Below, one piece after another: positions 1 through 64,000 of a DNA stretch of 64,000 nt. Below the pieces are notes generated by a model. It saw nothing but the letters and a program-made list of their open reading frames with translations, did no database searches and was not told the origin of the DNA. Both the position numbers and the translations under genes were made by a program. How positions within the stretch are numbered: the first letter of the stretch is position 1; each line of letters starts with the position of its first letter. The stretch comes from Acidimicrobiaceae bacterium (GTDB lineage: Bacteria; Actinomycetota; Acidimicrobiia; Acidimicrobiales; RAAP-2), in contig PLZW01000022.1 of NCBI GenBank assembly GCA_003153575.1, positions 80,909 to 144,908 on the forward strand, read 5' to 3'.

Positions 1-603
1 AACAACGTCTACAACCTGGTGACGAAGCGGGCCAGGGCCGAGGCCGAGGCCCACGTCGAATGGATCGACGGGAACATCGGGTCCCGCCTGACCATGAAGT
101 ACCCGAGCGTCTATCTCATGGGTCCGAAGGCCTCCGGAGAGGTCCTCTCGGTGGCGTACGCCGGCGCCGGCCAGCACCAGGACGCGGGCGCCAAGATGGT
201 CCACGCCGCTCCCGAGACCACGTCGACCATCGTGTCCAAGTCGATCTCGAAGGACACCGGCATCACCACCTACCGCGGGCTGGTCCACGTCGACGAGGGT
301 GCCAAGAACGCCAAGAGCTTCGTCCGCTGCGACGCCCTCCTCCTCGACGACACCTCGGTGTCCGAAACCAAGCCCTACATGGAGGTCTGTGAGCGGGACG
401 CACGGATCGGTCACGAGGCCACCGTGTCCAAGGTCGGGGACGACCAGCTCTTCTACCTCATGAGCCGCGGCCTGTCCGAGACCCAGGCGATGGGCATGAT
501 CGTGAACGGCTTCATCGAGCCCATCACCCGGACGCTCCCGATGGAGTACGCGGTGGAGTGGAGCCGGCTCATCGAGCTCCAGATGGAAGGCTCGATCGGC
601 TGA
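1..603 (+). CDS. sufB: Fe-S cluster assembly protein SufB, C-terminal part (5' end outside window)
   Basis: Open frame from base 1; SufB C-terminal sequence ([34 protein letters not shown]..., [20 protein letters not shown]). Confidence 0.93.
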
Positions 604-671
604 GGCCTCCTGGTGCGCGCGAGACCCCGCCTGCGCCAGAATGTCCTCTGACAATTCGAGGGAGCCCGCCC

Positions 672-1007
672 ATGCCCATGCGTGAAGAGTGCAAGCATTT
701 CCAGAGCCGGACCTACGACTCCGGGGAGGTCGCCCGCTTCTGCATACTCGACCTGGCACCTGAGGCCCCGTGGAAGTGCCCGGACGACTGCCCGTCCTAC
801 GCCCGGCGGCTGGCCGACGTCGGATGGAGCCATGGCTCACTGGTGGAGCCGGCGCTCGAGCCGATGCCCGATGTGCCCGGTGACGAGGCCGCCGCGTTGC
901 TCGACCAGGCCGAGGACATCATCAATGCCGTCGGGCCGTCGGCCATCGCCGACGTGATCGAACAGGAAGACAAGGGCGGCCGGAAGTGGTGGCGCCGGAA
1001 GCGGTGA
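672..1007 (+). CDS. small Cys-rich protein of unknown function, downstream of sufB
   Basis: ORF with ATG at 672 (MPMREECKHFQSRTYDSGEVARFC...WKCPDDCPSYARRL); four Cys in the N-terminal half; follows sufB. Confidence 0.65.
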   Translation: MPMREECKHFQSRTYDSGEVARFCILDLAPEAPWKCPDDCPSYARRLADVGWSHGSLVEPALEPMPDVPGDEAAALLDQAEDIINAVGPSAIADVIEQEDKGGRKWWRRKR

Positions 1008-1023
1008 TCCGTCCGTCGGGCGA

Positions 1024-1875
1024 TCAGTTCCCGGTGTAGGTCCCCGGCCGCTTCTCCATGAAGGCGGCCATCGCCTCCATCAGGTCGTCCGAGGACAGGA
1101 ACGCGGCATTCCAGGTGGCCACGTAGTCGAGTCCGTCGGCCACCGATCTCCCCTCCCCGGCGGCCAGGACGGCCTTGGTGCCCTGGACGGCCAGGGGTGA
1201 GTTGGCGGCGATCTCGGCGGCCATGTCCCGGGCGTCGGCCAGGACGGCGTCCGCGTCGGCGCTCACGTGGTTGATCAGTCCGATGGACTCGGCCCGGGCG
1301 GCGGTGATGTCCTTGCCGGTAAAGGCGAGTTCGGCCACGTGCCCTCTGCCGATGATGGCCGGCAGCCGTTGGAGGCTCCCGAGATCGGCCACGATGGCGA
1401 CCTTGGCCTCGCGCACCGAGAACTGGGCCTGGGCGCTGGCCATCCGGATGTCACAGGCTGCGATGAGATCGACGCCACCGCCGATGCACCAGCCGTGCAC
1501 CGCGGCGATTACCGGGAGTGGGCAGTCGGCCACCGAGGTGACCGACGCCTGGAGCCGGACGATCTCGGCGCGGGCATGGGTGGCACGGCCGGCGACAGAC
1601 AAGCGCGTGCCGTCATCGCCTCCCGGGCCGGTTATCGACGGCATGGCCGTGAGGTCGAGACCGACCGAGAAGTGGGGACCTTTGGCGGCCACCACCACGA
1701 CCCGCACGTCGCGGTCAGCACCGATCGCCGCCATGGCCGTCGGGAGATCGGACCAGAAATCGGGACCCATGGCGTTGCGCTTCTCGGGACGGTCGAGCCA
1801 CAACGTGGCGACGTGGTCGTCGACCTCGATGGTGAGGACGTCGGAGTGGAAGGAGTCGATGGTGGGAGCACGCAT
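1024..1875 (-). CDS. enoyl-CoA hydratase/isomerase (crotonase) family protein
   Basis: Crotonase fold motifs (LDRPEKRNAMG, VHGWCIGGGVDLIAACDIRMAS); ATG at 1875 preceded by TACGCT -10-like hexamer. Confidence 0.88.
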   Translation of the reverse strand: MRAPTIDSFHSDVLTIEVDDHVATLWLDRPEKRNAMGPDFWSDLPTAMAAIGADRDVRVVVVAAKGPHFSVGLDLTAMPSITGPGGDDGTRLSVAGRATHARAEIVRLQASVTSVADCPLPVIAAVHGWCIGGGVDLIAACDIRMASAQAQFSVREAKVAIVADLGSLQRLPAIIGRGHVAELAFTGKDITAARAESIGLINHVSADADAVLADARDMAAEIAANSPLAVQGTKAVLAAGEGRSVADGLDYVATWNAAFLSSDDLMEAMAAFMEKRPGTYTGN

Positions 1876-1943
1876 GGGAGCCCAGCGTAGGGCGGTGCCG
1901 GAAGGGGCGTGGGCCGGACGGGACCCAACAATTGCCAGGTAGT

Positions 1944-3329
1944 ATGAGTGCCGAGGCTCGTGCAACGGGCCTCGATCCGCGAGAGGCCCCGATCCTGCCC
2001 ACCTTCACCCCTGACCATGCCGCCGCCCTGCCTGGCGCCCCCTGGCTGGCACAGCGCCGTGTCGAGGCGGCCGAGGCCTTCTCCTCGTCCCCCCTCCCTA
2101 CGGAAAAGGACGAGGTGTGGCGCTACAGCCGCATCGACGACCTCGACCTCGAACGCTTCCGGCCCACGGGGTCGGAACATCCAGGAGGCGATCCCGGGCC
2201 CTCTTCCTCCGGGCGGCTCCACGCCCTGGTCGACGGGCTCGGGGCCCGCAGCGGCCTGGTGGTGACCATCAACGGTGTGCTCGCCACCCTCTCGTCGTCG
2301 GTCGGTGACGACGTAGTCGTGCTCGGTCGGGCAACCGACCATCCTGAGGGCGCCGACCTGCTGGGCGCGGTGCTCGCCGATCCTCACGACTTCCCCCTGC
2401 TCAATGACGCGTTCGCCATCGACCCGGTGGTGATCGATGTCCAGGCTGGGGCGACGGTCGCCGACCCGGTGGTCGTGGTGCACGTGGTGTCCGGCGCCGC
2501 TGGCGGCGCCGTGTTCCCCCGGACGGTCGTGCGTACCGGAGCCGGCGCCACCGCCGGGGTGATCGAGATCGTCGTCGACGCCGACTCCGGACTGCTGGCC
2601 GACGCGCCGACCGATCTGTTCTCGTCGGCCGGTCCCCCGGTCGAACGGCTGGTCGTGCCGGTGACCGAGCTCAAGGTCGGCGACGGGGCATCACTGGCCT
2701 ACGTGTCGATCCAGTCACTCGGCGGGGCCACCTGGCAGATGGCCCACCAGGCCAGCATCATCGGCGCCGACGCCACCCTGTCGAGCTATGCGGTGGCGCT
2801 CGGGGGCAGCTACGCCCGGCTGCGTACCGACTCCGCCCTGATGGGGGAGTCGGGTGCCAGCAGGCTCCGGGCCGCCTTCATCGGCCGGGACGATCAGATG
2901 CTCGACTTCCGGACCCTCCAGGACCACCGCGCACCACGGACGACGAGCGACCTCCTGTTCATGGGGGCCGTCGCCGACAGGTCGCACTCGGTCTACAGCG
3001 GGCTCATCCGGGTGCGCCGCGGCGCGGTCAAGTCCGACGCCATGCAGACCAATCACAACCTGGTGCTCGACGAGGGCGCCCATGCCGACTCGGTCCCCAA
3101 CCTCGACATCGAGGAGAACGATGTGAAGTGCAGCCACGGGTCCACCGTGGGCCCGGTCGACGAGGACCAGCGCTACTACCTCGAGTCGCGCGGCATCGAG
3201 CCCGGGCGCGCCGAGCAGCTGATCGTCGCCGGATTCTTCGAGAGCATCGCCGACCAGGTGCCGCTGCCCGGTGCCCGCGACCTCATTGGACGGGCTCTGG
3301 CCGAGCGGTCGGGGGTGTCCCATGGTTGA
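1944..3329 (+). CDS. sufD: Fe-S cluster assembly protein SufD
   Basis: SufD-type C-terminus (KSDAMQTNHNLVLDEGAHADSVPNLDIEENDVKCSHGSTVGPVDEDQRYYLESRGI) followed by Rieske and sufC genes. Confidence 0.92.
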   Translation: MSAEARATGLDPREAPILPTFTPDHAAALPGAPWLAQRRVEAAEAFSSSPLPTEKDEVWRYSRIDDLDLERFRPTGSEHPGGDPGPSSSGRLHALVDGLGARSGLVVTINGVLATLSSSVGDDVVVLGRATDHPEGADLLGAVLADPHDFPLLNDAFAIDPVVIDVQAGATVADPVVVVHVVSGAAGGAVFPRTVVRTGAGATAGVIEIVVDADSGLLADAPTDLFSSAGPPVERLVVPVTELKVGDGASLAYVSIQSLGGATWQMAHQASIIGADATLSSYAVALGGSYARLRTDSALMGESGASRLRAAFIGRDDQMLDFRTLQDHRAPRTTSDLLFMGAVADRSHSVYSGLIRVRRGAVKSDAMQTNHNLVLDEGAHADSVPNLDIEENDVKCSHGSTVGPVDEDQRYYLESRGIEPGRAEQLIVAGFFESIADQVPLPGARDLIGRALAERSGVSHG

Positions 3330-3669
3330 CGGGTCGGTGACGGCGCCCGACGGCCGGACGACCGCCCGCATGTGCGCGGTGGATGAGGTCGCCCCGGGTG
3401 AGGCGCGCCGTTTCGACGTGGCCGGACTGCGGGTGGCCCTGGTGCGGATCGACGACGAGTTCTTCGCCGTGGGCGACCGCTGCAGCCACGAGGACTTCTC
3501 GCTGGCGGACGGCGAGGTCTGGGGCTCCGAATTCGAGATCGAGTGCGCCAAGCACGGCTCGACGTTCGATCTGCGCACCGGAGCGCCGTGCTCGCTCCCG
3601 GCGACCAGGCCGGTGCCCGTCTACGACGTGCTGGTCGTCGATGGCGACGTCCTGGTGGTGGTTCCATGA
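3322..3669 (+). CDS. Rieske [2Fe-2S] ferredoxin-like protein (SUF locus)
   Basis: CxH and CxxH ligand motifs (DRCSHEDF...ECAKHGSTFDLRTG); overlaps sufD end and sufC start. Confidence 0.88.
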   Translation: MVDGSVTAPDGRTTARMCAVDEVAPGEARRFDVAGLRVALVRIDDEFFAVGDRCSHEDFSLADGEVWGSEFEIECAKHGSTFDLRTGAPCSLPATRPVPVYDVLVVDGDVLVVVP

Positions 3670-4400
3670 GCACGGGGGAACTGGTCATCGAGGACCTGCG
3701 GGCCGGCATCCCGGGCCGCGAGATCCTGCAGGGGCTGTCCCTGACCGTCCGCAGTGGTGAGGTCCATGCCGTCATGGGGCCGAATGGCTCCGGCAAGAGC
3801 ACGCTCGCCCACGTACTGATGGGCCGCCCCGGCTACGAGGTCCTCGGGGGTTCGGTCACCCTGGACGGCATCGACCTGCTCGCCCTGCCGACGTGGCAGC
3901 GGGCCCGCGCCGGGCTGTTCCTGGCCATGCAGCATCCGATCGAAGTACCGGGCGTCTCGTTGGTGGAGTCGCTGACCGCCGCCCGCCAGACAGTCCCGGG
4001 CGGTCCATTCCCCGACGTACTGGAGCGCCTCAATGCCGAGGCGGCCCGGATCAGTTTCGACGAGCGGTTCCTCGACCGTTCACTCAACGTCGACCTGTCG
4101 GGCGGCGAGCGCAAGCGCAACGAGACCCTGCAGCTGGGGGTCCTGCGGCCACGATTCGCCGTGCTCGACGAGATCGACTCGGGATTGGACGTCGATGCGC
4201 TCGCCGATGTCGGCCGGCGCGTCCAGGAGGCCACCTCCGAATGGGGCCTCGGCGTGCTCGCCATCACGCATTTCCGCCGCCTGCTCGACGTCTTGCGACC
4301 TGATGTCGTCCATGTGCTCTCCGGAGGCCGGGTGGTTGCAACCGGGGGCGCAGAACTGGCCGAGATCGTAGACCGCACCGGGTACGCCGCCTACACCTGA
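3666..4400 (+). CDS. sufC: Fe-S cluster assembly ATPase SufC (copy 1)
   Basis: Walker A GPNGSGKST, signature LSGGERKRNE, Walker B FAVLDEIDSGLDVDAL. Confidence 0.92.
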   Translation: MSTGELVIEDLRAGIPGREILQGLSLTVRSGEVHAVMGPNGSGKSTLAHVLMGRPGYEVLGGSVTLDGIDLLALPTWQRARAGLFLAMQHPIEVPGVSLVESLTAARQTVPGGPFPDVLERLNAEAARISFDERFLDRSLNVDLSGGERKRNETLQLGVLRPRFAVLDEIDSGLDVDALADVGRRVQEATSEWGLGVLAITHFRRLLDVLRPDVVHVLSGGRVVATGGAELAEIVDRTGYAAYT

Positions 4401-4458
4401 GCCACGTCTGATCCGACCCTGCCCCGGCGGCGCGAGCCGGGGTTGCTAGCGTCACCAC

Positions 4459-5952
4459 ATGGCCCGCCGAGACCGTCGCCGAGGAGGCGCCCACAGCCCC
4501 AAGCGCAGGGGCGATCCCGACGGTCCGGCCGCGAGCGACCCGGAGGGCGATGCGCCCTCCCCAGCGGGTGACCCCTCGGATTCGGCGGGCGAACCGTCGG
4601 CTGTCGACTCCGGCACGGCAGCCGCGGCGCCGGGTGGCGTCCCACCCGCTTCGACGGCCGACCACTCGACCGACGCAGGGATGGTCGCCTCGTCCGGCGC
4701 GGTCGACCTGGGTGCGACCATGACCCGAAAGGAGCGCCGCGAGGCCGGTGCGGCCGGTAGCGCCGGGGCGAAGAAGGCAAAGCGGACGAAGGCCAAGCGC
4801 ACCTGGCTCGACTGGGTGCTCCTGTCCGGCGTCATCCTGGTGTCGCTCGCCCTGATCGCCGCCGTTTCGGGCTACGCGTACGTGCAGTACCGCTTCAGCC
4901 AGGTGACCAAGGTGACCGTCAAACACCTCAAGGTGGCGCCGCCCGGCGCCCCGTTCAATGTCCTCATGATCGGCTCGGACACACGGGCCAACGTCACGAG
5001 CGGGGCGGACCAGAAGGCCTACGGCAACACGTCGACAGCCGGCGGTCAGCGAAGTGACGTGATCAAGATCGCCCATGTCGTGCCGGCGACCGGGCAGGTC
5101 AGCATCCTCTCGATCCCCCGTGACACAGTGGTCAAGGTGGCCGGCGACACCAGCCAGATCGGGACGTACAACCGGATCAACGCCACCTACAACAGTGGGC
5201 CCGACCAGCTGGTCCAGACGATCGAGGCCAACTTCGGCATTCCCATCGAGCACGTGGTGCAGCTCAACTTCGTCGGGTTCCGGGGTGCCGTGGACGCCAT
5301 CGGCGGCGTCTACCTGAACTTCCCCTACCCGGCCAAGGACAGCTACACCGGGCTCGACATCACGACCCCGGGCTGCCAGCACCTGAACGGTGGTTACTCC
5401 CTCGCCGTGGCCCGCAGCCGTCATTACCAGTACGAAGAGAACGGCTACTGGCAGTACGACGGAACCAGCGATTTCGGAAGGATCCAGCGTCAGAACGCCT
5501 TCTTGAAGGCCCTCATCAACCAAGCCGAGAAGCAGTACAACCCGCTGACGCTCAACGCCTTCATCGGCTCGGTGGTCCAAGGCGTCACCATCGACTCCAC
5601 CTTCACCATCCGCGGACTCGTCTCCATCGCCCAGCAGTTCAAGGGCTTCGCCTCCAACTCGCTGGCCACCTCGACGCTTCCCGCCTACTCGTCGAGCTCT
5701 TCGGTGTTCTATTCACTGGGCTCGGTGCTGTACGTCCAGCAGCCCCAGGCCGAACAGGTGATCAGCCAGTTCCTGGGGGGACCTGCGCCGGTACCGCTGA
5801 CGCCTCCGCCGGGCCCGTACGGTGCGGTGTCGACCACCACGACGACGACCCCCTCCGCCACCTACTCCACGGGCGGGAACACTCCGTCGACCACGGCGCC
5901 GGCGGTCACCACGACAACGGTCCAGACCAACTTCGACCCGACACCCTGCTGA
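4459..5952 (+). CDS. LytR-CpsA-Psr (LCP) family cell-wall protein with Ser/Thr-rich C-terminal tail
   Basis: N-terminal cytoplasmic region, one TM helix, LCP core (NVLMIGSDTRAN, RSDVIKIAHV, SILSIPRDTVVKV, RINATYNSGPDQLVQTIE). Confidence 0.9.
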   Translation: MARRDRRRGGAHSPKRRGDPDGPAASDPEGDAPSPAGDPSDSAGEPSAVDSGTAAAAPGGVPPASTADHSTDAGMVASSGAVDLGATMTRKERREAGAAGSAGAKKAKRTKAKRTWLDWVLLSGVILVSLALIAAVSGYAYVQYRFSQVTKVTVKHLKVAPPGAPFNVLMIGSDTRANVTSGADQKAYGNTSTAGGQRSDVIKIAHVVPATGQVSILSIPRDTVVKVAGDTSQIGTYNRINATYNSGPDQLVQTIEANFGIPIEHVVQLNFVGFRGAVDAIGGVYLNFPYPAKDSYTGLDITTPGCQHLNGGYSLAVARSRHYQYEENGYWQYDGTSDFGRIQRQNAFLKALINQAEKQYNPLTLNAFIGSVVQGVTIDSTFTIRGLVSIAQQFKGFASNSLATSTLPAYSSSSSVFYSLGSVLYVQQPQAEQVISQFLGGPAPVPLTPPPGPYGAVSTTTTTTPSATYSTGGNTPSTTAPAVTTTTVQTNFDPTPC

Positions 5953-6048
5953 GTCCGCCGGACCGCCGAATCGACCGGTAGGTGCGTCCGACCGTCCGAT
6001 CGACCGGTGGGTGCGCGCCGGGCGGTGCTTGTGTCCGGTCCGGCGGAC
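5953..6048. repeat. 12-bp perfect inverted repeat (GTCCGCCGGACC 5953-5964 / GGTCCGGCGGAC 6037-6048) enclosing degenerate GATCGACCGGTRGGTGCG direct repeats
   Basis: Read directly from sequence; spacer between convergent LCP and sufU genes. Confidence 0.75.
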
Positions 6049-6122
6049 ATGCGCCGGGCGGTGTGGGGATCGAACGGTGCGGGTGGCGAACAGTGCAGCG
6101 GATCGAACGTGCGGAGTCCCGC

Positions 6123-6620
6123 TCAGGCGGGGACGCCCACCTCGTCGAGACCTTGGGTCAGCGTGTTCCAGCTGAGTGTTGCGCACTTGATCCGGACCGG
6201 GAACTTGACCACGCCCTGGAGGGCGGCGAGCTCGCCTAGGGCGTCGACGTCGATGGCCTCGGGCTCGGGGGCCTCGACCGGTTCGCCGCCAGCCCCGTTG
6301 GACGGGAGCGTGGATTCGTGGATCGACATCATCCCCTTGAAGGTGGCGATCAGCCCGCGCACCTGGTCCAACGGCTTGCCCTTGACCGCCGCCGACATCA
6401 GCGAGGCCGACGACTGGCTGATCGAGCAACCGGTGCCGGCGATCTTGATGTCGGCCAGCACCCCGTCTTCGACGTCGAGGGTCACCACGATCTCATCGCC
6501 GCACAGCGGGTTGAAACCCTCCACCCGGACGGCCGGTGGGGACTCGAGCTCCCCCCGGTTCCGGGGCGAGCGGTAGTGGTCGAGGATGATCTCCCGATAG
6601 AGGTCTTCGAGGCCGGGCAT
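6123..6620 (-). CDS. sufU: SUF system scaffold protein SufU (NifU-like)
   Basis: MPGLEDLYREIILDHYRSPRNRGEL..NPLCGDEI...GTGCSISQSSASLM...RIKCATLSWNTL. Confidence 0.93.
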   Translation of the reverse strand: MPGLEDLYREIILDHYRSPRNRGELESPPAVRVEGFNPLCGDEIVVTLDVEDGVLADIKIAGTGCSISQSSASLMSAAVKGKPLDQVRGLIATFKGMMSIHESTLPSNGAGGEPVEAPEPEAIDVDALGELAALQGVVKFPVRIKCATLSWNTLTQGLDEVGVPA

Positions 6621-6684
6621 CAGACCGGGGTCCCTTCGTCGCGGGGGTGCGGCGGCACCCAGGGCAGATCGTACCGGGGGTCGG

Positions 6685-7934
6685 TCACGCGAAGAACCGC
6701 CCGGCGGCGTCGAGCGCCTCGACCAGGCTGTCGACGTCGTGCTCGTCGTTGTAGAGCGCCAATGAGGCCCGAGCCGTGGCATTGACCCCGAGGCGTCGCA
6801 TCAACGGCTTGGCGCAGTGGTGGCCGGCCCGCACGCACACCCCGTACTCGTCGAGGATCTGGGAGATGTCGTGGGGGTGGATGTCGCGGAAGGCGAACGA
6901 GATCACGCCCCCCCGTGCCTCGGCCTCGGGAGGACCGAAGATGCGGATGTCGTCGCCGAAGCGGTCGCCAAGCGCACCGAGGGCATAACCGGTGAGGGCG
7001 ATCTCGTGGGCCCGCACCGCCTCCATGCCCACGGCATCCAGATAGTCGACCGCCGCACCGAGGCCGATGGCCTCGGTAATCGGCGGGGTGCCGGCTTCGA
7101 AGCGCCAGGGGATGTCATTCGGGGTGAAGCCGTCCTTGCGGACGTCCAGGATCATCTCCCCCCCGCCGAGGAACGGGGGAAGCGACTCGAGCAGGGACTC
7201 GCGGCCCCAGAGCACGCCTATCCCCGTGGGCCCGAGCATCTTGTGGGCACTGAAGGCGAGTAGGTCGACACCGAGGGCCGTGACGTCGGTGGGCAGGTGG
7301 GGGACCGACTGGCAGGCATCGGCCACCACCACGGCGCCCGCCGCGTGGGCGGCGGCCGACAGTTCGGCCACCGGGTTGAGAGTGCCCAGCACATTCGACA
7401 TGCAGGTGATCCCGAGCACCTTCGCCCCGTCGAGCACTCGGTCGAGATCGTCGAGGACCAGCCGGCCGTCGTCGTCGATGGGCAGCCACCGCAGCTCGAT
7501 GCCGCGCTCGGCGGCGAGCATGTGCCAGGGGACGATGTTGGCGTGGTGCTCCATCTCGGTGAGGACGACGACGTCGCCCCGCTGCAGGTGGGTGCGGCCC
7601 CAGGCGTGGGCCACGAGGTTGAGTGCCTCGGTGGCGTTCTTGGTGAAGACGATCTCGCGGGCGGGATGCGGCGCGCCGATGAAGCGGCCCACATTGGCCC
7701 GGGCCGCCTCGAACCGGCGGGTGGCCTCTTCGGCGATCGAGTAGACGCCCCGGTGCACGTTGGCATGGGTGGTCTCGTCGTACTCCCGCATGGCATCGAG
7801 CACCGCGGTGGGGCGCTGCGACGAGGCGGCCGAATCGAGATAGGTGATCCGTCGACCGTGGACCTCGCGGGCGAGGAGGGGGAAGTCCTTGGCCAAGGTG
7901 GCGGCATCAAGGGACGGCTCGGTGGTGGCAGGGG

Positions 7935-7947
<13 letters not shown>
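6685..7947 (-). CDS. sufS: cysteine desulfurase SufS
   Basis: PLP Lys motif FSAHKMLGPTGIGVLWG; RAGHHCAKPLMRRLGV active-site Cys loop. Confidence 0.95.
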
Positions 7948-8705
<758 letters not shown>

Positions 8706-8712
8706 GCCCCCG

Positions 8713-8751
8713 ATTGTAGCCTCTCCAGAGGATTTCTCCTACGGTCGTAGG
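8713..8751 (-). promoter_or_regulatory. putative promoter/operator of sufC2-sufS-sufU: TACAAT -10-like (8713-8718) with palindromes CCTCTCCAGAGG (8720-8731) and CCTACGGTCGTAGG (8738-8751)
   Basis: Direct reading; TACAAT 7 nt from GTG start; dyad arms upstream of it. Confidence 0.45.
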
Positions 8752-8841
8752 GGGAATCTCCCGGGTCCGGCGGCCGTCGGTGATAGGGGCCGCGAACAGG
8801 GGAATTATCGTCATCCGGGGGTCAGCCGATACGGTACCGCC

Positions 8842-11034
8842 ATGGCCGACCCCTGGAATTACGCCGGTCCGGTCACCCACCTCGGGTCGGGTACCGGCTC
8901 GGTGACCCTGGTCGACGAATCGACCTTCGCCATCAGCGGGAGCGCGGGCGACATCGTCCCGGGCGCGGCCCAGGGCCTCTTCGTACGGGACACCCGGATC
9001 CTCTCCCGGTTCGAGGTACTCCTGAACGGGGTGGCGGCCGAACCTCTCACTGCGGTGACCACCGACCCCTTCAGCGCCACATTCGTGTCCCGGAACGTGC
9101 CCGCTCCCGGCCGGGCCGACTCCACCCTGCTGGTGTTCCGCCACCGGCACGTGGGCCAGGGAATGCGTGAGGAGTTGGTTCTGCGCAACTTCGGCGACGA
9201 GGCCACCGCGTGCACCGTGGACGTGCTCATCGACGCCGACTTCGCCGACCTGTTCGCTGTGAAGGAGGGACGGGTGGTGCACGACGCCCATCACGGGAAC
9301 GTCTCGACCCAGGTGGCCGACGGACCCACGGCGCCCGGGACCGACGACGACCCGGCGTCCACACTGACCTACACCTACCGCCGGGGCCCCGTGGCCCGGG
9401 GCGTGGAGATCCAGGCGGTGGGCGCGGAGCGGTTGGCGCCGGGACTCTTGACCTTCGAGATCGTCGTGCCGGCTCGGGGCGAGTGGTCGACGTGCGTGGA
9501 GGTGGCACCGGTCATCGACGGCAAGGTGTTCGCCCCCAAGTACCGCTGCGGCGAGCCTGTCGAGCGGGCCACGCCCACCGAGCGTCTGGCCGAATGGCGT
9601 CGCCAGGTCCCCCAGGTGCAGACCGACCATCCCGCGCTCAAACAGGTCGTGGCCCGTAGCGCCGAGGACCTCGGTGCACTGCGCATCTTCGATCCCGACC
9701 ACCCCGAGCGCGTCGTGGTGGCTGCCGGCGCGCCCTGGTTCATGACCGTGTTCGGCAGGGACTCGTTGCTGACTGCGTGGATGGCCCTCCTGGTCGACCC
9801 CGACCTGGCCCGCGGCGTACTTCAGACGCTGGCCCGATTCCAGGGTCAGGAGGTCGATCCGCGCCACGAGGAGGAGCCCGGCCGCATCCTCCACGAGATG
9901 CGATTCGGCGACGCCGCCTCGTTGTCGCTCGGTGGCGGGAGCATCTACTACGGGACGGCGGACGCCACACCGCTCTTCGTGATGCTGCTGGGTGAGATGC
10001 GCCGGTGGGGCGTAGCCCGCGAATTGGTCGACGAGCTGCTTCCCAACGCGGCTCGGGCGATCGAGTGGATCGAGCACTTCGGGGACGCCGACGGAGACGG
10101 CTACGTCGAGTACCACCGGGCCACCGACCGCGGCTTGGCCAACCAGGGCTGGAAGGACAGTTGGGACGGTATCCGCTACGGCGACGGACGGGTGGCCGAG
10201 GCGCCCATCGCTCTCGCCGAGGTGCAGGCCTACACCTACGGTGCCTACCTGGCCAGCGCCCACTTCGCCTTCGAGGCCGGGGACACCGCCACCTACGACC
10301 GCTTCCGCTCCAAGGCGGCCCACCTCAAGGCCAACTTCAACCGCGACTTCTGGCTGGAGGAGAAGGGATGGTTCGCCGTCGGACTCGACGCCGACAAGAA
10401 GCCGATCGATTCCTTGACGTCCAACATCGGCCACTGCCTGTGGACCGGGATCGTCGATGAGGACAAAGCCCTCCAAGTCGCCCAGGCCCTCGTCGGTCCG
10501 TCCATGTTCTCAGGCTGGGGACTGCGCACGCTGTCGAGCGACAACGGTGGGTACAACCCGATCAGCTACCACTGCGGCTCCGTGTGGCCCCACGACACCG
10601 CCATCGTGGCCGCCGGGTTGGCCCGCTACGGCTTCGACGGCGCCGCCCAGCAGCTCATCTTCGGCCTGCTCGACGCCGCCTCGGCCCAAGGTGGACGCCT
10701 GCCGGAGCTGTTCAGCGGTCTCGATCGGGGCGAGCTCACCGTGCCGGTCGGCTATCCGACGTCGTGCTCACCGCAGGCCTGGGCTTCGGCGTCGCCGCTG
10801 TTGTGCCTGCGGACACTGCTCCGCCTCGACCCGTGGATCCCCTACGGCAAGACGTGGCTGTCGCCGAACCTGCCCGAGGGCATCGGCTACCTGAAGGTCG
10901 AGGGCATCCCCCTGGCCGGGTCGCGGGTCACCATCGAGGTGGGCGACGAGGTGCCGGGCGGGGTCTCGATCAGTGGACTGCCCCCCGACATCGAGGTCAT
11001 CCGCGAGCCCCGCCACCCGAGCACCGCCGTCTGA
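8842..11034 (+). CDS. glycogen debranching enzyme / amylo-alpha-1,6-glucosidase family
   Basis: GDE N-terminal-like domain (LFVRDTRILSRFEVLLNG) plus (alpha/alpha)6 catalytic part (GRDSLLTAWMAL, NQGWKDSWDGI, GYNPISYHCGSVWPHDTAI). Confidence 0.88.
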   Translation: MADPWNYAGPVTHLGSGTGSVTLVDESTFAISGSAGDIVPGAAQGLFVRDTRILSRFEVLLNGVAAEPLTAVTTDPFSATFVSRNVPAPGRADSTLLVFRHRHVGQGMREELVLRNFGDEATACTVDVLIDADFADLFAVKEGRVVHDAHHGNVSTQVADGPTAPGTDDDPASTLTYTYRRGPVARGVEIQAVGAERLAPGLLTFEIVVPARGEWSTCVEVAPVIDGKVFAPKYRCGEPVERATPTERLAEWRRQVPQVQTDHPALKQVVARSAEDLGALRIFDPDHPERVVVAAGAPWFMTVFGRDSLLTAWMALLVDPDLARGVLQTLARFQGQEVDPRHEEEPGRILHEMRFGDAASLSLGGGSIYYGTADATPLFVMLLGEMRRWGVARELVDELLPNAARAIEWIEHFGDADGDGYVEYHRATDRGLANQGWKDSWDGIRYGDGRVAEAPIALAEVQAYTYGAYLASAHFAFEAGDTATYDRFRSKAAHLKANFNRDFWLEEKGWFAVGLDADKKPIDSLTSNIGHCLWTGIVDEDKALQVAQALVGPSMFSGWGLRTLSSDNGGYNPISYHCGSVWPHDTAIVAAGLARYGFDGAAQQLIFGLLDAASAQGGRLPELFSGLDRGELTVPVGYPTSCSPQAWASASPLLCLRTLLRLDPWIPYGKTWLSPNLPEGIGYLKVEGIPLAGSRVTIEVGDEVPGGVSISGLPPDIEVIREPRHPSTAV

Positions 11035-11107
11035 GCCGGCACTGGCCTGTGCGCCGGAACGGGTTCACCGAACCCTGGAAACCATCTCCGGCGTCATCGA
11101 GCCGGTG

Positions 11108-11725
11108 TCACCAGCCCCGGGCGACCCACTCGTCGAGGTGGGGTGACTCGTTCCCGATCGTCGTGCCCGCACCGTGGCCGGGTAGCACGATGGTGTCGGC
11201 GCCGAAGGCCCCGAACAGCCGCCCTTCGATGGAGCGGATGATGGTGCCGAAGTCGGCGTCCTCGAACGATGTGTTGCCCGGCCCGCCCGGAAAGAGCGTG
11301 TCCCCGCTGAACAGTAAGGGCGTGCCCTCGACGGCGAAGCACATCGACCCGGGGGTGTGGCCGGGGGTGGCGATGGTGGCCACCTTGAGGCGGCCCACCT
11401 CGACCACCGACTCGTCCTCCAGGATCTGGTCGTAGGAGGGGAGCATGGCGGCGTCCGCCAGAGTCACGGCCACATCGATCCCGGCGTCGCGGACGGCCTC
11501 GACGGCCTGGATGTGGTCCCAGTGCCCGTGGGTCTCGACCACCTGTCCAACATTGAGGTCCCGGCACAGCTCGAGGAGGAGATCGTGCTCGTTGGCGGCG
11601 TCGATGAGCAGCGAGTCACCCGTCTCCCGGCAGCGCACGATATAGACATTGTTCTCGACGGGTCCGACCACTACCCGGTGGACCTCTACGGCTGTGTCCT
11701 GGTAGTCGATGACGGTCTCGGCCAT
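11108..11725 (-). CDS. MBL-fold metallo-hydrolase (glyoxalase II-like)
   Basis: VETHGHWDHI motif, ATPGHTPGSMCF, LFSGDTLFPGGPG; AGGAGG RBS 8 nt upstream of ATG. Confidence 0.9.
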   Translation of the reverse strand: MAETVIDYQDTAVEVHRVVVGPVENNVYIVRCRETGDSLLIDAANEHDLLLELCRDLNVGQVVETHGHWDHIQAVEAVRDAGIDVAVTLADAAMLPSYDQILEDESVVEVGRLKVATIATPGHTPGSMCFAVEGTPLLFSGDTLFPGGPGNTSFEDADFGTIIRSIEGRLFGAFGADTIVLPGHGAGTTIGNESPHLDEWVARGW

Positions 11726-11876
11726 GGGTACCACCTCCTAGGCACGAGCGTAGCGGGGGCCTCCACCCGTTGGTCACCGACGGCGGGGTTCTGGTAGACA
11801 AACAGGGCACGTTGTCCCTGTGGGGGCACCACCACACGACGTCCCCGGTGGGGGACTCCACTGGATGGAGACAAGG

Positions 11877-12992
11877 ATGAATTTCGCATTCAGCGAGGAG
11901 CAGGACGAGCTCCGCAAGTCGGTGCGTCGGTTCCTCGACGACAAATCGCCCGAGACCGAGGTCCGGCGGCTCATGGAGACGACCGAGGGCTACGACCCCG
12001 AAGTGTGGACGCAGATGGCCGAACAGCTCGGCCTGCAGTCGCTGACCATTCCCGAAGAGTTCGGCGGGAGCGGCTTCTCGTACGTCGAGCTGATCGTGGT
12101 TCTGGAGGAGATGGGAGCCGCCCTCTTGTGCTCCCCCTTCTTCGCCACGGTGGCCCTGGCCGCCAACGCCTTGCTGACCTCGGGCGACACGAAGGCCCAG
12201 GAATACCTGCTCCCGGGGATCGCCTCGGGGGAGACCATCGCCACACTGGCCTTCACCGAGGACTCGGGGCGGTGGGACGCCGACGGCATCACCTTGGCCG
12301 CCACTCCGGCGGCCGACGGCTGGGCCCTCAACGGTCACAAGTCGTTCGTGATCGACGGCCACACCGCCGACCTGATCCTGGTGGTGGGGCGCACCGACGC
12401 AGGCCTGTCCCTGTTCGGTGTCAAGAGTGACGCCGAAGGCCTCACCCGCACGCCGCTGGCCACCATGGACCAGACACGCAAGCAGGCCCGCCTGGAGTTC
12501 GACGAGACCCCGGCCTGGCTGATCGGGACCGAGGGTGGCGCCGAGGCCGGCCTGTCCAAAACGCTCGACCTGGCCGCCGTGGCCCTGGCCGCGGAGCAGG
12601 TGGGCGGGGCCCAGCGTTGTCTGGAGAGCTCGGTCGAGTACGCCAAGACACGCATTCAGTTCGGTCGTCCGATCGGCAGCTTCCAGGCCATCAAGCACAA
12701 GTGCGCCGACATGCTGCTCGAGGTCGAGTCGGCCAAGTCGGCCGCCTACTACGCCGGTTGGGCCGCCGCCGAGGACTCCGACGAGCTTCCGGTCGTGGCC
12801 AGCCTGGCCAAGTCCTACTGCTCCGAGGCCTACTTTCACGCAGCCGCCGAGACCATTCAGATCCACGGCGGCATCGGCTTCACATGGGAGCATCCGGCCC
12901 ACCTCTACTTCAAGAGGGCCAAGTCCTCGGAGCTCATGCTGGGCGACCCGTCATACCATCGGGAGCTGTTGGCCCAGCGCATCGGGATCTGA
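11877..12992 (+). CDS. acyl-CoA dehydrogenase family protein
   Basis: MNFAFSEEQDELRKSVRRFL..., RIQFGRPIGSFQAIKHKCADMLLEVE, IQIHGGIGFTWEHPAHLYFKRA. Confidence 0.92.
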   Translation: MNFAFSEEQDELRKSVRRFLDDKSPETEVRRLMETTEGYDPEVWTQMAEQLGLQSLTIPEEFGGSGFSYVELIVVLEEMGAALLCSPFFATVALAANALLTSGDTKAQEYLLPGIASGETIATLAFTEDSGRWDADGITLAATPAADGWALNGHKSFVIDGHTADLILVVGRTDAGLSLFGVKSDAEGLTRTPLATMDQTRKQARLEFDETPAWLIGTEGGAEAGLSKTLDLAAVALAAEQVGGAQRCLESSVEYAKTRIQFGRPIGSFQAIKHKCADMLLEVESAKSAAYYAGWAAAEDSDELPVVASLAKSYCSEAYFHAAAETIQIHGGIGFTWEHPAHLYFKRAKSSELMLGDPSYHRELLAQRIGI

Positions 12993-13097
12993 CCGGCGTC
13001 CCTCCACCGCCTACCCTGACTACCGTGGTCCCCGCCCGGGGCCACAACTCGGGTCGCACCATCCCCTGTCTGGCCCACCCTCCCGGAAACGAGTGAC

Positions 13098-13712
13098 ATG
13101 CGGAAGTACCTGGCCTTTCTCCTGTTGGGCATCCTCACGTTGGTGGGTGCCGGCTTCGCCTTTCTCGGCGCCTCGCAGTCGTCGAGCGCCGCCCCCCTGG
13201 GAAAGGCCGTCACCAACACGCTGAAGGCGTCCAACTTCACCGAGGACCTGGTCGAGAGGACACCCCAGGGGACTGAGCAGGCCAGTCTGGTCTTCCAGTC
13301 CCCGGACCGCCTGGGCGGCTGGCTGATCAGCGGCAAGCGCAAGACCTACCTGTACATCATCGGCAACGCCGAGTACATCGCTATTACCCGCTCGGTCTCG
13401 GCGCCGGCGCCGACCACGTTCTACCGCCAGCAGTCGCAGGGTGCGGTCGCCGTGGACCCGGCCCACACCTATCTTCCGTATTACAACAAGGGACCTTCCA
13501 CCCGGAACGGATCGGTCACCACCGTCACCCTCTCGCAGGGTGGACAGACCGAGACCCTGACCTACACGGTCACCGGGAACTACGTGTCCGACTTCAAGGC
13601 GAAGGTCACCGGCGGGTCCATCGATCTGACCATCTCGAACGTCGGATCGTCGGCTCCGGTGGCACTGCCCAAGGGATACAAGATCACGAAGACCGTCCCG
13701 ACGCAGGGCTGA
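13098..13712 (+). CDS. secreted/membrane-anchored protein of unknown function
   Basis: N-terminal hydrophobic segment RKYLAFLLLGILTLVGAGFAFLGA followed by extracytoplasmic-like sequence. Confidence 0.65.
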   Translation: MRKYLAFLLLGILTLVGAGFAFLGASQSSSAAPLGKAVTNTLKASNFTEDLVERTPQGTEQASLVFQSPDRLGGWLISGKRKTYLYIIGNAEYIAITRSVSAPAPTTFYRQQSQGAVAVDPAHTYLPYYNKGPSTRNGSVTTVTLSQGGQTETLTYTVTGNYVSDFKAKVTGGSIDLTISNVGSSAPVALPKGYKITKTVPTQG

Positions 13713-13732
13713 CCTCGCAGCTCGGCGCTCCA

Positions 13733-13762
13733 ACGCCCGGCTCACCTACGCCCGGCTCACCT
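13733..13762. repeat. 15-bp perfect tandem repeat (ACGCCCGGCTCACCT x2)
   Basis: Direct reading; convergent intergenic spacer. Confidence 0.85.
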
Positions 13763-13783
13763 ACTCCCGACGACCCAGTCCTT

Positions 13784-13804
13784 GTCCCGTCGATAAGGCG
13801 GGAC
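13784..13804. terminator. hairpin GTCCCG-N9-CGGGAC between convergent genes
   Basis: 6-bp perfect stem; no clear T-tract. Confidence 0.4.
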
Positions 13805-13807
13805 CGC

Positions 13808-14542
13808 TCACCCGGAACGGTCGGCCACGAGTTCGTCGATGCGCCGCCGCAGGGCACGTGCCGCTCCTTCCGGGTCGTCGGCGCCCACCAGCCAGCGCAC
13901 AACCACGAAGTGGCGGGCACCGGATTCGACGAGCGGTCCGACGCTATCCGGGTCCACGCCTCCGGTGACCCACACCGGCCACGGCGACGTCCGGACGGCG
14001 TGGGCCACGTATCCCGGCCCCGTGCCGGGACGTCCGGGCTTGGTCGGGGTCGCCACCACCGGCCCGGCGGACAGATAGTCGACCGGAGCGGGCACGACCA
14101 TGTTCCCGTCGCCTACGGCAGCGGCCAGTTCGCCAGGCGCGTGGGTCGACAATCCGAGGATCGCGACTTCGCCGATGACTGCCCGCGCTTCGATGGCGGA
14201 CATATCGTCCTGGCCGACATGGACGCCGTCGGCGCCCATCGCCGAGGCAAGATCGGGCCGGTCATTGAGCACGAAGGGGACCCCTGCCGCGGCGCACACC
14301 CGCTGCACGAGAGTCGCCCTCGCCACAAGTGTCCGGTCGTCGAGGTCCTTCTCTCGGAATTGGACCACGTCCACCCCGCCGGCGATGCACCGGCCCACGA
14401 AGGACTCGAGATCGGGTCGATCCGGGGCGCACAGGTAGAGGCGACGGCGTCCGAGTTCCCACCGATCGGCCGCCGGAGACGTAGTCGTCGGGTCGGGAGA
14501 ACCGGCTGTCGTGACTGGTCCGGGCGAGTCGGGCGGGTTCAC
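13808..14542 (-). CDS. thiE: thiamine-phosphate synthase
   Basis: DVVQFREKDLDDRTL, PFVLNDRPDLASAMGADGVHVGQDDM, LGLSTHAPGEL; GTG start in a GTGA 4-bp overlap with upstream gene. Confidence 0.85.
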   Translation of the reverse strand: MNPPDSPGPVTTAGSPDPTTTSPAADRWELGRRRLYLCAPDRPDLESFVGRCIAGGVDVVQFREKDLDDRTLVARATLVQRVCAAAGVPFVLNDRPDLASAMGADGVHVGQDDMSAIEARAVIGEVAILGLSTHAPGELAAAVGDGNMVVPAPVDYLSAGPVVATPTKPGRPGTGPGYVAHAVRTSPWPVWVTGGVDPDSVGPLVESGARHFVVVRWLVGADDPEGAARALRRRIDELVADRSG

Positions 14543-15126
14543 CCCGGGTTGGGGAGTTTGGCTCTGGCCTCGGCCTTCATCTGCTGCTTGAACTGGCGGA
14601 CCTTGGCCAGCGCCTCGGGGGAGTCGATGTCGGCCACCGAACGGTGCGAGCCGGACTCGCCGTAGGCACCGGCGGCCTTCTCCCACCCCGGCGGCCCGAC
14701 GCCGACCTGCTTGCCCAGGAGGGCCACGAAGATGCGGGCCTTCTGATCGCCGAAGCCGGGAAGCGCCTTGACGTTGGCGATGAGCTGCCTGCCGTCCTCG
14801 GCCGTCGTCCAGATGGCTGATGCGTCACCGCCGTACGTGTCGACCACGGCCCGGCAGACCTCTTGGACGCGACCGGCCATGGAGCGGGGGAACCGGTGGA
14901 GGGCGGGCTTGGCGCCGAACACGGCGGCCAGTTCGTCGGGGGGCATGGCGGCGATGGCCGCGGGGTCGAGTTTGCCCCCCAGCCGCTCCTTCAGATCGAG
15001 CGGCGCCTTGAACGCCCGCTCCATGGGGATCTGCTGATCGAGGACCATGCCGATCAGGAGGGCGAGGGGTTCGGACGACAGGAGTGCGTCCGCATCGGTA
15101 TTACCGGTGAGCCACAACACGCCCAC
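14539..15126 (-). CDS. HhH-GPD family protein (DNA glycosylase-like)
   Basis: SEPLALLIGMVLDQQIPMERAFKAPLDLKERLG...LPGFGDQKARIFVALLGKQ; start could instead be GTG at 15120. Confidence 0.75.
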   Translation of the reverse strand: MGVLWLTGNTDADALLSSEPLALLIGMVLDQQIPMERAFKAPLDLKERLGGKLDPAAIAAMPPDELAAVFGAKPALHRFPRSMAGRVQEVCRAVVDTYGGDASAIWTTAEDGRQLIANVKALPGFGDQKARIFVALLGKQVGVGPPGWEKAAGAYGESGSHRSVADIDSPEALAKVRQFKQQMKAEARAKLPNPG

Positions 15127-15206
15127 AGGCTAGCCCGGGTCGGAGAGTGGCACTCCCGGCAATCGCTGCAAATGGGGCGATCGGAACGGACGCGAGGGTG
15201 CCCGAC

Positions 15207-17924
15207 TCAGGTCGACCAGGGGTCCGGCGCGGCGCCGTCGATGCCGTAGCGGGCGACGGCGGCATCCACCGCACCCTCCGGGAGGGTGCCGTCGGCCACC
15301 AGGCCCTCGAGGGCGGCGACGACCACATGGGCGGCATCCACCTCGAAGTAGCGGCGCAGCACCTCCCGGGTGTCGGACCGACCGAATCCGTCGGTGCCGA
15401 GCGAAGTGAAGTGTCGCGGCATCCACCGGGAGACCTGGTCGGGAACGGCCCGCATGAAGTCGGTGACGGCTACGATCGGGCCCTCGGAGTCGGCCAATGA
15501 CGCAGTCACGTGGGGGATGCGGGCTCCGGCGGCGGGGCGCAGGCGGTTGTGGCGGTCGACCGACAGGGCGTCCTCGCGGAGCGCCTTGTAGGAGGTGACC
15601 GACCATGACTCGGCACCCACGCCCCAGTCCTCGGCCAGCAGTCGACGGGCCTCCATGGCCGCTCGCCAGGCAGTGCCCGAAAACAGCAGCGTGACCCGGG
15701 GTGCGGACCCTGGCGCCTCATCGGGCGGGCCGGCGAAGCGGTACATGCCCCGGACCGTTCCCGTTCGCACCCGCTCCGCCTCCGACGGCTCCGTCGGGAG
15801 GGCCGGCATCACGTAGTTCTCGTTGTAAAGGGTCAGATACCAGTACCGATCTACCGGCTCGGGCCCCGTCATCTGCCGGATCCCGTCCTCCACGATGATC
15901 GCCACCTCGTGGGCGAACGCCGGGTCGTACGCCTCGACCGACGGGTAGGCGGAGGCCAGCAGGAGCGAGTGGCCGTCCTGGTGCTGGAGGCCCTCGCCAT
16001 TCAACGTGGTGCGACCAGCGGTGCAGCCCAGGAGGAACCCGCGGCCCCGGCTGTCGCCGAGGGCCCACAGGAGGTCGCCCACCCGCTGGAAGCCGAACAT
16101 CGAGTAGAGGAGGTAGCAGGGGATGAGCGCCTCGCCCCACGTGGCATACGAGGTGGCGGCGGCGGTGAAGGTGGCCGTCGCCCCGGCCTCGGTGATCCCC
16201 TCCTGCAGGACCTGCCCGGTGGCACTTTCGGCGTAGTGGAGGGCCAGGCCGGCGTCCACCGGTGTGTAGCGCTGTCCGTCCGGGGCGTAGATCTGGGCCT
16301 CACTGATGAGCGACTCGAGGCCGAAGGTGCGGGCCTCGTCGGACACGATGGGCACGATCCGCCGTCCGATGCCCGGATCGCGGGTCAGCGACCGGAGCAG
16401 CCGGGCGAACGCCATTGTCGTCGAAACCTCCTGGCGGCCGGAGCCGCCGAGGAGGTCGGCGAAGGCGTCCGGCTGGGGGTGCGGCAGAGGCCGGGCCCGG
16501 ACGACCCGCCGGGGGAGGGGACCGCCGAGGGCCAGTCGCCGCTCGGCCAGGTACTTGCCGGCCGCCGAGTCAGGTTCGGGCCGGTAGTACGGGGGGAGGT
16601 CCTCGTCGAGGTCCGCCTCGGCGATCTCCTCATGGAGGTAGAGCCGGTCGCGGAGTGTCCGGAGCTGATCTTTGGTCATCTTTTTGATCTGGTGGGTGGC
16701 GTTGCGGGCCTCGATCTCCGGACCGAGCGTCCACCCCTTGACCGTCTTGGCCAGGATGGCGGTCGGTGCACCGGTGTGCTCGGTGGCCGACCGGTAGGCG
16801 GCGTAGAGCTTGCGGTAGTCGTGGCCGCCCCGGGGGAGGCTCTGGAGCTCGGCGTCGGTCAGGTGCTCGACGAGTGCGGCCAGCCGGGGGTCGGGTCCGA
16901 AGAAATGCTCCCGGATGTAAGCCCCCGATTCGGTGGCGTACTTCTGGAACTCGCCGTCGACCGTCTCGTTCATGCGTGCCAGGAGGACCCCGTCGACGTC
17001 CCGGGCGAGCAGGTCGTCCCAGGTACGGCCCCAGATCACCTTGAGGACGTTCCAACCAGCGCCGCGCAGGGTGGCCTCGAACTCCTGGATCACCTTGCCG
17101 TTGCCGCGGACAGGACCGTCGAGCCGCTGGAGGTTGCAGTTGACCACCAGGGTGAGGTTGTCGAGGTGCTCCCGGCCGGCCATGCCGAGCAGGGCGATCG
17201 TCTCGGGCTCGTCGAACTCGCCGTCGCCGACGAATCCCCAGACCCGACTGGAGGACGTGTCGGCGAGCCCGCGGGCGGCGAGGTAGCGGGCAAGGTGCGC
17301 CTGGGCGATGGCGTTGATGGGACCGAGTCCCATCGAGACCGTCGGGAACTCCCAGAAGTCGGGCATCAGGCGGGGGTGCGGGTAGGACGACAGGCCGTCG
17401 CCTCCCACCTCGAAGCGGAAGTTGTCGAGCTGATCCTCGGCGAGGCGTCCCTCGACGAACGCCCGGGCGTAGATGCCGGGGGAGGCGTGGCCCTGAAAGT
17501 ACACCTGGTCGCCGGGCCCCCCATCGTCCTTGCCCCGGAAGAAGTGGTTGAAGCCCACCTCGTACAAGGCGGCCGAGCTGGCGTAGGTGGACAGGTGGCC
17601 GCCCACCGCCTCGGACCGGATGTTGGCCCGGACCACCATGACCGCGGCGTTCCACCGGATGAACGCGCGGATCCGCCGCTCGAGGAACTCGTCGCCGGGA
17701 AAGTCGGGCTCGGCGTCGGACGGGATGCTGTTGACGTACGGGGTCGAGACGGTGACGGGAAAGTCGACCTGGGACTGGCGGGCCCGCTCGAGGACCCGCA
17801 TCAAGAGGTAGCGGGCCCGGTTGCGACCGTGCTCGCGGACCACATCGTCGAATGCGGCCAACCACTCCTCGGTCTCCTCGCGATCGAGGTCGGGAAGTTG
17901 ATGGGCCACTCCGTCGAACAACAT
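15207..17924 (-). CDS. aceE: pyruvate dehydrogenase E1 component, homodimeric type
   Basis: FPGDEFLERRIRAFIRWNAAVMVVRAN, FVGDGEFDEPETIALLGMAGREHLDNLTLVVNCNLQRLDGPVRGNGKVIQEFE (ThDP motif), TSLGTDGFGRSDTREVLRRYFEVDA. Confidence 0.95.
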   Translation of the reverse strand: MLFDGVAHQLPDLDREETEEWLAAFDDVVREHGRNRARYLLMRVLERARQSQVDFPVTVSTPYVNSIPSDAEPDFPGDEFLERRIRAFIRWNAAVMVVRANIRSEAVGGHLSTYASSAALYEVGFNHFFRGKDDGGPGDQVYFQGHASPGIYARAFVEGRLAEDQLDNFRFEVGGDGLSSYPHPRLMPDFWEFPTVSMGLGPINAIAQAHLARYLAARGLADTSSSRVWGFVGDGEFDEPETIALLGMAGREHLDNLTLVVNCNLQRLDGPVRGNGKVIQEFEATLRGAGWNVLKVIWGRTWDDLLARDVDGVLLARMNETVDGEFQKYATESGAYIREHFFGPDPRLAALVEHLTDAELQSLPRGGHDYRKLYAAYRSATEHTGAPTAILAKTVKGWTLGPEIEARNATHQIKKMTKDQLRTLRDRLYLHEEIAEADLDEDLPPYYRPEPDSAAGKYLAERRLALGGPLPRRVVRARPLPHPQPDAFADLLGGSGRQEVSTTMAFARLLRSLTRDPGIGRRIVPIVSDEARTFGLESLISEAQIYAPDGQRYTPVDAGLALHYAESATGQVLQEGITEAGATATFTAAATSYATWGEALIPCYLLYSMFGFQRVGDLLWALGDSRGRGFLLGCTAGRTTLNGEGLQHQDGHSLLLASAYPSVEAYDPAFAHEVAIIVEDGIRQMTGPEPVDRYWYLTLYNENYVMPALPTEPSEAERVRTGTVRGMYRFAGPPDEAPGSAPRVTLLFSGTAWRAAMEARRLLAEDWGVGAESWSVTSYKALREDALSVDRHNRLRPAAGARIPHVTASLADSEGPIVAVTDFMRAVPDQVSRWMPRHFTSLGTDGFGRSDTREVLRRYFEVDAAHVVVAALEGLVADGTLPEGAVDAAVARYGIDGAAPDPWST

Positions 17925-18027
17925 CACCCCATGCTTCCACGCACCGGGTGGGGACGCGGCACACGGCGCGCCGTGCGTGGCCCCGGTTCCGGTCCCGGTC
18001 GGTCGGCGCAGCGGGCATGCTGGAGGC

Positions 18028-18534
18028 ATGGACGATCGACGCATTTCGACCGGGGCCGCACCGGTCGTGGTCTACACCGACGGCTCGTGCCTCGGGAACC
18101 CCGGTCCCGGCGGATGGGCCTGGGTCGTGGACGGTGGTCCCTCCGACTCGGGTGGTGAACCCCACACCACCAACCAGCGCATGGAAGTCACAGCCGTGAT
18201 CCGGGCCCTCGAGGCCCTGTCGGGACCGGTCCATGTGGTGAGCGATTCGACCTACGTAGTCAACTGCTTCCGCCAGAACTGGCACGCCGGCTGGATGCGG
18301 CGGGGCTGGAAGAACTCGCAGGGCAAGCCGGTGGCCAACCGCGACCTGTGGGAGGCCCTGTTCGCCCTGGCACTCGACCCCGCCCGCGCGGTCACCTTCG
18401 AATGGGTGAAGGGCCACTCGGGCGATCGGATGAACGACGTGGTCGACGCCCTCGCCACTGCGGCAGCTGGCCGCCAGGACCCCTCGGCCCCCCCGCCGGA
18501 TGCCGGTTTGGGCCAGGGGCGTCTGCTCCCGTAA
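18028..18534 (+). CDS. rnhA: ribonuclease HI
   Basis: VVYTDGSCLGNPGPGGWAWV, TNQRMEVTAVIRALEAL, VSDSTYVVNC, FEWVKGHSGDRMND. Confidence 0.93.
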   Translation: MDDRRISTGAAPVVVYTDGSCLGNPGPGGWAWVVDGGPSDSGGEPHTTNQRMEVTAVIRALEALSGPVHVVSDSTYVVNCFRQNWHAGWMRRGWKNSQGKPVANRDLWEALFALALDPARAVTFEWVKGHSGDRMNDVVDALATAAAGRQDPSAPPPDAGLGQGRLLP

Positions 18535-18543
18535 TCTGACGCC

Positions 18544-19311
18544 ATGGAGATCAACGGAAGTTCAGCAATCATCACCGGAGGGGCCTCGGGCCTCGGTGAG
18601 GCCACGGCCCGCAAGCTCGCCACGGAAGGCGTGCGGGTCACCGTGTTCGACCGGAACGAAGAGCGGGGCAAGGAAGTCGTCGCCGAGATCGGCGGGACGG
18701 CGAACTTCGTGGGGGGTGACGTCACCGACCCCGACGACTGCCAGAAGGCGGTGGACCAGGCGGCCGACGGCGGCAACCTGCGGATCACCGTCAACTGCGC
18801 GGGCACCGGCTGGGTCGGTCGTGTGATCAACCGCGACGGCTCGCCCCACGAACTGGCGCCGTTCAAGTTCATCCAGGACCTGAACGTCATCGGCACCTTC
18901 AACGTCATGACCAAGGCCGCGTCGGCCATGGCCCAGGTCGAGCCCCAGGAGAACGGCGAGCGCGGCGTGATCGTTAACACCGCCTCCGTCGCCGCCATCG
19001 ACGGACAGATCGGCCAGCTCGCCTACTCGGCCTCGAAGGGTGCGATCGTCGGGATGACGCTGCCCGCCGCCCGCGACCTGGCTGTCGTCGGCATCCGCGT
19101 ACTCACCATCGCCCCCGGACTCTTCGACACGCCGCTCCTGGCCATGCTGCCCGACGAAGCCCGCGACGCCCTGGCCGAATCGGTCAACTTCCCGAAGCGG
19201 CTCGGCAACCCTGCCGAGTACGGCGCCCTGGTGGCCCACATCGCCTCCAACAGCTATCTCAACGCCGAGGTGATCCGCCTCGACGGCGGCATCCGGATGC
19301 CGCCGAAGTAG
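18544..19311 (+). CDS. SDR family oxidoreductase (3-hydroxyacyl-CoA dehydrogenase-like)
   Basis: GGASGLGEATARKLA, YSASKGAIVGMTLPAARDLA, TIAPGLFDTPLL. Confidence 0.9.
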   Translation: MEINGSSAIITGGASGLGEATARKLATEGVRVTVFDRNEERGKEVVAEIGGTANFVGGDVTDPDDCQKAVDQAADGGNLRITVNCAGTGWVGRVINRDGSPHELAPFKFIQDLNVIGTFNVMTKAASAMAQVEPQENGERGVIVNTASVAAIDGQIGQLAYSASKGAIVGMTLPAARDLAVVGIRVLTIAPGLFDTPLLAMLPDEARDALAESVNFPKRLGNPAEYGALVAHIASNSYLNAEVIRLDGGIRMPPK

Positions 19312-19359
19312 CCTGCGCAACCACCACGACGGAGGTCCGGTGCCCGGGGTCAGCGGTAA

Positions 19360-19381
19360 GGTCATGGTCGTCCCCATGACC
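19360..19381. promoter_or_regulatory. 8-bp perfect inverted repeat GGTCATGG-TCGTCC-CCATGACC covering candidate uORF start codons
   Basis: Direct reading. Confidence 0.45.
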
Positions 19382-19465
19382 GATTTCCCACCGACCCCCG
19401 CCACCGTGCGCGGCTGGCCCCGAACGTTCGCCCTGCCACGAGGTGGGGAGCAGGGACGACGTTGA
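19364..19465 (+). CDS. candidate 33-aa (or 29-aa from 19376) leader ORF overlapping methyltransferase start
   Basis: ATG GTC GTC CCC ATG ACC ... CGA CGT TGA; stop overlaps TTG start at 19462 (TTGA). Confidence 0.3.
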   Translation: MVVPMTDFPPTPATVRGWPRTFALPRGGEQGRR

Positions 19466-20289
19466 GCGGGCGCGACGACGGAGGCGATGAGGGCTACCTC
19501 CTGGACAACCGCCAGGCGGAAGCGGGCGTCCGACTGGCCACCATCGCCGAGTTGTTCGATCCGGCCACCTTCCGTGCCCTGGCGGGCACCGGTGTCGGTC
19601 CAGGGTGGCGGTGCTGGGAGGTCGGGGCCGGAGCCGCCTCCGTGCCCTTCTGGCTGGCCGGACGGGTGGGGTCGAGCGGCTCGGTGCTGGCCACCGACAT
19701 CGACCTGAGCTGGATGGGTGACGACTTGCCTCCCGGCGTGACCGCCCTGTGCCACGACGTGGTGGCCGACCCGCCGCCGCCGGGTCCCTTCGACCTCGTG
19801 CACGCACGGCTGCTCCTCGTCCACCTTCCGGACCGGGTCCGGGTGGCCACCATGCTGGCCCGCACGTTGCGCCCCGGTGGGTGGCTCGTCATCGAGGACG
19901 CCGACCCGGCCCTCCAGCCCTTGGCATGCATCGACGAATACGGCGCGGACCAGATCTTGGCCAATAGGGTGCGGTCCGGATTCCGAAGCCTGTTGGCCGC
20001 TCGCGGAGCGGACCTCGACTTCGGACGCACGCTGCCGCGGCTGTTCCGGAGCCTCGGCCTGGTCGACGTCGAGGCGGAGGCCCACTTCCCGGTGACCTCG
20101 CCGTCGAGCGCGGTGCTCGAGCGGGCGACCGTGGAGCAGATCCGTACCGAACTGGTCGCCGCCGACCTGGCGGACGACGACGAGATCGACCGGCACCTGG
20201 CCAACCTGGCCGCCGGGCGCCTCGACGTGGCCACCGCACCCATGGTGTCGACCCGTGGCCGTACGCCCGTCGGAGAGTCGAACGGCTGA
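19462..20289 (+). CDS. SAM-dependent methyltransferase
   Basis: Class I MTase motif WEVGAGAASVPFWLAGRVGSSGSVLATDIDLSWM; TTG start. Confidence 0.8.
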   Translation: MSGRDDGGDEGYLLDNRQAEAGVRLATIAELFDPATFRALAGTGVGPGWRCWEVGAGAASVPFWLAGRVGSSGSVLATDIDLSWMGDDLPPGVTALCHDVVADPPPPGPFDLVHARLLLVHLPDRVRVATMLARTLRPGGWLVIEDADPALQPLACIDEYGADQILANRVRSGFRSLLAARGADLDFGRTLPRLFRSLGLVDVEAEAHFPVTSPSSAVLERATVEQIRTELVAADLADDDEIDRHLANLAAGRLDVATAPMVSTRGRTPVGESNG

Positions 20290-20394
20290 AGTCGCGTCCG
20301 GGTGGGACCGGTAGGCTGGACCTGCGCGGCGACGTGAGGCCACGGGCTCCCTGGCCGGTGACGCCGACCGAACCCGCGCTACGACGACGTCCTG

Positions 20395-21885
20395 ATGGAG
20401 GTGGTTCCCACGGAATCCGAGGTGGCAACCGAGCAGACCGCAACGGGGGGGACGACAGGGGGGACACAGCATTTCGACGTGGTCATCGTGGGAGGTGGGC
20501 CCGGCGGGTACGCCGCCGCCCTCTACGGCGCCGCGGCCGGGCTGTCGATCGCCTTGGTGGAGCTGGACAAAGTAGGGGGAACCTGCCTCCACCGGGGGTG
20601 CGTCCCGGCGAAGGAGTTCCTGGAGACGGCCTCCGTCTACCGCACGGTGCGCTCGGCGTCCGAGTTCGGCATCGATGCCGGACCCGACCAGAAGGAGCCC
20701 ACGGTCACCTTCTCGGTCAGCCAGGATCGCAAGCAGCAGGTGGTGGGACAGCTGTTCGCCGGGCTATCGGGTCTCCTGAAGGGCCGCGGGGTGACGATCT
20801 TCAACGGCAGCGGCACGCTGCTGGCCGGCCGGCGGGTCCGGATCGCCGGGAACGACGGTGCGAACGCGGAGGTGACGGGAACCGACGTCGTCCTCGCCGC
20901 GGGCTCGGTGCCCCGCACGATCCCCGGGTTCGACATCGACGGCTCCCTGGTGCTCACCTCCGACGAGGTGCTGGCCCTCGACCGGCTGCCGGCATCGGTG
21001 GCCGTCGTCGGCGGCGGCGCCATCGGCTGCGAGTTCGCCTCGATGTTCTCCGACCTCGGGACCTCGGTAACGGTCTTCGAGGCGCTCCCGACCATCCTCA
21101 ACGGGTGCGACGAGGACGTCGTGCGTACCGTGGCCCGTTCGTTCAAGAAGCGGGGCATCGACGTCAAGGCCGGCGTCACCCTCCACGGCCATACCCCCGA
21201 CCCGTCAGGCACGGGCACCGTCGTGTCGTTCGGCGACGGCGAGCAGCTCGACGTCGAGGCCGTGGTGGTCTCGGTGGGCCGTCGACCCCGGACCGAGGGC
21301 TTGGTGTCCGACGACGCCGGGGTGACCATCGATGCGCGGGGCTTCGTAGCGGCCGACCCCTACATGCGCACCAGCGCCGAGAGTGTCTGGGCGGTGGGCG
21401 ACGTGGTGGCGGGCACTCCTCAACTCGCCCACGTGGCGTTCGCCGAAGCCATCGTCGTCATCAAGTCGATCCTGGGCGAGCCGGTGGCACCGGTCGACTA
21501 CGCGCGGGTGCCGTGGGCCATCTACTGCCATCCCGAGGTCGCCTTCGCCGGGCTGACGGAGGCGGAGGCCAAGGAAGCGGGCCTCGAGGTGGTGGTCAAG
21601 AAGGACCCCTTCGGAGGCAACAGCCGAGCCCGGATCATCGGCGAGACCGAGGGCATGGTGAAGGTCGTGGCCGAAAAGCTCCCCGACGGCACCACCGGCC
21701 GTATCCTCGGGGTCCACATGGTCGGCCCTTGGGTGACCGAGCAGCTCGGCGCCGGCTACTTGGCCGTCAACTGGGAGGCCACGGCCGAAGAGGTGGCCCA
21801 ATTCGTCCAACCGCATCCGTCGTTGTCCGAAACTTTCGGCGAGACGGTGCTCGCCCTTACCGGAAGGGGACTGCACGTTGCCTGA
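20395..21885 (+). CDS. lpdA: dihydrolipoyl dehydrogenase (E3)
   Basis: FAD GGGPGGYAAALYGAAAG, redox GGTCLHRGCVPAKEFLE, AVVGGGAIGCEFASMFSDLG, HPHPSLSET-like C-terminus (QPHPSLSETFGE). Confidence 0.94.
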   Translation: MEVVPTESEVATEQTATGGTTGGTQHFDVVIVGGGPGGYAAALYGAAAGLSIALVELDKVGGTCLHRGCVPAKEFLETASVYRTVRSASEFGIDAGPDQKEPTVTFSVSQDRKQQVVGQLFAGLSGLLKGRGVTIFNGSGTLLAGRRVRIAGNDGANAEVTGTDVVLAAGSVPRTIPGFDIDGSLVLTSDEVLALDRLPASVAVVGGGAIGCEFASMFSDLGTSVTVFEALPTILNGCDEDVVRTVARSFKKRGIDVKAGVTLHGHTPDPSGTGTVVSFGDGEQLDVEAVVVSVGRRPRTEGLVSDDAGVTIDARGFVAADPYMRTSAESVWAVGDVVAGTPQLAHVAFAEAIVVIKSILGEPVAPVDYARVPWAIYCHPEVAFAGLTEAEAKEAGLEVVVKKDPFGGNSRARIIGETEGMVKVVAEKLPDGTTGRILGVHMVGPWVTEQLGAGYLAVNWEATAEEVAQFVQPHPSLSETFGETVLALTGRGLHVA

Positions 21886-23374
21886 CGTGACCATGCCGCA
21901 GCTCGGCGAGACCGTGACCGAGGGAACCATCACCAAGTGGTACAAGGCCGTCGGCGACGCCGTCGCCCGGGACGAGCCCCTCTTCGAGGTGTCGACCGAC
22001 AAGGTCGATTCGGAGGTGCCCTCGCCCGCCGCCGGCGTGCTCACCGCCATCCTCGTCCAGGAGGGGGACACGGTGGATGTCGGAGTCGCCCTGGCTGTGA
22101 TCGACGGCGATGCGTCCGGCGAATCGACCGCTCCCGCACCTGCAACTGCGGCCGCCGCGGCGCCTGCATCCCCGGCTCCTCCTCCGGCTGCCGCGCCCGC
22201 CCCGCCCCCGGTGCTCTCCAAGCTGCCCGACGAGCCCGCACCCGCCGCGGCGCCGTCGCCCGCACCCGCCGCGGCGCCGTCGCCCGCACCCGCCGCTGCG
22301 CCGTCGCCCGCACCATCGCCTTCGCGTCCCCCGGTCGCCCCGATGGCAACAGCGACCTCCGCCGCGGCGCCGGCCGCCGCCGAGCGGGCCCGCGTGCTCT
22401 CGCCAGTCGTGCGCAAGTTGCTGGCCGACCATGCCATCGACCCGGCGACGGTGCGCGGGACCGGGCTCGAGGGTCGGATCACGCGGGCCGATGTCGAGGC
22501 GGTGATCGAGGGCGGGACACCACCGGCCTCGGTGCCGAGCATCTCCGCCGAGCGTCCGTCGGCCGCACCCTCAACGTCCGTGTCGCCGTCCGTTTCGCCG
22601 TCCGTGTCGCCGTCCCAGCCGACCCCCCGCGTCGCCTCCGCCGGCGAGACCCCGGCCGGGCCGCGGGACGAAGTCGTGCCGTTCACCAACATCCGACGTC
22701 GAACAGCCGAGCACATGGTGCGCTCCAAGGCCACCTCCGCCCACACGCTGATGGTCCGGGAGATCGACTACGAGCGAGTAGAGCAGGTCCGCAGGCTCCA
22801 CGGCGAGCGGTTCCGCGACGATGAGGGGTTCAGCCTCACCTACCTCCCCTTCGTGGCCCGGGCGACGGTCGAGGCCCTGGCCGAATTCCCCCACCTCAAT
22901 GCGTCGGTGGGCGACGACGTCCTGGTCGTCCACCACGACCTCAACCTGGGGATCGCGGTCGACCTGGACAATCAAGGCCTCATCGTCCCCGTGGTGCACA
23001 ACGCCGAGGAGCTCAACCTGCGGGGTATGGCCCGCCGTATCCGTGACGTCGCCGATCGGGCCCGCACCAAGCGCCTCAGCCTGGACGACATCAGCGGAGG
23101 TACCTTCTCGATCACCAATGCCGGACCCTTCGGCACGTTGATCACCGGGGCCATCATCAACCAGCCCCAAGTGGCGATCCTGTCCACCGACGGGGTGTCC
23201 CGCCGGCCGGTCGTCGTGGAGCTCCCCGACGGGACCGAATCGATCGGCATCCATTCGATGGGACTGGTGGCCATGAACTTCGACCACCGGGCCGTCGACG
23301 GGGCCTATGTGGCCAGGTTCTTGGCCCGGCTGGCGACCATCCTCGACGACCGCGACTGGGTCGGCGAGCTGTAG
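21878..23374 (+). CDS. 2-oxo acid dehydrogenase dihydrolipoyl acyltransferase (E2)
   Basis: Lipoyl domain (FEVSTDKVDSEVPSPAAG), E3-binding domain (VLSPVVRKLLADHAIDPATVRGTGLEGRITRADV), catalytic DHRAVDGA. Confidence 0.94.
   Translation: MPDVTMPQLGETVTEGTITKWYKAVGDAVARDEPLFEVSTDKVDSEVPSPAAGVLTAILVQEGDTVDVGVALAVIDGDASGESTAPAPATAAAAAPASPAPPPAAAPAPPPVLSKLPDEPAPAAAPSPAPAAAPSPAPAAAPSPAPSPSRPPVAPMATATSAAAPAAAERARVLSPVVRKLLADHAIDPATVRGTGLEGRITRADVEAVIEGGTPPASVPSISAERPSAAPSTSVSPSVSPSVSPSQPTPRVASAGETPAGPRDEVVPFTNIRRRTAEHMVRSKATSAHTLMVREIDYERVEQVRRLHGERFRDDEGFSLTYLPFVARATVEALAEFPHLNASVGDDVLVVHHDLNLGIAVDLDNQGLIVPVVHNAEELNLRGMARRIRDVADRARTKRLSLDDISGGTFSITNAGPFGTLITGAIINQPQVAILSTDGVSRRPVVVELPDGTESIGIHSMGLVAMNFDHRAVDGAYVARFLARLATILDDRDWVGEL
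22234..22311. repeat. 24-bp in-frame tandem repeat (GCCCGCACCCGCCGCGGCGCCGTC, about 3 copies) encoding Ala/Pro linker of E2
   Basis: Direct reading; encodes (PAPAAAPS)n. Confidence 0.9.
22577..22612. repeat. 12-bp in-frame tandem repeat (TCCGTGTCGCCG x3) encoding (SVSP)3 second E2 linker
   Basis: Direct reading. Confidence 0.9.
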
Positions 23375-23421
23375 CCGCACGTGACGTCAACCTCCATCCA
23401 GGCGTCCCGAACGGGCGCGGC

Positions 23422-25122
23422 ATGAGGGCCCGCTGGCTGGGGCGAGTCCCGTACGCCGAGGCCTGGGACCTGCAGCGGGCCGTGGCCGCGTGCTCCGAGG
23501 ATGACTATCTGCTGCTGGTCGAGCACGGACCGGTCTACACCCTCGGATCCCACGCCGATCCGGGTCACGTCCTCGTCGACCCGGCCACGGTCGGCGCCGA
23601 GCTGTTGGCAGTGGACCGTGGCGGTGACGTCACGTTCCACGGTCCCGGTCAGCTGGTGGGCTACCCGGTCCGTACCGTGGGCGCGGGTCCACACCGCGGT
23701 CCCGACCACGTTCGCCAGGTCGAGCAGGTGGTCATCGACGCACTGGTGGCGCTGGGAGTGCCGGCGCACCGGGTGGGCCGCATGGCCCGGTACCCAGGCG
23801 TGTGGATCGACCCGTCGGCCACCGGTGCCGGGCCGGAAGGACCGAGAAAGGTCGCCGCTATCGGGGTGCGGACCACACGCGGTCGCACGACGCACGGATT
23901 CGGACTGAATGTGATGACGGACCTCTCCTGGTTCGACCACATCGTCCCGTGCGGCATCGCCGAGCACCCGATGACGTCGCTGGCGGCCGAGGGATTCGCC
24001 GTCACCATGGCCGACGCCGTCGGGGCGGTGATCGCCGCCGCCGAAGGTGTGTGGGGTCCCATCGAGGACGTGGCCTCGGTGACCGACGGGGCCCGTAGCG
24101 CCGTACTCCACAGTCCGGTGCCGGCACGTGTCCCGGTGGCCCTCACCCATACGGCGGGCACGGCAGGGACCGCGCTCGAGCGGCGAATGGTGCGTTCCGG
24201 GGTGGACCCTTCGGCCGGCGTGGCCCTGTCGGCACGCAAGCCCGAATGGCTGCGCGTGCAGGCGACCATGTCGGACGACTACCTCGGTCTGCAGCGCAGC
24301 CTCCGCGACCTGGGCCTGGTCACCGTGTGCGAGGAGGCCGGGTGTCCCAACATCTACGAGTGCTGGGCCGACGGGACTGCCACCTTCATGATCAACGGCT
24401 CCCGCTGCACCCGGGCCTGCGCGTTCTGCCAAGTGGACACCCGCCACCCGCTCCCGCTCGACGCCGCTGAGCCCGCTCATGTGGCCGAGGCGGTGGCCCG
24501 GATGGGACTCGCCCATGCGGTCATCACCTGCGTGGCCCGGGACGACCTGGCCGACGGAGGCGCGGGCGCCTTCGCCGAGACCATCGCCCGGGTGCGCGAC
24601 CTCAGTCCTGGTACGGCCGTCGAGGTGCTGATCTCGGACTGCAAGGGCGACCGGGCCTCGCTCGAGACCATCCTGGACGCCCGGCCCGACGTCCTCAACC
24701 ACAACATCGAGACGGTGGCGCGCCTCCAGCGGACCGTGCGGCCATCGGCCGGCTATGCGCGCAGTCTCACCGTGCTGGCCCGCTCGACGGCTGCCGGACT
24801 CACCACCAAGTCGGGCATCATCCTCGGGATGGGGGAGCGTGAGGACGAGGTGCTGGCCACGTTGGCCGACCTCCGGTCCGTCGGTGTCGACATCGTGACC
24901 CTGGGTCAGTACCTCCGTCCGAGTGCCAAGCACCTGCCGGTGGCGCGGTGGTGGACGCCGGCCGAGTTCGACGCGCTACGGGAGGCCGGCACGGCGCTCG
25001 GGTTCGCCCACGTCCAGGCATCCCCGCTGACCCGATCGAGCTACCACGCCCGCGACGCGGCCGACGCCTCGTCCCGATCCTCGGCACCGACCCCCGTCCC
25101 CGTGACGATGTCGGCTCGCTGA
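23422..25122 (+). CDS. LipB-LipA fusion: lipoyl(octanoyl) transferase + lipoyl synthase in one ORF
   Basis: N-terminal LipB motifs (LLLVEHGPVYTLGS, RGGDVTFHGPGQLVGYPV, RKVAAIGVR..THGFGLNV Lys, HIVPCGI Cys) and C-terminal LipA motifs (CEEAGCPNIYEC = CX4CX5C, CTRACAFC = CX3CX2C, NHNIETV, RSSYHA). Confidence 0.93.
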   Translation: MRARWLGRVPYAEAWDLQRAVAACSEDDYLLLVEHGPVYTLGSHADPGHVLVDPATVGAELLAVDRGGDVTFHGPGQLVGYPVRTVGAGPHRGPDHVRQVEQVVIDALVALGVPAHRVGRMARYPGVWIDPSATGAGPEGPRKVAAIGVRTTRGRTTHGFGLNVMTDLSWFDHIVPCGIAEHPMTSLAAEGFAVTMADAVGAVIAAAEGVWGPIEDVASVTDGARSAVLHSPVPARVPVALTHTAGTAGTALERRMVRSGVDPSAGVALSARKPEWLRVQATMSDDYLGLQRSLRDLGLVTVCEEAGCPNIYECWADGTATFMINGSRCTRACAFCQVDTRHPLPLDAAEPAHVAEAVARMGLAHAVITCVARDDLADGGAGAFAETIARVRDLSPGTAVEVLISDCKGDRASLETILDARPDVLNHNIETVARLQRTVRPSAGYARSLTVLARSTAAGLTTKSGIILGMGEREDEVLATLADLRSVGVDIVTLGQYLRPSAKHLPVARWWTPAEFDALREAGTALGFAHVQASPLTRSSYHARDAADASSRSSAPTPVPVTMSAR

Positions 25123-25126
25123 GCCG

Positions 25127-26275
25127 ATGACCACCGGGCTCACCCCACAGGCGCTCGATGGCCGGCACAGCCGGGTGGCGCGGGTGCGGTGTCGGATGGA
25201 CGAGTTGGGTGTCGACGTCCTGCTCCTGTCCCACGGGGCCGACCTGCCCTGGCTGACCGGCTATCGGGCGATGCCGCTCGAGCGGCTCACGCTGCTGGTC
25301 CTGCCGGTGGACGGCGATCCGGTGCTCGTGGTCCCCGGTCTCGAGGCACCACGAGTGGCCGACGCCCCGGGCCTGTTCGCCCTGCGACCCTGGTCCGACG
25401 CCGAGGACCCACTGGACATCGTGGTCGAACTTCTGCGATCGACTGCATCCGGTCGCTTCGCCGTATCGGATCGGGCCTGGGCCACTTCGGTCCTGGCGCT
25501 GCAACGGCGGATGCCCGACGCCCATTGGGTGGAGGCCTCGACGGTCACCTCACCCATCCGGGCGGTCAAGGACGCCGCCGAGCTGGCCGCGCTGCGTGCC
25601 GCAGGTGCAGCAGCCGACCGGGTCGCCGCGGTGTTGCAGTCCGGCGGGATCCCCCTCGTCGGGCGGACCGAGGCATCGGTCTCCGCCGATTTGGGAGCCC
25701 TGCTCGTCGCCGAGGGCCACAGCGCGGTCAACTTCGCCATCGTCGGCAGCGGCCCCAACGCCGCCAGCCCCCATCATGAGCCCGGAGACCGGATGATCGG
25801 CCGTGACGAGACCGTGGTCTGTGACTTCGGGGGCACGCTGTCGCTGGACGGCGACGTCGGGTACTGCTCGGACATCACCCGCACGGTGGTGACCGGCACC
25901 CCGTCGGGGGAGGTGCGGGCCTGCTACGACGTCCTGCTGGCCGCTCAGCAGGCTGCAGTTGCAGCAGCACGGGCCGGGGTGACCGCCTCCTCGGTCGACA
26001 AGGTGGCCCGCGACACCATCGAGGCCGCCGGATTCGGGCATCTCTTCGTCCACCGCACCGGTCACGGCATCGGGATCGAGGAGCACGAGGATCCTTATCT
26101 GGTCACGGGGAACGACGAGGTGCTGGTGCCCGGCCACGCGTTCTCGGTGGAGCCCGGCATCTACCGGCGCGACAAGTTCGGCATGCGTCTGGAAGACATC
26201 GTGGTGATCGGGGCTGACGGAGCGCCAGAGCCGCTCAACACCGTCGACCACGACCTCGTGGTCCTGGACCACTGA
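25127..26275 (+). CDS. M24 family metallopeptidase (Xaa-Pro aminopeptidase-like)
   Basis: VCDFGGTLSLDGDVGYCSDITRTVV, HRTGHGIGIEEHEDPYL, EPGIYRRDKFGMRLEDIVV. Confidence 0.92.
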   Translation: MTTGLTPQALDGRHSRVARVRCRMDELGVDVLLLSHGADLPWLTGYRAMPLERLTLLVLPVDGDPVLVVPGLEAPRVADAPGLFALRPWSDAEDPLDIVVELLRSTASGRFAVSDRAWATSVLALQRRMPDAHWVEASTVTSPIRAVKDAAELAALRAAGAAADRVAAVLQSGGIPLVGRTEASVSADLGALLVAEGHSAVNFAIVGSGPNAASPHHEPGDRMIGRDETVVCDFGGTLSLDGDVGYCSDITRTVVTGTPSGEVRACYDVLLAAQQAAVAAARAGVTASSVDKVARDTIEAAGFGHLFVHRTGHGIGIEEHEDPYLVTGNDEVLVPGHAFSVEPGIYRRDKFGMRLEDIVVIGADGAPEPLNTVDHDLVVLDH

Positions 26276-26286
26276 GGAGTCTGGGC

Positions 26287-27012
26287 ATGGATCTCGGGAT
26301 CGCGGGCAAGGTGGCGCTGGTGACCGCCGGGTCGAGAGGGCTCGGTCGGGCCACCGCCCTGGCCCTGGCCGGCGAAGGGGTGCGGGTCATGCTGTCCGGA
26401 CGGGACGCCTCGACGCTCGCCGCCACACGGTCCCAGGTGGAAGCGGTCGGTGTGGAGGTCGACGTCCGGGCGGGCGACGTCACCGATCCTGGCGAACCCG
26501 CACGCCTGGTGGGCGCCACCGTCGAGCGATTCGGCGGCCTCGACATCGTGGTGGCCAACGCCGGAGGACCGCCGCCCGGCCGAGCCCTGGATCTAAGCGA
26601 CGAGGCACTCGATGCCGCACTCAACGCCAACCTGATGACGTCGGTGCGACTGGTGCGCGAGGCCCTGCCCCACATGCGCGCCGCCGGCTGGGGCCGGATC
26701 TGCTGCATCACGTCCTACACGGTGAAGCAGCCGGCTCCCGTCCTCGCACTGTCGAACACGGCCCGGACCGGACTGTGGGCGTGGATCAAGACGGCCGCCC
26801 AAGACCTGGCCGCCGAGTCGAGCGGGATCACCCTGAACATGATCTGCCCGGGACCCCATGCCACCGACCGGATGAAGGAGCTCGGTGGCGCCGGGGTGAT
26901 GGGCGATCCCGCCGACTTCGGCTCGGTCGTCGCATTCGTCTGCTCGGCTCAGGCCGGATCCCTCAATGGCTCCGCCGTCGTGGTGGACGGCGGGTCCACC
27001 CTGGCGCTCTAG
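26287..27012 (+). CDS. SDR family oxidoreductase
   Basis: KVALVTAGSRGLGRATALALAGEG, VVANAGGPPPG, GSAVVVDGGSTL. Confidence 0.88.
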   Translation: MDLGIAGKVALVTAGSRGLGRATALALAGEGVRVMLSGRDASTLAATRSQVEAVGVEVDVRAGDVTDPGEPARLVGATVERFGGLDIVVANAGGPPPGRALDLSDEALDAALNANLMTSVRLVREALPHMRAAGWGRICCITSYTVKQPAPVLALSNTARTGLWAWIKTAAQDLAAESSGITLNMICPGPHATDRMKELGGAGVMGDPADFGSVVAFVCSAQAGSLNGSAVVVDGGSTLAL

Positions 27013-27066
27013 ACGGGTCGTCCGATAGGTCGCCCGACCGGTCGTGGTCGACCATGGGCGGCTACG

Positions 27067-27585
27067 TCAGTTGCGGTTGGCTGCTGGTGGCGGGGCCGGC
27101 ATCGGCGGGAGGTTGCCCGAATACGTGCCCGAGGGACGGGCCGGAGCAGGTGACGGGCCTGGCACGGGTGACTGCCTCGGCTTCGGGACCGTCCTTGCAA
27201 TGGCTCCGGTCGGGGCGGTGGCCGACGTGGCGCCGCCCGTCGGATGCGCACGGTGACCACGCCTGGGAGCGGTGAACGACCCGGCTGTGGGAATGGTCGC
27301 CATGGAGTGGTGTCTGGATGCCGGACGAGATCGCCGGACCACGCCGCCGCCCGACGCCCCGGCCTTCGCTGCCGACCGACCGTAGTGGGCGGCGTTGCTG
27401 TCGAAATAGACGGTGCCGTTGGTCTTCCTGCGCTTGGCTCTGGCGGACCGGTAGAGGCGCACGATCAGGAGCAGCGCCGCGATCACCACGATGGCCAGGA
27501 GAAGGCCGGCCTCGAGGCGTGCGGTACCGGTCACCGATGCCACCGGCCCTGCGCCCGTACGGGCGATTGTCTCCACAGTCGACAA
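27067..27585 (-). CDS. single-TM protein with Pro/Ala-rich tail, unknown function
   Basis: LEAGLLLAIVVIAALLLIVRLYRSARAKRR TM segment followed by low-complexity tail. Confidence 0.55.
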   Translation of the reverse strand: MSTVETIARTGAGPVASVTGTARLEAGLLLAIVVIAALLLIVRLYRSARAKRRKTNGTVYFDSNAAHYGRSAAKAGASGGGVVRRSRPASRHHSMATIPTAGSFTAPRRGHRAHPTGGATSATAPTGAIARTVPKPRQSPVPGPSPAPARPSGTYSGNLPPMPAPPPAANRN

Positions 27586-27730
27586 TTCTACCGGGACCTG
27601 GTGGTTTTCCGCCTTCTACGCGGGTGCAGTTCGGTTGCCGTCGGTCGGGCGAGAGCGCCCGGTCCCCGCGGCCCCAGCACTCGGGAGGTCACGACCCCGG
27701 CCTCGGCCCTTCACGCCGGAGTGCTGAGTT

Positions 27731-31237
<3,507 letters not shown>

Positions 31238-31427
31238 AGCCCCACAACGATAGTGGGAGACGGCCCCCGTCCGGCCCCCGTCCGGGCTGAGGGTCGGTCC
31301 GGCCCGCGGTGGTGCGGCTGCACCGGGGTGGGCCGGACGGCCACCGAACACCACGGGGGCCGTCCACTGATCCCTGGAGGGCCGACCACCGACGACCGTC
31401 GTTTAGCATCGGTGCGGTGAGGACACC

Positions 31428-32006
31428 GTGCTGAAGATCTACACCCGGACCGGCGACGACGGCACCACGGGCCTCCTGTACGGGGGCCGCGTGGCCAAGG
31501 ACTCCGCCATGATGCAGGTGACCGGCACGGTGGATGAGGCCCAGGCGGCGATGGGCATGGCCCGGGCGGAGGCCGTGCCCGGTGGTGCGCTCGACGAGCT
31601 CTTGACCCGGCTCGAGCGGGAGCTCTACATACTCATGGCCGAGGTCACCACCGACCCCGGCCACCGATCGAAGCTGGTGGCGGGCAAGACGCTGGTGACT
31701 GGGCAGATGATCGCCGCCCTCGAGGAGCAGATCGATGGCCTGATCTCCCAGGTGTCGATGCCGACCGAGTTCGTGATCCCGGGGGCCAACCGGACGTCGG
31801 CCACCCTCGACCTGGCCCGCACGATCGTCCGGCGGGCCGAGCGGCTCCTGGTGTCGTCGCCCATCGAGGGCTCGCTGGTCGGCCAGTACCTCAACCGACT
31901 GTCCGACCTGCTGTGGGCGATGGCCAGGTGGGCGGAGGGCGACGAGCACCCCCTGGCCCGCGGTGCGGCGCGGCGGGGCCACGCCGCTGATGCGTCGACC
32001 GACTGA
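31428..32006 (+). CDS. cob(I)alamin adenosyltransferase, PduO/MMAB type
   Basis: KIYTRTGDDGTTGLLYGGRVAKDS, GTVDEAQAAMG, FVIPGANRTSATLDLARTIVRRAER. Confidence 0.93.
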   Translation: MLKIYTRTGDDGTTGLLYGGRVAKDSAMMQVTGTVDEAQAAMGMARAEAVPGGALDELLTRLERELYILMAEVTTDPGHRSKLVAGKTLVTGQMIAALEEQIDGLISQVSMPTEFVIPGANRTSATLDLARTIVRRAERLLVSSPIEGSLVGQYLNRLSDLLWAMARWAEGDEHPLARGAARRGHAADASTD

Positions 32007-32085
32007 CTGCCTTTCTTGCCGACCTGCCTCCCGCGACCCTGACCCTGACCCTGACTCCCTTCCCACCGACCTCTGGAGTTCCGAC

Positions 32086-33642
32086 GTGATCAACGTGACT
32101 GCTCTGTCCGGTACCGGACTGCCCGATGACCTGGCCGCCGTCGGCGTGCCGGTCCACAGCACGGCCGATGGCCCGGTGGTGGCCGCCGCCCCTGACGCCG
32201 TGGGCGGGATCGTGCTCTCGGGGCCGCTCGATCCCGACTGGTGCGAGCGACAGGGCTTCAGCGGCAAAGTGGCCCAGACCCTGGTGCTCCGGTCGCTGGA
32301 GTCGGGCCCGGAGACGGTGCTGGTCGGGCTGGGTGCCGCCGACAAGCTGACCGGTGTCGCCGGGCTCGAGTCGGTGCGCCGAGCCGTGTCGTCCTTCGTG
32401 CGGAGCGCGGGCAACGGTGGCACGGCACTGCTGGTGCTGCCCGAGGTGGTCGATGCGGGCGCGACCGAAGTGGCCGCAGCCGGTGCCGAGGCCGGCGCAT
32501 TGGCCACCTACAGCTACGACGACTTCCGCAGCGCGGACCCGACGGTCGGACTGACCGGCCTGGTGCTCACCACTGCGTCGGCCGGTGACGCCGACGCGAC
32601 GGCAGAAGGTGCGGCCCGTGGCTCCCGGGTGGCCCGCTCGGTGGCACTGGCCCGGGACCTGGTGAACGAGCCCCCGAGCTCCCTGACCCCGGAGCGGTTC
32701 GGCGACGTCATGGCGGACCGGTTCGCCGGCGTGGACGGCCTGACCGTCGAGGTGTGGGATGAGGAGCGGATCACGGCCGAGCGCCTCGGCGGCGTGCTCG
32801 GCGTCGCCGCCGGTTCGGTGCGGCCGCCCCGCCTGGTCAAGGTGACCTACCTACCGACCGACCCCTACGAGGTCGACGGTCGGGTGCCCCATCTGGCGCT
32901 GGTGGGCAAAGGGATCACCTTCGACTCGGGCGGCCTGTCGTTGAAGCCGCCCACCGGTATGGAGACCATGAAGACCGACATGGGCGGTGCAGCCGCCGTC
33001 CTCGCCGCCGTGGACGCCATATCGGCCCTGGGCGGGCGCATCCCGATCACCGCCTGGGCCCCGATGACGGAGAACATGCCGAGCGGCTCGGCCATCAAGC
33101 CCGGCGACGTGCTGACCACCCGGAGCGGCAAGACCATCGAGGTGCTCAACACCGATGCCGAGGGTCGGCTGATCCTGTCCGACGGACTGACCCTGGCCAT
33201 CGAGGAGGGGCCCGACGCCGTGATCGACTTGGCCACCCTGACCGGGGCTGCCGTCGTGGCCCTGGGCAAGGAGATCGCCGGACTGCTGGGCAACGACGAG
33301 GAGCTCCTCGATGCCGTGCAGGCGGCGGGCGCGGCGGCCGGCGAGCCGTGCTGGCCACTTCCGCTGCACGAGGACTACGCCTCCCATATCGAGTCCGAAG
33401 TGGCCGACATGAAGAACATGGGCCGACCGGGCCAGGCCGGCACCATCAGCGCCGCGCTGCTGCTCCAGGAGTTCGTCGGCGATGTGCCCTGGGCCCACCT
33501 CGACATCGCCGGTCCTTCCCGGACCGAGGACAACCGGTGGTACAACACCAAGGGCGGGAGCGGTTTCGGAGTGCGGACCCTGGTAGCCCTGGCCACGTCC
33601 GAGGAGTTCGGGCGCTGGCTGGCCACCCGGCCGAAGGCCTGA
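32086..33642 (+). CDS. pepA: leucyl aminopeptidase (M17)
   Basis: LVGKGITFDSGGLSLKPPTGMETMKTDMGG and NTDAEGRLILSD signature. Confidence 0.94.
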   Translation: MINVTALSGTGLPDDLAAVGVPVHSTADGPVVAAAPDAVGGIVLSGPLDPDWCERQGFSGKVAQTLVLRSLESGPETVLVGLGAADKLTGVAGLESVRRAVSSFVRSAGNGGTALLVLPEVVDAGATEVAAAGAEAGALATYSYDDFRSADPTVGLTGLVLTTASAGDADATAEGAARGSRVARSVALARDLVNEPPSSLTPERFGDVMADRFAGVDGLTVEVWDEERITAERLGGVLGVAAGSVRPPRLVKVTYLPTDPYEVDGRVPHLALVGKGITFDSGGLSLKPPTGMETMKTDMGGAAAVLAAVDAISALGGRIPITAWAPMTENMPSGSAIKPGDVLTTRSGKTIEVLNTDAEGRLILSDGLTLAIEEGPDAVIDLATLTGAAVVALGKEIAGLLGNDEELLDAVQAAGAAAGEPCWPLPLHEDYASHIESEVADMKNMGRPGQAGTISAALLLQEFVGDVPWAHLDIAGPSRTEDNRWYNTKGGSGFGVRTLVALATSEEFGRWLATRPKA

Positions 33643-33715
33643 GCCCTGTGTGGTGCCGGCAGTCGGCCGACACCCGGGCGGGTGACGGCGACGGCGCTGC
33701 ACTACCGTCTGGCTC

Positions 33716-34705
33716 GTGAAGATCGCAGTCCTCGGGGGAGGATCGTGGGGCACGACGGTGGCGTCGTTGGTGGCGCACAATCACGACACCGTGCTGTGGG
33801 CGCGCAACCCCGAAGTCGCCCGTACCGTCAACGAGGATCACGAGAACCCGGCCTATGTGCCGGGTTTCGCCCTCGACCCGGCCCTGTCGGCGACATCGGG
33901 CCTCGAGGAGGCGGTGTGCGGGGCCGACTTCATGGTCATGGGCGTGCCGACGTCGGGCTTCCGGCGCGTGCTCGAGGACGCTGCGCCGTTCATGCGCCCG
34001 TGGATCCCGGTGGTCAGCCTGTCGAAGGGCCTCGAGCGGGGCTCGCACCTGCGGATGACCGAGGTCATCAAGCAGGTGGTGCCGGGCCATCCGGTCGCCG
34101 CTCTCACCGGGCCCAACATCGCCGGCGAGATCCTGGCCGGCAAGGCCGCCGCCGCGGTGATCGCCACCGAGGACCTCGAAGTGGCCAGGGCCATCCAGGC
34201 GGTGTTCACCCGGGGTGTCTTCCGGGTCTACATCAACGACGACGTGATCGGCTGCGAGCTGGGCGGGGCACTGAAGAACGTGATCGCCATCGCCGCCGGC
34301 ATCGGCGAGGGACTCGGCGTCGGCGACAACACCCGGGCCGCGGTCATGTCCCGCGGCCTCGCCGAACTGATCCGTCTCGGGGAGGCGATGGGGGCCAAGC
34401 CCGCCACCTTCGCCGGGTTGGCGGGCATGGGCGACCTGATCGCCACGTGCGTGAGTCCGCACAGTCGGAATCGGCGGGTGGGCGAGCAGCTGGGCAAGGG
34501 CCGCAAGCTGGAGGACATCCTCGACGAGATGCACATGGTGGCGGAGGGCGTGAACACGGCCAAGGTGGCCCTCGAACTGGCCGAGACCCACGGTCTCGAC
34601 CTTCCGATCTGCCGCATGATCGACAAGGTCGTGAAGGGGGACATCGAGCCGATCGACACGTACTGGGGCCTCACCCCTGCCGGCCACGAAGCCGAGCCCG
34701 GCTAG
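33716..34705 (+). CDS. gpsA: glycerol-3-phosphate dehydrogenase [NAD(P)+]
   Basis: KIAVLGGGSWGTTVASLVAHN, LTGPNIAGEI, ELGGALKNVIAIAAGIGEGLGVGDNTRAAVMSRGLAE. Confidence 0.95.
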   Translation: MKIAVLGGGSWGTTVASLVAHNHDTVLWARNPEVARTVNEDHENPAYVPGFALDPALSATSGLEEAVCGADFMVMGVPTSGFRRVLEDAAPFMRPWIPVVSLSKGLERGSHLRMTEVIKQVVPGHPVAALTGPNIAGEILAGKAAAAVIATEDLEVARAIQAVFTRGVFRVYINDDVIGCELGGALKNVIAIAAGIGEGLGVGDNTRAAVMSRGLAELIRLGEAMGAKPATFAGLAGMGDLIATCVSPHSRNRRVGEQLGKGRKLEDILDEMHMVAEGVNTAKVALELAETHGLDLPICRMIDKVVKGDIEPIDTYWGLTPAGHEAEPG

Positions 34706-34713
34706 TTCTCTGG

Positions 34714-35442
34714 CTAGGCCTCCGGCTGGTTCGCCGGCGGATCCTCCGGAGAGCCGGCGGGCCCATCGGCCCGAAAGCTGGGGGGTGCGTACGAGGCATC
34801 GGCGGCCGCCTGGAAGGCCACGGCGGGGTGGAAGTGCCACCCGCCGAGACGCTGTTCGATGGAGGCCCGGTCGTGCCCGGCTTCGGCCAGGCCGACCGCC
34901 AACCGCTGGGCCCGGCGCCGCATCTGCTCCGGTTCGGACAGGCGCTGTTCGGCCATCCACCGTCGGTGGCTGCGCTGCAACGGCTCGGGCAGCCGGCTCA
35001 GGTGGCGGAGGGGCAGCGGGGGGATGTGCTGGCGGACGGCGAGCTCACCGGGGCCCCGGGGGCGGGCCAGTTCGAAGGTGATGAGGCGGGCCAGCGCTCG
35101 GCGGAACGGCGAGTTCTTGCCCATCTTGTCGCCCAGCCCGAGCGAGCGGGCCGTCTCGGGCAGGTGGAGGTCGAATCCGTCGCCGTGGACCTCGAGCCCG
35201 TAGGTGAGGCGGCGCAGCAACCAGGTGGTACTTGGCCCGATGATCGGCAACCAGTAGAGCTCCACGTAGCGGCTACAGGGGTGCAAGCCGTGCGGGTCGG
35301 CGACCGGGTCGACCCACTGTTCGATGTGGAGCCGGGGACCGTCGGCCGGTTGCAGGTCGCCGGGGGGACGCGTGTCGTCGGTTCGACTGGTTACGGGGCG
35401 GACCGGGCGGGGCGGCGGCGGGATGACGGTGGGCGTGGACAC
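34714..35442 (-). CDS. conserved hypothetical protein convergent with gpsA
   Basis: Long ORF with coding-like composition (ELYWLPIIGPSTTWLLRRL..., HIPPLPLRHLSRLPEPLQRSH). Confidence 0.65.
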   Translation of the reverse strand: MSTPTVIPPPPRPVRPVTSRTDDTRPPGDLQPADGPRLHIEQWVDPVADPHGLHPCSRYVELYWLPIIGPSTTWLLRRLTYGLEVHGDGFDLHLPETARSLGLGDKMGKNSPFRRALARLITFELARPRGPGELAVRQHIPPLPLRHLSRLPEPLQRSHRRWMAEQRLSEPEQMRRRAQRLAVGLAEAGHDRASIEQRLGGWHFHPAVAFQAAADASYAPPSFRADGPAGSPEDPPANQPEA

Positions 35443-35584
35443 GGGTGCTCCTGGGGTCGGGACCGGTACCTCGCTGATAGCGGAGGCCCGATCGATCGGA
35501 TCCGTGGAGCGTGCCTAGTCATGCTTGCCGGCGACCTAGCTGCAGACTTGTCGAGCCTCGTGGGCAAGGGCCCGGGAGAACCGA

Positions 35585-36935
35585 TCAGCCCTCGACGGCG
35601 TAGAGGTGCCATTCGCCGGGCACACCTTTGAGCGTGTGCCCGCCGCGGTCGGCGAACTGGACTGGTGACCCGGTGACCAGGTCCTTGACCGTTGAGGACA
35701 CCAGCACCTCGCCCGGACCGGCCAGCGACGACACCCGGGCCCCGATGTGCACGGCCATGCCGGCCACGTCGTCGCCCCGCAGCTCGATCTCGCCGGTGTG
35801 GATTCCAGCCCGCACTTCGAGGTCGAGCGGCCCGACGGCGTCGGCGATGGCCCGGGCGCACTCGATGGCCCGCCCTGGGCTGTCGAAGGTGGCGACGAAA
35901 CCGTCGCCGACCGTCTTGACCTCCCGCCCCCGGAAGCGCTCGAGCTGGGACCGCACGGCCCGGTCGTGGCGATCGAGGAGGTCCCGCCCGCCGGCGTCCC
36001 CCATCCGGGAGGCCCGTTCGGTCGACCCGACGATGTCGGTGAAGAGCACGGTGGCCAGCACCCGCTCGGCCCCGGCTCCGCTGCGGGCGCCTGTCAGGAA
36101 CTCCTCGATCTCGTCGAGCACCGGCCCGCTGTCGCCGACCCAGTAGAGCGAGTCGACCCCCCCGGTAGCCCCCGGTAGACGGCCCCGGGGATGCGATCGG
36201 CGATGTAACGCCCATGCTCGGGGCCGATCGGCGCGGGGATGTCGATCCGGTCGATCACCAGCGTGGGACGCCGACGTCGGGCAGGAGGTGCCTGACGTCG
36301 GTCCGGTAGACCTCGTGGATCATGGCAACCGCCATCGCCGGAGTGGCGCCGAGGTTGCCGGACCGGTCGAACCAGGCGCGGAACTCGTCGTCGTCGGCCA
36401 GGCTCGGCGCCCAGAGTGCGACATTGTCGAAGCCGCTCTCGACGGCATCGGTCTCGAAGAAGTGATCGACCTGGCGGTCGAACAGACGTAGGGGGATGCC
36501 GGCCGGGTAGTCGGGGGCCCAGAGCAACCGTGCCGATCCGTTCAGTACGACCAGGTTGGCGAGACGTTCGGGACGGGTGGCGGCCAGCGTGATCCCTTCG
36601 GGCGTGGCCAGGAATGGTGCCAGTACGGCCGGTTGGTGGGCGTCGGCGGCGTCGAGGACGGCCAGGATGTCGAGGACCCGCTGCTCGCAGGTCGGCGGGG
36701 CATCGGGGGAGCCACGCTCGGACAGACCGGTACCCCGGGCATCGAAGCGGATCAGCCGGGCGAACGAGGACAGGCGCCGGATGAACCGGGCCATGGCCGG
36801 CTCCTCGTCCATGCAGTCGATCGGTACCCACTGCCCGGTGCAGAAGAGGAGGTCGAGGGGTCCGTCACCGAGAACCTGGTACGCGATGTCCGCGTCGCCC
36901 GACCGGGCGTACCGGGTCTTGGGTCTCGACGCCAT
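35585..36935 (-). pseudogene. alpha/beta hydrolase - class III adenylate/guanylate cyclase protein interrupted by two frameshifts
   Basis: Three abutting minus-strand frames carry contiguous protein: frame A ends ...[13 protein letters not shown], frame B continues [36 protein letters not shown], frame C continues [23 protein letters not shown]...[15 protein letters not shown]...[19 protein letters not shown]. Confidence 0.8.
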
Positions 36936-36982
36936 GGGATCGAGGGTAGTGGCGGGTCTGCCCGAGGCCTGCGCCGGGCCTC

Positions 36983-37438
36983 TTACGTGGCGTCCGGCGG
37001 CTGCCAGCGCGCCACCGAATACGCCAGCATCAGCGGCACGTCGAGGGCGAAGAGCACCAGCATGCCGCTGAACAGTGCCAGCACCTTGGCAGGCGTGTGG
37101 TCGTAGAGGAAGACGTACTCGAGGATCCCGGCGATCGCGGCGTAGGCGAGGAGCGCCCATCCGAGGACCCGGAAGAAGACGGGCCGGGCGAACTCCCGGA
37201 TCCGGAGGACGAGGACGGCGTTGACGATGAGCAGGAGGGTGGCCAACCCGAGCAGGATCGTCGGGACTTCCAGGTGCGGGGGCCGGCCGTACTGGGCGGC
37301 CACCACGACCCCACCCGAGACGATGAGGATCAAGGTGGCGACGGCGAGGGGCATCACCGGCGGGTAGTCGGCCTGGCGCAGGTCTTCGGCGTCGGGTTCG
37401 CCGAACCCGGGGGGCAGCACGTCGACTGTCGCACTCAT
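36983..37438 (-). CDS. polytopic membrane protein of unknown function
   Basis: Four hydrophobic segments; ATGA 4-bp overlap with upstream membrane gene. Confidence 0.65.
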   Translation of the reverse strand: MSATVDVLPPGFGEPDAEDLRQADYPPVMPLAVATLILIVSGGVVVAAQYGRPPHLEVPTILLGLATLLLIVNAVLVLRIREFARPVFFRVLGWALLAYAAIAGILEYVFLYDHTPAKVLALFSGMLVLFALDVPLMLAYSVARWQPPDAT

Positions 37439-38091
37439 CGGCTGGCCAGGAACGTCATGATCACGATGGTGGCGATCTGCATCAATCCCGTGATGCCGGC
37501 CGTGTAGATGAAGACCTTCATCAGCCGCTGGATGCGGGCCCCGTTCGGTTGCGGCTTCTTGAGCTCGAAGAGCACGGCGAGATTGGCCGGCTCGAGCAGG
37601 CCGAGGGCGATGACCGACATCACCGCGACGATGACCATCGAGGCGACGAGCCAGCCGTGGTGCGGGTAGGACGCCTCGAGGTTGCCCACATGGCGGGCCA
37701 GCTGGAACCCGGCGCCCAGGGTCATGGCGACCAGCGTGGGCATGATCAACAGCATCTTCGGCATGAACTTGGTGGTGAACTCGATCCGGGCGGGGATGGA
37801 CAGACTCCCCATGATCGGCCCGAGCACCAGGCCGAGGAAGAGGTCGAGACTGGTCCACAGTCCGCCGCCGGCCACGTGGAAGAAGGTCAGCGCCCACAGG
37901 TTGTTGGTCGAGATGGCGACGATCAGCCCGATCAACACCACGGCCACAACGGGCAGGGCGCGGACGGGCACGATGTTGAAGTTGGGTACGGGGGGAGGAC
38001 CGGGTCCCCCGGCGCCGGGTGGTGGGGCGGCCCCCGGCTCCACGCCGCTCGCAGCGGTGTCCACCCCCGGATCGATCGCAGTGTCCGTCAT
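37435..38091 (-). CDS. polytopic membrane protein of unknown function with conserved-looking His residues
   Basis: Five hydrophobic segments; ALTFFHVAGGGLW, LARHVGNLEASYPHHGWLV. Confidence 0.65.
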   Translation of the reverse strand: MTDTAIDPGVDTAASGVEPGAAPPPGAGGPGPPPVPNFNIVPVRALPVVAVVLIGLIVAISTNNLWALTFFHVAGGGLWTSLDLFLGLVLGPIMGSLSIPARIEFTTKFMPKMLLIMPTLVAMTLGAGFQLARHVGNLEASYPHHGWLVASMVIVAVMSVIALGLLEPANLAVLFELKKPQPNGARIQRLMKVFIYTAGITGLMQIATIVIMTFLASR

Positions 38092-38154
38092 GTGCGACTC
38101 CTTTCAGGCACCGTCGGAGCACCCGCCTGCTTGAGCACTCCGCACGTCCTCGAC

Positions 38155-38182
38155 CGGTGCCGACATCCAGACTTCGGCACCG
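38155..38182 (-). terminator. hairpin CGGTGCCGA-N10-TCGGCACCG downstream of nitroreductase gene
   Basis: 9-bp perfect stem in the spacer between two minus-strand genes. Confidence 0.5.
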
Positions 38183-38229
38183 ATGGGTCATCGTACGCCG
38201 GGCCGCCCGGAGATGCCGGCTCCCGTCGC

Positions 38230-38829
38230 CTACCAACCGCCCCGGTGGACGGACTCGTCCATCGTGCGCCTCGGTCGGGTGGCGGAGGGGGACGGAGGGT
38301 CGGGCAGTGCCGGGTGGCCGAGCAGCACGGCGCCGAGCCATCGCATGCGGGCGGGAACGCCGAGCGCCTCCTTCAGTGCGCCCTCGCCGCGGAAGTTCCC
38401 GAGGAAGGCGGCCCCGACGCCCCGGTCGACGGCCCCGAGCAGCAGGCTCATGACGGCGAATGACGCGTCCACGTGCCAGTAAGGGACGACCCACTCGACC
38501 TCGTCGCCGTCAGGCCGGGCCTTGTCCGGTTCCGCGTAGCGCCTGACGTAGGCGTCGGGGTCGGAGAAGGGTAGGACCACCACCGGGGCGCGGGACAGCC
38601 CCTGGAAGCGCCGGGACCGGGCCCGCCAGTCGGCATCGGTGGTGGCCAGCCAGTAGCGGCCGGTCTGCGCCGGGCTGTCGAGCACCACGAACTCGCGACC
38701 CTGGGTGTTGCCGGCCGACGGGGCGGCCAGCGCCTCGGCCAGGAGCCCGTCCACCACGGTGCCGTCCAGGGAGGCCTCGGAGAAGCTGCGCGTCATGCGG
38801 CGCCGGCGGACGGCTTCCGAGAGCTCCAT
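38230..38829 (-). CDS. nitroreductase family protein
   Basis: MELSEAVRRRRMTRSFSEASLD, AAPSAGNTQGREFVVLDSP, GAAFLGNFRGEGALKEALGVPARMRWLGAVLLG. Confidence 0.88.
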   Translation of the reverse strand: MELSEAVRRRRMTRSFSEASLDGTVVDGLLAEALAAPSAGNTQGREFVVLDSPAQTGRYWLATTDADWRARSRRFQGLSRAPVVVLPFSDPDAYVRRYAEPDKARPDGDEVEWVVPYWHVDASFAVMSLLLGAVDRGVGAAFLGNFRGEGALKEALGVPARMRWLGAVLLGHPALPDPPSPSATRPRRTMDESVHRGGW

Positions 38830-38843
38830 GGTCGGCACGCTAC

Positions 38844-38954
38844 CCATCGATGCCCCATCGATGCCCGGGCACTGCCGGGGGCAGTGCCGGGGGCTGTGCC
38901 GGGAGCGCTGCTGAGATCGGAGTAGGGAGCGGCGTGGGGATAGGCGTGGGGATA
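38844..38954. repeat. repeat-dense divergent spacer: CCATCGATGCC x2 (38844-38865), hairpin GGCACTGCC-GGG-GGCAGTGCC (38868-38888), GGCGTGGGGATA x2 (38931-38954)
   Basis: Direct reading. Confidence 0.85.
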
Positions 38955-38990
38955 GTTGTGGGCGTCCCCGCCCGTCACTACGGTTCGTGC

Positions 38991-40397
38991 ATGAGCGAGC
39001 CGCCCATCCTGTCTCGTCGAACCCTCCTCGGCGGGGCGCTGGCCGGTGTGGCCACCATCGGACTCGCCGCCTGCTCGTCGCCGTCGTCCTCGTCGGTCAC
39101 CACGACCACGATGCCGGCCCGCCCGACCCGCAAGCTCGTGCCCGGGGACCTTCCCAATCCGGATGCCGCCGTCGGCACGGACCAGCTCCCCCAGATCAAG
39201 AACATCGTCATCGTGATGATGGAGAACCACAGTTACGACAACGTGCTCGGGATGCAGCGGGGACGGGGCGACGGTTTCACGCTGGACAAGGCCGGGAAGC
39301 CCACGGCCGCCAATCCGTGGCCGTCGGGCTCGACCTTCGCGCCGCCGGGGCCGAACGCCCAGGTGAAGGCGTTCCCCATGCCCACCCCGTGCCAGCAGGG
39401 CGGCCACCCGTACAACACGTGGGCGGCGTTCTGGACCTCGTACGCCGGGGGCCGGAACGACGGGTTCGTCCAGAGCCAGAGCGGCCCGGTCTCGATGGGG
39501 TACAACGCGCCCGAGGTGCTGCCGTTCGTGAACTCGGTGGCCGCCACGTTCCCGGTGTGCGACCGCTACTTCTGCTCCGTGGGCGCCCAGACCTACCCAA
39601 ACCGGCGCTTCCTGATGGCCGGCACGTCGCTCGGCCTGCTCTACGACACGTTTCCCGGCGAGGCGCCTCCCAACGGCACAGTGTTCCAGGCGCTCAGTGC
39701 CCACGGCATCTCATGGAAGAACTACTACGCCACGCTGCCGTCCGCACTGATCTGGTCGTACCAGGCCGGGCTGCCCGGGTTCTCCTCGCACCTCACCAAG
39801 ATCGACCAGTTCTACCTCGATGCGGCGGCCGGCTCGCTGCCGTCGGTGAGCATGGTCGACCCCGACTTCGACAAGCAGTCCGAGGAGAACCCCCAGGACG
39901 TCCAGTACGGCGACCAGTTCCTGGCCAAGGTGGTCCAGTCCGTCATGGACTCTCCCCAGTGGCCGCACACCCTTCTGGTGTGGTGCTACGACGAGTCGGG
40001 CGGCTACTACGACCATGTCCCGCCTCCGGCCGCCGTGGTGCCGGACTCGGTTCCGCCCGCCGTGGCACCGGGGGACCCGCCCGGGTCGTTCGACCGCTAC
40101 GGGTTCCGGGTTCCTGCCGGGGTGGTGTCGCCCTACGCCAGGAAGGACTACGTGTCCCACGTCGTCCATGACCACACCTCGATCCTCAAACTGGTCGAGA
40201 CCAAGTGGAACCTGCCCGTCCTCACCCAACGCGACGCGGCGGCCGACGACCTCCTCGACAGCGTGGACCTGCAGGCCCCGCCGGCATTCCTGACGCCCCC
40301 GAGGCTGGCCGCCGGACCCGACCCAGGGCTGCTGGCCGGTTGTCTGTCGACCGGTCCGGGGACGATCCCGCCGGCCGGGTACGTCACCACCTCCTAG
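38991..40397 (+). CDS. Tat-exported lipoprotein, phosphoesterase (phospholipase C / acid phosphatase family)
   Basis: Twin-Arg plus lipobox (SRRTLLGGALAGVATIGLAACSS); IKNIVIVMMENHSYDNVLG, WKNYYATLPS, VWCYDESGGYYDHVPPP. Confidence 0.9.
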   Translation: MSEPPILSRRTLLGGALAGVATIGLAACSSPSSSSVTTTTMPARPTRKLVPGDLPNPDAAVGTDQLPQIKNIVIVMMENHSYDNVLGMQRGRGDGFTLDKAGKPTAANPWPSGSTFAPPGPNAQVKAFPMPTPCQQGGHPYNTWAAFWTSYAGGRNDGFVQSQSGPVSMGYNAPEVLPFVNSVAATFPVCDRYFCSVGAQTYPNRRFLMAGTSLGLLYDTFPGEAPPNGTVFQALSAHGISWKNYYATLPSALIWSYQAGLPGFSSHLTKIDQFYLDAAAGSLPSVSMVDPDFDKQSEENPQDVQYGDQFLAKVVQSVMDSPQWPHTLLVWCYDESGGYYDHVPPPAAVVPDSVPPAVAPGDPPGSFDRYGFRVPAGVVSPYARKDYVSHVVHDHTSILKLVETKWNLPVLTQRDAAADDLLDSVDLQAPPAFLTPPRLAAGPDPGLLAGCLSTGPGTIPPAGYVTTS

Positions 40398-40535
40398 ATT
40401 CCCGACCGGGCCGCGCGGGGGAGGGAATGTCGACCCTCCTGGTAGCGTTTCACTGGACGAAGAGCAGTGCACGGGGTGCAGGCGCGTCGGGGTCCCGACC
40501 GCTACCCCGCCGATCCGTCAGGAAGCGAGACCGCA

Positions 40536-41714
40536 GTGCCCACCTTCAGAGAGATGCTCGCCGCCGCCAAGGCCAACATCAGGGAGATCACCACCGAGGA
40601 GGCTGAGGGCGAGATCGGCCTGGACGGGACGATCGTGCTGGACGTCCGCGAGCCCGACGAGTACGAGCAGGGCGCACTTCCCGGGTCGATCCACCTGCCG
40701 AGGGGGAATCTGGAGTCCTCGATCGAGGGCCGGATCCCCGACAAGTCGGCCCATGTGGTGGTCATGTGTGCCGGAGGGGTGCGCTCGGCGTTCGCCGCCG
40801 AGACCATGCAGCAGCTCGGCTACACCGACGTCGCCTCGATGATGGGCGGCTTCAACCGGTGGAAGGACGAGGGCCGGGCCTGGTCCGCCCCCCGCACGCT
40901 CAGCCCGGAGCAGCGCAACCGCTACCAGCGCCACCTCCTCCTACCCGAGGTGGGCGAGACCGGTCAGATGAAGCTCCTCGACGCCAAGGTGCTGCTGCTG
41001 GGAGCCGGAGGCCTCGGCTCGCCCGCCGCCCTCTACCTGGCCGCAGCCGGGGTGGGCACCATCGGGATCATCGACATGGACGTGGTCGACGCCTCCAACC
41101 TCCAGCGCCAGATCCTCCACAACACCGACCGGATCGGTGAGCGCAAGGTCGACTCGGCCAAGAAGACGCTGACGCTGATCAACCCCGACGTCAACGTCGT
41201 CACCTACGACGTGCGCCTCGGCGCCGACAACGTCCTCGACATCATCGACGGGTACGACGTGATCGTGGACGGGACGGACAACTTCCCGACCCGGTACCTG
41301 GTCAACGACGCGTCGCTGCTGAAGCGGATCCCGGTGATCCACGGTTCCATCTTCCGGTTCGAGGGCCAGGTCACCGTGTTCAACCCCTACGAGGGCCCCT
41401 GCTATCGCTGCCTGCTGCCCGAGCCGCCGCCGGCGGAGCTCGCCCCCAGCTGCTCGGAGGCCGGCGTGCTCGGTGTGCTGCCGGGCATCGTGGGCTCGCT
41501 CCAGGCCGTGGAGGCCATCAAGGTCCTGCTCGGCATCGGCGACACGCTCCAGGGCCGGCTCCTGGCCTACGACGCCCTCGAGCAGAGCTTCCGCACCTTC
41601 AAGGTCCGCCGTGACCCGGCCTGCCCGGCCTGCGGCCCCGACGCCGGTGAGATCGTCATCGCCGAGTACGACGACCTGTGCATGCCCCATGTGATCGAGG
41701 CGCCCGCCGGCTGA
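40536..41714 (+). CDS. rhodanese (N-term) - MoeB/ThiF adenylyltransferase (C-term) fusion
   Basis: Rhodanese DVREPDEYEQGALPGSIHLPRG..VVMCAGGVRSA then ThiF GAGGLGSPAALYLAAAGVGTIGIIDMDVVDASNLQRQILH, Zn Cys pairs CYRC/CPAC. Confidence 0.92.
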   Translation: MPTFREMLAAAKANIREITTEEAEGEIGLDGTIVLDVREPDEYEQGALPGSIHLPRGNLESSIEGRIPDKSAHVVVMCAGGVRSAFAAETMQQLGYTDVASMMGGFNRWKDEGRAWSAPRTLSPEQRNRYQRHLLLPEVGETGQMKLLDAKVLLLGAGGLGSPAALYLAAAGVGTIGIIDMDVVDASNLQRQILHNTDRIGERKVDSAKKTLTLINPDVNVVTYDVRLGADNVLDIIDGYDVIVDGTDNFPTRYLVNDASLLKRIPVIHGSIFRFEGQVTVFNPYEGPCYRCLLPEPPPAELAPSCSEAGVLGVLPGIVGSLQAVEAIKVLLGIGDTLQGRLLAYDALEQSFRTFKVRRDPACPACGPDAGEIVIAEYDDLCMPHVIEAPAG

Positions 41715-42365
41715 TCAGCCCGGATCATCCTCCCCGAGGATGATCCGGACGGCCGCAGGCACGTCGGCCACCTGGGCATCGGGCTCCGGCCCCCCGAGAT
41801 CCCACGTCCTGGCCCGGTGGATCCAGATGGTGCGCAGCCCGACGCCCTGACCGCCGCGGACATCGGCGGCCCCCGAGTCCCCGACCATCCAACCCTCGAG
41901 GGAAGTTCCGCACCGGCGCGCCGCCTCCACGAAGATGCCCGGGTCGGGCTTCCACGAGTCCAACTCGGCCGACACGCACACGGCGTCCACCTCGTCGCCC
42001 AGGCCGGTGACCTCGAGCTTGCGCAACTGGAAGCGCGGCCCGTTGGTGACGACGCCCACCTTCCAGCCGGCCGACCGGAGCCTTCGCACCGCCACGCGGG
42101 AGTCGTCGGGGAACGAGAAGGCGGCCGGATAGTCGCGGCGGTACGCCCCCACCAGGTCGTCGACCTGATGGGTCAGGCCGAACCGGGACCGCAGGCGGGC
42201 GAACAGCTCGCCACGCGGGCGCAGTCCGTCGTCGTCGTCCGTCACCAGCCAGGCGTGGGCGTCGTCGGGCAGCCCGTTGGCGTCGCAGAAGCCCCAGGCC
42301 CACCGGGCGAAGGCGGCCTCCCGGTCGAGGAGGGTGTTGTCGAGATCGAACAGGACGACCGGCAT
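41715..42365 (-). CDS. HAD family hydrolase
   Basis: [59 protein letters not shown]. Confidence 0.92.
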
Positions 42366-42450
42366 GGGCGAGTTCTACCGCCTGAGCCGCTGGTGCGCCT
42401 TTCCGTGCCGCATTTCCGGGCGGGGGAGCCGTGGCCGTAACCTGTGTCCC

Positions 42451-44058
42451 ATGTCATCTGCGACCGGGTCCGGAAAGCCGAAACACGAACGGGTCACCGA
42501 CTCGGGGATCACCATCAACCAGGTCTACGGCCCCGACGACCTGGCTGACTGGGATCCGGCGACCCGGCTCGGCTCGCCCGGCGCCTACCCCTACACCCGG
42601 GGCATCCGCCCCGACATGTACCGGGGTCGGCTGTGGACCATGCGCCAGTACGCAGGGTTCGGCACGGCCGAGGCCACCAACCAGCGGTTCAAGTTCCTCC
42701 TCGACGCCGGCCAGACGGGCTTGTCCTGCGCCTTCGACCTGCCCACCCAGATGGGCTACGACTCCGACCACCCTCGCTCGGAGGGCGAGGTCGGCAAGGT
42801 GGGCGTGGCCATCGACAGCCTGGAAGACATGCGGGCACTGCTCGCCGGCCTACCCCTCGACAAGGTCACCACGTCGATGACCATCAACGCCACAGCCGCC
42901 ATCCTCCTCCTCTTCTACCAACTGGTGGCCGAGGAGAACGGCGTGGACCCCGAGCTGCTGGGCGGGACCATCCAGAACGACATCCTGAAGGAGTACGTCG
43001 CCCGGGGTACCTACATCTACCCGCCGCGGCCGTCGATGCGCCTGGTGACCGACACCTTCTCCTACTGCGCGGCGCACCTGCCGGCGTGGAACACCATCTC
43101 CATCTCCGGCTACCACATCCGTGAAGCCGGCTCGACGGCCGTGCAGGAGATCGCCTTCACCCTGGCCAACGGGATCGCCTATGTGGAGGCCGCACTGGCC
43201 GCCGGTCTCCAGGTGGACGACTTCGCCCCGCGGCTGAGCTTCTTCTGGAACGCCCACAACAACCTGTTCGAAGAAGTGGCCAAGTACCGGGCCGCCCGCC
43301 GGATGTGGGCCAAGATCATGACCGAGCGCTTCGGGGCCAAGGACGAGAAGTCCCTCCTGCTGCGTTTCCACACCCAGACCGGCGGATCGACCCTGACCGC
43401 CCAGCAGCCGGAGAACAACATCGTCCGGGTGACCGTCCAGGCCATGGCCGCCGCCCTCGGTGGCACCCAGAGCCTGCATACCAACGGGTTCGACGAGGCC
43501 CTCGGCCTGCCCACCGAGCACGCGGCCAAGATCGCCCTACGGACCCAGCAGATCGTCGGCTACGAGTCCGGTATCGCCGACACCGTCGACCCGCTGGCCG
43601 GTTCGTGGTTCGTCGAGTCGCTGACCGACGAGGTGGAGCAGGCCGCCTGGGACTATCTCGAGCGGATCGACTCGATGGGCGGCGCGGTCGACGCCATCGA
43701 GGCCCAGTACATGCAGCAGGAGATCGAACAGGCTGCCTACGCCTTCGCCAAGGCCGTCGACAGTGGTGACAAGGTTGTCGTCGGGGTCAACAAGTTCGTC
43801 GACGAACACGGAACCCCCAACGACGTCTTCCCCATTGACGCCGAGCTGCAGCGGTCCCAGGTGGCCCGGGTCGGCCGCGTCCGGGCCGAACGGGACCAGT
43901 CGGCAGTGGATGCGGCCCTGGTCGACGTCGAGGCCGCGGCACGCGGCACCCAGAACCTGTTGGTGCCGATGAAGGTGGCGCTGTCCCGCATGGCGACGCT
44001 CGGCGAGGTGTCCGACGTGCTGCGGGGCGTCTTCGGGGAGTTCCACCCCAAGGGCTGA
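42451..44058 (+). CDS. methylmalonyl-CoA mutase family catalytic subunit, lacking a B12-binding domain
   Basis: [84 protein letters not shown]; ends without DxHxxG domain. Confidence 0.93.
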
Positions 44059-44085
44059 CGACTTCGTCGCGGTGGTTCCGGGACA

Positions 44086-44130
44086 GGTGTGGATCCGGAA
44101 CGGGTGTGGATCCTGTACCGGTGTGGATCC
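44086..44130. repeat. three copies of GGTGTGGATCC at exact 17-bp spacing
   Basis: Copies at 44086-44096, 44103-44113, 44120-44130. Confidence 0.9.
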
Positions 44131-44143
44131 TGGAGGAGGGAGA

Positions 44144-44809
44144 TCAGCTTTCGGACGGCGGGTGGTGCACCGCCCACTCGGAGGCCAGGATCCCGTAGAC
44201 CGCCTCGTCGGTCCATTCGCTCTTGACCCATTCGTTTTCGACGAAGTCCGCCTCGCGGCGGAATCCGAGCCGCTCGAGCACCCTCGCCGACGCCGTGTTC
44301 CGAGCGTCGAGGCGTGCACTCAGCCGGTGTGCCCCGAGACCGGTGAAGGCGAGCCCGACCATGGCGGCGGACGCTTCGGTGGCGTAGCCCTGGCCGCGGT
44401 GGGCGGCGAAGAACGTGTAGCCGAGTTCGACCTGCTGGTGGACCTCGCTGATCCACCCGATCCCGACGTCTCCGGCCACCTCGCCCGTGGCCGCCACCTC
44501 GACGGCCACATTGATCCAGTCACCCGGCGCGGCGATCGAGGAGTTGAGCGATCGCAGCTTGGCGTCGGCCAGGTCGCGGGTCAGCGGTTCGTCGTAGAGG
44601 TATCGGACCACCTCGGGGTCACGTCGCAGCCGGTGGAAGGTGTCGAGGTCGTCGAGGCGCCACGGTCGCAGGACCGGGCGTTCGGTCCGGAGCGGGTAGG
44701 CGGGGGAGAGCCCGGCTGAGGAGGGTCCGCCTGGCGAGTGTCCAGCGGCGGAGGGCCCGCCTGGGGAGAGCCCGGCTGAGGAGGGTCCGGCGGCGGCCGG
44801 TCCGGTCAC
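44144..44809 (-). CDS. GNAT family N-acetyltransferase (RimJ/RimL-like) with repetitive N-terminal extension
   Basis: LRTERPVLRPWRLDDLDTFHRLRRDPEVVRYL..., GYTFFAAHRGQGYATEASAAMV, NTASARVLERLGFRREADFVEN; GTG start in GTGA overlap. Confidence 0.88.
   Translation of the reverse strand: MTGPAAAGPSSAGLSPGGPSAAGHSPGGPSSAGLSPAYPLRTERPVLRPWRLDDLDTFHRLRRDPEVVRYLYDEPLTRDLADAKLRSLNSSIAAPGDWINVAVEVAATGEVAGDVGIGWISEVHQQVELGYTFFAAHRGQGYATEASAAMVGLAFTGLGAHRLSARLDARNTASARVLERLGFRREADFVENEWVKSEWTDEAVYGILASEWAVHHPPSES
44703..44792. repeat. 30-bp degenerate tandem repeat (x3) encoding N-terminal extension of GNAT protein
   Basis: Units 44703-44732, 44733-44762, 44763-44792; translation GPSSAGLSPG-like. Confidence 0.8.
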
Positions 44810-45996
44810 GGTGTCCGGGCAGCCAGCAGGCGTTCCCTGAGAGGCCCGGGGGCGGCGGCGTCGATGGCCGTCCAGGCCAGGACCAAGGCACCGTCGCGCA
44901 CCGCGGTGTCGGCCGACGAGTTCACGCACGCGGCGGCGAACTCGGGCTGGTGGTTGACCGCCCCCCCGGACTCGATGGCCAGGAGCGGATGGATGGTCGG
45001 CACAGCGAGTGAGACGTTGGCCATGTCGGTGGACAGGGTGGGTCGGTCCACGCCCTGGTCGTCGAGGTCGAACCGTCGGCCGAGCGCCTCGGCATTGGCC
45101 CGGTAGCTGACGAGTAGATCGGGGTCGCTCTCCATGTGGGAGTAGTCGGGGGCGAGCGAGACGAATCCGACTTCGGCCCCGGTGGCCCGCGCCCCTGCCT
45201 CGAAGCAGGCCCGCACCCTCGGCTCGAGCTCCTGAAGACCGAGGATGGTCAAGGATCGGGCCATGAATCGGCCGGTGACCCGGGCGGGGATGATGTTGGC
45301 CGCCTCGCCACCGTTGGTGACGACACCGTGCACCTGGTCGCCCGGCCGGAGCTGTTGGCGAAGGAGTCCCAGGGCGACCTGGGCGACGACCATGGCGTCC
45401 CCGGCGTTGACCCCTTGCCACGGGGCCGCGGATGCGTGGGCCGTGCGCCCCGTGAAGGCCACGTCGAAATGGGAGACGGCGAGGCAGGTCGCCTCGAGCC
45501 GCTCGGTCGGCCAGGGGTGGACCATCATCGCCGCATGAACGTCGGCGAAGACGCCGGCATCCAGCATGAGCACCTTGCCGCCGCCACCCTCCTCGGCAGG
45601 TGTGCCGAGTACCCGGACGGTAACGCCAAGTTGATCGACGAAGGGGAGGAGTCCGAGGCCGGCACCCACGGCCGAGGCGGCGATGATGTTGTGGCCGCAG
45701 GCATGTCCGATGTCGGGGAGGGCGTCGTATTCGGCGCAGAAGGCGAGCACCAATGGGCCGGTGCCGGCCTCGGCGGTGAACGCCGTCGGCAGGCCGGCGG
45801 TCCCGGTCGTCACCCGGAAGCCACCGCGTTCGAGGGCACCGGCCGCCGCTGCGGCCGAACGCACCTCGTCGAAGGAGAGCTCAGGATGGTCGTGGATGTC
45901 GTGGCTCAGCCCGACCAGTTCGCCGAGCCGGGCGTCGACGATCTCCCGTGTCGCCGCCTTCCACTCCTCCGCCTGCGCCGTGTGGGCCTCCGGCAT
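44806..45996 (-). CDS. M20 family amidohydrolase/peptidase
   Basis: HPELSFDEVRSAAA, AFCAEYDALPDIGHACGHNIIAASAVGAG, EEGGGGKVLML. Confidence 0.9.
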   Translation of the reverse strand: MPEAHTAQAEEWKAATREIVDARLGELVGLSHDIHDHPELSFDEVRSAAAAAGALERGGFRVTTGTAGLPTAFTAEAGTGPLVLAFCAEYDALPDIGHACGHNIIAASAVGAGLGLLPFVDQLGVTVRVLGTPAEEGGGGKVLMLDAGVFADVHAAMMVHPWPTERLEATCLAVSHFDVAFTGRTAHASAAPWQGVNAGDAMVVAQVALGLLRQQLRPGDQVHGVVTNGGEAANIIPARVTGRFMARSLTILGLQELEPRVRACFEAGARATGAEVGFVSLAPDYSHMESDPDLLVSYRANAEALGRRFDLDDQGVDRPTLSTDMANVSLAVPTIHPLLAIESGGAVNHQPEFAAACVNSSADTAVRDGALVLAWTAIDAAAPGPLRERLLAARTP

Positions 45997-46064
45997 GCGG
46001 CCTCCTCCTGGTCGGTGGGTCAGTGGTTCGGTGGTTCGGTACCGAGGTTCGACTGAAGGAATGG

Positions 46065-47843
46065 CTACTCGATGACGGCGATGACGTCGCCCGGACCCAC
46101 GGACTCGCCCGGGGCCACCCGAATCTCCTTGACCGTCCCAGCCTTCTCGGCGTTGACGTTGTTCTCCATCTTCATTGCCTCGAGCACGCAGACGGTCTGC
46201 CCGACCTCGACAGAGTCGCCCACCTCCACCAGGACCTTGACGATGGTTCCCTGCATGGGGACGGCCACGGTGCCCGATCCACCACCGGCTGCGGCGGCCT
46301 TCGGACGCTTGGGGCCGGCGCCCTTGGTTGCCGCACCGCCGACCTGAATAGCGACAGCGTCGCCCAGGTCGGGCACCCACAGTTTGACCTGGTAGCGCCT
46401 TCCGTCGACCTCGGCGGTCACGTCACGGAGCACCCGGGGAATCGCGTCCTCGCCCTCGACGAGTGCGGGCGCGGGGGGCATGGTGTCGGCGGCGATCGAG
46501 GACAGGTCCAGCCGCTGCTCGACCCAGTTGGTCGAGTGCTCGCCGGACACGAAGTCCGGATGGCTGAGGATGGCGACGTCGGCGGGGAGGGTGGTGGCGA
46601 CGCCTTCGATGACCGTCTCCTCGATGGCCCGGAGCATGCGCCGACGGGCCGACTCGCGATCGTGGCCCCAGACGACGAGCTTGGCCACGAGGTTGTCGTA
46701 GAACTGGCTGACGGTGTCGCCTGACTCGTAGCCGGCGTCCAGACGGACTCCGGGACCGCCGGGGGCGACCATGCGGGTGATGGTTCCGGGGGAAGGGGTG
46801 AACGCACCTCCGGCCGGGTTTTCCGCATTGATGCGGACCTCGATGGCGTGGCCGTTGCGCTGCACCTCGTCCTGGGTGAATTGGAGGGCCTCGCCCGAGG
46901 CCACCCGGAGCTGCCACTCGACCAGGTCGAGTCCGGTCACCAACTCCGTCACCGGGTGCTCCACCTGCAGGCGCGTGTTCATTTCGAGGAAGAAGAACTC
47001 GCCGTCCTGGTAGAGGAACTCCACCGTGCCGGCGTTGACGTAGCCGCACGCCTCCGCCACTTTGACCGACGCCTCGCCCATGGCGACGCGCGCGTCGTCG
47101 GGGAAGTTCGGGGCCGGGCTCTCCTCGACCAGCTTCTGGTGCCGGCGCTGGGCGGAGCAGTCACGCTCGCCGAGCCACAGCGTGTTGCCGTGGGTGTCGG
47201 CGATGACCTGCATCTCGACGTGCCGGGGCCAAGCCAGATAGCGCTCGACGTAGCACTCGTCGCGTCCGAAATAGGCGAGCGACTCGCGCATGGCGGACTC
47301 GAGGGCTTCGGCGGAGTCGTCGGGGCCGGAGACCACCTTCATGCCGCGCCCGCCGCCGCCGTAGGCCGCCTTGATGGCCACCGGCCAGCCGAATTCGTCG
47401 CCGAACGCCACGACCTCGTCGGGCGAGGTGAGGACTTCGGTCCGCCCCGGCACCCCGGAGACGCCGACGCGCTCGGCGGCGCGGCGGGCACTGATCTTGT
47501 CGCCCATGACCTCGATGGCCTCGGGCGGCGGGCCGATGAAGGTCACGCCGCGCTCGGTGATGGCCCGGGCGAAGTCGGTGTTCTCGGAGAAGAAGCCGTA
47601 ACCGGGATGTACGCCGTCGGCGCCGCTGCGCTCGATCACGTCGAGGATGGCCTCGGTGTTGAGGTACGACTCGGCCGCGGTCTGGCCCCCGAGCGCATAG
47701 GGCTCGTCGGCCAGACGCACGTGGAGGGCATTGCGGTCGAGCTCGGAGTAGACGGCCACGGTGGCAACGCCCAGCTCCTTGCACGTCCGGATGACCCGGA
47801 CGGCGATCTCTCCGCGGTTGGCGATGAGGACCTTCTTGAGCAC
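46065..47843 (-). CDS. acyl-CoA carboxylase alpha subunit (biotin carboxylase + BCCP)
   Basis: KKVLIANRGEIAVRVIRTCKELG, AAYGGGGRGMKVV, EMNTRLQVEHPVTE, biotinylation motif VLEAMKMENNV. Confidence 0.94.
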   Translation of the reverse strand: MLKKVLIANRGEIAVRVIRTCKELGVATVAVYSELDRNALHVRLADEPYALGGQTAAESYLNTEAILDVIERSGADGVHPGYGFFSENTDFARAITERGVTFIGPPPEAIEVMGDKISARRAAERVGVSGVPGRTEVLTSPDEVVAFGDEFGWPVAIKAAYGGGGRGMKVVSGPDDSAEALESAMRESLAYFGRDECYVERYLAWPRHVEMQVIADTHGNTLWLGERDCSAQRRHQKLVEESPAPNFPDDARVAMGEASVKVAEACGYVNAGTVEFLYQDGEFFFLEMNTRLQVEHPVTELVTGLDLVEWQLRVASGEALQFTQDEVQRNGHAIEVRINAENPAGGAFTPSPGTITRMVAPGGPGVRLDAGYESGDTVSQFYDNLVAKLVVWGHDRESARRRMLRAIEETVIEGVATTLPADVAILSHPDFVSGEHSTNWVEQRLDLSSIAADTMPPAPALVEGEDAIPRVLRDVTAEVDGRRYQVKLWVPDLGDAVAIQVGGAATKGAGPKRPKAAAAGGGSGTVAVPMQGTIVKVLVEVGDSVEVGQTVCVLEAMKMENNVNAEKAGTVKEIRVAPGESVGPGDVIAVIE

Positions 47844-48014
47844 GCTGCGCCTTTCGGAATCGGAGTGGCGAGGGACCGGTTCCCGCCGACGTCGGCCGGG
47901 TGGGTCCTCGCCCCACTGTGGGGCGTCCCCACTCTGTCACGCCCGTGACGGGCCACCCGGCACGGAGCGCCCGTACCGGCCCCACAGACTGGCACGGCCC
48001 GTAGGGTACGTGCC

Positions 48015-48800
48015 ATGCCGCAGACCAGGTTTACCGACGTCCGTCGCTTCGACTCGATCGACTCGACCAACCGGTACCTGCTGGACGAGGCCCGGGACGG
48101 TGCTCCCGAGGGGGTGGTGGCCGTCGCCGACCACCAGACCGCCGGGCGCGGGCGACTGGGGCGGACTTGGGAGGCACCGGCAGGGGCCAACCTCTTGGCG
48201 TCGGTGCTGCTTCGGCCGGACATCGACCTCGGTGATCGGCACCTGGCCACGACAGCCGTGGCCTTGGCCGCAGTCGACGCCATCGGCGCGGTCGGTCTGG
48301 CCGGGGTAGGGATCAAGTGGCCGAACGACCTGGTCGACCCCGTCGGGAGGAAGATCGCCGGGGTGCTGGCTGAAGCCGACCTTTCGTCGGCCGGTGCACC
48401 CGGGGTCCTGCCCGCGCCGGTCGTGGTGGGCATCGGGATCAACGTCAACTGGCCCGGGGACGACGCCGACCTGCCGCCCGAGCTGCGTGGCCTGGCCGTC
48501 TCGCTGCGCCAACTGTCGGGGACGGCGGTCGACCGGGAAGCACTGCTCGACGCCCTGCTCGAGGCCCTGGGCACCCGGGTCGACGACCTGGATTCGCCCG
48601 AGGGCCGGGCCCATCTGGCCACCGACCTGAGGCGGGCCTGCACGACGGTCGGAACTCGTGTGAGGGTGGACCTGGCCGATGAGTCCTTCGAGGGAACGGC
48701 CACGGGGATCAGCCCTGCGGGCCACCTGGTCGTGGAGACCGACGGGGGGACCCGCCTCGTGGTGGCCGGTGACGTCGTGCACGTGCGCCCGGGTTCCTAA
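48015..48800 (+). CDS. birA: biotin-[acetyl-CoA-carboxylase] ligase
   Basis: FDSIDSTNRYLLDEA, ADHQTAGRGRLGRTWEAPAGANLLASVLLRP, GIKWPNDLVDPVGRKIAGVLAE. Confidence 0.93.
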   Translation: MPQTRFTDVRRFDSIDSTNRYLLDEARDGAPEGVVAVADHQTAGRGRLGRTWEAPAGANLLASVLLRPDIDLGDRHLATTAVALAAVDAIGAVGLAGVGIKWPNDLVDPVGRKIAGVLAEADLSSAGAPGVLPAPVVVGIGINVNWPGDDADLPPELRGLAVSLRQLSGTAVDREALLDALLEALGTRVDDLDSPEGRAHLATDLRRACTTVGTRVRVDLADESFEGTATGISPAGHLVVETDGGTRLVVAGDVVHVRPGS

Positions 48801-48907
48801 CCAGGTACGACACCTCCGCGACGGCACCCTGATTGCAACCGTTCGTCGCGGCCCTTGCCTGTTGCCTTGTCTAGGACCGGGACCACCCACGGCTACGCTG
48901 GCCCGCT

Positions 48908-49933
48908 ATGCGACTTCTTGTCACCGGCGGAGCCGGGTTCATCGGCTCGAACTTCGTCCGCTACTGGGTCGAGCGCCATCCAGACGACGTCGTGGTGGCT
49001 TACGACGTCCTCACCTACGCCGGGAACCGGCCCAATCTGGACGATGTCGAAGATCGGATCGCCTTCGTCCGGGGGGACATCGGTGACCTCGAGACGGTCA
49101 CGGCCACCTTGGCCGAGCACGAGATCGACGTGATCGTGAACTTCGCCGCCGAGTCCCACAACAGCCTGGCCATCCTGGACCCGACCCGGTTCTTCCAGAC
49201 CAATGTGATGGGGACCCAGACCCTGGCCGAGGCGGCCAGGCGCCATGGGGTGGCCCGCTTCCACCACATCTCCACCTGCGAGGTCTACGGAGACCTCCCC
49301 CTCGACTCGGACGAGGTCTTCACCGAGACGACCCCGTACCGTCCCCGGACGCCGTACAACGCATCCAAGGCCGGGGGCGACCACGCCGTGCGTGCGTACC
49401 ACGAGACCTACGGACTAGCGGCGACCATCACGAACTGCTGCAACAACTACGGGCCCTTCCAATTTCCCGAGAAGGTGATCCCCCTGTTCACGGCCAGGGC
49501 CCTCGACGACCAGCCGCTGCCCCTCTACAAGTCGACCCAGAACAAGCGGGAATGGCTGCACGTCGACGACCACTGCCGGGCCATCGAACTGGTGCTCCAG
49601 CACGGCGTCGTGGGCGAGACCTACAACGTGGGCAGTGGGGTCGAGGCCTCGATCGAGGAGATCGCCGACGCGGTATTGGACGCGACGGGCAAGCCCCAGT
49701 CGCTAAAAGAGATCGTTCCGGACCGGCCGAGCCACGACCGCCGATACCTGTTGGACTCGTCCAAGATCCGTAAGGAGCTCGGTTGGGAGCCGACGGTCCC
49801 CTTCGAGAAGGGCCTGGCCGAGACCGTCCACTGGTACGCGGCGAACCGCAGTTGGTGGGAGCCGCTGCGTGACCGCGCCCCGGTGGTGGAGGGGGACTGG
49901 AGCGGTCCCGCCGCCGGCGCGCCGGCGCGGTGA
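48908..49933 (+). CDS. rmlB: dTDP-glucose 4,6-dehydratase
   Basis: LLVTGGAGFIGSNFVRYWVERHPDDVVVAYDVLTYAGNRPNL, YNASKAGGDHAVRAYHETYGLAATITNCCNNYGPFQFPEKVIPL. Confidence 0.94.
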   Translation: MRLLVTGGAGFIGSNFVRYWVERHPDDVVVAYDVLTYAGNRPNLDDVEDRIAFVRGDIGDLETVTATLAEHEIDVIVNFAAESHNSLAILDPTRFFQTNVMGTQTLAEAARRHGVARFHHISTCEVYGDLPLDSDEVFTETTPYRPRTPYNASKAGGDHAVRAYHETYGLAATITNCCNNYGPFQFPEKVIPLFTARALDDQPLPLYKSTQNKREWLHVDDHCRAIELVLQHGVVGETYNVGSGVEASIEEIADAVLDATGKPQSLKEIVPDRPSHDRRYLLDSSKIRKELGWEPTVPFEKGLAETVHWYAANRSWWEPLRDRAPVVEGDWSGPAAGAPAR

Positions 49934-50877
49934 GCACCACCCAGCGGGTACTCGTCACCGGCGGGAACGGCCAGCTCGGAAGGGACGTCCGTGACGTACT
50001 GGCCGGCGCGGTGCCGTCCGGGGGCGTACCGGAGTCGGAGCTCGAGGGCACCCTGCTGCCACCGGTGGCACCGGGAACCTTCGAGGTCCTGTCCACCGAC
50101 ATCGACACCCTCGATCTCGTCGACCGCACGGCGGTCTGTGACGCAGTCAACGGATTCCGCCCCCACCTGGTTCTGCACGGCGGCGCCTTCACGGCCGTCG
50201 ACGCCTGTGAGTCGGACCCCGACACCGCCTTCGCCGTCAACGCCATGGGCACGCGCCACGTGGCCGAGGCAGCGGCCGCCATCGGATCCCACATCGTCTA
50301 CGTCTCCACCGACTACGTGTTCGACGGTGACGCCACCGACCCCTACGTCGAATGGGACCCGCCCTCCCCCCGGTCGGTCTACGGCCGCAGCAAGCTCGGT
50401 GGCGAACAGGAGATCCGGTCCATCTCAGGCGCCTCGGGGACCGTTGTCCGGACGGCCTGGGTGAGCGGCGCCCACGGCGCCAACATGGTCAAGACGGTCC
50501 TCCGCCTGGCGGCCGGATCCCCCGACGGCGTCCTCCGATTCGTCGACGACCAGCACGGTTGTCCGACATTCACCGCCGACCTGGCCCGCGCCATCGTGCG
50601 GCTGGGCGCCGACCGCCGCCCGGGCACCTTCCACGTGACCAACCAGGGGGCGACGTCCTGGTTCGGGTTCGTCCAGGAGGTGATGGCGGCAGCCGGTCAC
50701 GACGCGTCGCGGGTGAAGCCCATCGCCACCTCGGACCTCGACCCGCCCCGACCCGCCCCGCGGCCGGCCAACTCCCGCCTGGACAACGCCGGTCTCCGAC
50801 TCTCGGGGCTGCCCCCCATGCCGGCGTGGCAGGATGCCTTGGCCCGCCTGGTGGCCGTCCTGCCTGCGTCTGCATGA
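49930..50877 (+). CDS. rmlD: dTDP-4-dehydrorhamnose reductase
   Basis: RVLVTGGNGQLGRDVRDVL, YVSTDYVFDGDATDPYVEWDPPSPRSVYGRSKLGGEQEI. Confidence 0.92.
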   Translation: MSTTQRVLVTGGNGQLGRDVRDVLAGAVPSGGVPESELEGTLLPPVAPGTFEVLSTDIDTLDLVDRTAVCDAVNGFRPHLVLHGGAFTAVDACESDPDTAFAVNAMGTRHVAEAAAAIGSHIVYVSTDYVFDGDATDPYVEWDPPSPRSVYGRSKLGGEQEIRSISGASGTVVRTAWVSGAHGANMVKTVLRLAAGSPDGVLRFVDDQHGCPTFTADLARAIVRLGADRRPGTFHVTNQGATSWFGFVQEVMAAAGHDASRVKPIATSDLDPPRPAPRPANSRLDNAGLRLSGLPPMPAWQDALARLVAVLPASA

Positions 50878-50996
50878 CCCATGGCGACTGCGACTCCCGG
50901 GGCGGCTCGAACGAAATCCGGTGCGGGCCTGCGACGGCCTTTCGCCCGGGCGACCAGATGTTGCAGGATTGAACACATGATGGGACGTGACCAGGA

Positions 50997-52457
50997 ATGT
51001 CCGTGAGTTCGACACTGTTCGCACATGGCGAGCACGGAGGCCCCGACGGCTCCGGGCGTTCGTCCGGGCCGAACGAGTCCGCTTTCGGCAGCCCAAGGAT
51101 CGGACCGGTCCACACGATCGCCGTGATCGGCGTGGGCTACGTGGGTCTGCCCACCGCCGCCACCCTCGCTCACCTCGGTCACCGGGTCACCTGTGGTGAC
51201 GCCGACCCGGCCAAGGTCGCCGTGCTCCAGCAGGGTCATGTCCCCATCGTCGAGGAGCACCTCGAGGACCTGGTGCGCGAAGGTCAGGCTGCCGGGAATC
51301 TGTCGTTCGTCGTGGGCGCCACGGCAGCGATCCAGGGCGCCGAATTCGTCTTCCTGTGCGTCCCCACCCCCCAGGGCGACGATGGCTCCGCCGACCTCTC
51401 CTACGTGGAGGCGGTGGCAGCCGAGATCAGCCCCCACCTGGCGGCCGGCACCGTGATCGTCAACAAGTCCACCGTCCCGGTGGGCTCCACCCTGGTGGTG
51501 GAGCGCGTCCTCGGCCGGACGGACATCCAGGTGGTGTCCAACCCCGAGTTCCTGCGCGAGGGCACGGCGGTACCCGACAGCCTCCACCCCGAGCGCATCG
51601 TGGTCGGCGGCGACGACCAGGCGGCCGCGGCCCGGGTGGGCGAGCTGTTCGCCGGGACCCAGGCACCGCTGCTGATTACGGACGCGGCGACCGCGGAGAC
51701 CATCAAGTACGCGTCCAATGCGTTCCTGGCCACCAAGCTCAGCTTCGTCAATGCGGTCGCCAGCCTCTGTGAGGCGGTGGGCGCCGATGTCCGGGATGTC
51801 ATCCTCGGTCTCGGGTATGACAGGCGCATCGGCTTCGAGTACCTGAAGCCCGGACCAGGGTGGGGCGGGAGTTGCCTCCCGAAGGACACCCGGGCCCTGG
51901 TGCACATCGCCGAGCAGGCGGGCTACGACTTCTCCTTCCTGAAGGGTGCCATCGCCACCAACGAGGAGCAATTCGAGCGCGTCGTGACCAAGGTGCGGAC
52001 CGCGGTGGCGCCGACGCTCGCTGCGGGCACCGACGGTGGAGGCGACTTTACCGGCGCGGTCGTCGCCGTGTGGGGCCTCACCTTCAAGGCCGGTACCGAC
52101 GACCTGCGCAACTCGCCGGCCGTCGAGATCGCCCTCCGCGTGGCCGAGGGCGGCGCCGAGGTGCGCGCCTACGACCCGACGGTCAAGGTCCCCGAGGGTG
52201 CGCGCTCCGTGCCCGTCCCCGGATTCGACGTCGTCGACGGGGATGGCTCGCTCCTCGCCTACCCCGACGCCTACACCGCGTGCCTGGGCGCGTCCGCCGT
52301 GGTCGTCCTCACCGAATGGGACGAGTTCCGCTGGCTGGACTTCACCAAGGTGCACGACGCCCTGGCTGCTCCCGTCTTCGTGGATGCCCGCAACCTCCTC
52401 GACCCGGCACAGGTCCGGCGGCTCGGCTTCTCCTACGAGGGGATCGGCCGCCGGTGA
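50997..52457 (+). CDS. UDP-glucose/GDP-mannose dehydrogenase family protein
   Basis: TIAVIGVGYVGLPTAATLAHLGHRVTCGDADPAKVAVLQQG, NPEFLREGTAVPDSLHPERIVVG, GPGWGGSCLPKDTRALVHIA. Confidence 0.93.
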   Translation: MSVSSTLFAHGEHGGPDGSGRSSGPNESAFGSPRIGPVHTIAVIGVGYVGLPTAATLAHLGHRVTCGDADPAKVAVLQQGHVPIVEEHLEDLVREGQAAGNLSFVVGATAAIQGAEFVFLCVPTPQGDDGSADLSYVEAVAAEISPHLAAGTVIVNKSTVPVGSTLVVERVLGRTDIQVVSNPEFLREGTAVPDSLHPERIVVGGDDQAAAARVGELFAGTQAPLLITDAATAETIKYASNAFLATKLSFVNAVASLCEAVGADVRDVILGLGYDRRIGFEYLKPGPGWGGSCLPKDTRALVHIAEQAGYDFSFLKGAIATNEEQFERVVTKVRTAVAPTLAAGTDGGGDFTGAVVAVWGLTFKAGTDDLRNSPAVEIALRVAEGGAEVRAYDPTVKVPEGARSVPVPGFDVVDGDGSLLAYPDAYTACLGASAVVVLTEWDEFRWLDFTKVHDALAAPVFVDARNLLDPAQVRRLGFSYEGIGRR

Positions 52458-53416
52458 GCGGCCGGATCGTGGTCCTCGGCGGCTCGGGCTTCCTCGGTTC
52501 CCACCTCTGCGACCAGTTGCTGGCCCGTGGGGACGACGTCGTCTGCGTCGACGATTTCTCGACCGGTCGACGGGCCAACGTCGCCCACCTCCACGACCAT
52601 GCCGGGTTCACACTCGTCGAGGCCGACATCTCGCTCGGCATTCCGGTCGAAGGATCGGTGTCGGGGGTCTGCAACCTGGCCAGCCCGGCCTCGCCTCCTG
52701 ACTACCTGGCCCTACCCCTCCAGACTCTCGCGGTCGGCAGCGAGGGCACCCGGCACGGCCTCGAGTTGGCTGCGCGCCACGGCACACGGTTCCTCATGGC
52801 ATCGACCAGCGAGGTCTACGGGGACCCCGACGTCCATCCGCAGGCCGAGTCCTACTGGGGCAACGTGAATCCGGTGGGTCCGCGCAGCGTGTACGACGAG
52901 GCCAAGCGGTTTTCGGAGGCGCTCACCATGGCCCACCACCGCACCCTCGGCACCGACGTGGCCATCGCCCGGATCTTCAACACCTACGGTCCCCGCCTCC
53001 GACCGGACGACGGCCGCGTGGTCTCCAACTTCCTGCTCCAGGCCATGCGGGACGAGCCGCTGACGGTCTACGGCGACGGGAGCCAGACCCGGAGCCTCTG
53101 CTATGTCGAAGACGAGGTTCGGGGACTGCTCGCCCTCTTCGACTCCAACCTGACCGGACCGGTGAACATCGGCAACCCGGACGAGCACACGGTGATCCAG
53201 CTGGCCCGGACGATCATCGACCTGCTCGGCTCGTCGTCCACCATCGAGCACCTCCCACTCCCGACCGATGATCCCACCCGCCGCCGACCCGACATCACCG
53301 TGGCCCGGGCCGAGCTCGGATGGGAGCCGTCCACCAGCCTGGAGGACGGTCTGCACCGTACTGCCGCCTATCTGGCCGAGGACGCGGGCATCGCCGACCC
53401 CCACGGAGTCGCCTGA
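52454..53416 (+). CDS. NAD-dependent sugar epimerase/decarboxylase (UDP-glucuronate decarboxylase-like)
   Basis: VLGGSGFLGSHLCDQLLARGDDVVCVDDFSTGRRANV, TSEVYGDPDVHPQ.SYWGNVNPVGPRSVYDEAKRFSEAL; GTGA overlap with upstream gene. Confidence 0.92.
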   Translation: MSGRIVVLGGSGFLGSHLCDQLLARGDDVVCVDDFSTGRRANVAHLHDHAGFTLVEADISLGIPVEGSVSGVCNLASPASPPDYLALPLQTLAVGSEGTRHGLELAARHGTRFLMASTSEVYGDPDVHPQAESYWGNVNPVGPRSVYDEAKRFSEALTMAHHRTLGTDVAIARIFNTYGPRLRPDDGRVVSNFLLQAMRDEPLTVYGDGSQTRSLCYVEDEVRGLLALFDSNLTGPVNIGNPDEHTVIQLARTIIDLLGSSSTIEHLPLPTDDPTRRRPDITVARAELGWEPSTSLEDGLHRTAAYLAEDAGIADPHGVA

Positions 53417-53457
53417 GCCGGTCTGGCGGGTCGGTGGCGTGAGCAGCGAGGCGCCGT

Positions 53458-53526
53458 GCGGGGTGTCGTGGTGGGCAATGTGCGGAGTGGCGAGCGGGGT
53501 GTCGGCGGGGTGTGAAGCGGGGTGTC
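53458..53526. repeat. four GCGGGGTGTC/G copies upstream of the glycosyltransferase operon
   Basis: Copies at 53458, 53494, 53505, 53517. Confidence 0.8.
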
Positions 53527-53597
53527 ATGCGGTATCGGCACCGTGGTACACAATGGGCGAGCCCCATCCCCTGGGGTCGAGTGAGGAGAGCGTGTAC

Positions 53598-54361
<764 letters not shown>

Positions 54362-54365
<4 letters not shown>

Positions 54366-55237
54366 CCGGCGGCGCCGGGAGGCGCACCGCCGCAGTGGTC
54401 GTCAACTACGAGTCCGGCCCGGCACTGGCCCGTTGCGTGGCCGACCTCGACGCCTGTGGCGTCCGGGAGCTCGTGGTCGTGGACAACGGTTCGGACGACG
54501 GTTCGCTGGCCGCGGCCAGGGCGACGATCCGGGAGCTCGAGGTGATCCTTCCGGGGGAGAACCTCGGCTACGGCGCCGCGGCCAACCGGGGAGTGGCTGC
54601 GTCCTCGTCGGAGTTCGTCCTGGTGTGCAACCCGGATCTGGAGGTCCCTCCTGGAGCCATCGAGTCGCTGGCGGCGGCCCTCGACGACGATCCGGACTGC
54701 GCCCTGGTCGGCCCCCTGATCCGCACACCCGAAGGTGACCGCTACCCCTCGGCCCGGCGGTTCCCCTCGATGGTCGACGCCGCCGGCCACTCCCTCCTCG
54801 GGATCTTCGTACCTGACAACCGCTTCACCCGGAACTACCAGCGCACCGAGCTCGAGGTCCCAGCCGGCGAGCCGCTCGTGGTGGACTGGGTTTCCGGGGC
54901 GTGCTTCCTCGTCCGCCGGACCGCATTCGAACTGGTCGGGGGATTCGACGAGTCCTACTTCATGTACTTGGAAGACGTCGATCTGTGCTGGAGGCTGGGT
55001 CGGGCCGGATGGCGGGTGGCGTACGCGACGTCGGCCGAGGTCACCCACCTGCAGGGCCGCTCCACCGACCGGCACCCGTACCGCATGATCCTGGAGCACC
55101 ACCGTTCACTGCTGCGGTTCGCGTCCCGGTCGTCGACAGGTTGGCGCAAGGCCCTCCTGCCGCCGGTGGCGGTGGGCGTGGCCGTCCGTGCCTGCCTGGC
55201 CTGCCTGGCCTGCGTGTCCCGATCACGCCAGCGCTGA
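54362..55237 (+). CDS. family 2 glycosyltransferase (rhamnosyltransferase-like)
   Basis: AAVVVNYESGPALARCVADL, VVVDNGSDDGSLAAAR, NLGYGAAANRGVAASSSEFVLVCNPDLEV, DWVSGACFLVRRTAFELVGGFDESYFMYLEDVDLCWRL. Confidence 0.93.
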
Positions 55238-55456
55238 CCGGGACACATGGGCCGACCTGCGGCTGGCTGCCCGTCGGGTCGTCGAGATGGGCGGAGGTGG
55301 GACCGGAAGGGCGGGGCTCGCCGGGGGAACCGGGAGTGGGCGGGAACGGGCTGATGTGGCGGACCCTCGGCCGCCCGTGGCGCTGCAATCGGCCACCAGG
55401 ACCCTCTGGGCTGCGACCGGAGGCACCGGGTGGACGTTGTAGGGTGTCGGTCGGTC

Positions 55457-56266
55457 ATGGCGAACAACTCGACGGGCAAGTGGGTGCAGCGCGCCGCCAC
55501 CACGGGTGGCGGCCGGACCTATCGCGGGCAGATGCCGGTCAATTGGTACGCCAGTCTGATCGTGATCTGCGTGGTCGGACTGCTCCTCGTCGGGCTGAGC
55601 CGCTATCAGCTGACCCACCGCAGCGCCTCCCCAGCAGGCCCGCCCACGACCACGCAGACCTGGTACACCGGTCTGGGCATCAACGTCTGCGGATCCTTCG
55701 AGCCGAACCTCCCGGCCAGCACCAACCAGTCCAAGACCGGCCTGGTGGCCGACGGCAACGGCGTCGTCACCGTCTCCCCGAAGAACAGCTCAGAGTCCGG
55801 GAGCAATGCCACCCTCGGCAAGTTCGTCTCTAAGTACAACGGCCTGGAGCTGACCAACTCGACTCTCAGGTACCCGGGCAAATCCACCTACACCAACGGT
55901 GATGTCTGCCCAAAGGGGACGCCCGACTCCGGGAAGCCCGGTGTCGTGATCGTCTACAGCTGGCCGAACTTCACCGCCAAGCACGGGGCCGAGACACCTG
56001 GCGACCCGCAGAACTTGCTGTTCGAGAACGGCCAGCTCATCACCATGGCATTCGTTCCGGCCAGCGCCGCCATTCCCAAGCCGCCGTCCACGGTGATCAC
56101 CAGCCTCATCACTGCCGACCAGGCCGGGCCCACGACGCCGACGACTGCGCCGACACTCACGCCGACAAGCAATCCGACATCGACCACGGCGCCGCCCTCG
56201 TCGACCCTTGCCACCACTCCGCCGACGGCTCCCACCACGACGAAGCCCGGCGGATCAAACGGGTGA
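55457..56266 (+). CDS. single-TM extracytoplasmic protein with Thr/Pro-rich tail, unknown function
   Basis: NWYASLIVICVVGLLLVGLSRYQL TM; C-terminal TTPTTAPTLTPTSNPTSTTAPPSST tail; coupled to next gene (GTGA). Confidence 0.7.
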   Translation: MANNSTGKWVQRAATTGGGRTYRGQMPVNWYASLIVICVVGLLLVGLSRYQLTHRSASPAGPPTTTQTWYTGLGINVCGSFEPNLPASTNQSKTGLVADGNGVVTVSPKNSSESGSNATLGKFVSKYNGLELTNSTLRYPGKSTYTNGDVCPKGTPDSGKPGVVIVYSWPNFTAKHGAETPGDPQNLLFENGQLITMAFVPASAAIPKPPSTVITSLITADQAGPTTPTTAPTLTPTSNPTSTTAPPSSTLATTPPTAPTTTKPGGSNG

Positions 56267-57354
56267 GGGCCGTCGTCCTGGTGGGCGGCGAGGGCACCCG
56301 CCTCCGGCCCCTGACGCTCACCGCACCCAAGCAGATGCTCCCGATCGTGGAGCAGTCCATGCTGGAGCGCGTACTCGGACACCTGGCCTCCCATGGGATC
56401 GACGAGGCCGTGCTCTCCCTCGGCTACCGCCCCGACGCGTTCTCCGACGCCTACCCGGATGGTGTGATCGGCGGGGTGCGGTCCACGTATGCGGTGGAAC
56501 CGAGTCCGCTCGACACCGCAGGTGCCATCCGGTTCGCGGCGGACTTCGGTGGCATCGACGACACCTTCGTGGTGCTGAACGGTGACGTCCTGACCGACTT
56601 CGACATCACCGACCTCGTCGGCTTTCACCGCGAGCGAGGTGCCGAAGGAACGATCGGCCTCACCCCCGTCGACGACCCGAGCAGCTTCGGCGTGGTCCTG
56701 ATCGACGAACAGGGGAAGGTCACCGCGTTCATCGAGAAGCCACCCCGCGACGAGGCCCCGACCAACCTGATCAACGCCGGCATCTACATCCTCGAACCAT
56801 CGGTCCTCGGCCGCATCGCACCGGACGTGCGCGTCTCCATCGAGCGGGAGACCTTCCCGGCGATGGTGGTCGACGGCAGGCTCTTCGCCAAGGGATCGGA
56901 CGCCTACTGGCTCGACACCGGGACACCCGACGCCTACCTCCGTGCCCACCGTGATTTCCTGAACGGCCGCCGCTCCGGACCTCCTTCGCCTGACGCCGTG
57001 GCCGATCCCGACCTCGGTACCGGGGTGTGGACGATCGGCGAGGTGGACGTCGTGGCCGGTTCGGCGGAGCGGTCTCTGATCGGACGGGGTGCGTCCATCG
57101 CCCCCACGGCCAAGGTCACGAACTCCGTGATCGGTGCTGGCTCAGTCGTCGAGGAGGGGGCGACGGTGTCCGACTCGGTGCTCCTTCCCGGTGCCCGAAT
57201 TGCCGCCAAGGCGACGGTCGACGGTTCGATCGTGGGACCCGACGCCACGGTCGGGCAACGTTGCGTGGTGTCCGGGGTGTCGGTCATCGGTGCAGGTGCG
57301 GTCATCGCGTCGGGGAGCTCGCTGGACGGCGAGCGCTACCCGTCGGGGAGCTGA
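56263..57354 (+). CDS. NDP-sugar pyrophosphorylase with C-terminal hexapeptide-repeat domain
   Basis: RAVVLVGGEGTRLRPLTLTAPKQMLPIVEQSMLERVLGHL, VVLNGDVLTDFDI; VIGAGSVVEEGATVSDSVLLPGARIAAKATVDGSIVG. Confidence 0.92.
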   Translation: MRAVVLVGGEGTRLRPLTLTAPKQMLPIVEQSMLERVLGHLASHGIDEAVLSLGYRPDAFSDAYPDGVIGGVRSTYAVEPSPLDTAGAIRFAADFGGIDDTFVVLNGDVLTDFDITDLVGFHRERGAEGTIGLTPVDDPSSFGVVLIDEQGKVTAFIEKPPRDEAPTNLINAGIYILEPSVLGRIAPDVRVSIERETFPAMVVDGRLFAKGSDAYWLDTGTPDAYLRAHRDFLNGRRSGPPSPDAVADPDLGTGVWTIGEVDVVAGSAERSLIGRGASIAPTAKVTNSVIGAGSVVEEGATVSDSVLLPGARIAAKATVDGSIVGPDATVGQRCVVSGVSVIGAGAVIASGSSLDGERYPSGS

Positions 57355-57356
57355 CG

Positions 57357-58322
57357 GTGCGGGCGCTGGTCACCGGAGGTGCCGGCTTCATCGGATCCAC
57401 GCTGGTCGACCGCCTCCTCGCCGAGGGTCACTCAGTCGATGTCATCGACGACCTGTCGACCGGATCGCTGACAAACCTGGCCGCGGCCCGGGGCATCGCG
57501 GACAACGAGTTGACGTTCCACCGCCTCGATATCCGATCGCCGGAGGTCGTGGACCTGATCGCCCGGCGGAACCCGGAGGTCATTTTCCATCTTGCCGCCC
57601 AGGCTGACGTGCGGAGGTCCGTGGCCGACCCGGTGTTCGACGCCGACGTGAACCTGATAGGGACGCTACGGATCCTGGAGGGTGCCCGGACCGCCGGGGT
57701 GTCCCGGGTGGTGTTCGCGGCCAGTGGCGGCACGCTCTACGGCGAGCCGGACGTGTCGGAGCTCCCGCTGAAGGAATCGCTGCCCCAGCACCCGCTGTCG
57801 CCATATGGGGTTTCGAAGAAGGCGGCCCTGGACTACCTGCTGGCCTACCGGGAACTGCACTCGCTCGAGTTCGCGGCACTCGCCCTGGCCAATATCTACG
57901 GGCCCCGCCAGGACCCCCATGGAGAAGCCGGCGTGGTGGCGATCTTCGCCGAGCGCCTCTTGCTCGGGGAGCCGGTCACCATCTTCGGTGACGGCGAACA
58001 GACCCGGGACTTCGTGTACGTCGACGATGTGGTCGACGGCTTCGTCCGTGCCGCCACCAAGGGCGGCGGTCTGGTGTGCAACATCGGCACCGGCACAGAG
58101 ACGTCGGTCAACACCCTCTTCCGGGAGATGGCCCGCCAGGCCGGAGTCGATGTGGAGCCCGAGTTCAAGCCTTTGCGCGCTGGCGAGCTGGCCCGGAACT
58201 GCCTCGATCCGACTAGAGCCGGGATCCAACTCGGCTGGAGCTCGTGGACCGAGCTCGGCGAGGGCACGGCAGCGACGATCGATTTCGTGCGCACCCGCCT
58301 CGAAGAGGCCGGCAAGCTCTAG
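57357..58322 (+). CDS. NAD-dependent epimerase/dehydratase (UDP-glucose 4-epimerase-like)
   Basis: RALVTGGAGFIGSTLVDRLLAEGHSVDVIDDLSTGSLTNL, SPYGVSKKAALDYLLAYRELHSLEFAALALANIYGPRQDPHGEAGVVAIF. Confidence 0.92.
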   Translation: MRALVTGGAGFIGSTLVDRLLAEGHSVDVIDDLSTGSLTNLAAARGIADNELTFHRLDIRSPEVVDLIARRNPEVIFHLAAQADVRRSVADPVFDADVNLIGTLRILEGARTAGVSRVVFAASGGTLYGEPDVSELPLKESLPQHPLSPYGVSKKAALDYLLAYRELHSLEFAALALANIYGPRQDPHGEAGVVAIFAERLLLGEPVTIFGDGEQTRDFVYVDDVVDGFVRAATKGGGLVCNIGTGTETSVNTLFREMARQAGVDVEPEFKPLRAGELARNCLDPTRAGIQLGWSSWTELGEGTAATIDFVRTRLEEAGKL

Positions 58323-58336
58323 ACGATCACGCAGCC

Positions 58337-59665
58337 TCACTTCCGGGGCCTGGCCTCCGGCGGACGGTCGATGCCCAACCCCGGTTCCTGCCCGAAGGGC
58401 GCCTGCGGCGTGAACGACCATCCGGGCTCGTCGTCGGTCGGACCGTGCCGTTCGAGGACCCACCCCTCGTAGGACTTCAACCGGTGGTGGTGGTGGCAGA
58501 GAAGGGCCAGGTTGTCGAGCGTGGTGGGCCCGCCGAACTCCATGGGCCGTACGTGGTCGATCTCCAGCCCGTAGGGCATGGAACAGCCCGGGACGACGCA
58601 GGTCCTGTCCCGGAAGACGAGGGCGGTACGCAGCTTCTGATTGATGGTCCGGCCCACGTGGCTGACGGCCTTGATGTCGCCGGCCTCGGTGAAGACCAGG
58701 CAGAGGAACGAATCGACGGCCAGGGCGGCGGCCAGGGGCACGGGAATGGGACCGTGACCGTCGAGTTCGCACAACTCGCCCGGGTCGGCCCGGCCCCGTA
58801 CAAGTGCGTCCCGGTCGACCCGGACGATCACCGAGGCCGTCGGTGGCCTGGAGACGAGGTCGTCAGCATCGGCAGGGCCGGGTCCGCCGGCGTCTGCGAC
58901 ACAGCCTCCGCCGACCAGCAGGAAGAAGGCATCGGCCCGGAGTGCGGCCTCGGGCTCGGGTGGGGGCGGTGCGGCCCCATCGGCCGCTGCCGCCCGCCTG
59001 GCCGAGCGCAGGCGGTTGGCCATGGGGACCAGGCGGGCCATGAGGGCCGCTCCCCGCTCGGGGGTGTCCTGGCCCTGGTAGTGGAATGCGCCGTCGGCGT
59101 CCGTCCAGTGCGCAAACGACCGGTTGGCGTGGATGCGCTGGGCCCTGGCCAGGGGGTCGTGCTTCGCCGACGTGGCCTTGACCCGCTGGCAGCGCTCCTT
59201 GGTAGCTCGGAGGGACTCGTGCTCCGACCCGGCGAGGAGCTGGGACTCGGCGCCGGGGTCCCAGGTGGCGGCGTCGGTGATCTCGGCGGCCTTGGCCCCG
59301 GACAGCTTGCCCGCCCGCATGGCCTCTTCGACCGAGGGCAGGGCGCTCAGGCGCTGGCCGGTCTCGAGCGTGCGCTTGGCCTGACCGGCAGAGCCGCCCT
59401 CCAAGGTGGCCAGCAGATCGGCCGGGGAGCGATGGCCCTCAGCTTCCCAGTGACCCGAGGCGGCGATCCGGGGGGCGAGGAGGGTTTTGGCTGCCACCAC
59501 GAGGCGCTCCATCCGGCAGACGTCGCCATAGAGGGCGGTGGCATCGGCCCCGAGGAGGGTGTCGGGGTCGAGGGCGTCGACGAGCGCGCCGAGACGCTCG
59601 GAGAGGTCGGCCACCTGCGAGATTAGGCCGGGGGAGGCAGGCGAAGTGGAGAGATCCGACGCCAT
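58337..59665 (-). CDS. DUF222/HNH endonuclease domain protein (13E12-repeat family type)
   Basis: C-terminal HNH: FRDRTCVVPGCSMPYGLEIDHVRPMEFGGPTTLDNLALLCHHHHRLKSYEGW. Confidence 0.88.
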   Translation of the reverse strand: MASDLSTSPASPGLISQVADLSERLGALVDALDPDTLLGADATALYGDVCRMERLVVAAKTLLAPRIAASGHWEAEGHRSPADLLATLEGGSAGQAKRTLETGQRLSALPSVEEAMRAGKLSGAKAAEITDAATWDPGAESQLLAGSEHESLRATKERCQRVKATSAKHDPLARAQRIHANRSFAHWTDADGAFHYQGQDTPERGAALMARLVPMANRLRSARRAAAADGAAPPPPEPEAALRADAFFLLVGGGCVADAGGPGPADADDLVSRPPTASVIVRVDRDALVRGRADPGELCELDGHGPIPVPLAAALAVDSFLCLVFTEAGDIKAVSHVGRTINQKLRTALVFRDRTCVVPGCSMPYGLEIDHVRPMEFGGPTTLDNLALLCHHHHRLKSYEGWVLERHGPTDDEPGWSFTPQAPFGQEPGLGIDRPPEARPRK

Positions 59666-59695
59666 GGGGACAGTGTTGCCGGGGGGTGTGACGAC

Positions 59696-59744
59696 TTGAC
59701 TCGCCAGACGAGTAAGTGCCTACTTACGGTTAGTGCAAACTTAC
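59696..59744 (+). promoter_or_regulatory. putative ArsR-family autoregulated promoter: TTGACT (59696-59701), palindrome GTAAGT-GCCT-ACTTAC (59712-59727), third half-site ACTTAC (59739-59744)
   Basis: Direct reading immediately upstream of and overlapping arsR-type gene start. Confidence 0.5.
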
Positions 59745-60050
59745 GGAGATGCGATCGGGGTCCTGGGGGACCCGACCCGTCGGGCGATCTTCGAGTTGTT
59801 GTCCGAGCAGCCGTCGTCGGTCGGTGACCTCGCGGCACTGGTACCGGTGAGTCGCCCGGCGGTCTCCCAACACCTGAAGGTCATGAAGGACGTCGGGTTG
59901 GTCCTGGACGAACGTGAGGGCACCCGACGCATCTACCGCCTCGACCCTGACGGCGTGGCGGAGATGCGGGCGTACCTGGACAGGTTCTGGCATTTGGCCT
60001 TGGCCGGATTCAAGCGACACGTGGAACTACAACGAGAGGAGTCGACATGA
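59733..60050 (+). CDS. ArsR family transcriptional regulator
   Basis: LGDPTRRAIFELLSEQPSSVGDLAALVPVSRPAVSQHLKVMKDVGLVLDEREGTRRIYRL; GTG start. Confidence 0.92.
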   Translation: MQTYGDAIGVLGDPTRRAIFELLSEQPSSVGDLAALVPVSRPAVSQHLKVMKDVGLVLDEREGTRRIYRLDPDGVAEMRAYLDRFWHLALAGFKRHVELQREEST

Positions 60051-60544
60051 GCATGACAGCGAGCACACCGGTCGAGGTGTCGATCGTGGTGGAAGCCCCC
60101 ATCGACGAGGCGTTCGACGTCTTCACCCGGGACATCGGGAGCTGGTGGCCGGCCGATCACCACATCCTCCAGGCCGAACTGGCGGAGATGGAATTCGAAC
60201 CCCGGGTGGGAGGCCAGGTCATCGACCGCGGCGTCGACGGCACGGAGTGCCGATGGGCCCGCGTGTTGGCCTACGACCCGCCGACCCGTCTGATGATCTC
60301 GTGGGACATCGCACTGAACTGGCAGGTGGAGACCGATCCCTCCCGCACCAGCGAGGTGGAGGTCCGGTTCACGTCCGAAGCCCCGGCGCGGACCCGTGTC
60401 GAACTCGTCCACCGCAACATCGAGCGCCACGGCGACGGCTGGGAGCAGATGCACGGCGCCGTGTCCTCGCCCGACGGATGGCAGGTGGGCCTCCAGCGGT
60501 TCTCGGAGCGGATCCTCAGCGGGAAAGCGGACATCCCGGCCTGA
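60047..60544 (+). CDS. SRPBCC/AHSA1-like protein
   Basis: VEAPIDEAFDVFTRDIGSWWPADHHIL...VEVRFTSEAPARTRVELVHRNIERHGDGWEQM; ATGA overlap with ArsR gene. Confidence 0.88.
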   Translation: MSMTASTPVEVSIVVEAPIDEAFDVFTRDIGSWWPADHHILQAELAEMEFEPRVGGQVIDRGVDGTECRWARVLAYDPPTRLMISWDIALNWQVETDPSRTSEVEVRFTSEAPARTRVELVHRNIERHGDGWEQMHGAVSSPDGWQVGLQRFSERILSGKADIPA

Positions 60545-60790
60545 TGCGCCTGGCCGGACCGCATCGACATCGACACGGGCGAGGCACCACCGGGCGGCGG
60601 GCGCATCAGAGACGTCCTAGGTGAGGCGACGATGCCGGCTACGCGCCGGTTTTCGATCGGTCGATGCGGCTGCGCACGCTCGCGCACCAATTGCCTGTAG
60701 TATTTGGGAGTCCACCCGCGCCGCTTCGTCTGCGCCCGGTGGTTCCCGAGGCACACTCCGGTGCTTCTCCTGTAGCCCGAAAGTGTCTCC

Positions 60791-62422
60791 ATGCCTGCTT
60801 CTGCCCCTTCCTTCGCGGTACTCGGCGTGCCCACGGACATCGTGGCCGCGCTCGATGCCAACGGCATCACGTCGCCGTTCCCCATCCAGGCGATGACCCT
60901 GCCCGACGCGCTGGCCGGCAAGGACGTCTGCGGCAAGGCGCCGACGGGGTCCGGCAAGACCATCGCCTTCGGTGTCGCCGCCATCGCAAACCTCAAGGGC
61001 AAGTCGTCGAAGCCGAAGCATCCCCGCGTGCTCGTGCTCACACCGACCCGGGAACTCGCAGCCCAAGTCGCCTCCGAGCTCCAGGTGCTCGCCGATCCCC
61101 GCGGCCTGCGGGTCGACTGCTTCTACGGTGGCGTCGGCTACGGCCCCCAGCTGAAGGCGCTCTCCAGGGGCGTGGACGTGGCCGTGGCCTGCCCGGGTCG
61201 ACTCGGAGACCTGCTCGAGCGCGGCAGCATCCGGCTGGATGCCGTCGAGATCGTCGTGATCGACGAAGCCGACCGCATGGCGGACATGGGCTTCCTCCCC
61301 GATGTCCGTCGCATCCTCGACCTGACCCCCGACGGGCGCCAGACGCTGCTGTTCTCCGCCACCCTCGACGGCGACATCGACGTGCTGGTGCGGCGCTACC
61401 AGCACGACCCGGCCCGCCACGAAATCGAAGTCGACGAGGACGACATCAACGCCGCCGTCCACATGTTCTGGCGGGTCTCCTCGGGCGACCGGGTCGAGCG
61501 GACCGGCGAGGTGGTCACCGCCAGTGGCCCGACCATCGTCTTCTCCCGTACGAAGCACGGCGCCGACCGGATCGCCCGGCAACTCGAACAGCGCGGCATC
61601 CGGACCGCCGCCATCCATGGCGACCGCAGCCAGAAGCAGCGCGAGAAGGCCCTCGACTCGTTCGTCCGCGGCTCGGTCGACTGCCTGGTGGCCACCGACG
61701 TCGCCGCACGGGGCATCCATGTCGACGGTGTCAACGCCGTCGTCCACTTCGACCCGTCGGCCGATCCCAAGGACTACGTGCATCGCTCGGGACGGACCGC
61801 CCGTGCCGGCGCCACCGGCGTGGTCGTGAGCTTCGTCACCCCCGACAAGACCGGTGCCGTCAAGAAGCTCCAGCGGGAGCTGCACGTGCCGATCGGGACC
61901 ACCGAATTCGACCTCGTGGCCATCGAGAAGGTCCTCGGTCCGCCGCCCCCGCGGCGGGTGGTCACCGAGCGCCAGCCCGACCGGGGTCGCGAGCCGTCGC
62001 CCAACGCCAACCGCGGTGGCGTGCGGGCGTCGCGCCCCTACAAGACCCGCAAGCCGGGCGGTCACAATGGCGGATCGCGCAACGGCAACGGCAACAGCAA
62101 CGGCAATGGCAACGGCTCTCGGGACGACAGCGGTGCGCGTCCGACCGGCGGCAAGCCCTCGGGATTCTCGAAGCCGGGGAAGCCGTCCCGTCCCGGAAAG
62201 CCCGGCAGGCCGGCGGGATTCGCGAAAGAGGGCAAGCCCGGACGCGCCACCAAGCCCGGGGGGTCGGGCACGCCCGGCACGCCGTCCAACCGTGGCGGGG
62301 CTCCGAGCGGGCACAAAGCCCGCGGTGCGGGGTTCGGTCCGTCGGGTGGCGTGCGAAGGGGCGGTGCCGCCGGATCCCGACCGACCAGCGGTGGCGCCGG
62401 CCGGTCGCAGCGGGGTCGGTAG
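60791..62422 (+). CDS. DEAD-box ATP-dependent RNA helicase with Gly/Asn/Lys/Pro-rich C-terminal tail
   Basis: FPIQAMTLPDALAGKDVCGKAPTGSGKTIAF, TPTRELAAQVASEL, VVIDEADRMADMG, FSATLDGDID, HRSGRTARAGATG. Confidence 0.94.
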   Translation: MPASAPSFAVLGVPTDIVAALDANGITSPFPIQAMTLPDALAGKDVCGKAPTGSGKTIAFGVAAIANLKGKSSKPKHPRVLVLTPTRELAAQVASELQVLADPRGLRVDCFYGGVGYGPQLKALSRGVDVAVACPGRLGDLLERGSIRLDAVEIVVIDEADRMADMGFLPDVRRILDLTPDGRQTLLFSATLDGDIDVLVRRYQHDPARHEIEVDEDDINAAVHMFWRVSSGDRVERTGEVVTASGPTIVFSRTKHGADRIARQLEQRGIRTAAIHGDRSQKQREKALDSFVRGSVDCLVATDVAARGIHVDGVNAVVHFDPSADPKDYVHRSGRTARAGATGVVVSFVTPDKTGAVKKLQRELHVPIGTTEFDLVAIEKVLGPPPPRRVVTERQPDRGREPSPNANRGGVRASRPYKTRKPGGHNGGSRNGNGNSNGNGNGSRDDSGARPTGGKPSGFSKPGKPSRPGKPGRPAGFAKEGKPGRATKPGGSGTPGTPSNRGGAPSGHKARGAGFGPSGGVRRGGAAGSRPTSGGAGRSQRGR

Positions 62423-62483
62423 GCGCCTCCGTTGCGACCACTGGTCGCGCCGGAATGCACCACCCAACCTCTACAGTCGGAGC

Positions 62484-62861
62484 ATGCCTTCCGACACGAA
62501 ACCCACCGTCACCATCCCCGACGGACCCCCTCCCACCGACCTGGTCATCGAGGACCTCGACCTGGGGTCCGGGGCCGAAGCCGTGGCCGGCAAGCCGGTC
62601 ACCGTCCACTACGTGGGCGTCTCCTGGTCGAGCGGCGGCGAGTTCGACTCGTCGTGGAGCCGCGATGAGCTGTTCAGCTTCCCGCTGGGTGCCGGGCACG
62701 TGATCCAGGGATGGGACCAGGGTGTGGCCGGCATGTTGGTCGGCGGTCGGCGCCGGATCACCATCCCGCCCGAGCTCGGCTACGGGAGCCGGGGCGCCGG
62801 CGGGGTGATCGGCCCCAACGAGACACTGGTCTTCGTGGTCGACCTCTTCGACGTGGGCTGA
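62484..62861 (+). CDS. FKBP-type peptidyl-prolyl cis-trans isomerase
   Basis: GKPVTVHYVGVSWSSGGEFDSSWSRDELFSFPLGAGHVIQGWDQGVAGMLVGGRRRITIPPELGYG. Confidence 0.93.
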   Translation: MPSDTKPTVTIPDGPPPTDLVIEDLDLGSGAEAVAGKPVTVHYVGVSWSSGGEFDSSWSRDELFSFPLGAGHVIQGWDQGVAGMLVGGRRRITIPPELGYGSRGAGGVIGPNETLVFVVDLFDVG

Positions 62862-62880
62862 CCGGTCAGCGGAAGAGGTC
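62841..62880. terminator. bidirectional terminator-like palindrome: GACCTCTTC arm / GCTGACCGGTCAGC core / GAAGAGGTC arm
   Basis: 9-bp perfect outer arms and 14-bp perfect inner palindrome containing the FKBP stop codon. Confidence 0.55.
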
Positions 62881-62984
62881 GCCCGACGGGTCGCGCACGA
62901 TCTCGCCGGCCACCTCTTCGACGTGGGCTGACCGGTCAGCGGAAGAGGTCGCCCGACGGGTCGCGCACGATCTCGCCGGCCACC
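62842..62984. repeat. perfect 70-bp tandem duplication at the convergent ends of FKBP and cofE
   Basis: 62842-62911 identical to 62912-62981, identity extending 3 more bases. Confidence 0.97.
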
Positions 62985-63712
62985 GAACCCTGCCGCAGCC
63001 ACGCGGGATCCACGCCACGCACCACCGCGGCGGGCACGGACCTGTCCTTGCCCATCACCAGCTCGGCAGCGCCGGCGATCTCGTCGGCGACGCACAACTC
63101 CGTGGCCTCCAGCACGCGACCGGAGGCGTCGGTCGTGCCCCGCAGGTCGACGATCCCGGCGACGCCGGCGATGCCGATGGCCACGTCCGTCACCCCGTTG
63201 CGCCAGGTCCGGCCGAACGTGTCGGAGACGATCACGCCGACGGTGACGCCCAGCCGGTGACGCAGGGCCTCGCGGATGCGCCGGGCCGATCGGTCGGGGT
63301 CGACGGGGAGCAGCGCGGCAGTGCCGACCTCGACGTTGGACAGGTCGATGCCGGCGTTGGCACAGACGAACCCGTGCGGGGTCTCGGTGATCAGCAGGTC
63401 GCCGCGGCGGCGCAGCACACGTACGGACTCGGCTTCGACCAGTCTGCGCTTGGCGTCCGGGTCGGCGGCGTCGATGGCCACGATGCGTCCCTCCGCCTTG
63501 GAGACCACCTTCTGGGTCACCACCACCACATCGCCGTCGAGCACCCAGGTGGTTGGACCGCCGGAGTCGCCCGCAGTAGTGAACGCATCGGCGAGGAGAC
63601 CAGCCAGATCGTCGCCGGGTCGGACCTCGCCCACCCCGTGGACCGGCACCACGGTCAGGGCGCCCGCGGGCACCCCGGTCCCCCGGGCGATCGACGGGTC
63701 AGGAACCGGCAT
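62936..63712 (-). CDS. cofE: coenzyme F420-0:L-glutamate ligase
   Basis: DVVVVTQKVVSKAEGRIV, FVCANAGIDLSNV, LLPVDPDRSARRIREAL, VIVSDTFGRTWRNGVTDVAIGIAG. Confidence 0.94.
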   Translation of the reverse strand: MPVPDPSIARGTGVPAGALTVVPVHGVGEVRPGDDLAGLLADAFTTAGDSGGPTTWVLDGDVVVVTQKVVSKAEGRIVAIDAADPDAKRRLVEAESVRVLRRRGDLLITETPHGFVCANAGIDLSNVEVGTAALLPVDPDRSARRIREALRHRLGVTVGVIVSDTFGRTWRNGVTDVAIGIAGVAGIVDLRGTTDASGRVLEATELCVADEIAGAAELVMGKDRSVPAAVVRGVDPAWLRQGSVAGEIVRDPSGDLFR

Positions 63713-64000
63713 CCAGGACCACCTGGGCCAGTGCGGCGGAGCGCTTCACGTCGGACATGATCGTGGGGGCCACCACGCAGCGGACACCCTCGGCTTCGAC
63801 GGACGGGGCCAACGCCGCATCCGCCTCGTCGATCACCAGTGTCGACACCCAAGGTGCGTACCAGCGGGCGACCCCCACCACCGAGGACTCGAACCCCATC
63901 TCGACCAGGAGGCGGTCGGCCGGGCCCTTGAGGGCGGCACCGGCGACGATGGGTGAGACGGCCACGACCTGCTCCCTTCGGGCGGTCAGGGCGCCGGCCA
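63699..64000 (-). CDS. cofD: 2-phospho-L-lactate transferase CofD, C-terminal part (continues beyond window)
   Basis: AVSPIVAGAALKGPADRLLVEMG, WVSTLVIDEADAAL, VVAPTIMSD; frame open to base 64000. Confidence 0.88.
   Translation of the reverse strand, partial: AGALTARREQVVAVSPIVAGAALKGPADRLLVEMGFESSVVGVARWYAPWVSTLVIDEADAALAPSVEAEGVRCVVAPTIMSDVKRSAALAQVVLDAGS

Follow-up and report, generated by a model that had tools for sequence, protein, structure and literature searches.

A class-wide LipB-LipA fusion in Acidimicrobiia: a likely bifunctional lipoyl-assembly enzyme encoded beside its probable E2 substrate

Introduction

For lipoic acid biosynthesis, it is of practical interest whether the octanoyl-transfer and sulfur-insertion steps are physically coupled. 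In Escherichia coli, LipB and LipA reportedly co-purify with 2-oxoacid dehydrogenases, and we know of no stable LipB-LipA complex. The locus analyzed here lies in a window of 64,000 nt (the whole stretch of DNA under analysis) from contig PLZW01000022.1 of an Acidimicrobiaceae bacterium, where one reading frame carries LipB and LipA. It raises three questions: whether the frame is a real fusion, how widespread it is, and whether the two halves are merely joined or packed against each other as one enzyme.

Results

The initial annotation had read the frame as a single 566-aa polypeptide with LipB followed by LipA, and the domain search bore this out (Table 1), both halves being assigned by the criterion of the NCBIfam equivalog cut-offs. 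The LipA model TIGR00510 scored 347.6 bits, above its cut-off of 310.25, and the LipB models PRK14345 (159.3 bits, cut-off 155) and TIGR00214 (125.7 bits, cut-off 83.55) were likewise passed. Among the Pfam families, LplA-B_cat matched residues 10-206 (8e-35) and Radical_SAM residues 327-483 (1e-13), while LIAS_N at residues 271-308 reached 26.2 bits, slightly below its 27-bit cut-off, and 29 bits in the genome search. From what is known of these families, the protein would be expected to have both catalytic activities.

Table 1. Features of the lipBA locus, in window coordinates.
Feature	Position	Strand	Basis and remarks
aceE, homodimeric pyruvate dehydrogenase E1	15207..18044	-	TIGR00759 1271 bits, cut-off 860
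lpd, dihydrolipoyl dehydrogenase (E3)	20395..21885	+	TIGR01350 450 bits, cut-off 408.8; overlaps E2 start by 8 nt
E2 acyltransferase of 2-oxoacid dehydrogenase, one lipoyl domain	21878..23374	+	Pfam Biotin_lipoyl, E3_binding, 2-oxoacid_dh
lipB::lipA fusion gene (lipBA)	23422..25122	+	566 aa; ATG start, TGA stop at 25120-25122, no internal stop
LipB octanoyltransferase domain, residues 1-220	23422..24081	+	Pfam LplA-B_cat, NCBIfam PRK14345/TIGR00214, PDB 1w66
LipB face of putative interface: P10, E13, D16, A20, S25 (residues 10-25)	23449..23496	+	DCA, independent-pair tests, fused-versus-split comparison
Inter-domain linker, about 45-50 aa, residues 221-270	24082..24231	+	only 226-243 predicted disordered; conserved helix 251-258 at C-terminal end
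LipA lipoyl synthase domain, residues 271-545	24232..25056	+	TIGR00510, PDB 5exi/5exk
LipA face of putative interface: R411, helix G444, A446, T450 (span 411-457)	24652..24792	+	coevolution, fused-versus-split comparison
M24 family (Xaa-Pro) peptidase	25127..26275	+	starts 4 nt after lipBA

All key residues that had been quoted from the sequence were found: K143 (RKVAAIG) and C177 (VPCGI) in the LipB half, and in the LipA half C303/C308/C314 as the CX4CX5C auxiliary-cluster set, C329/C333/C336 as the CX3CX2C radical-SAM set and S540 in RSSY. These nine catalytic residues are unchanged in 257 of 257 fusion homologues, the RGG loop of the LipB half (R66, G67, G68) does not vary in an alignment of 102 sequences, and dN/dS was 0.093 for the LipB half and 0.061 for the LipA half (24 independent pairs). 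That one half has lost or altered its activity, for example that the LipB half is a carrier-docking module only, is the least probable of the explanations weighed here and has hardly any weight: the presence of a second LplA/B-fold protein of 251 aa in the genome and LipB positions that are unlike those of standalone enzymes (R155, 25 and 43) would fit it, but the invariance of K143 and C177, the intact RGG loop and the low dN/dS of the LipB half argue against it, as does the fact that the 251-aa protein matched none of the LipB models. The gene of the latter protein (L193:5588-6343; G000:C43) lies on another contig, beside rsmH-like and HNH genes, and its product matched LplAB only weakly (37 bits, cut-off 550). 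As to residue 155 (window about 23884-23886), Arg occupies this position in 201 of 202 Acidimicrobiales-like fusions, whereas standalone LipB and the deep-clade fusions have Val, Ile or Thr there; Arg or Lys was also gained at LipA residues 328, 341, 408 and 454.

The proposed gene order lpd-E2-LipB::LipA was confirmed, all three genes lying on the forward strand, with the end of the E2 gene 47 nt upstream of lipBA. This lpd-E2-lipBA neighbourhood is maintained across the class: E2 lies directly upstream of lipBA in most class loci, in Actinomarina with a gap of 2 nt. By its family match, aceE completes the pyruvate dehydrogenase gene set near lipBA. The neighbouring E2 is probably a substrate of the fusion, and GcvH, encoded elsewhere in the genome, is likely another one. 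The genome, which is 76% complete, yielded no second LipA. An M24 peptidase gene is also found downstream of lipBA in many class loci, and the inter-domain linker of E2 contains short Ala/Pro-rich repeats (22150-22340: PAPAAAPSPAPAAAPSPAP).

The genome survey for the same architecture, named as a check in the initial annotation, revealed a class-wide fusion in Acidimicrobiia and separate genes elsewhere in Actinomycetota. Among 298 genomes of the same order a homologue was matched in 279, and most of the matches listed run end-to-end in one frame; the named relatives comprise Acidimicrobiales/Acidimicrobiia MAGs and isolates, among them Acidiferrimicrobium, Candidatus Microthrix and Candidatus Actinomarina. 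Frame analysis of the fetched loci showed that all Acidimicrobiia loci with both domains on the contig are single-frame, which gave 257 distinct fused proteins of 513-662 aa and no split gene. In the class survey LipA was present in 185 of 198 genomes, the matches listed being long frames save at contig edges. Short LipA frames within the class were considered as split genes and dismissed as contig-edge truncations, for G613, G591 and G556 after checking and for G625 judged by position alone. Since 257 distinct proteins, drawn from independent genomes, show the same unbroken architecture, an assembly artefact was rejected as the cause of the fusion. The fusion is thus common to the whole class Acidimicrobiia, comprising soil and marine bacteria, in every genome that could be examined. 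One genome (G067) carries two full-length fused copies (L296 and L309), which may reflect duplication or bin contamination.

Outside Acidimicrobiia, no LipB-LipA fusion was found among 198 sampled Actinomycetota genomes (about 180 outside the class), and lipB and lipA occupy separate frames at 35 loci. In Rhodococcus, Dietzia and Nocardioides the two genes frequently share one frame, co-directional and with 9-60 nt between them; in other Actinomycetota they are sometimes distant from each other. At three loci of family f76 in the same phylum (L129, L133 and L139) the order is reversed, with lipA before lipB. Also outside the class, four long frames with LipA (G447, G398, G385 and G319) were discarded as fusion candidates, since the lack of any Pfam domain upstream of LipA marks them as chance open frames, and in the other long frames LipB sits in a separate frame. 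Of 214 plasmid records with a match, two match 80% or more of the query at a single place; among the matches listed, none spans both domains in a single piece, each of those that reach across both consisting of two joined pieces.

When LipB and LipA were concatenated, the resulting tree placed the fused proteins on one side of a branch with an unstarred SH-aLRT of 94 and required one label change. The single-gene trees (64 rows) are less clear: LipA alone and LipB alone each need two label changes, in the LipB tree via a single long-branch split row, L135. The trees fit one fusion event. As the ancestral lipB and lipA were likely adjacent, in the same frame and 9-60 nt apart, losing one stop codon would have been enough, and the simplest account of the fusion is that a class ancestor lost the stop that separated the two neighbouring genes.

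The linker joining the two halves varies in length, the region of residues 207-270 measuring 29-135 aa in relatives, with a median of 59. Despite this variation it is under purifying selection: pooled dN/dS was 0.137 (24 independent close pairs), and over 7650 linker codons there were 0 stops in frame, with 150 and 231 for the two other frames, a count in which fused is defined as a locus without a stop, yet this rule excluded no class locus. An RRLxxAGV element at about residues 251-261, directly N-terminal to the LipA core, is conserved and was modelled by AlphaFold2 as a confident helix (pLDDT about 92). It contains Met256, encoded by the ATG at 24187, from which a separate LipA had been considered in the initial annotation. 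This internal start did not hold up: an ATG occupies the position in only 12 of 130 fused genes, most relatives having a non-start Leu codon, and Shine-Dalgarno-like motifs are not enriched before start codons in the linkers (45/322) as compared to positions deep inside LipA (232/1786). A chain split into separate LipB and LipA during or after translation, be it by a start at this in-frame ATG or by proteolysis of the linker, for which the disordered residues 226-243 could serve as site, is therefore highly improbable, the more so as the purifying selection on the linker and a putative interface acquired with the fusion (see below) also speak against it.

The AlphaFold2 model of the window protein, based on 102 sequences, had a pLDDT of 92.7, with only residues 226-243 under 50, and a pTM of 0.92. 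The same pTM was obtained for a second chain, taken from a deep clade, whose alignment of 51 sequences included no member of Acidimicrobiales; the two alignments are largely different and have 14 sequences in common. By our estimate from the pTM formula, a value of about 0.58 is expected if domain placement is undefined, and 0.92 implies a predicted inter-domain error near or below 3 Å. Coevolution points to the surfaces that are probably in contact, namely residues 10-25 of LipB with residues 411 and 444-450 of LipA. In DCA on the 257 fusions (about 174 effective sequences) E13-G444 ranked seventh of all residue pairs (z 14.5). A phylogeny-controlled test, in which co-changes were counted along independent paths of the tree, put E13-R411, P10-G444 and E13-G444 in the first three places among 7238 LipB x LipA pairs; D16-T450 co-changed at 6.8:0 in this test. 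Further DCA pairs, such as A145-L526 and V220-A479, were dropped as contacts, being weaker under phylogenetic control. Residue 13 is variable in standalone LipB, whereas 252 of the 257 fusions carry Glu or Asp there, and the favoured combinations at positions 13 and 444, (Glu,Gly) and (Asp,Ser), are those that volume compensation would give.

Furthermore, a charged residue occupies LipA positions 446, 450 and 444 in 80, 76 and 67% of the standalone enzymes, respectively, as compared to 0-1% of the fusions, in which these positions are small. This loss of charge is seen in both main clades of fusions, and LipB positions 20 and 25 likewise lose charge. Arg at LipB position 43 is kept in part of the deep clade, so that some patch positions are not fusion-specific. 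Taken together, the pTM values, the coevolving pairs and the loss of charge indicate that a buried LipB-LipA patch arose with the fusion.

These observations bear on an alternative explanation, by which both activities are present and the fusion provides only co-expression and 1:1 stoichiometry, with mobile domains and no interface. A poorly conserved linker of 29-135 aa with disordered residues 226-243 agrees with it, the more than fourfold range in linker length suits a mere tether too, and the adjacent genes of Rhodococcus and Dietzia, taken as the ancestral state, mean that one stop loss suffices. However, the pTM of 0.92 in both modelled chains, the coevolving patch, the loss of charge on LipA helix 444-450 in fusions only and the conserved linker helix with a pLDDT of about 92 argue against mobile domains, and we regard this explanation as unlikely.

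Discussion

We consider it likely, on the basis of sequence comparison and structure prediction, that the fusion is a bifunctional enzyme of lipoyl assembly whose two domains meet at a dedicated interface and whose gene lies next to lpd and to the gene of its probable E2 substrate. We propose that the LipB domain would take octanoate from octanoyl-ACP onto Cys177 and pass it on to a lipoyl carrier, namely to the lysine of the adjacent E2 or of GcvH, and that the radical-SAM LipA domain would then insert two sulfurs into the same protein-bound octanoyl group. The domains would be packed rather than loosely strung, LipB helix 10-24 resting against residues 411 and 444-450, the N-terminal ends of outer helices in LipA, so that the interface may keep the LipB site beside LipA and a carrier octanoylated on one half close to the other. 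The LipA side of the patch lies at the N-terminal ends of the outer barrel helices, and in (beta-alpha) barrels this is the side on which the active site is found. The regions of human LIAS that contact the H-protein, 66-110 and 311-314 (PMC12246082), align to about 263-307 and 499-502 of the fusion, which means that the linker helix would enter right at the carrier-binding belt.

A more far-reaching version of the proposed bifunctional enzyme is a rigid protein with two active sites, its interface evolved with the fusion, in which one lipoyl domain is octanoylated and sulfurated per encounter, the carrier remaining unreleased. The predicted fixed arrangement and the coevolved patch may lend indirect support to such a hand-over between active sites; we put the rigid version forward tentatively, as a possibility that is not the favoured one. 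With LipB and LipA joined in a single chain and specific residues at their putative interface, the class offers a natural single-protein test of coupling and a structural target. The fusion is additionally useful as a class marker for annotation pipelines, because such proteins are easily labelled as LipA only or LipB only.

The components, the pathway and an LplA-LipA fusion are already known; no description of a LipB-LipA fusion was found in the open literature searched, and where a 2023 GTDB-wide survey of lipoate assembly deals with fusion, it does so for LplA/LplB rather than for LipB-LipA (PMC10332631). In the LplA-LipA fusion family NF053790 (bifunctional lipoate-protein ligase/lipoyl synthase), too, LipA shares its chain with an LplA/B-fold enzyme that acylates the carrier. 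However, the family's N-terminal half is an ATP-dependent ligase, whereas that of the present fusion is a predicted ACP-dependent octanoyltransferase, and the NF053790 model scored 348 bits (cut-off 800) on the fusion, with model positions 331-605 covering the LipA half only.

LipB (1w66) and LipA (5exi, 5exj, 5exk) of Mycobacterium tuberculosis share folds, catalytic residues and pathway with the fusion, with sequence matches of 2.6e-34 to 1w66 and 3.4e-90 to 5exi and structure matches of TMt 0.78 for LipB and 0.91-0.95 for LipA. They are two proteins lacking the linker helix, whereas the fusion is one chain with the helix, and M. tuberculosis LipA has Thr/Arg/Gly at positions 444/446/450, where the fusions have small residues. 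The adjacent lipB-lipA genes of other Actinomycetota (Rhodococcus, Dietzia and Nocardioides) show the gene order of the fusion, often in the same frame, and likely represent the ancestral arrangement, but they have a separate stop and start, and their LipA carries an N-terminal extension of its own (EGRKLLRLEVRNAETPIERKP). Human LIAS, known in complex with the H-protein (PDB 8ugo, 8v0j; PMC12246082), is a LipA homologue like the LipA half; it is a standalone mitochondrial enzyme that relies on separate LIPT2 for octanoylation, whereas the fusion of Acidimicrobiia carries both domains in one chain.
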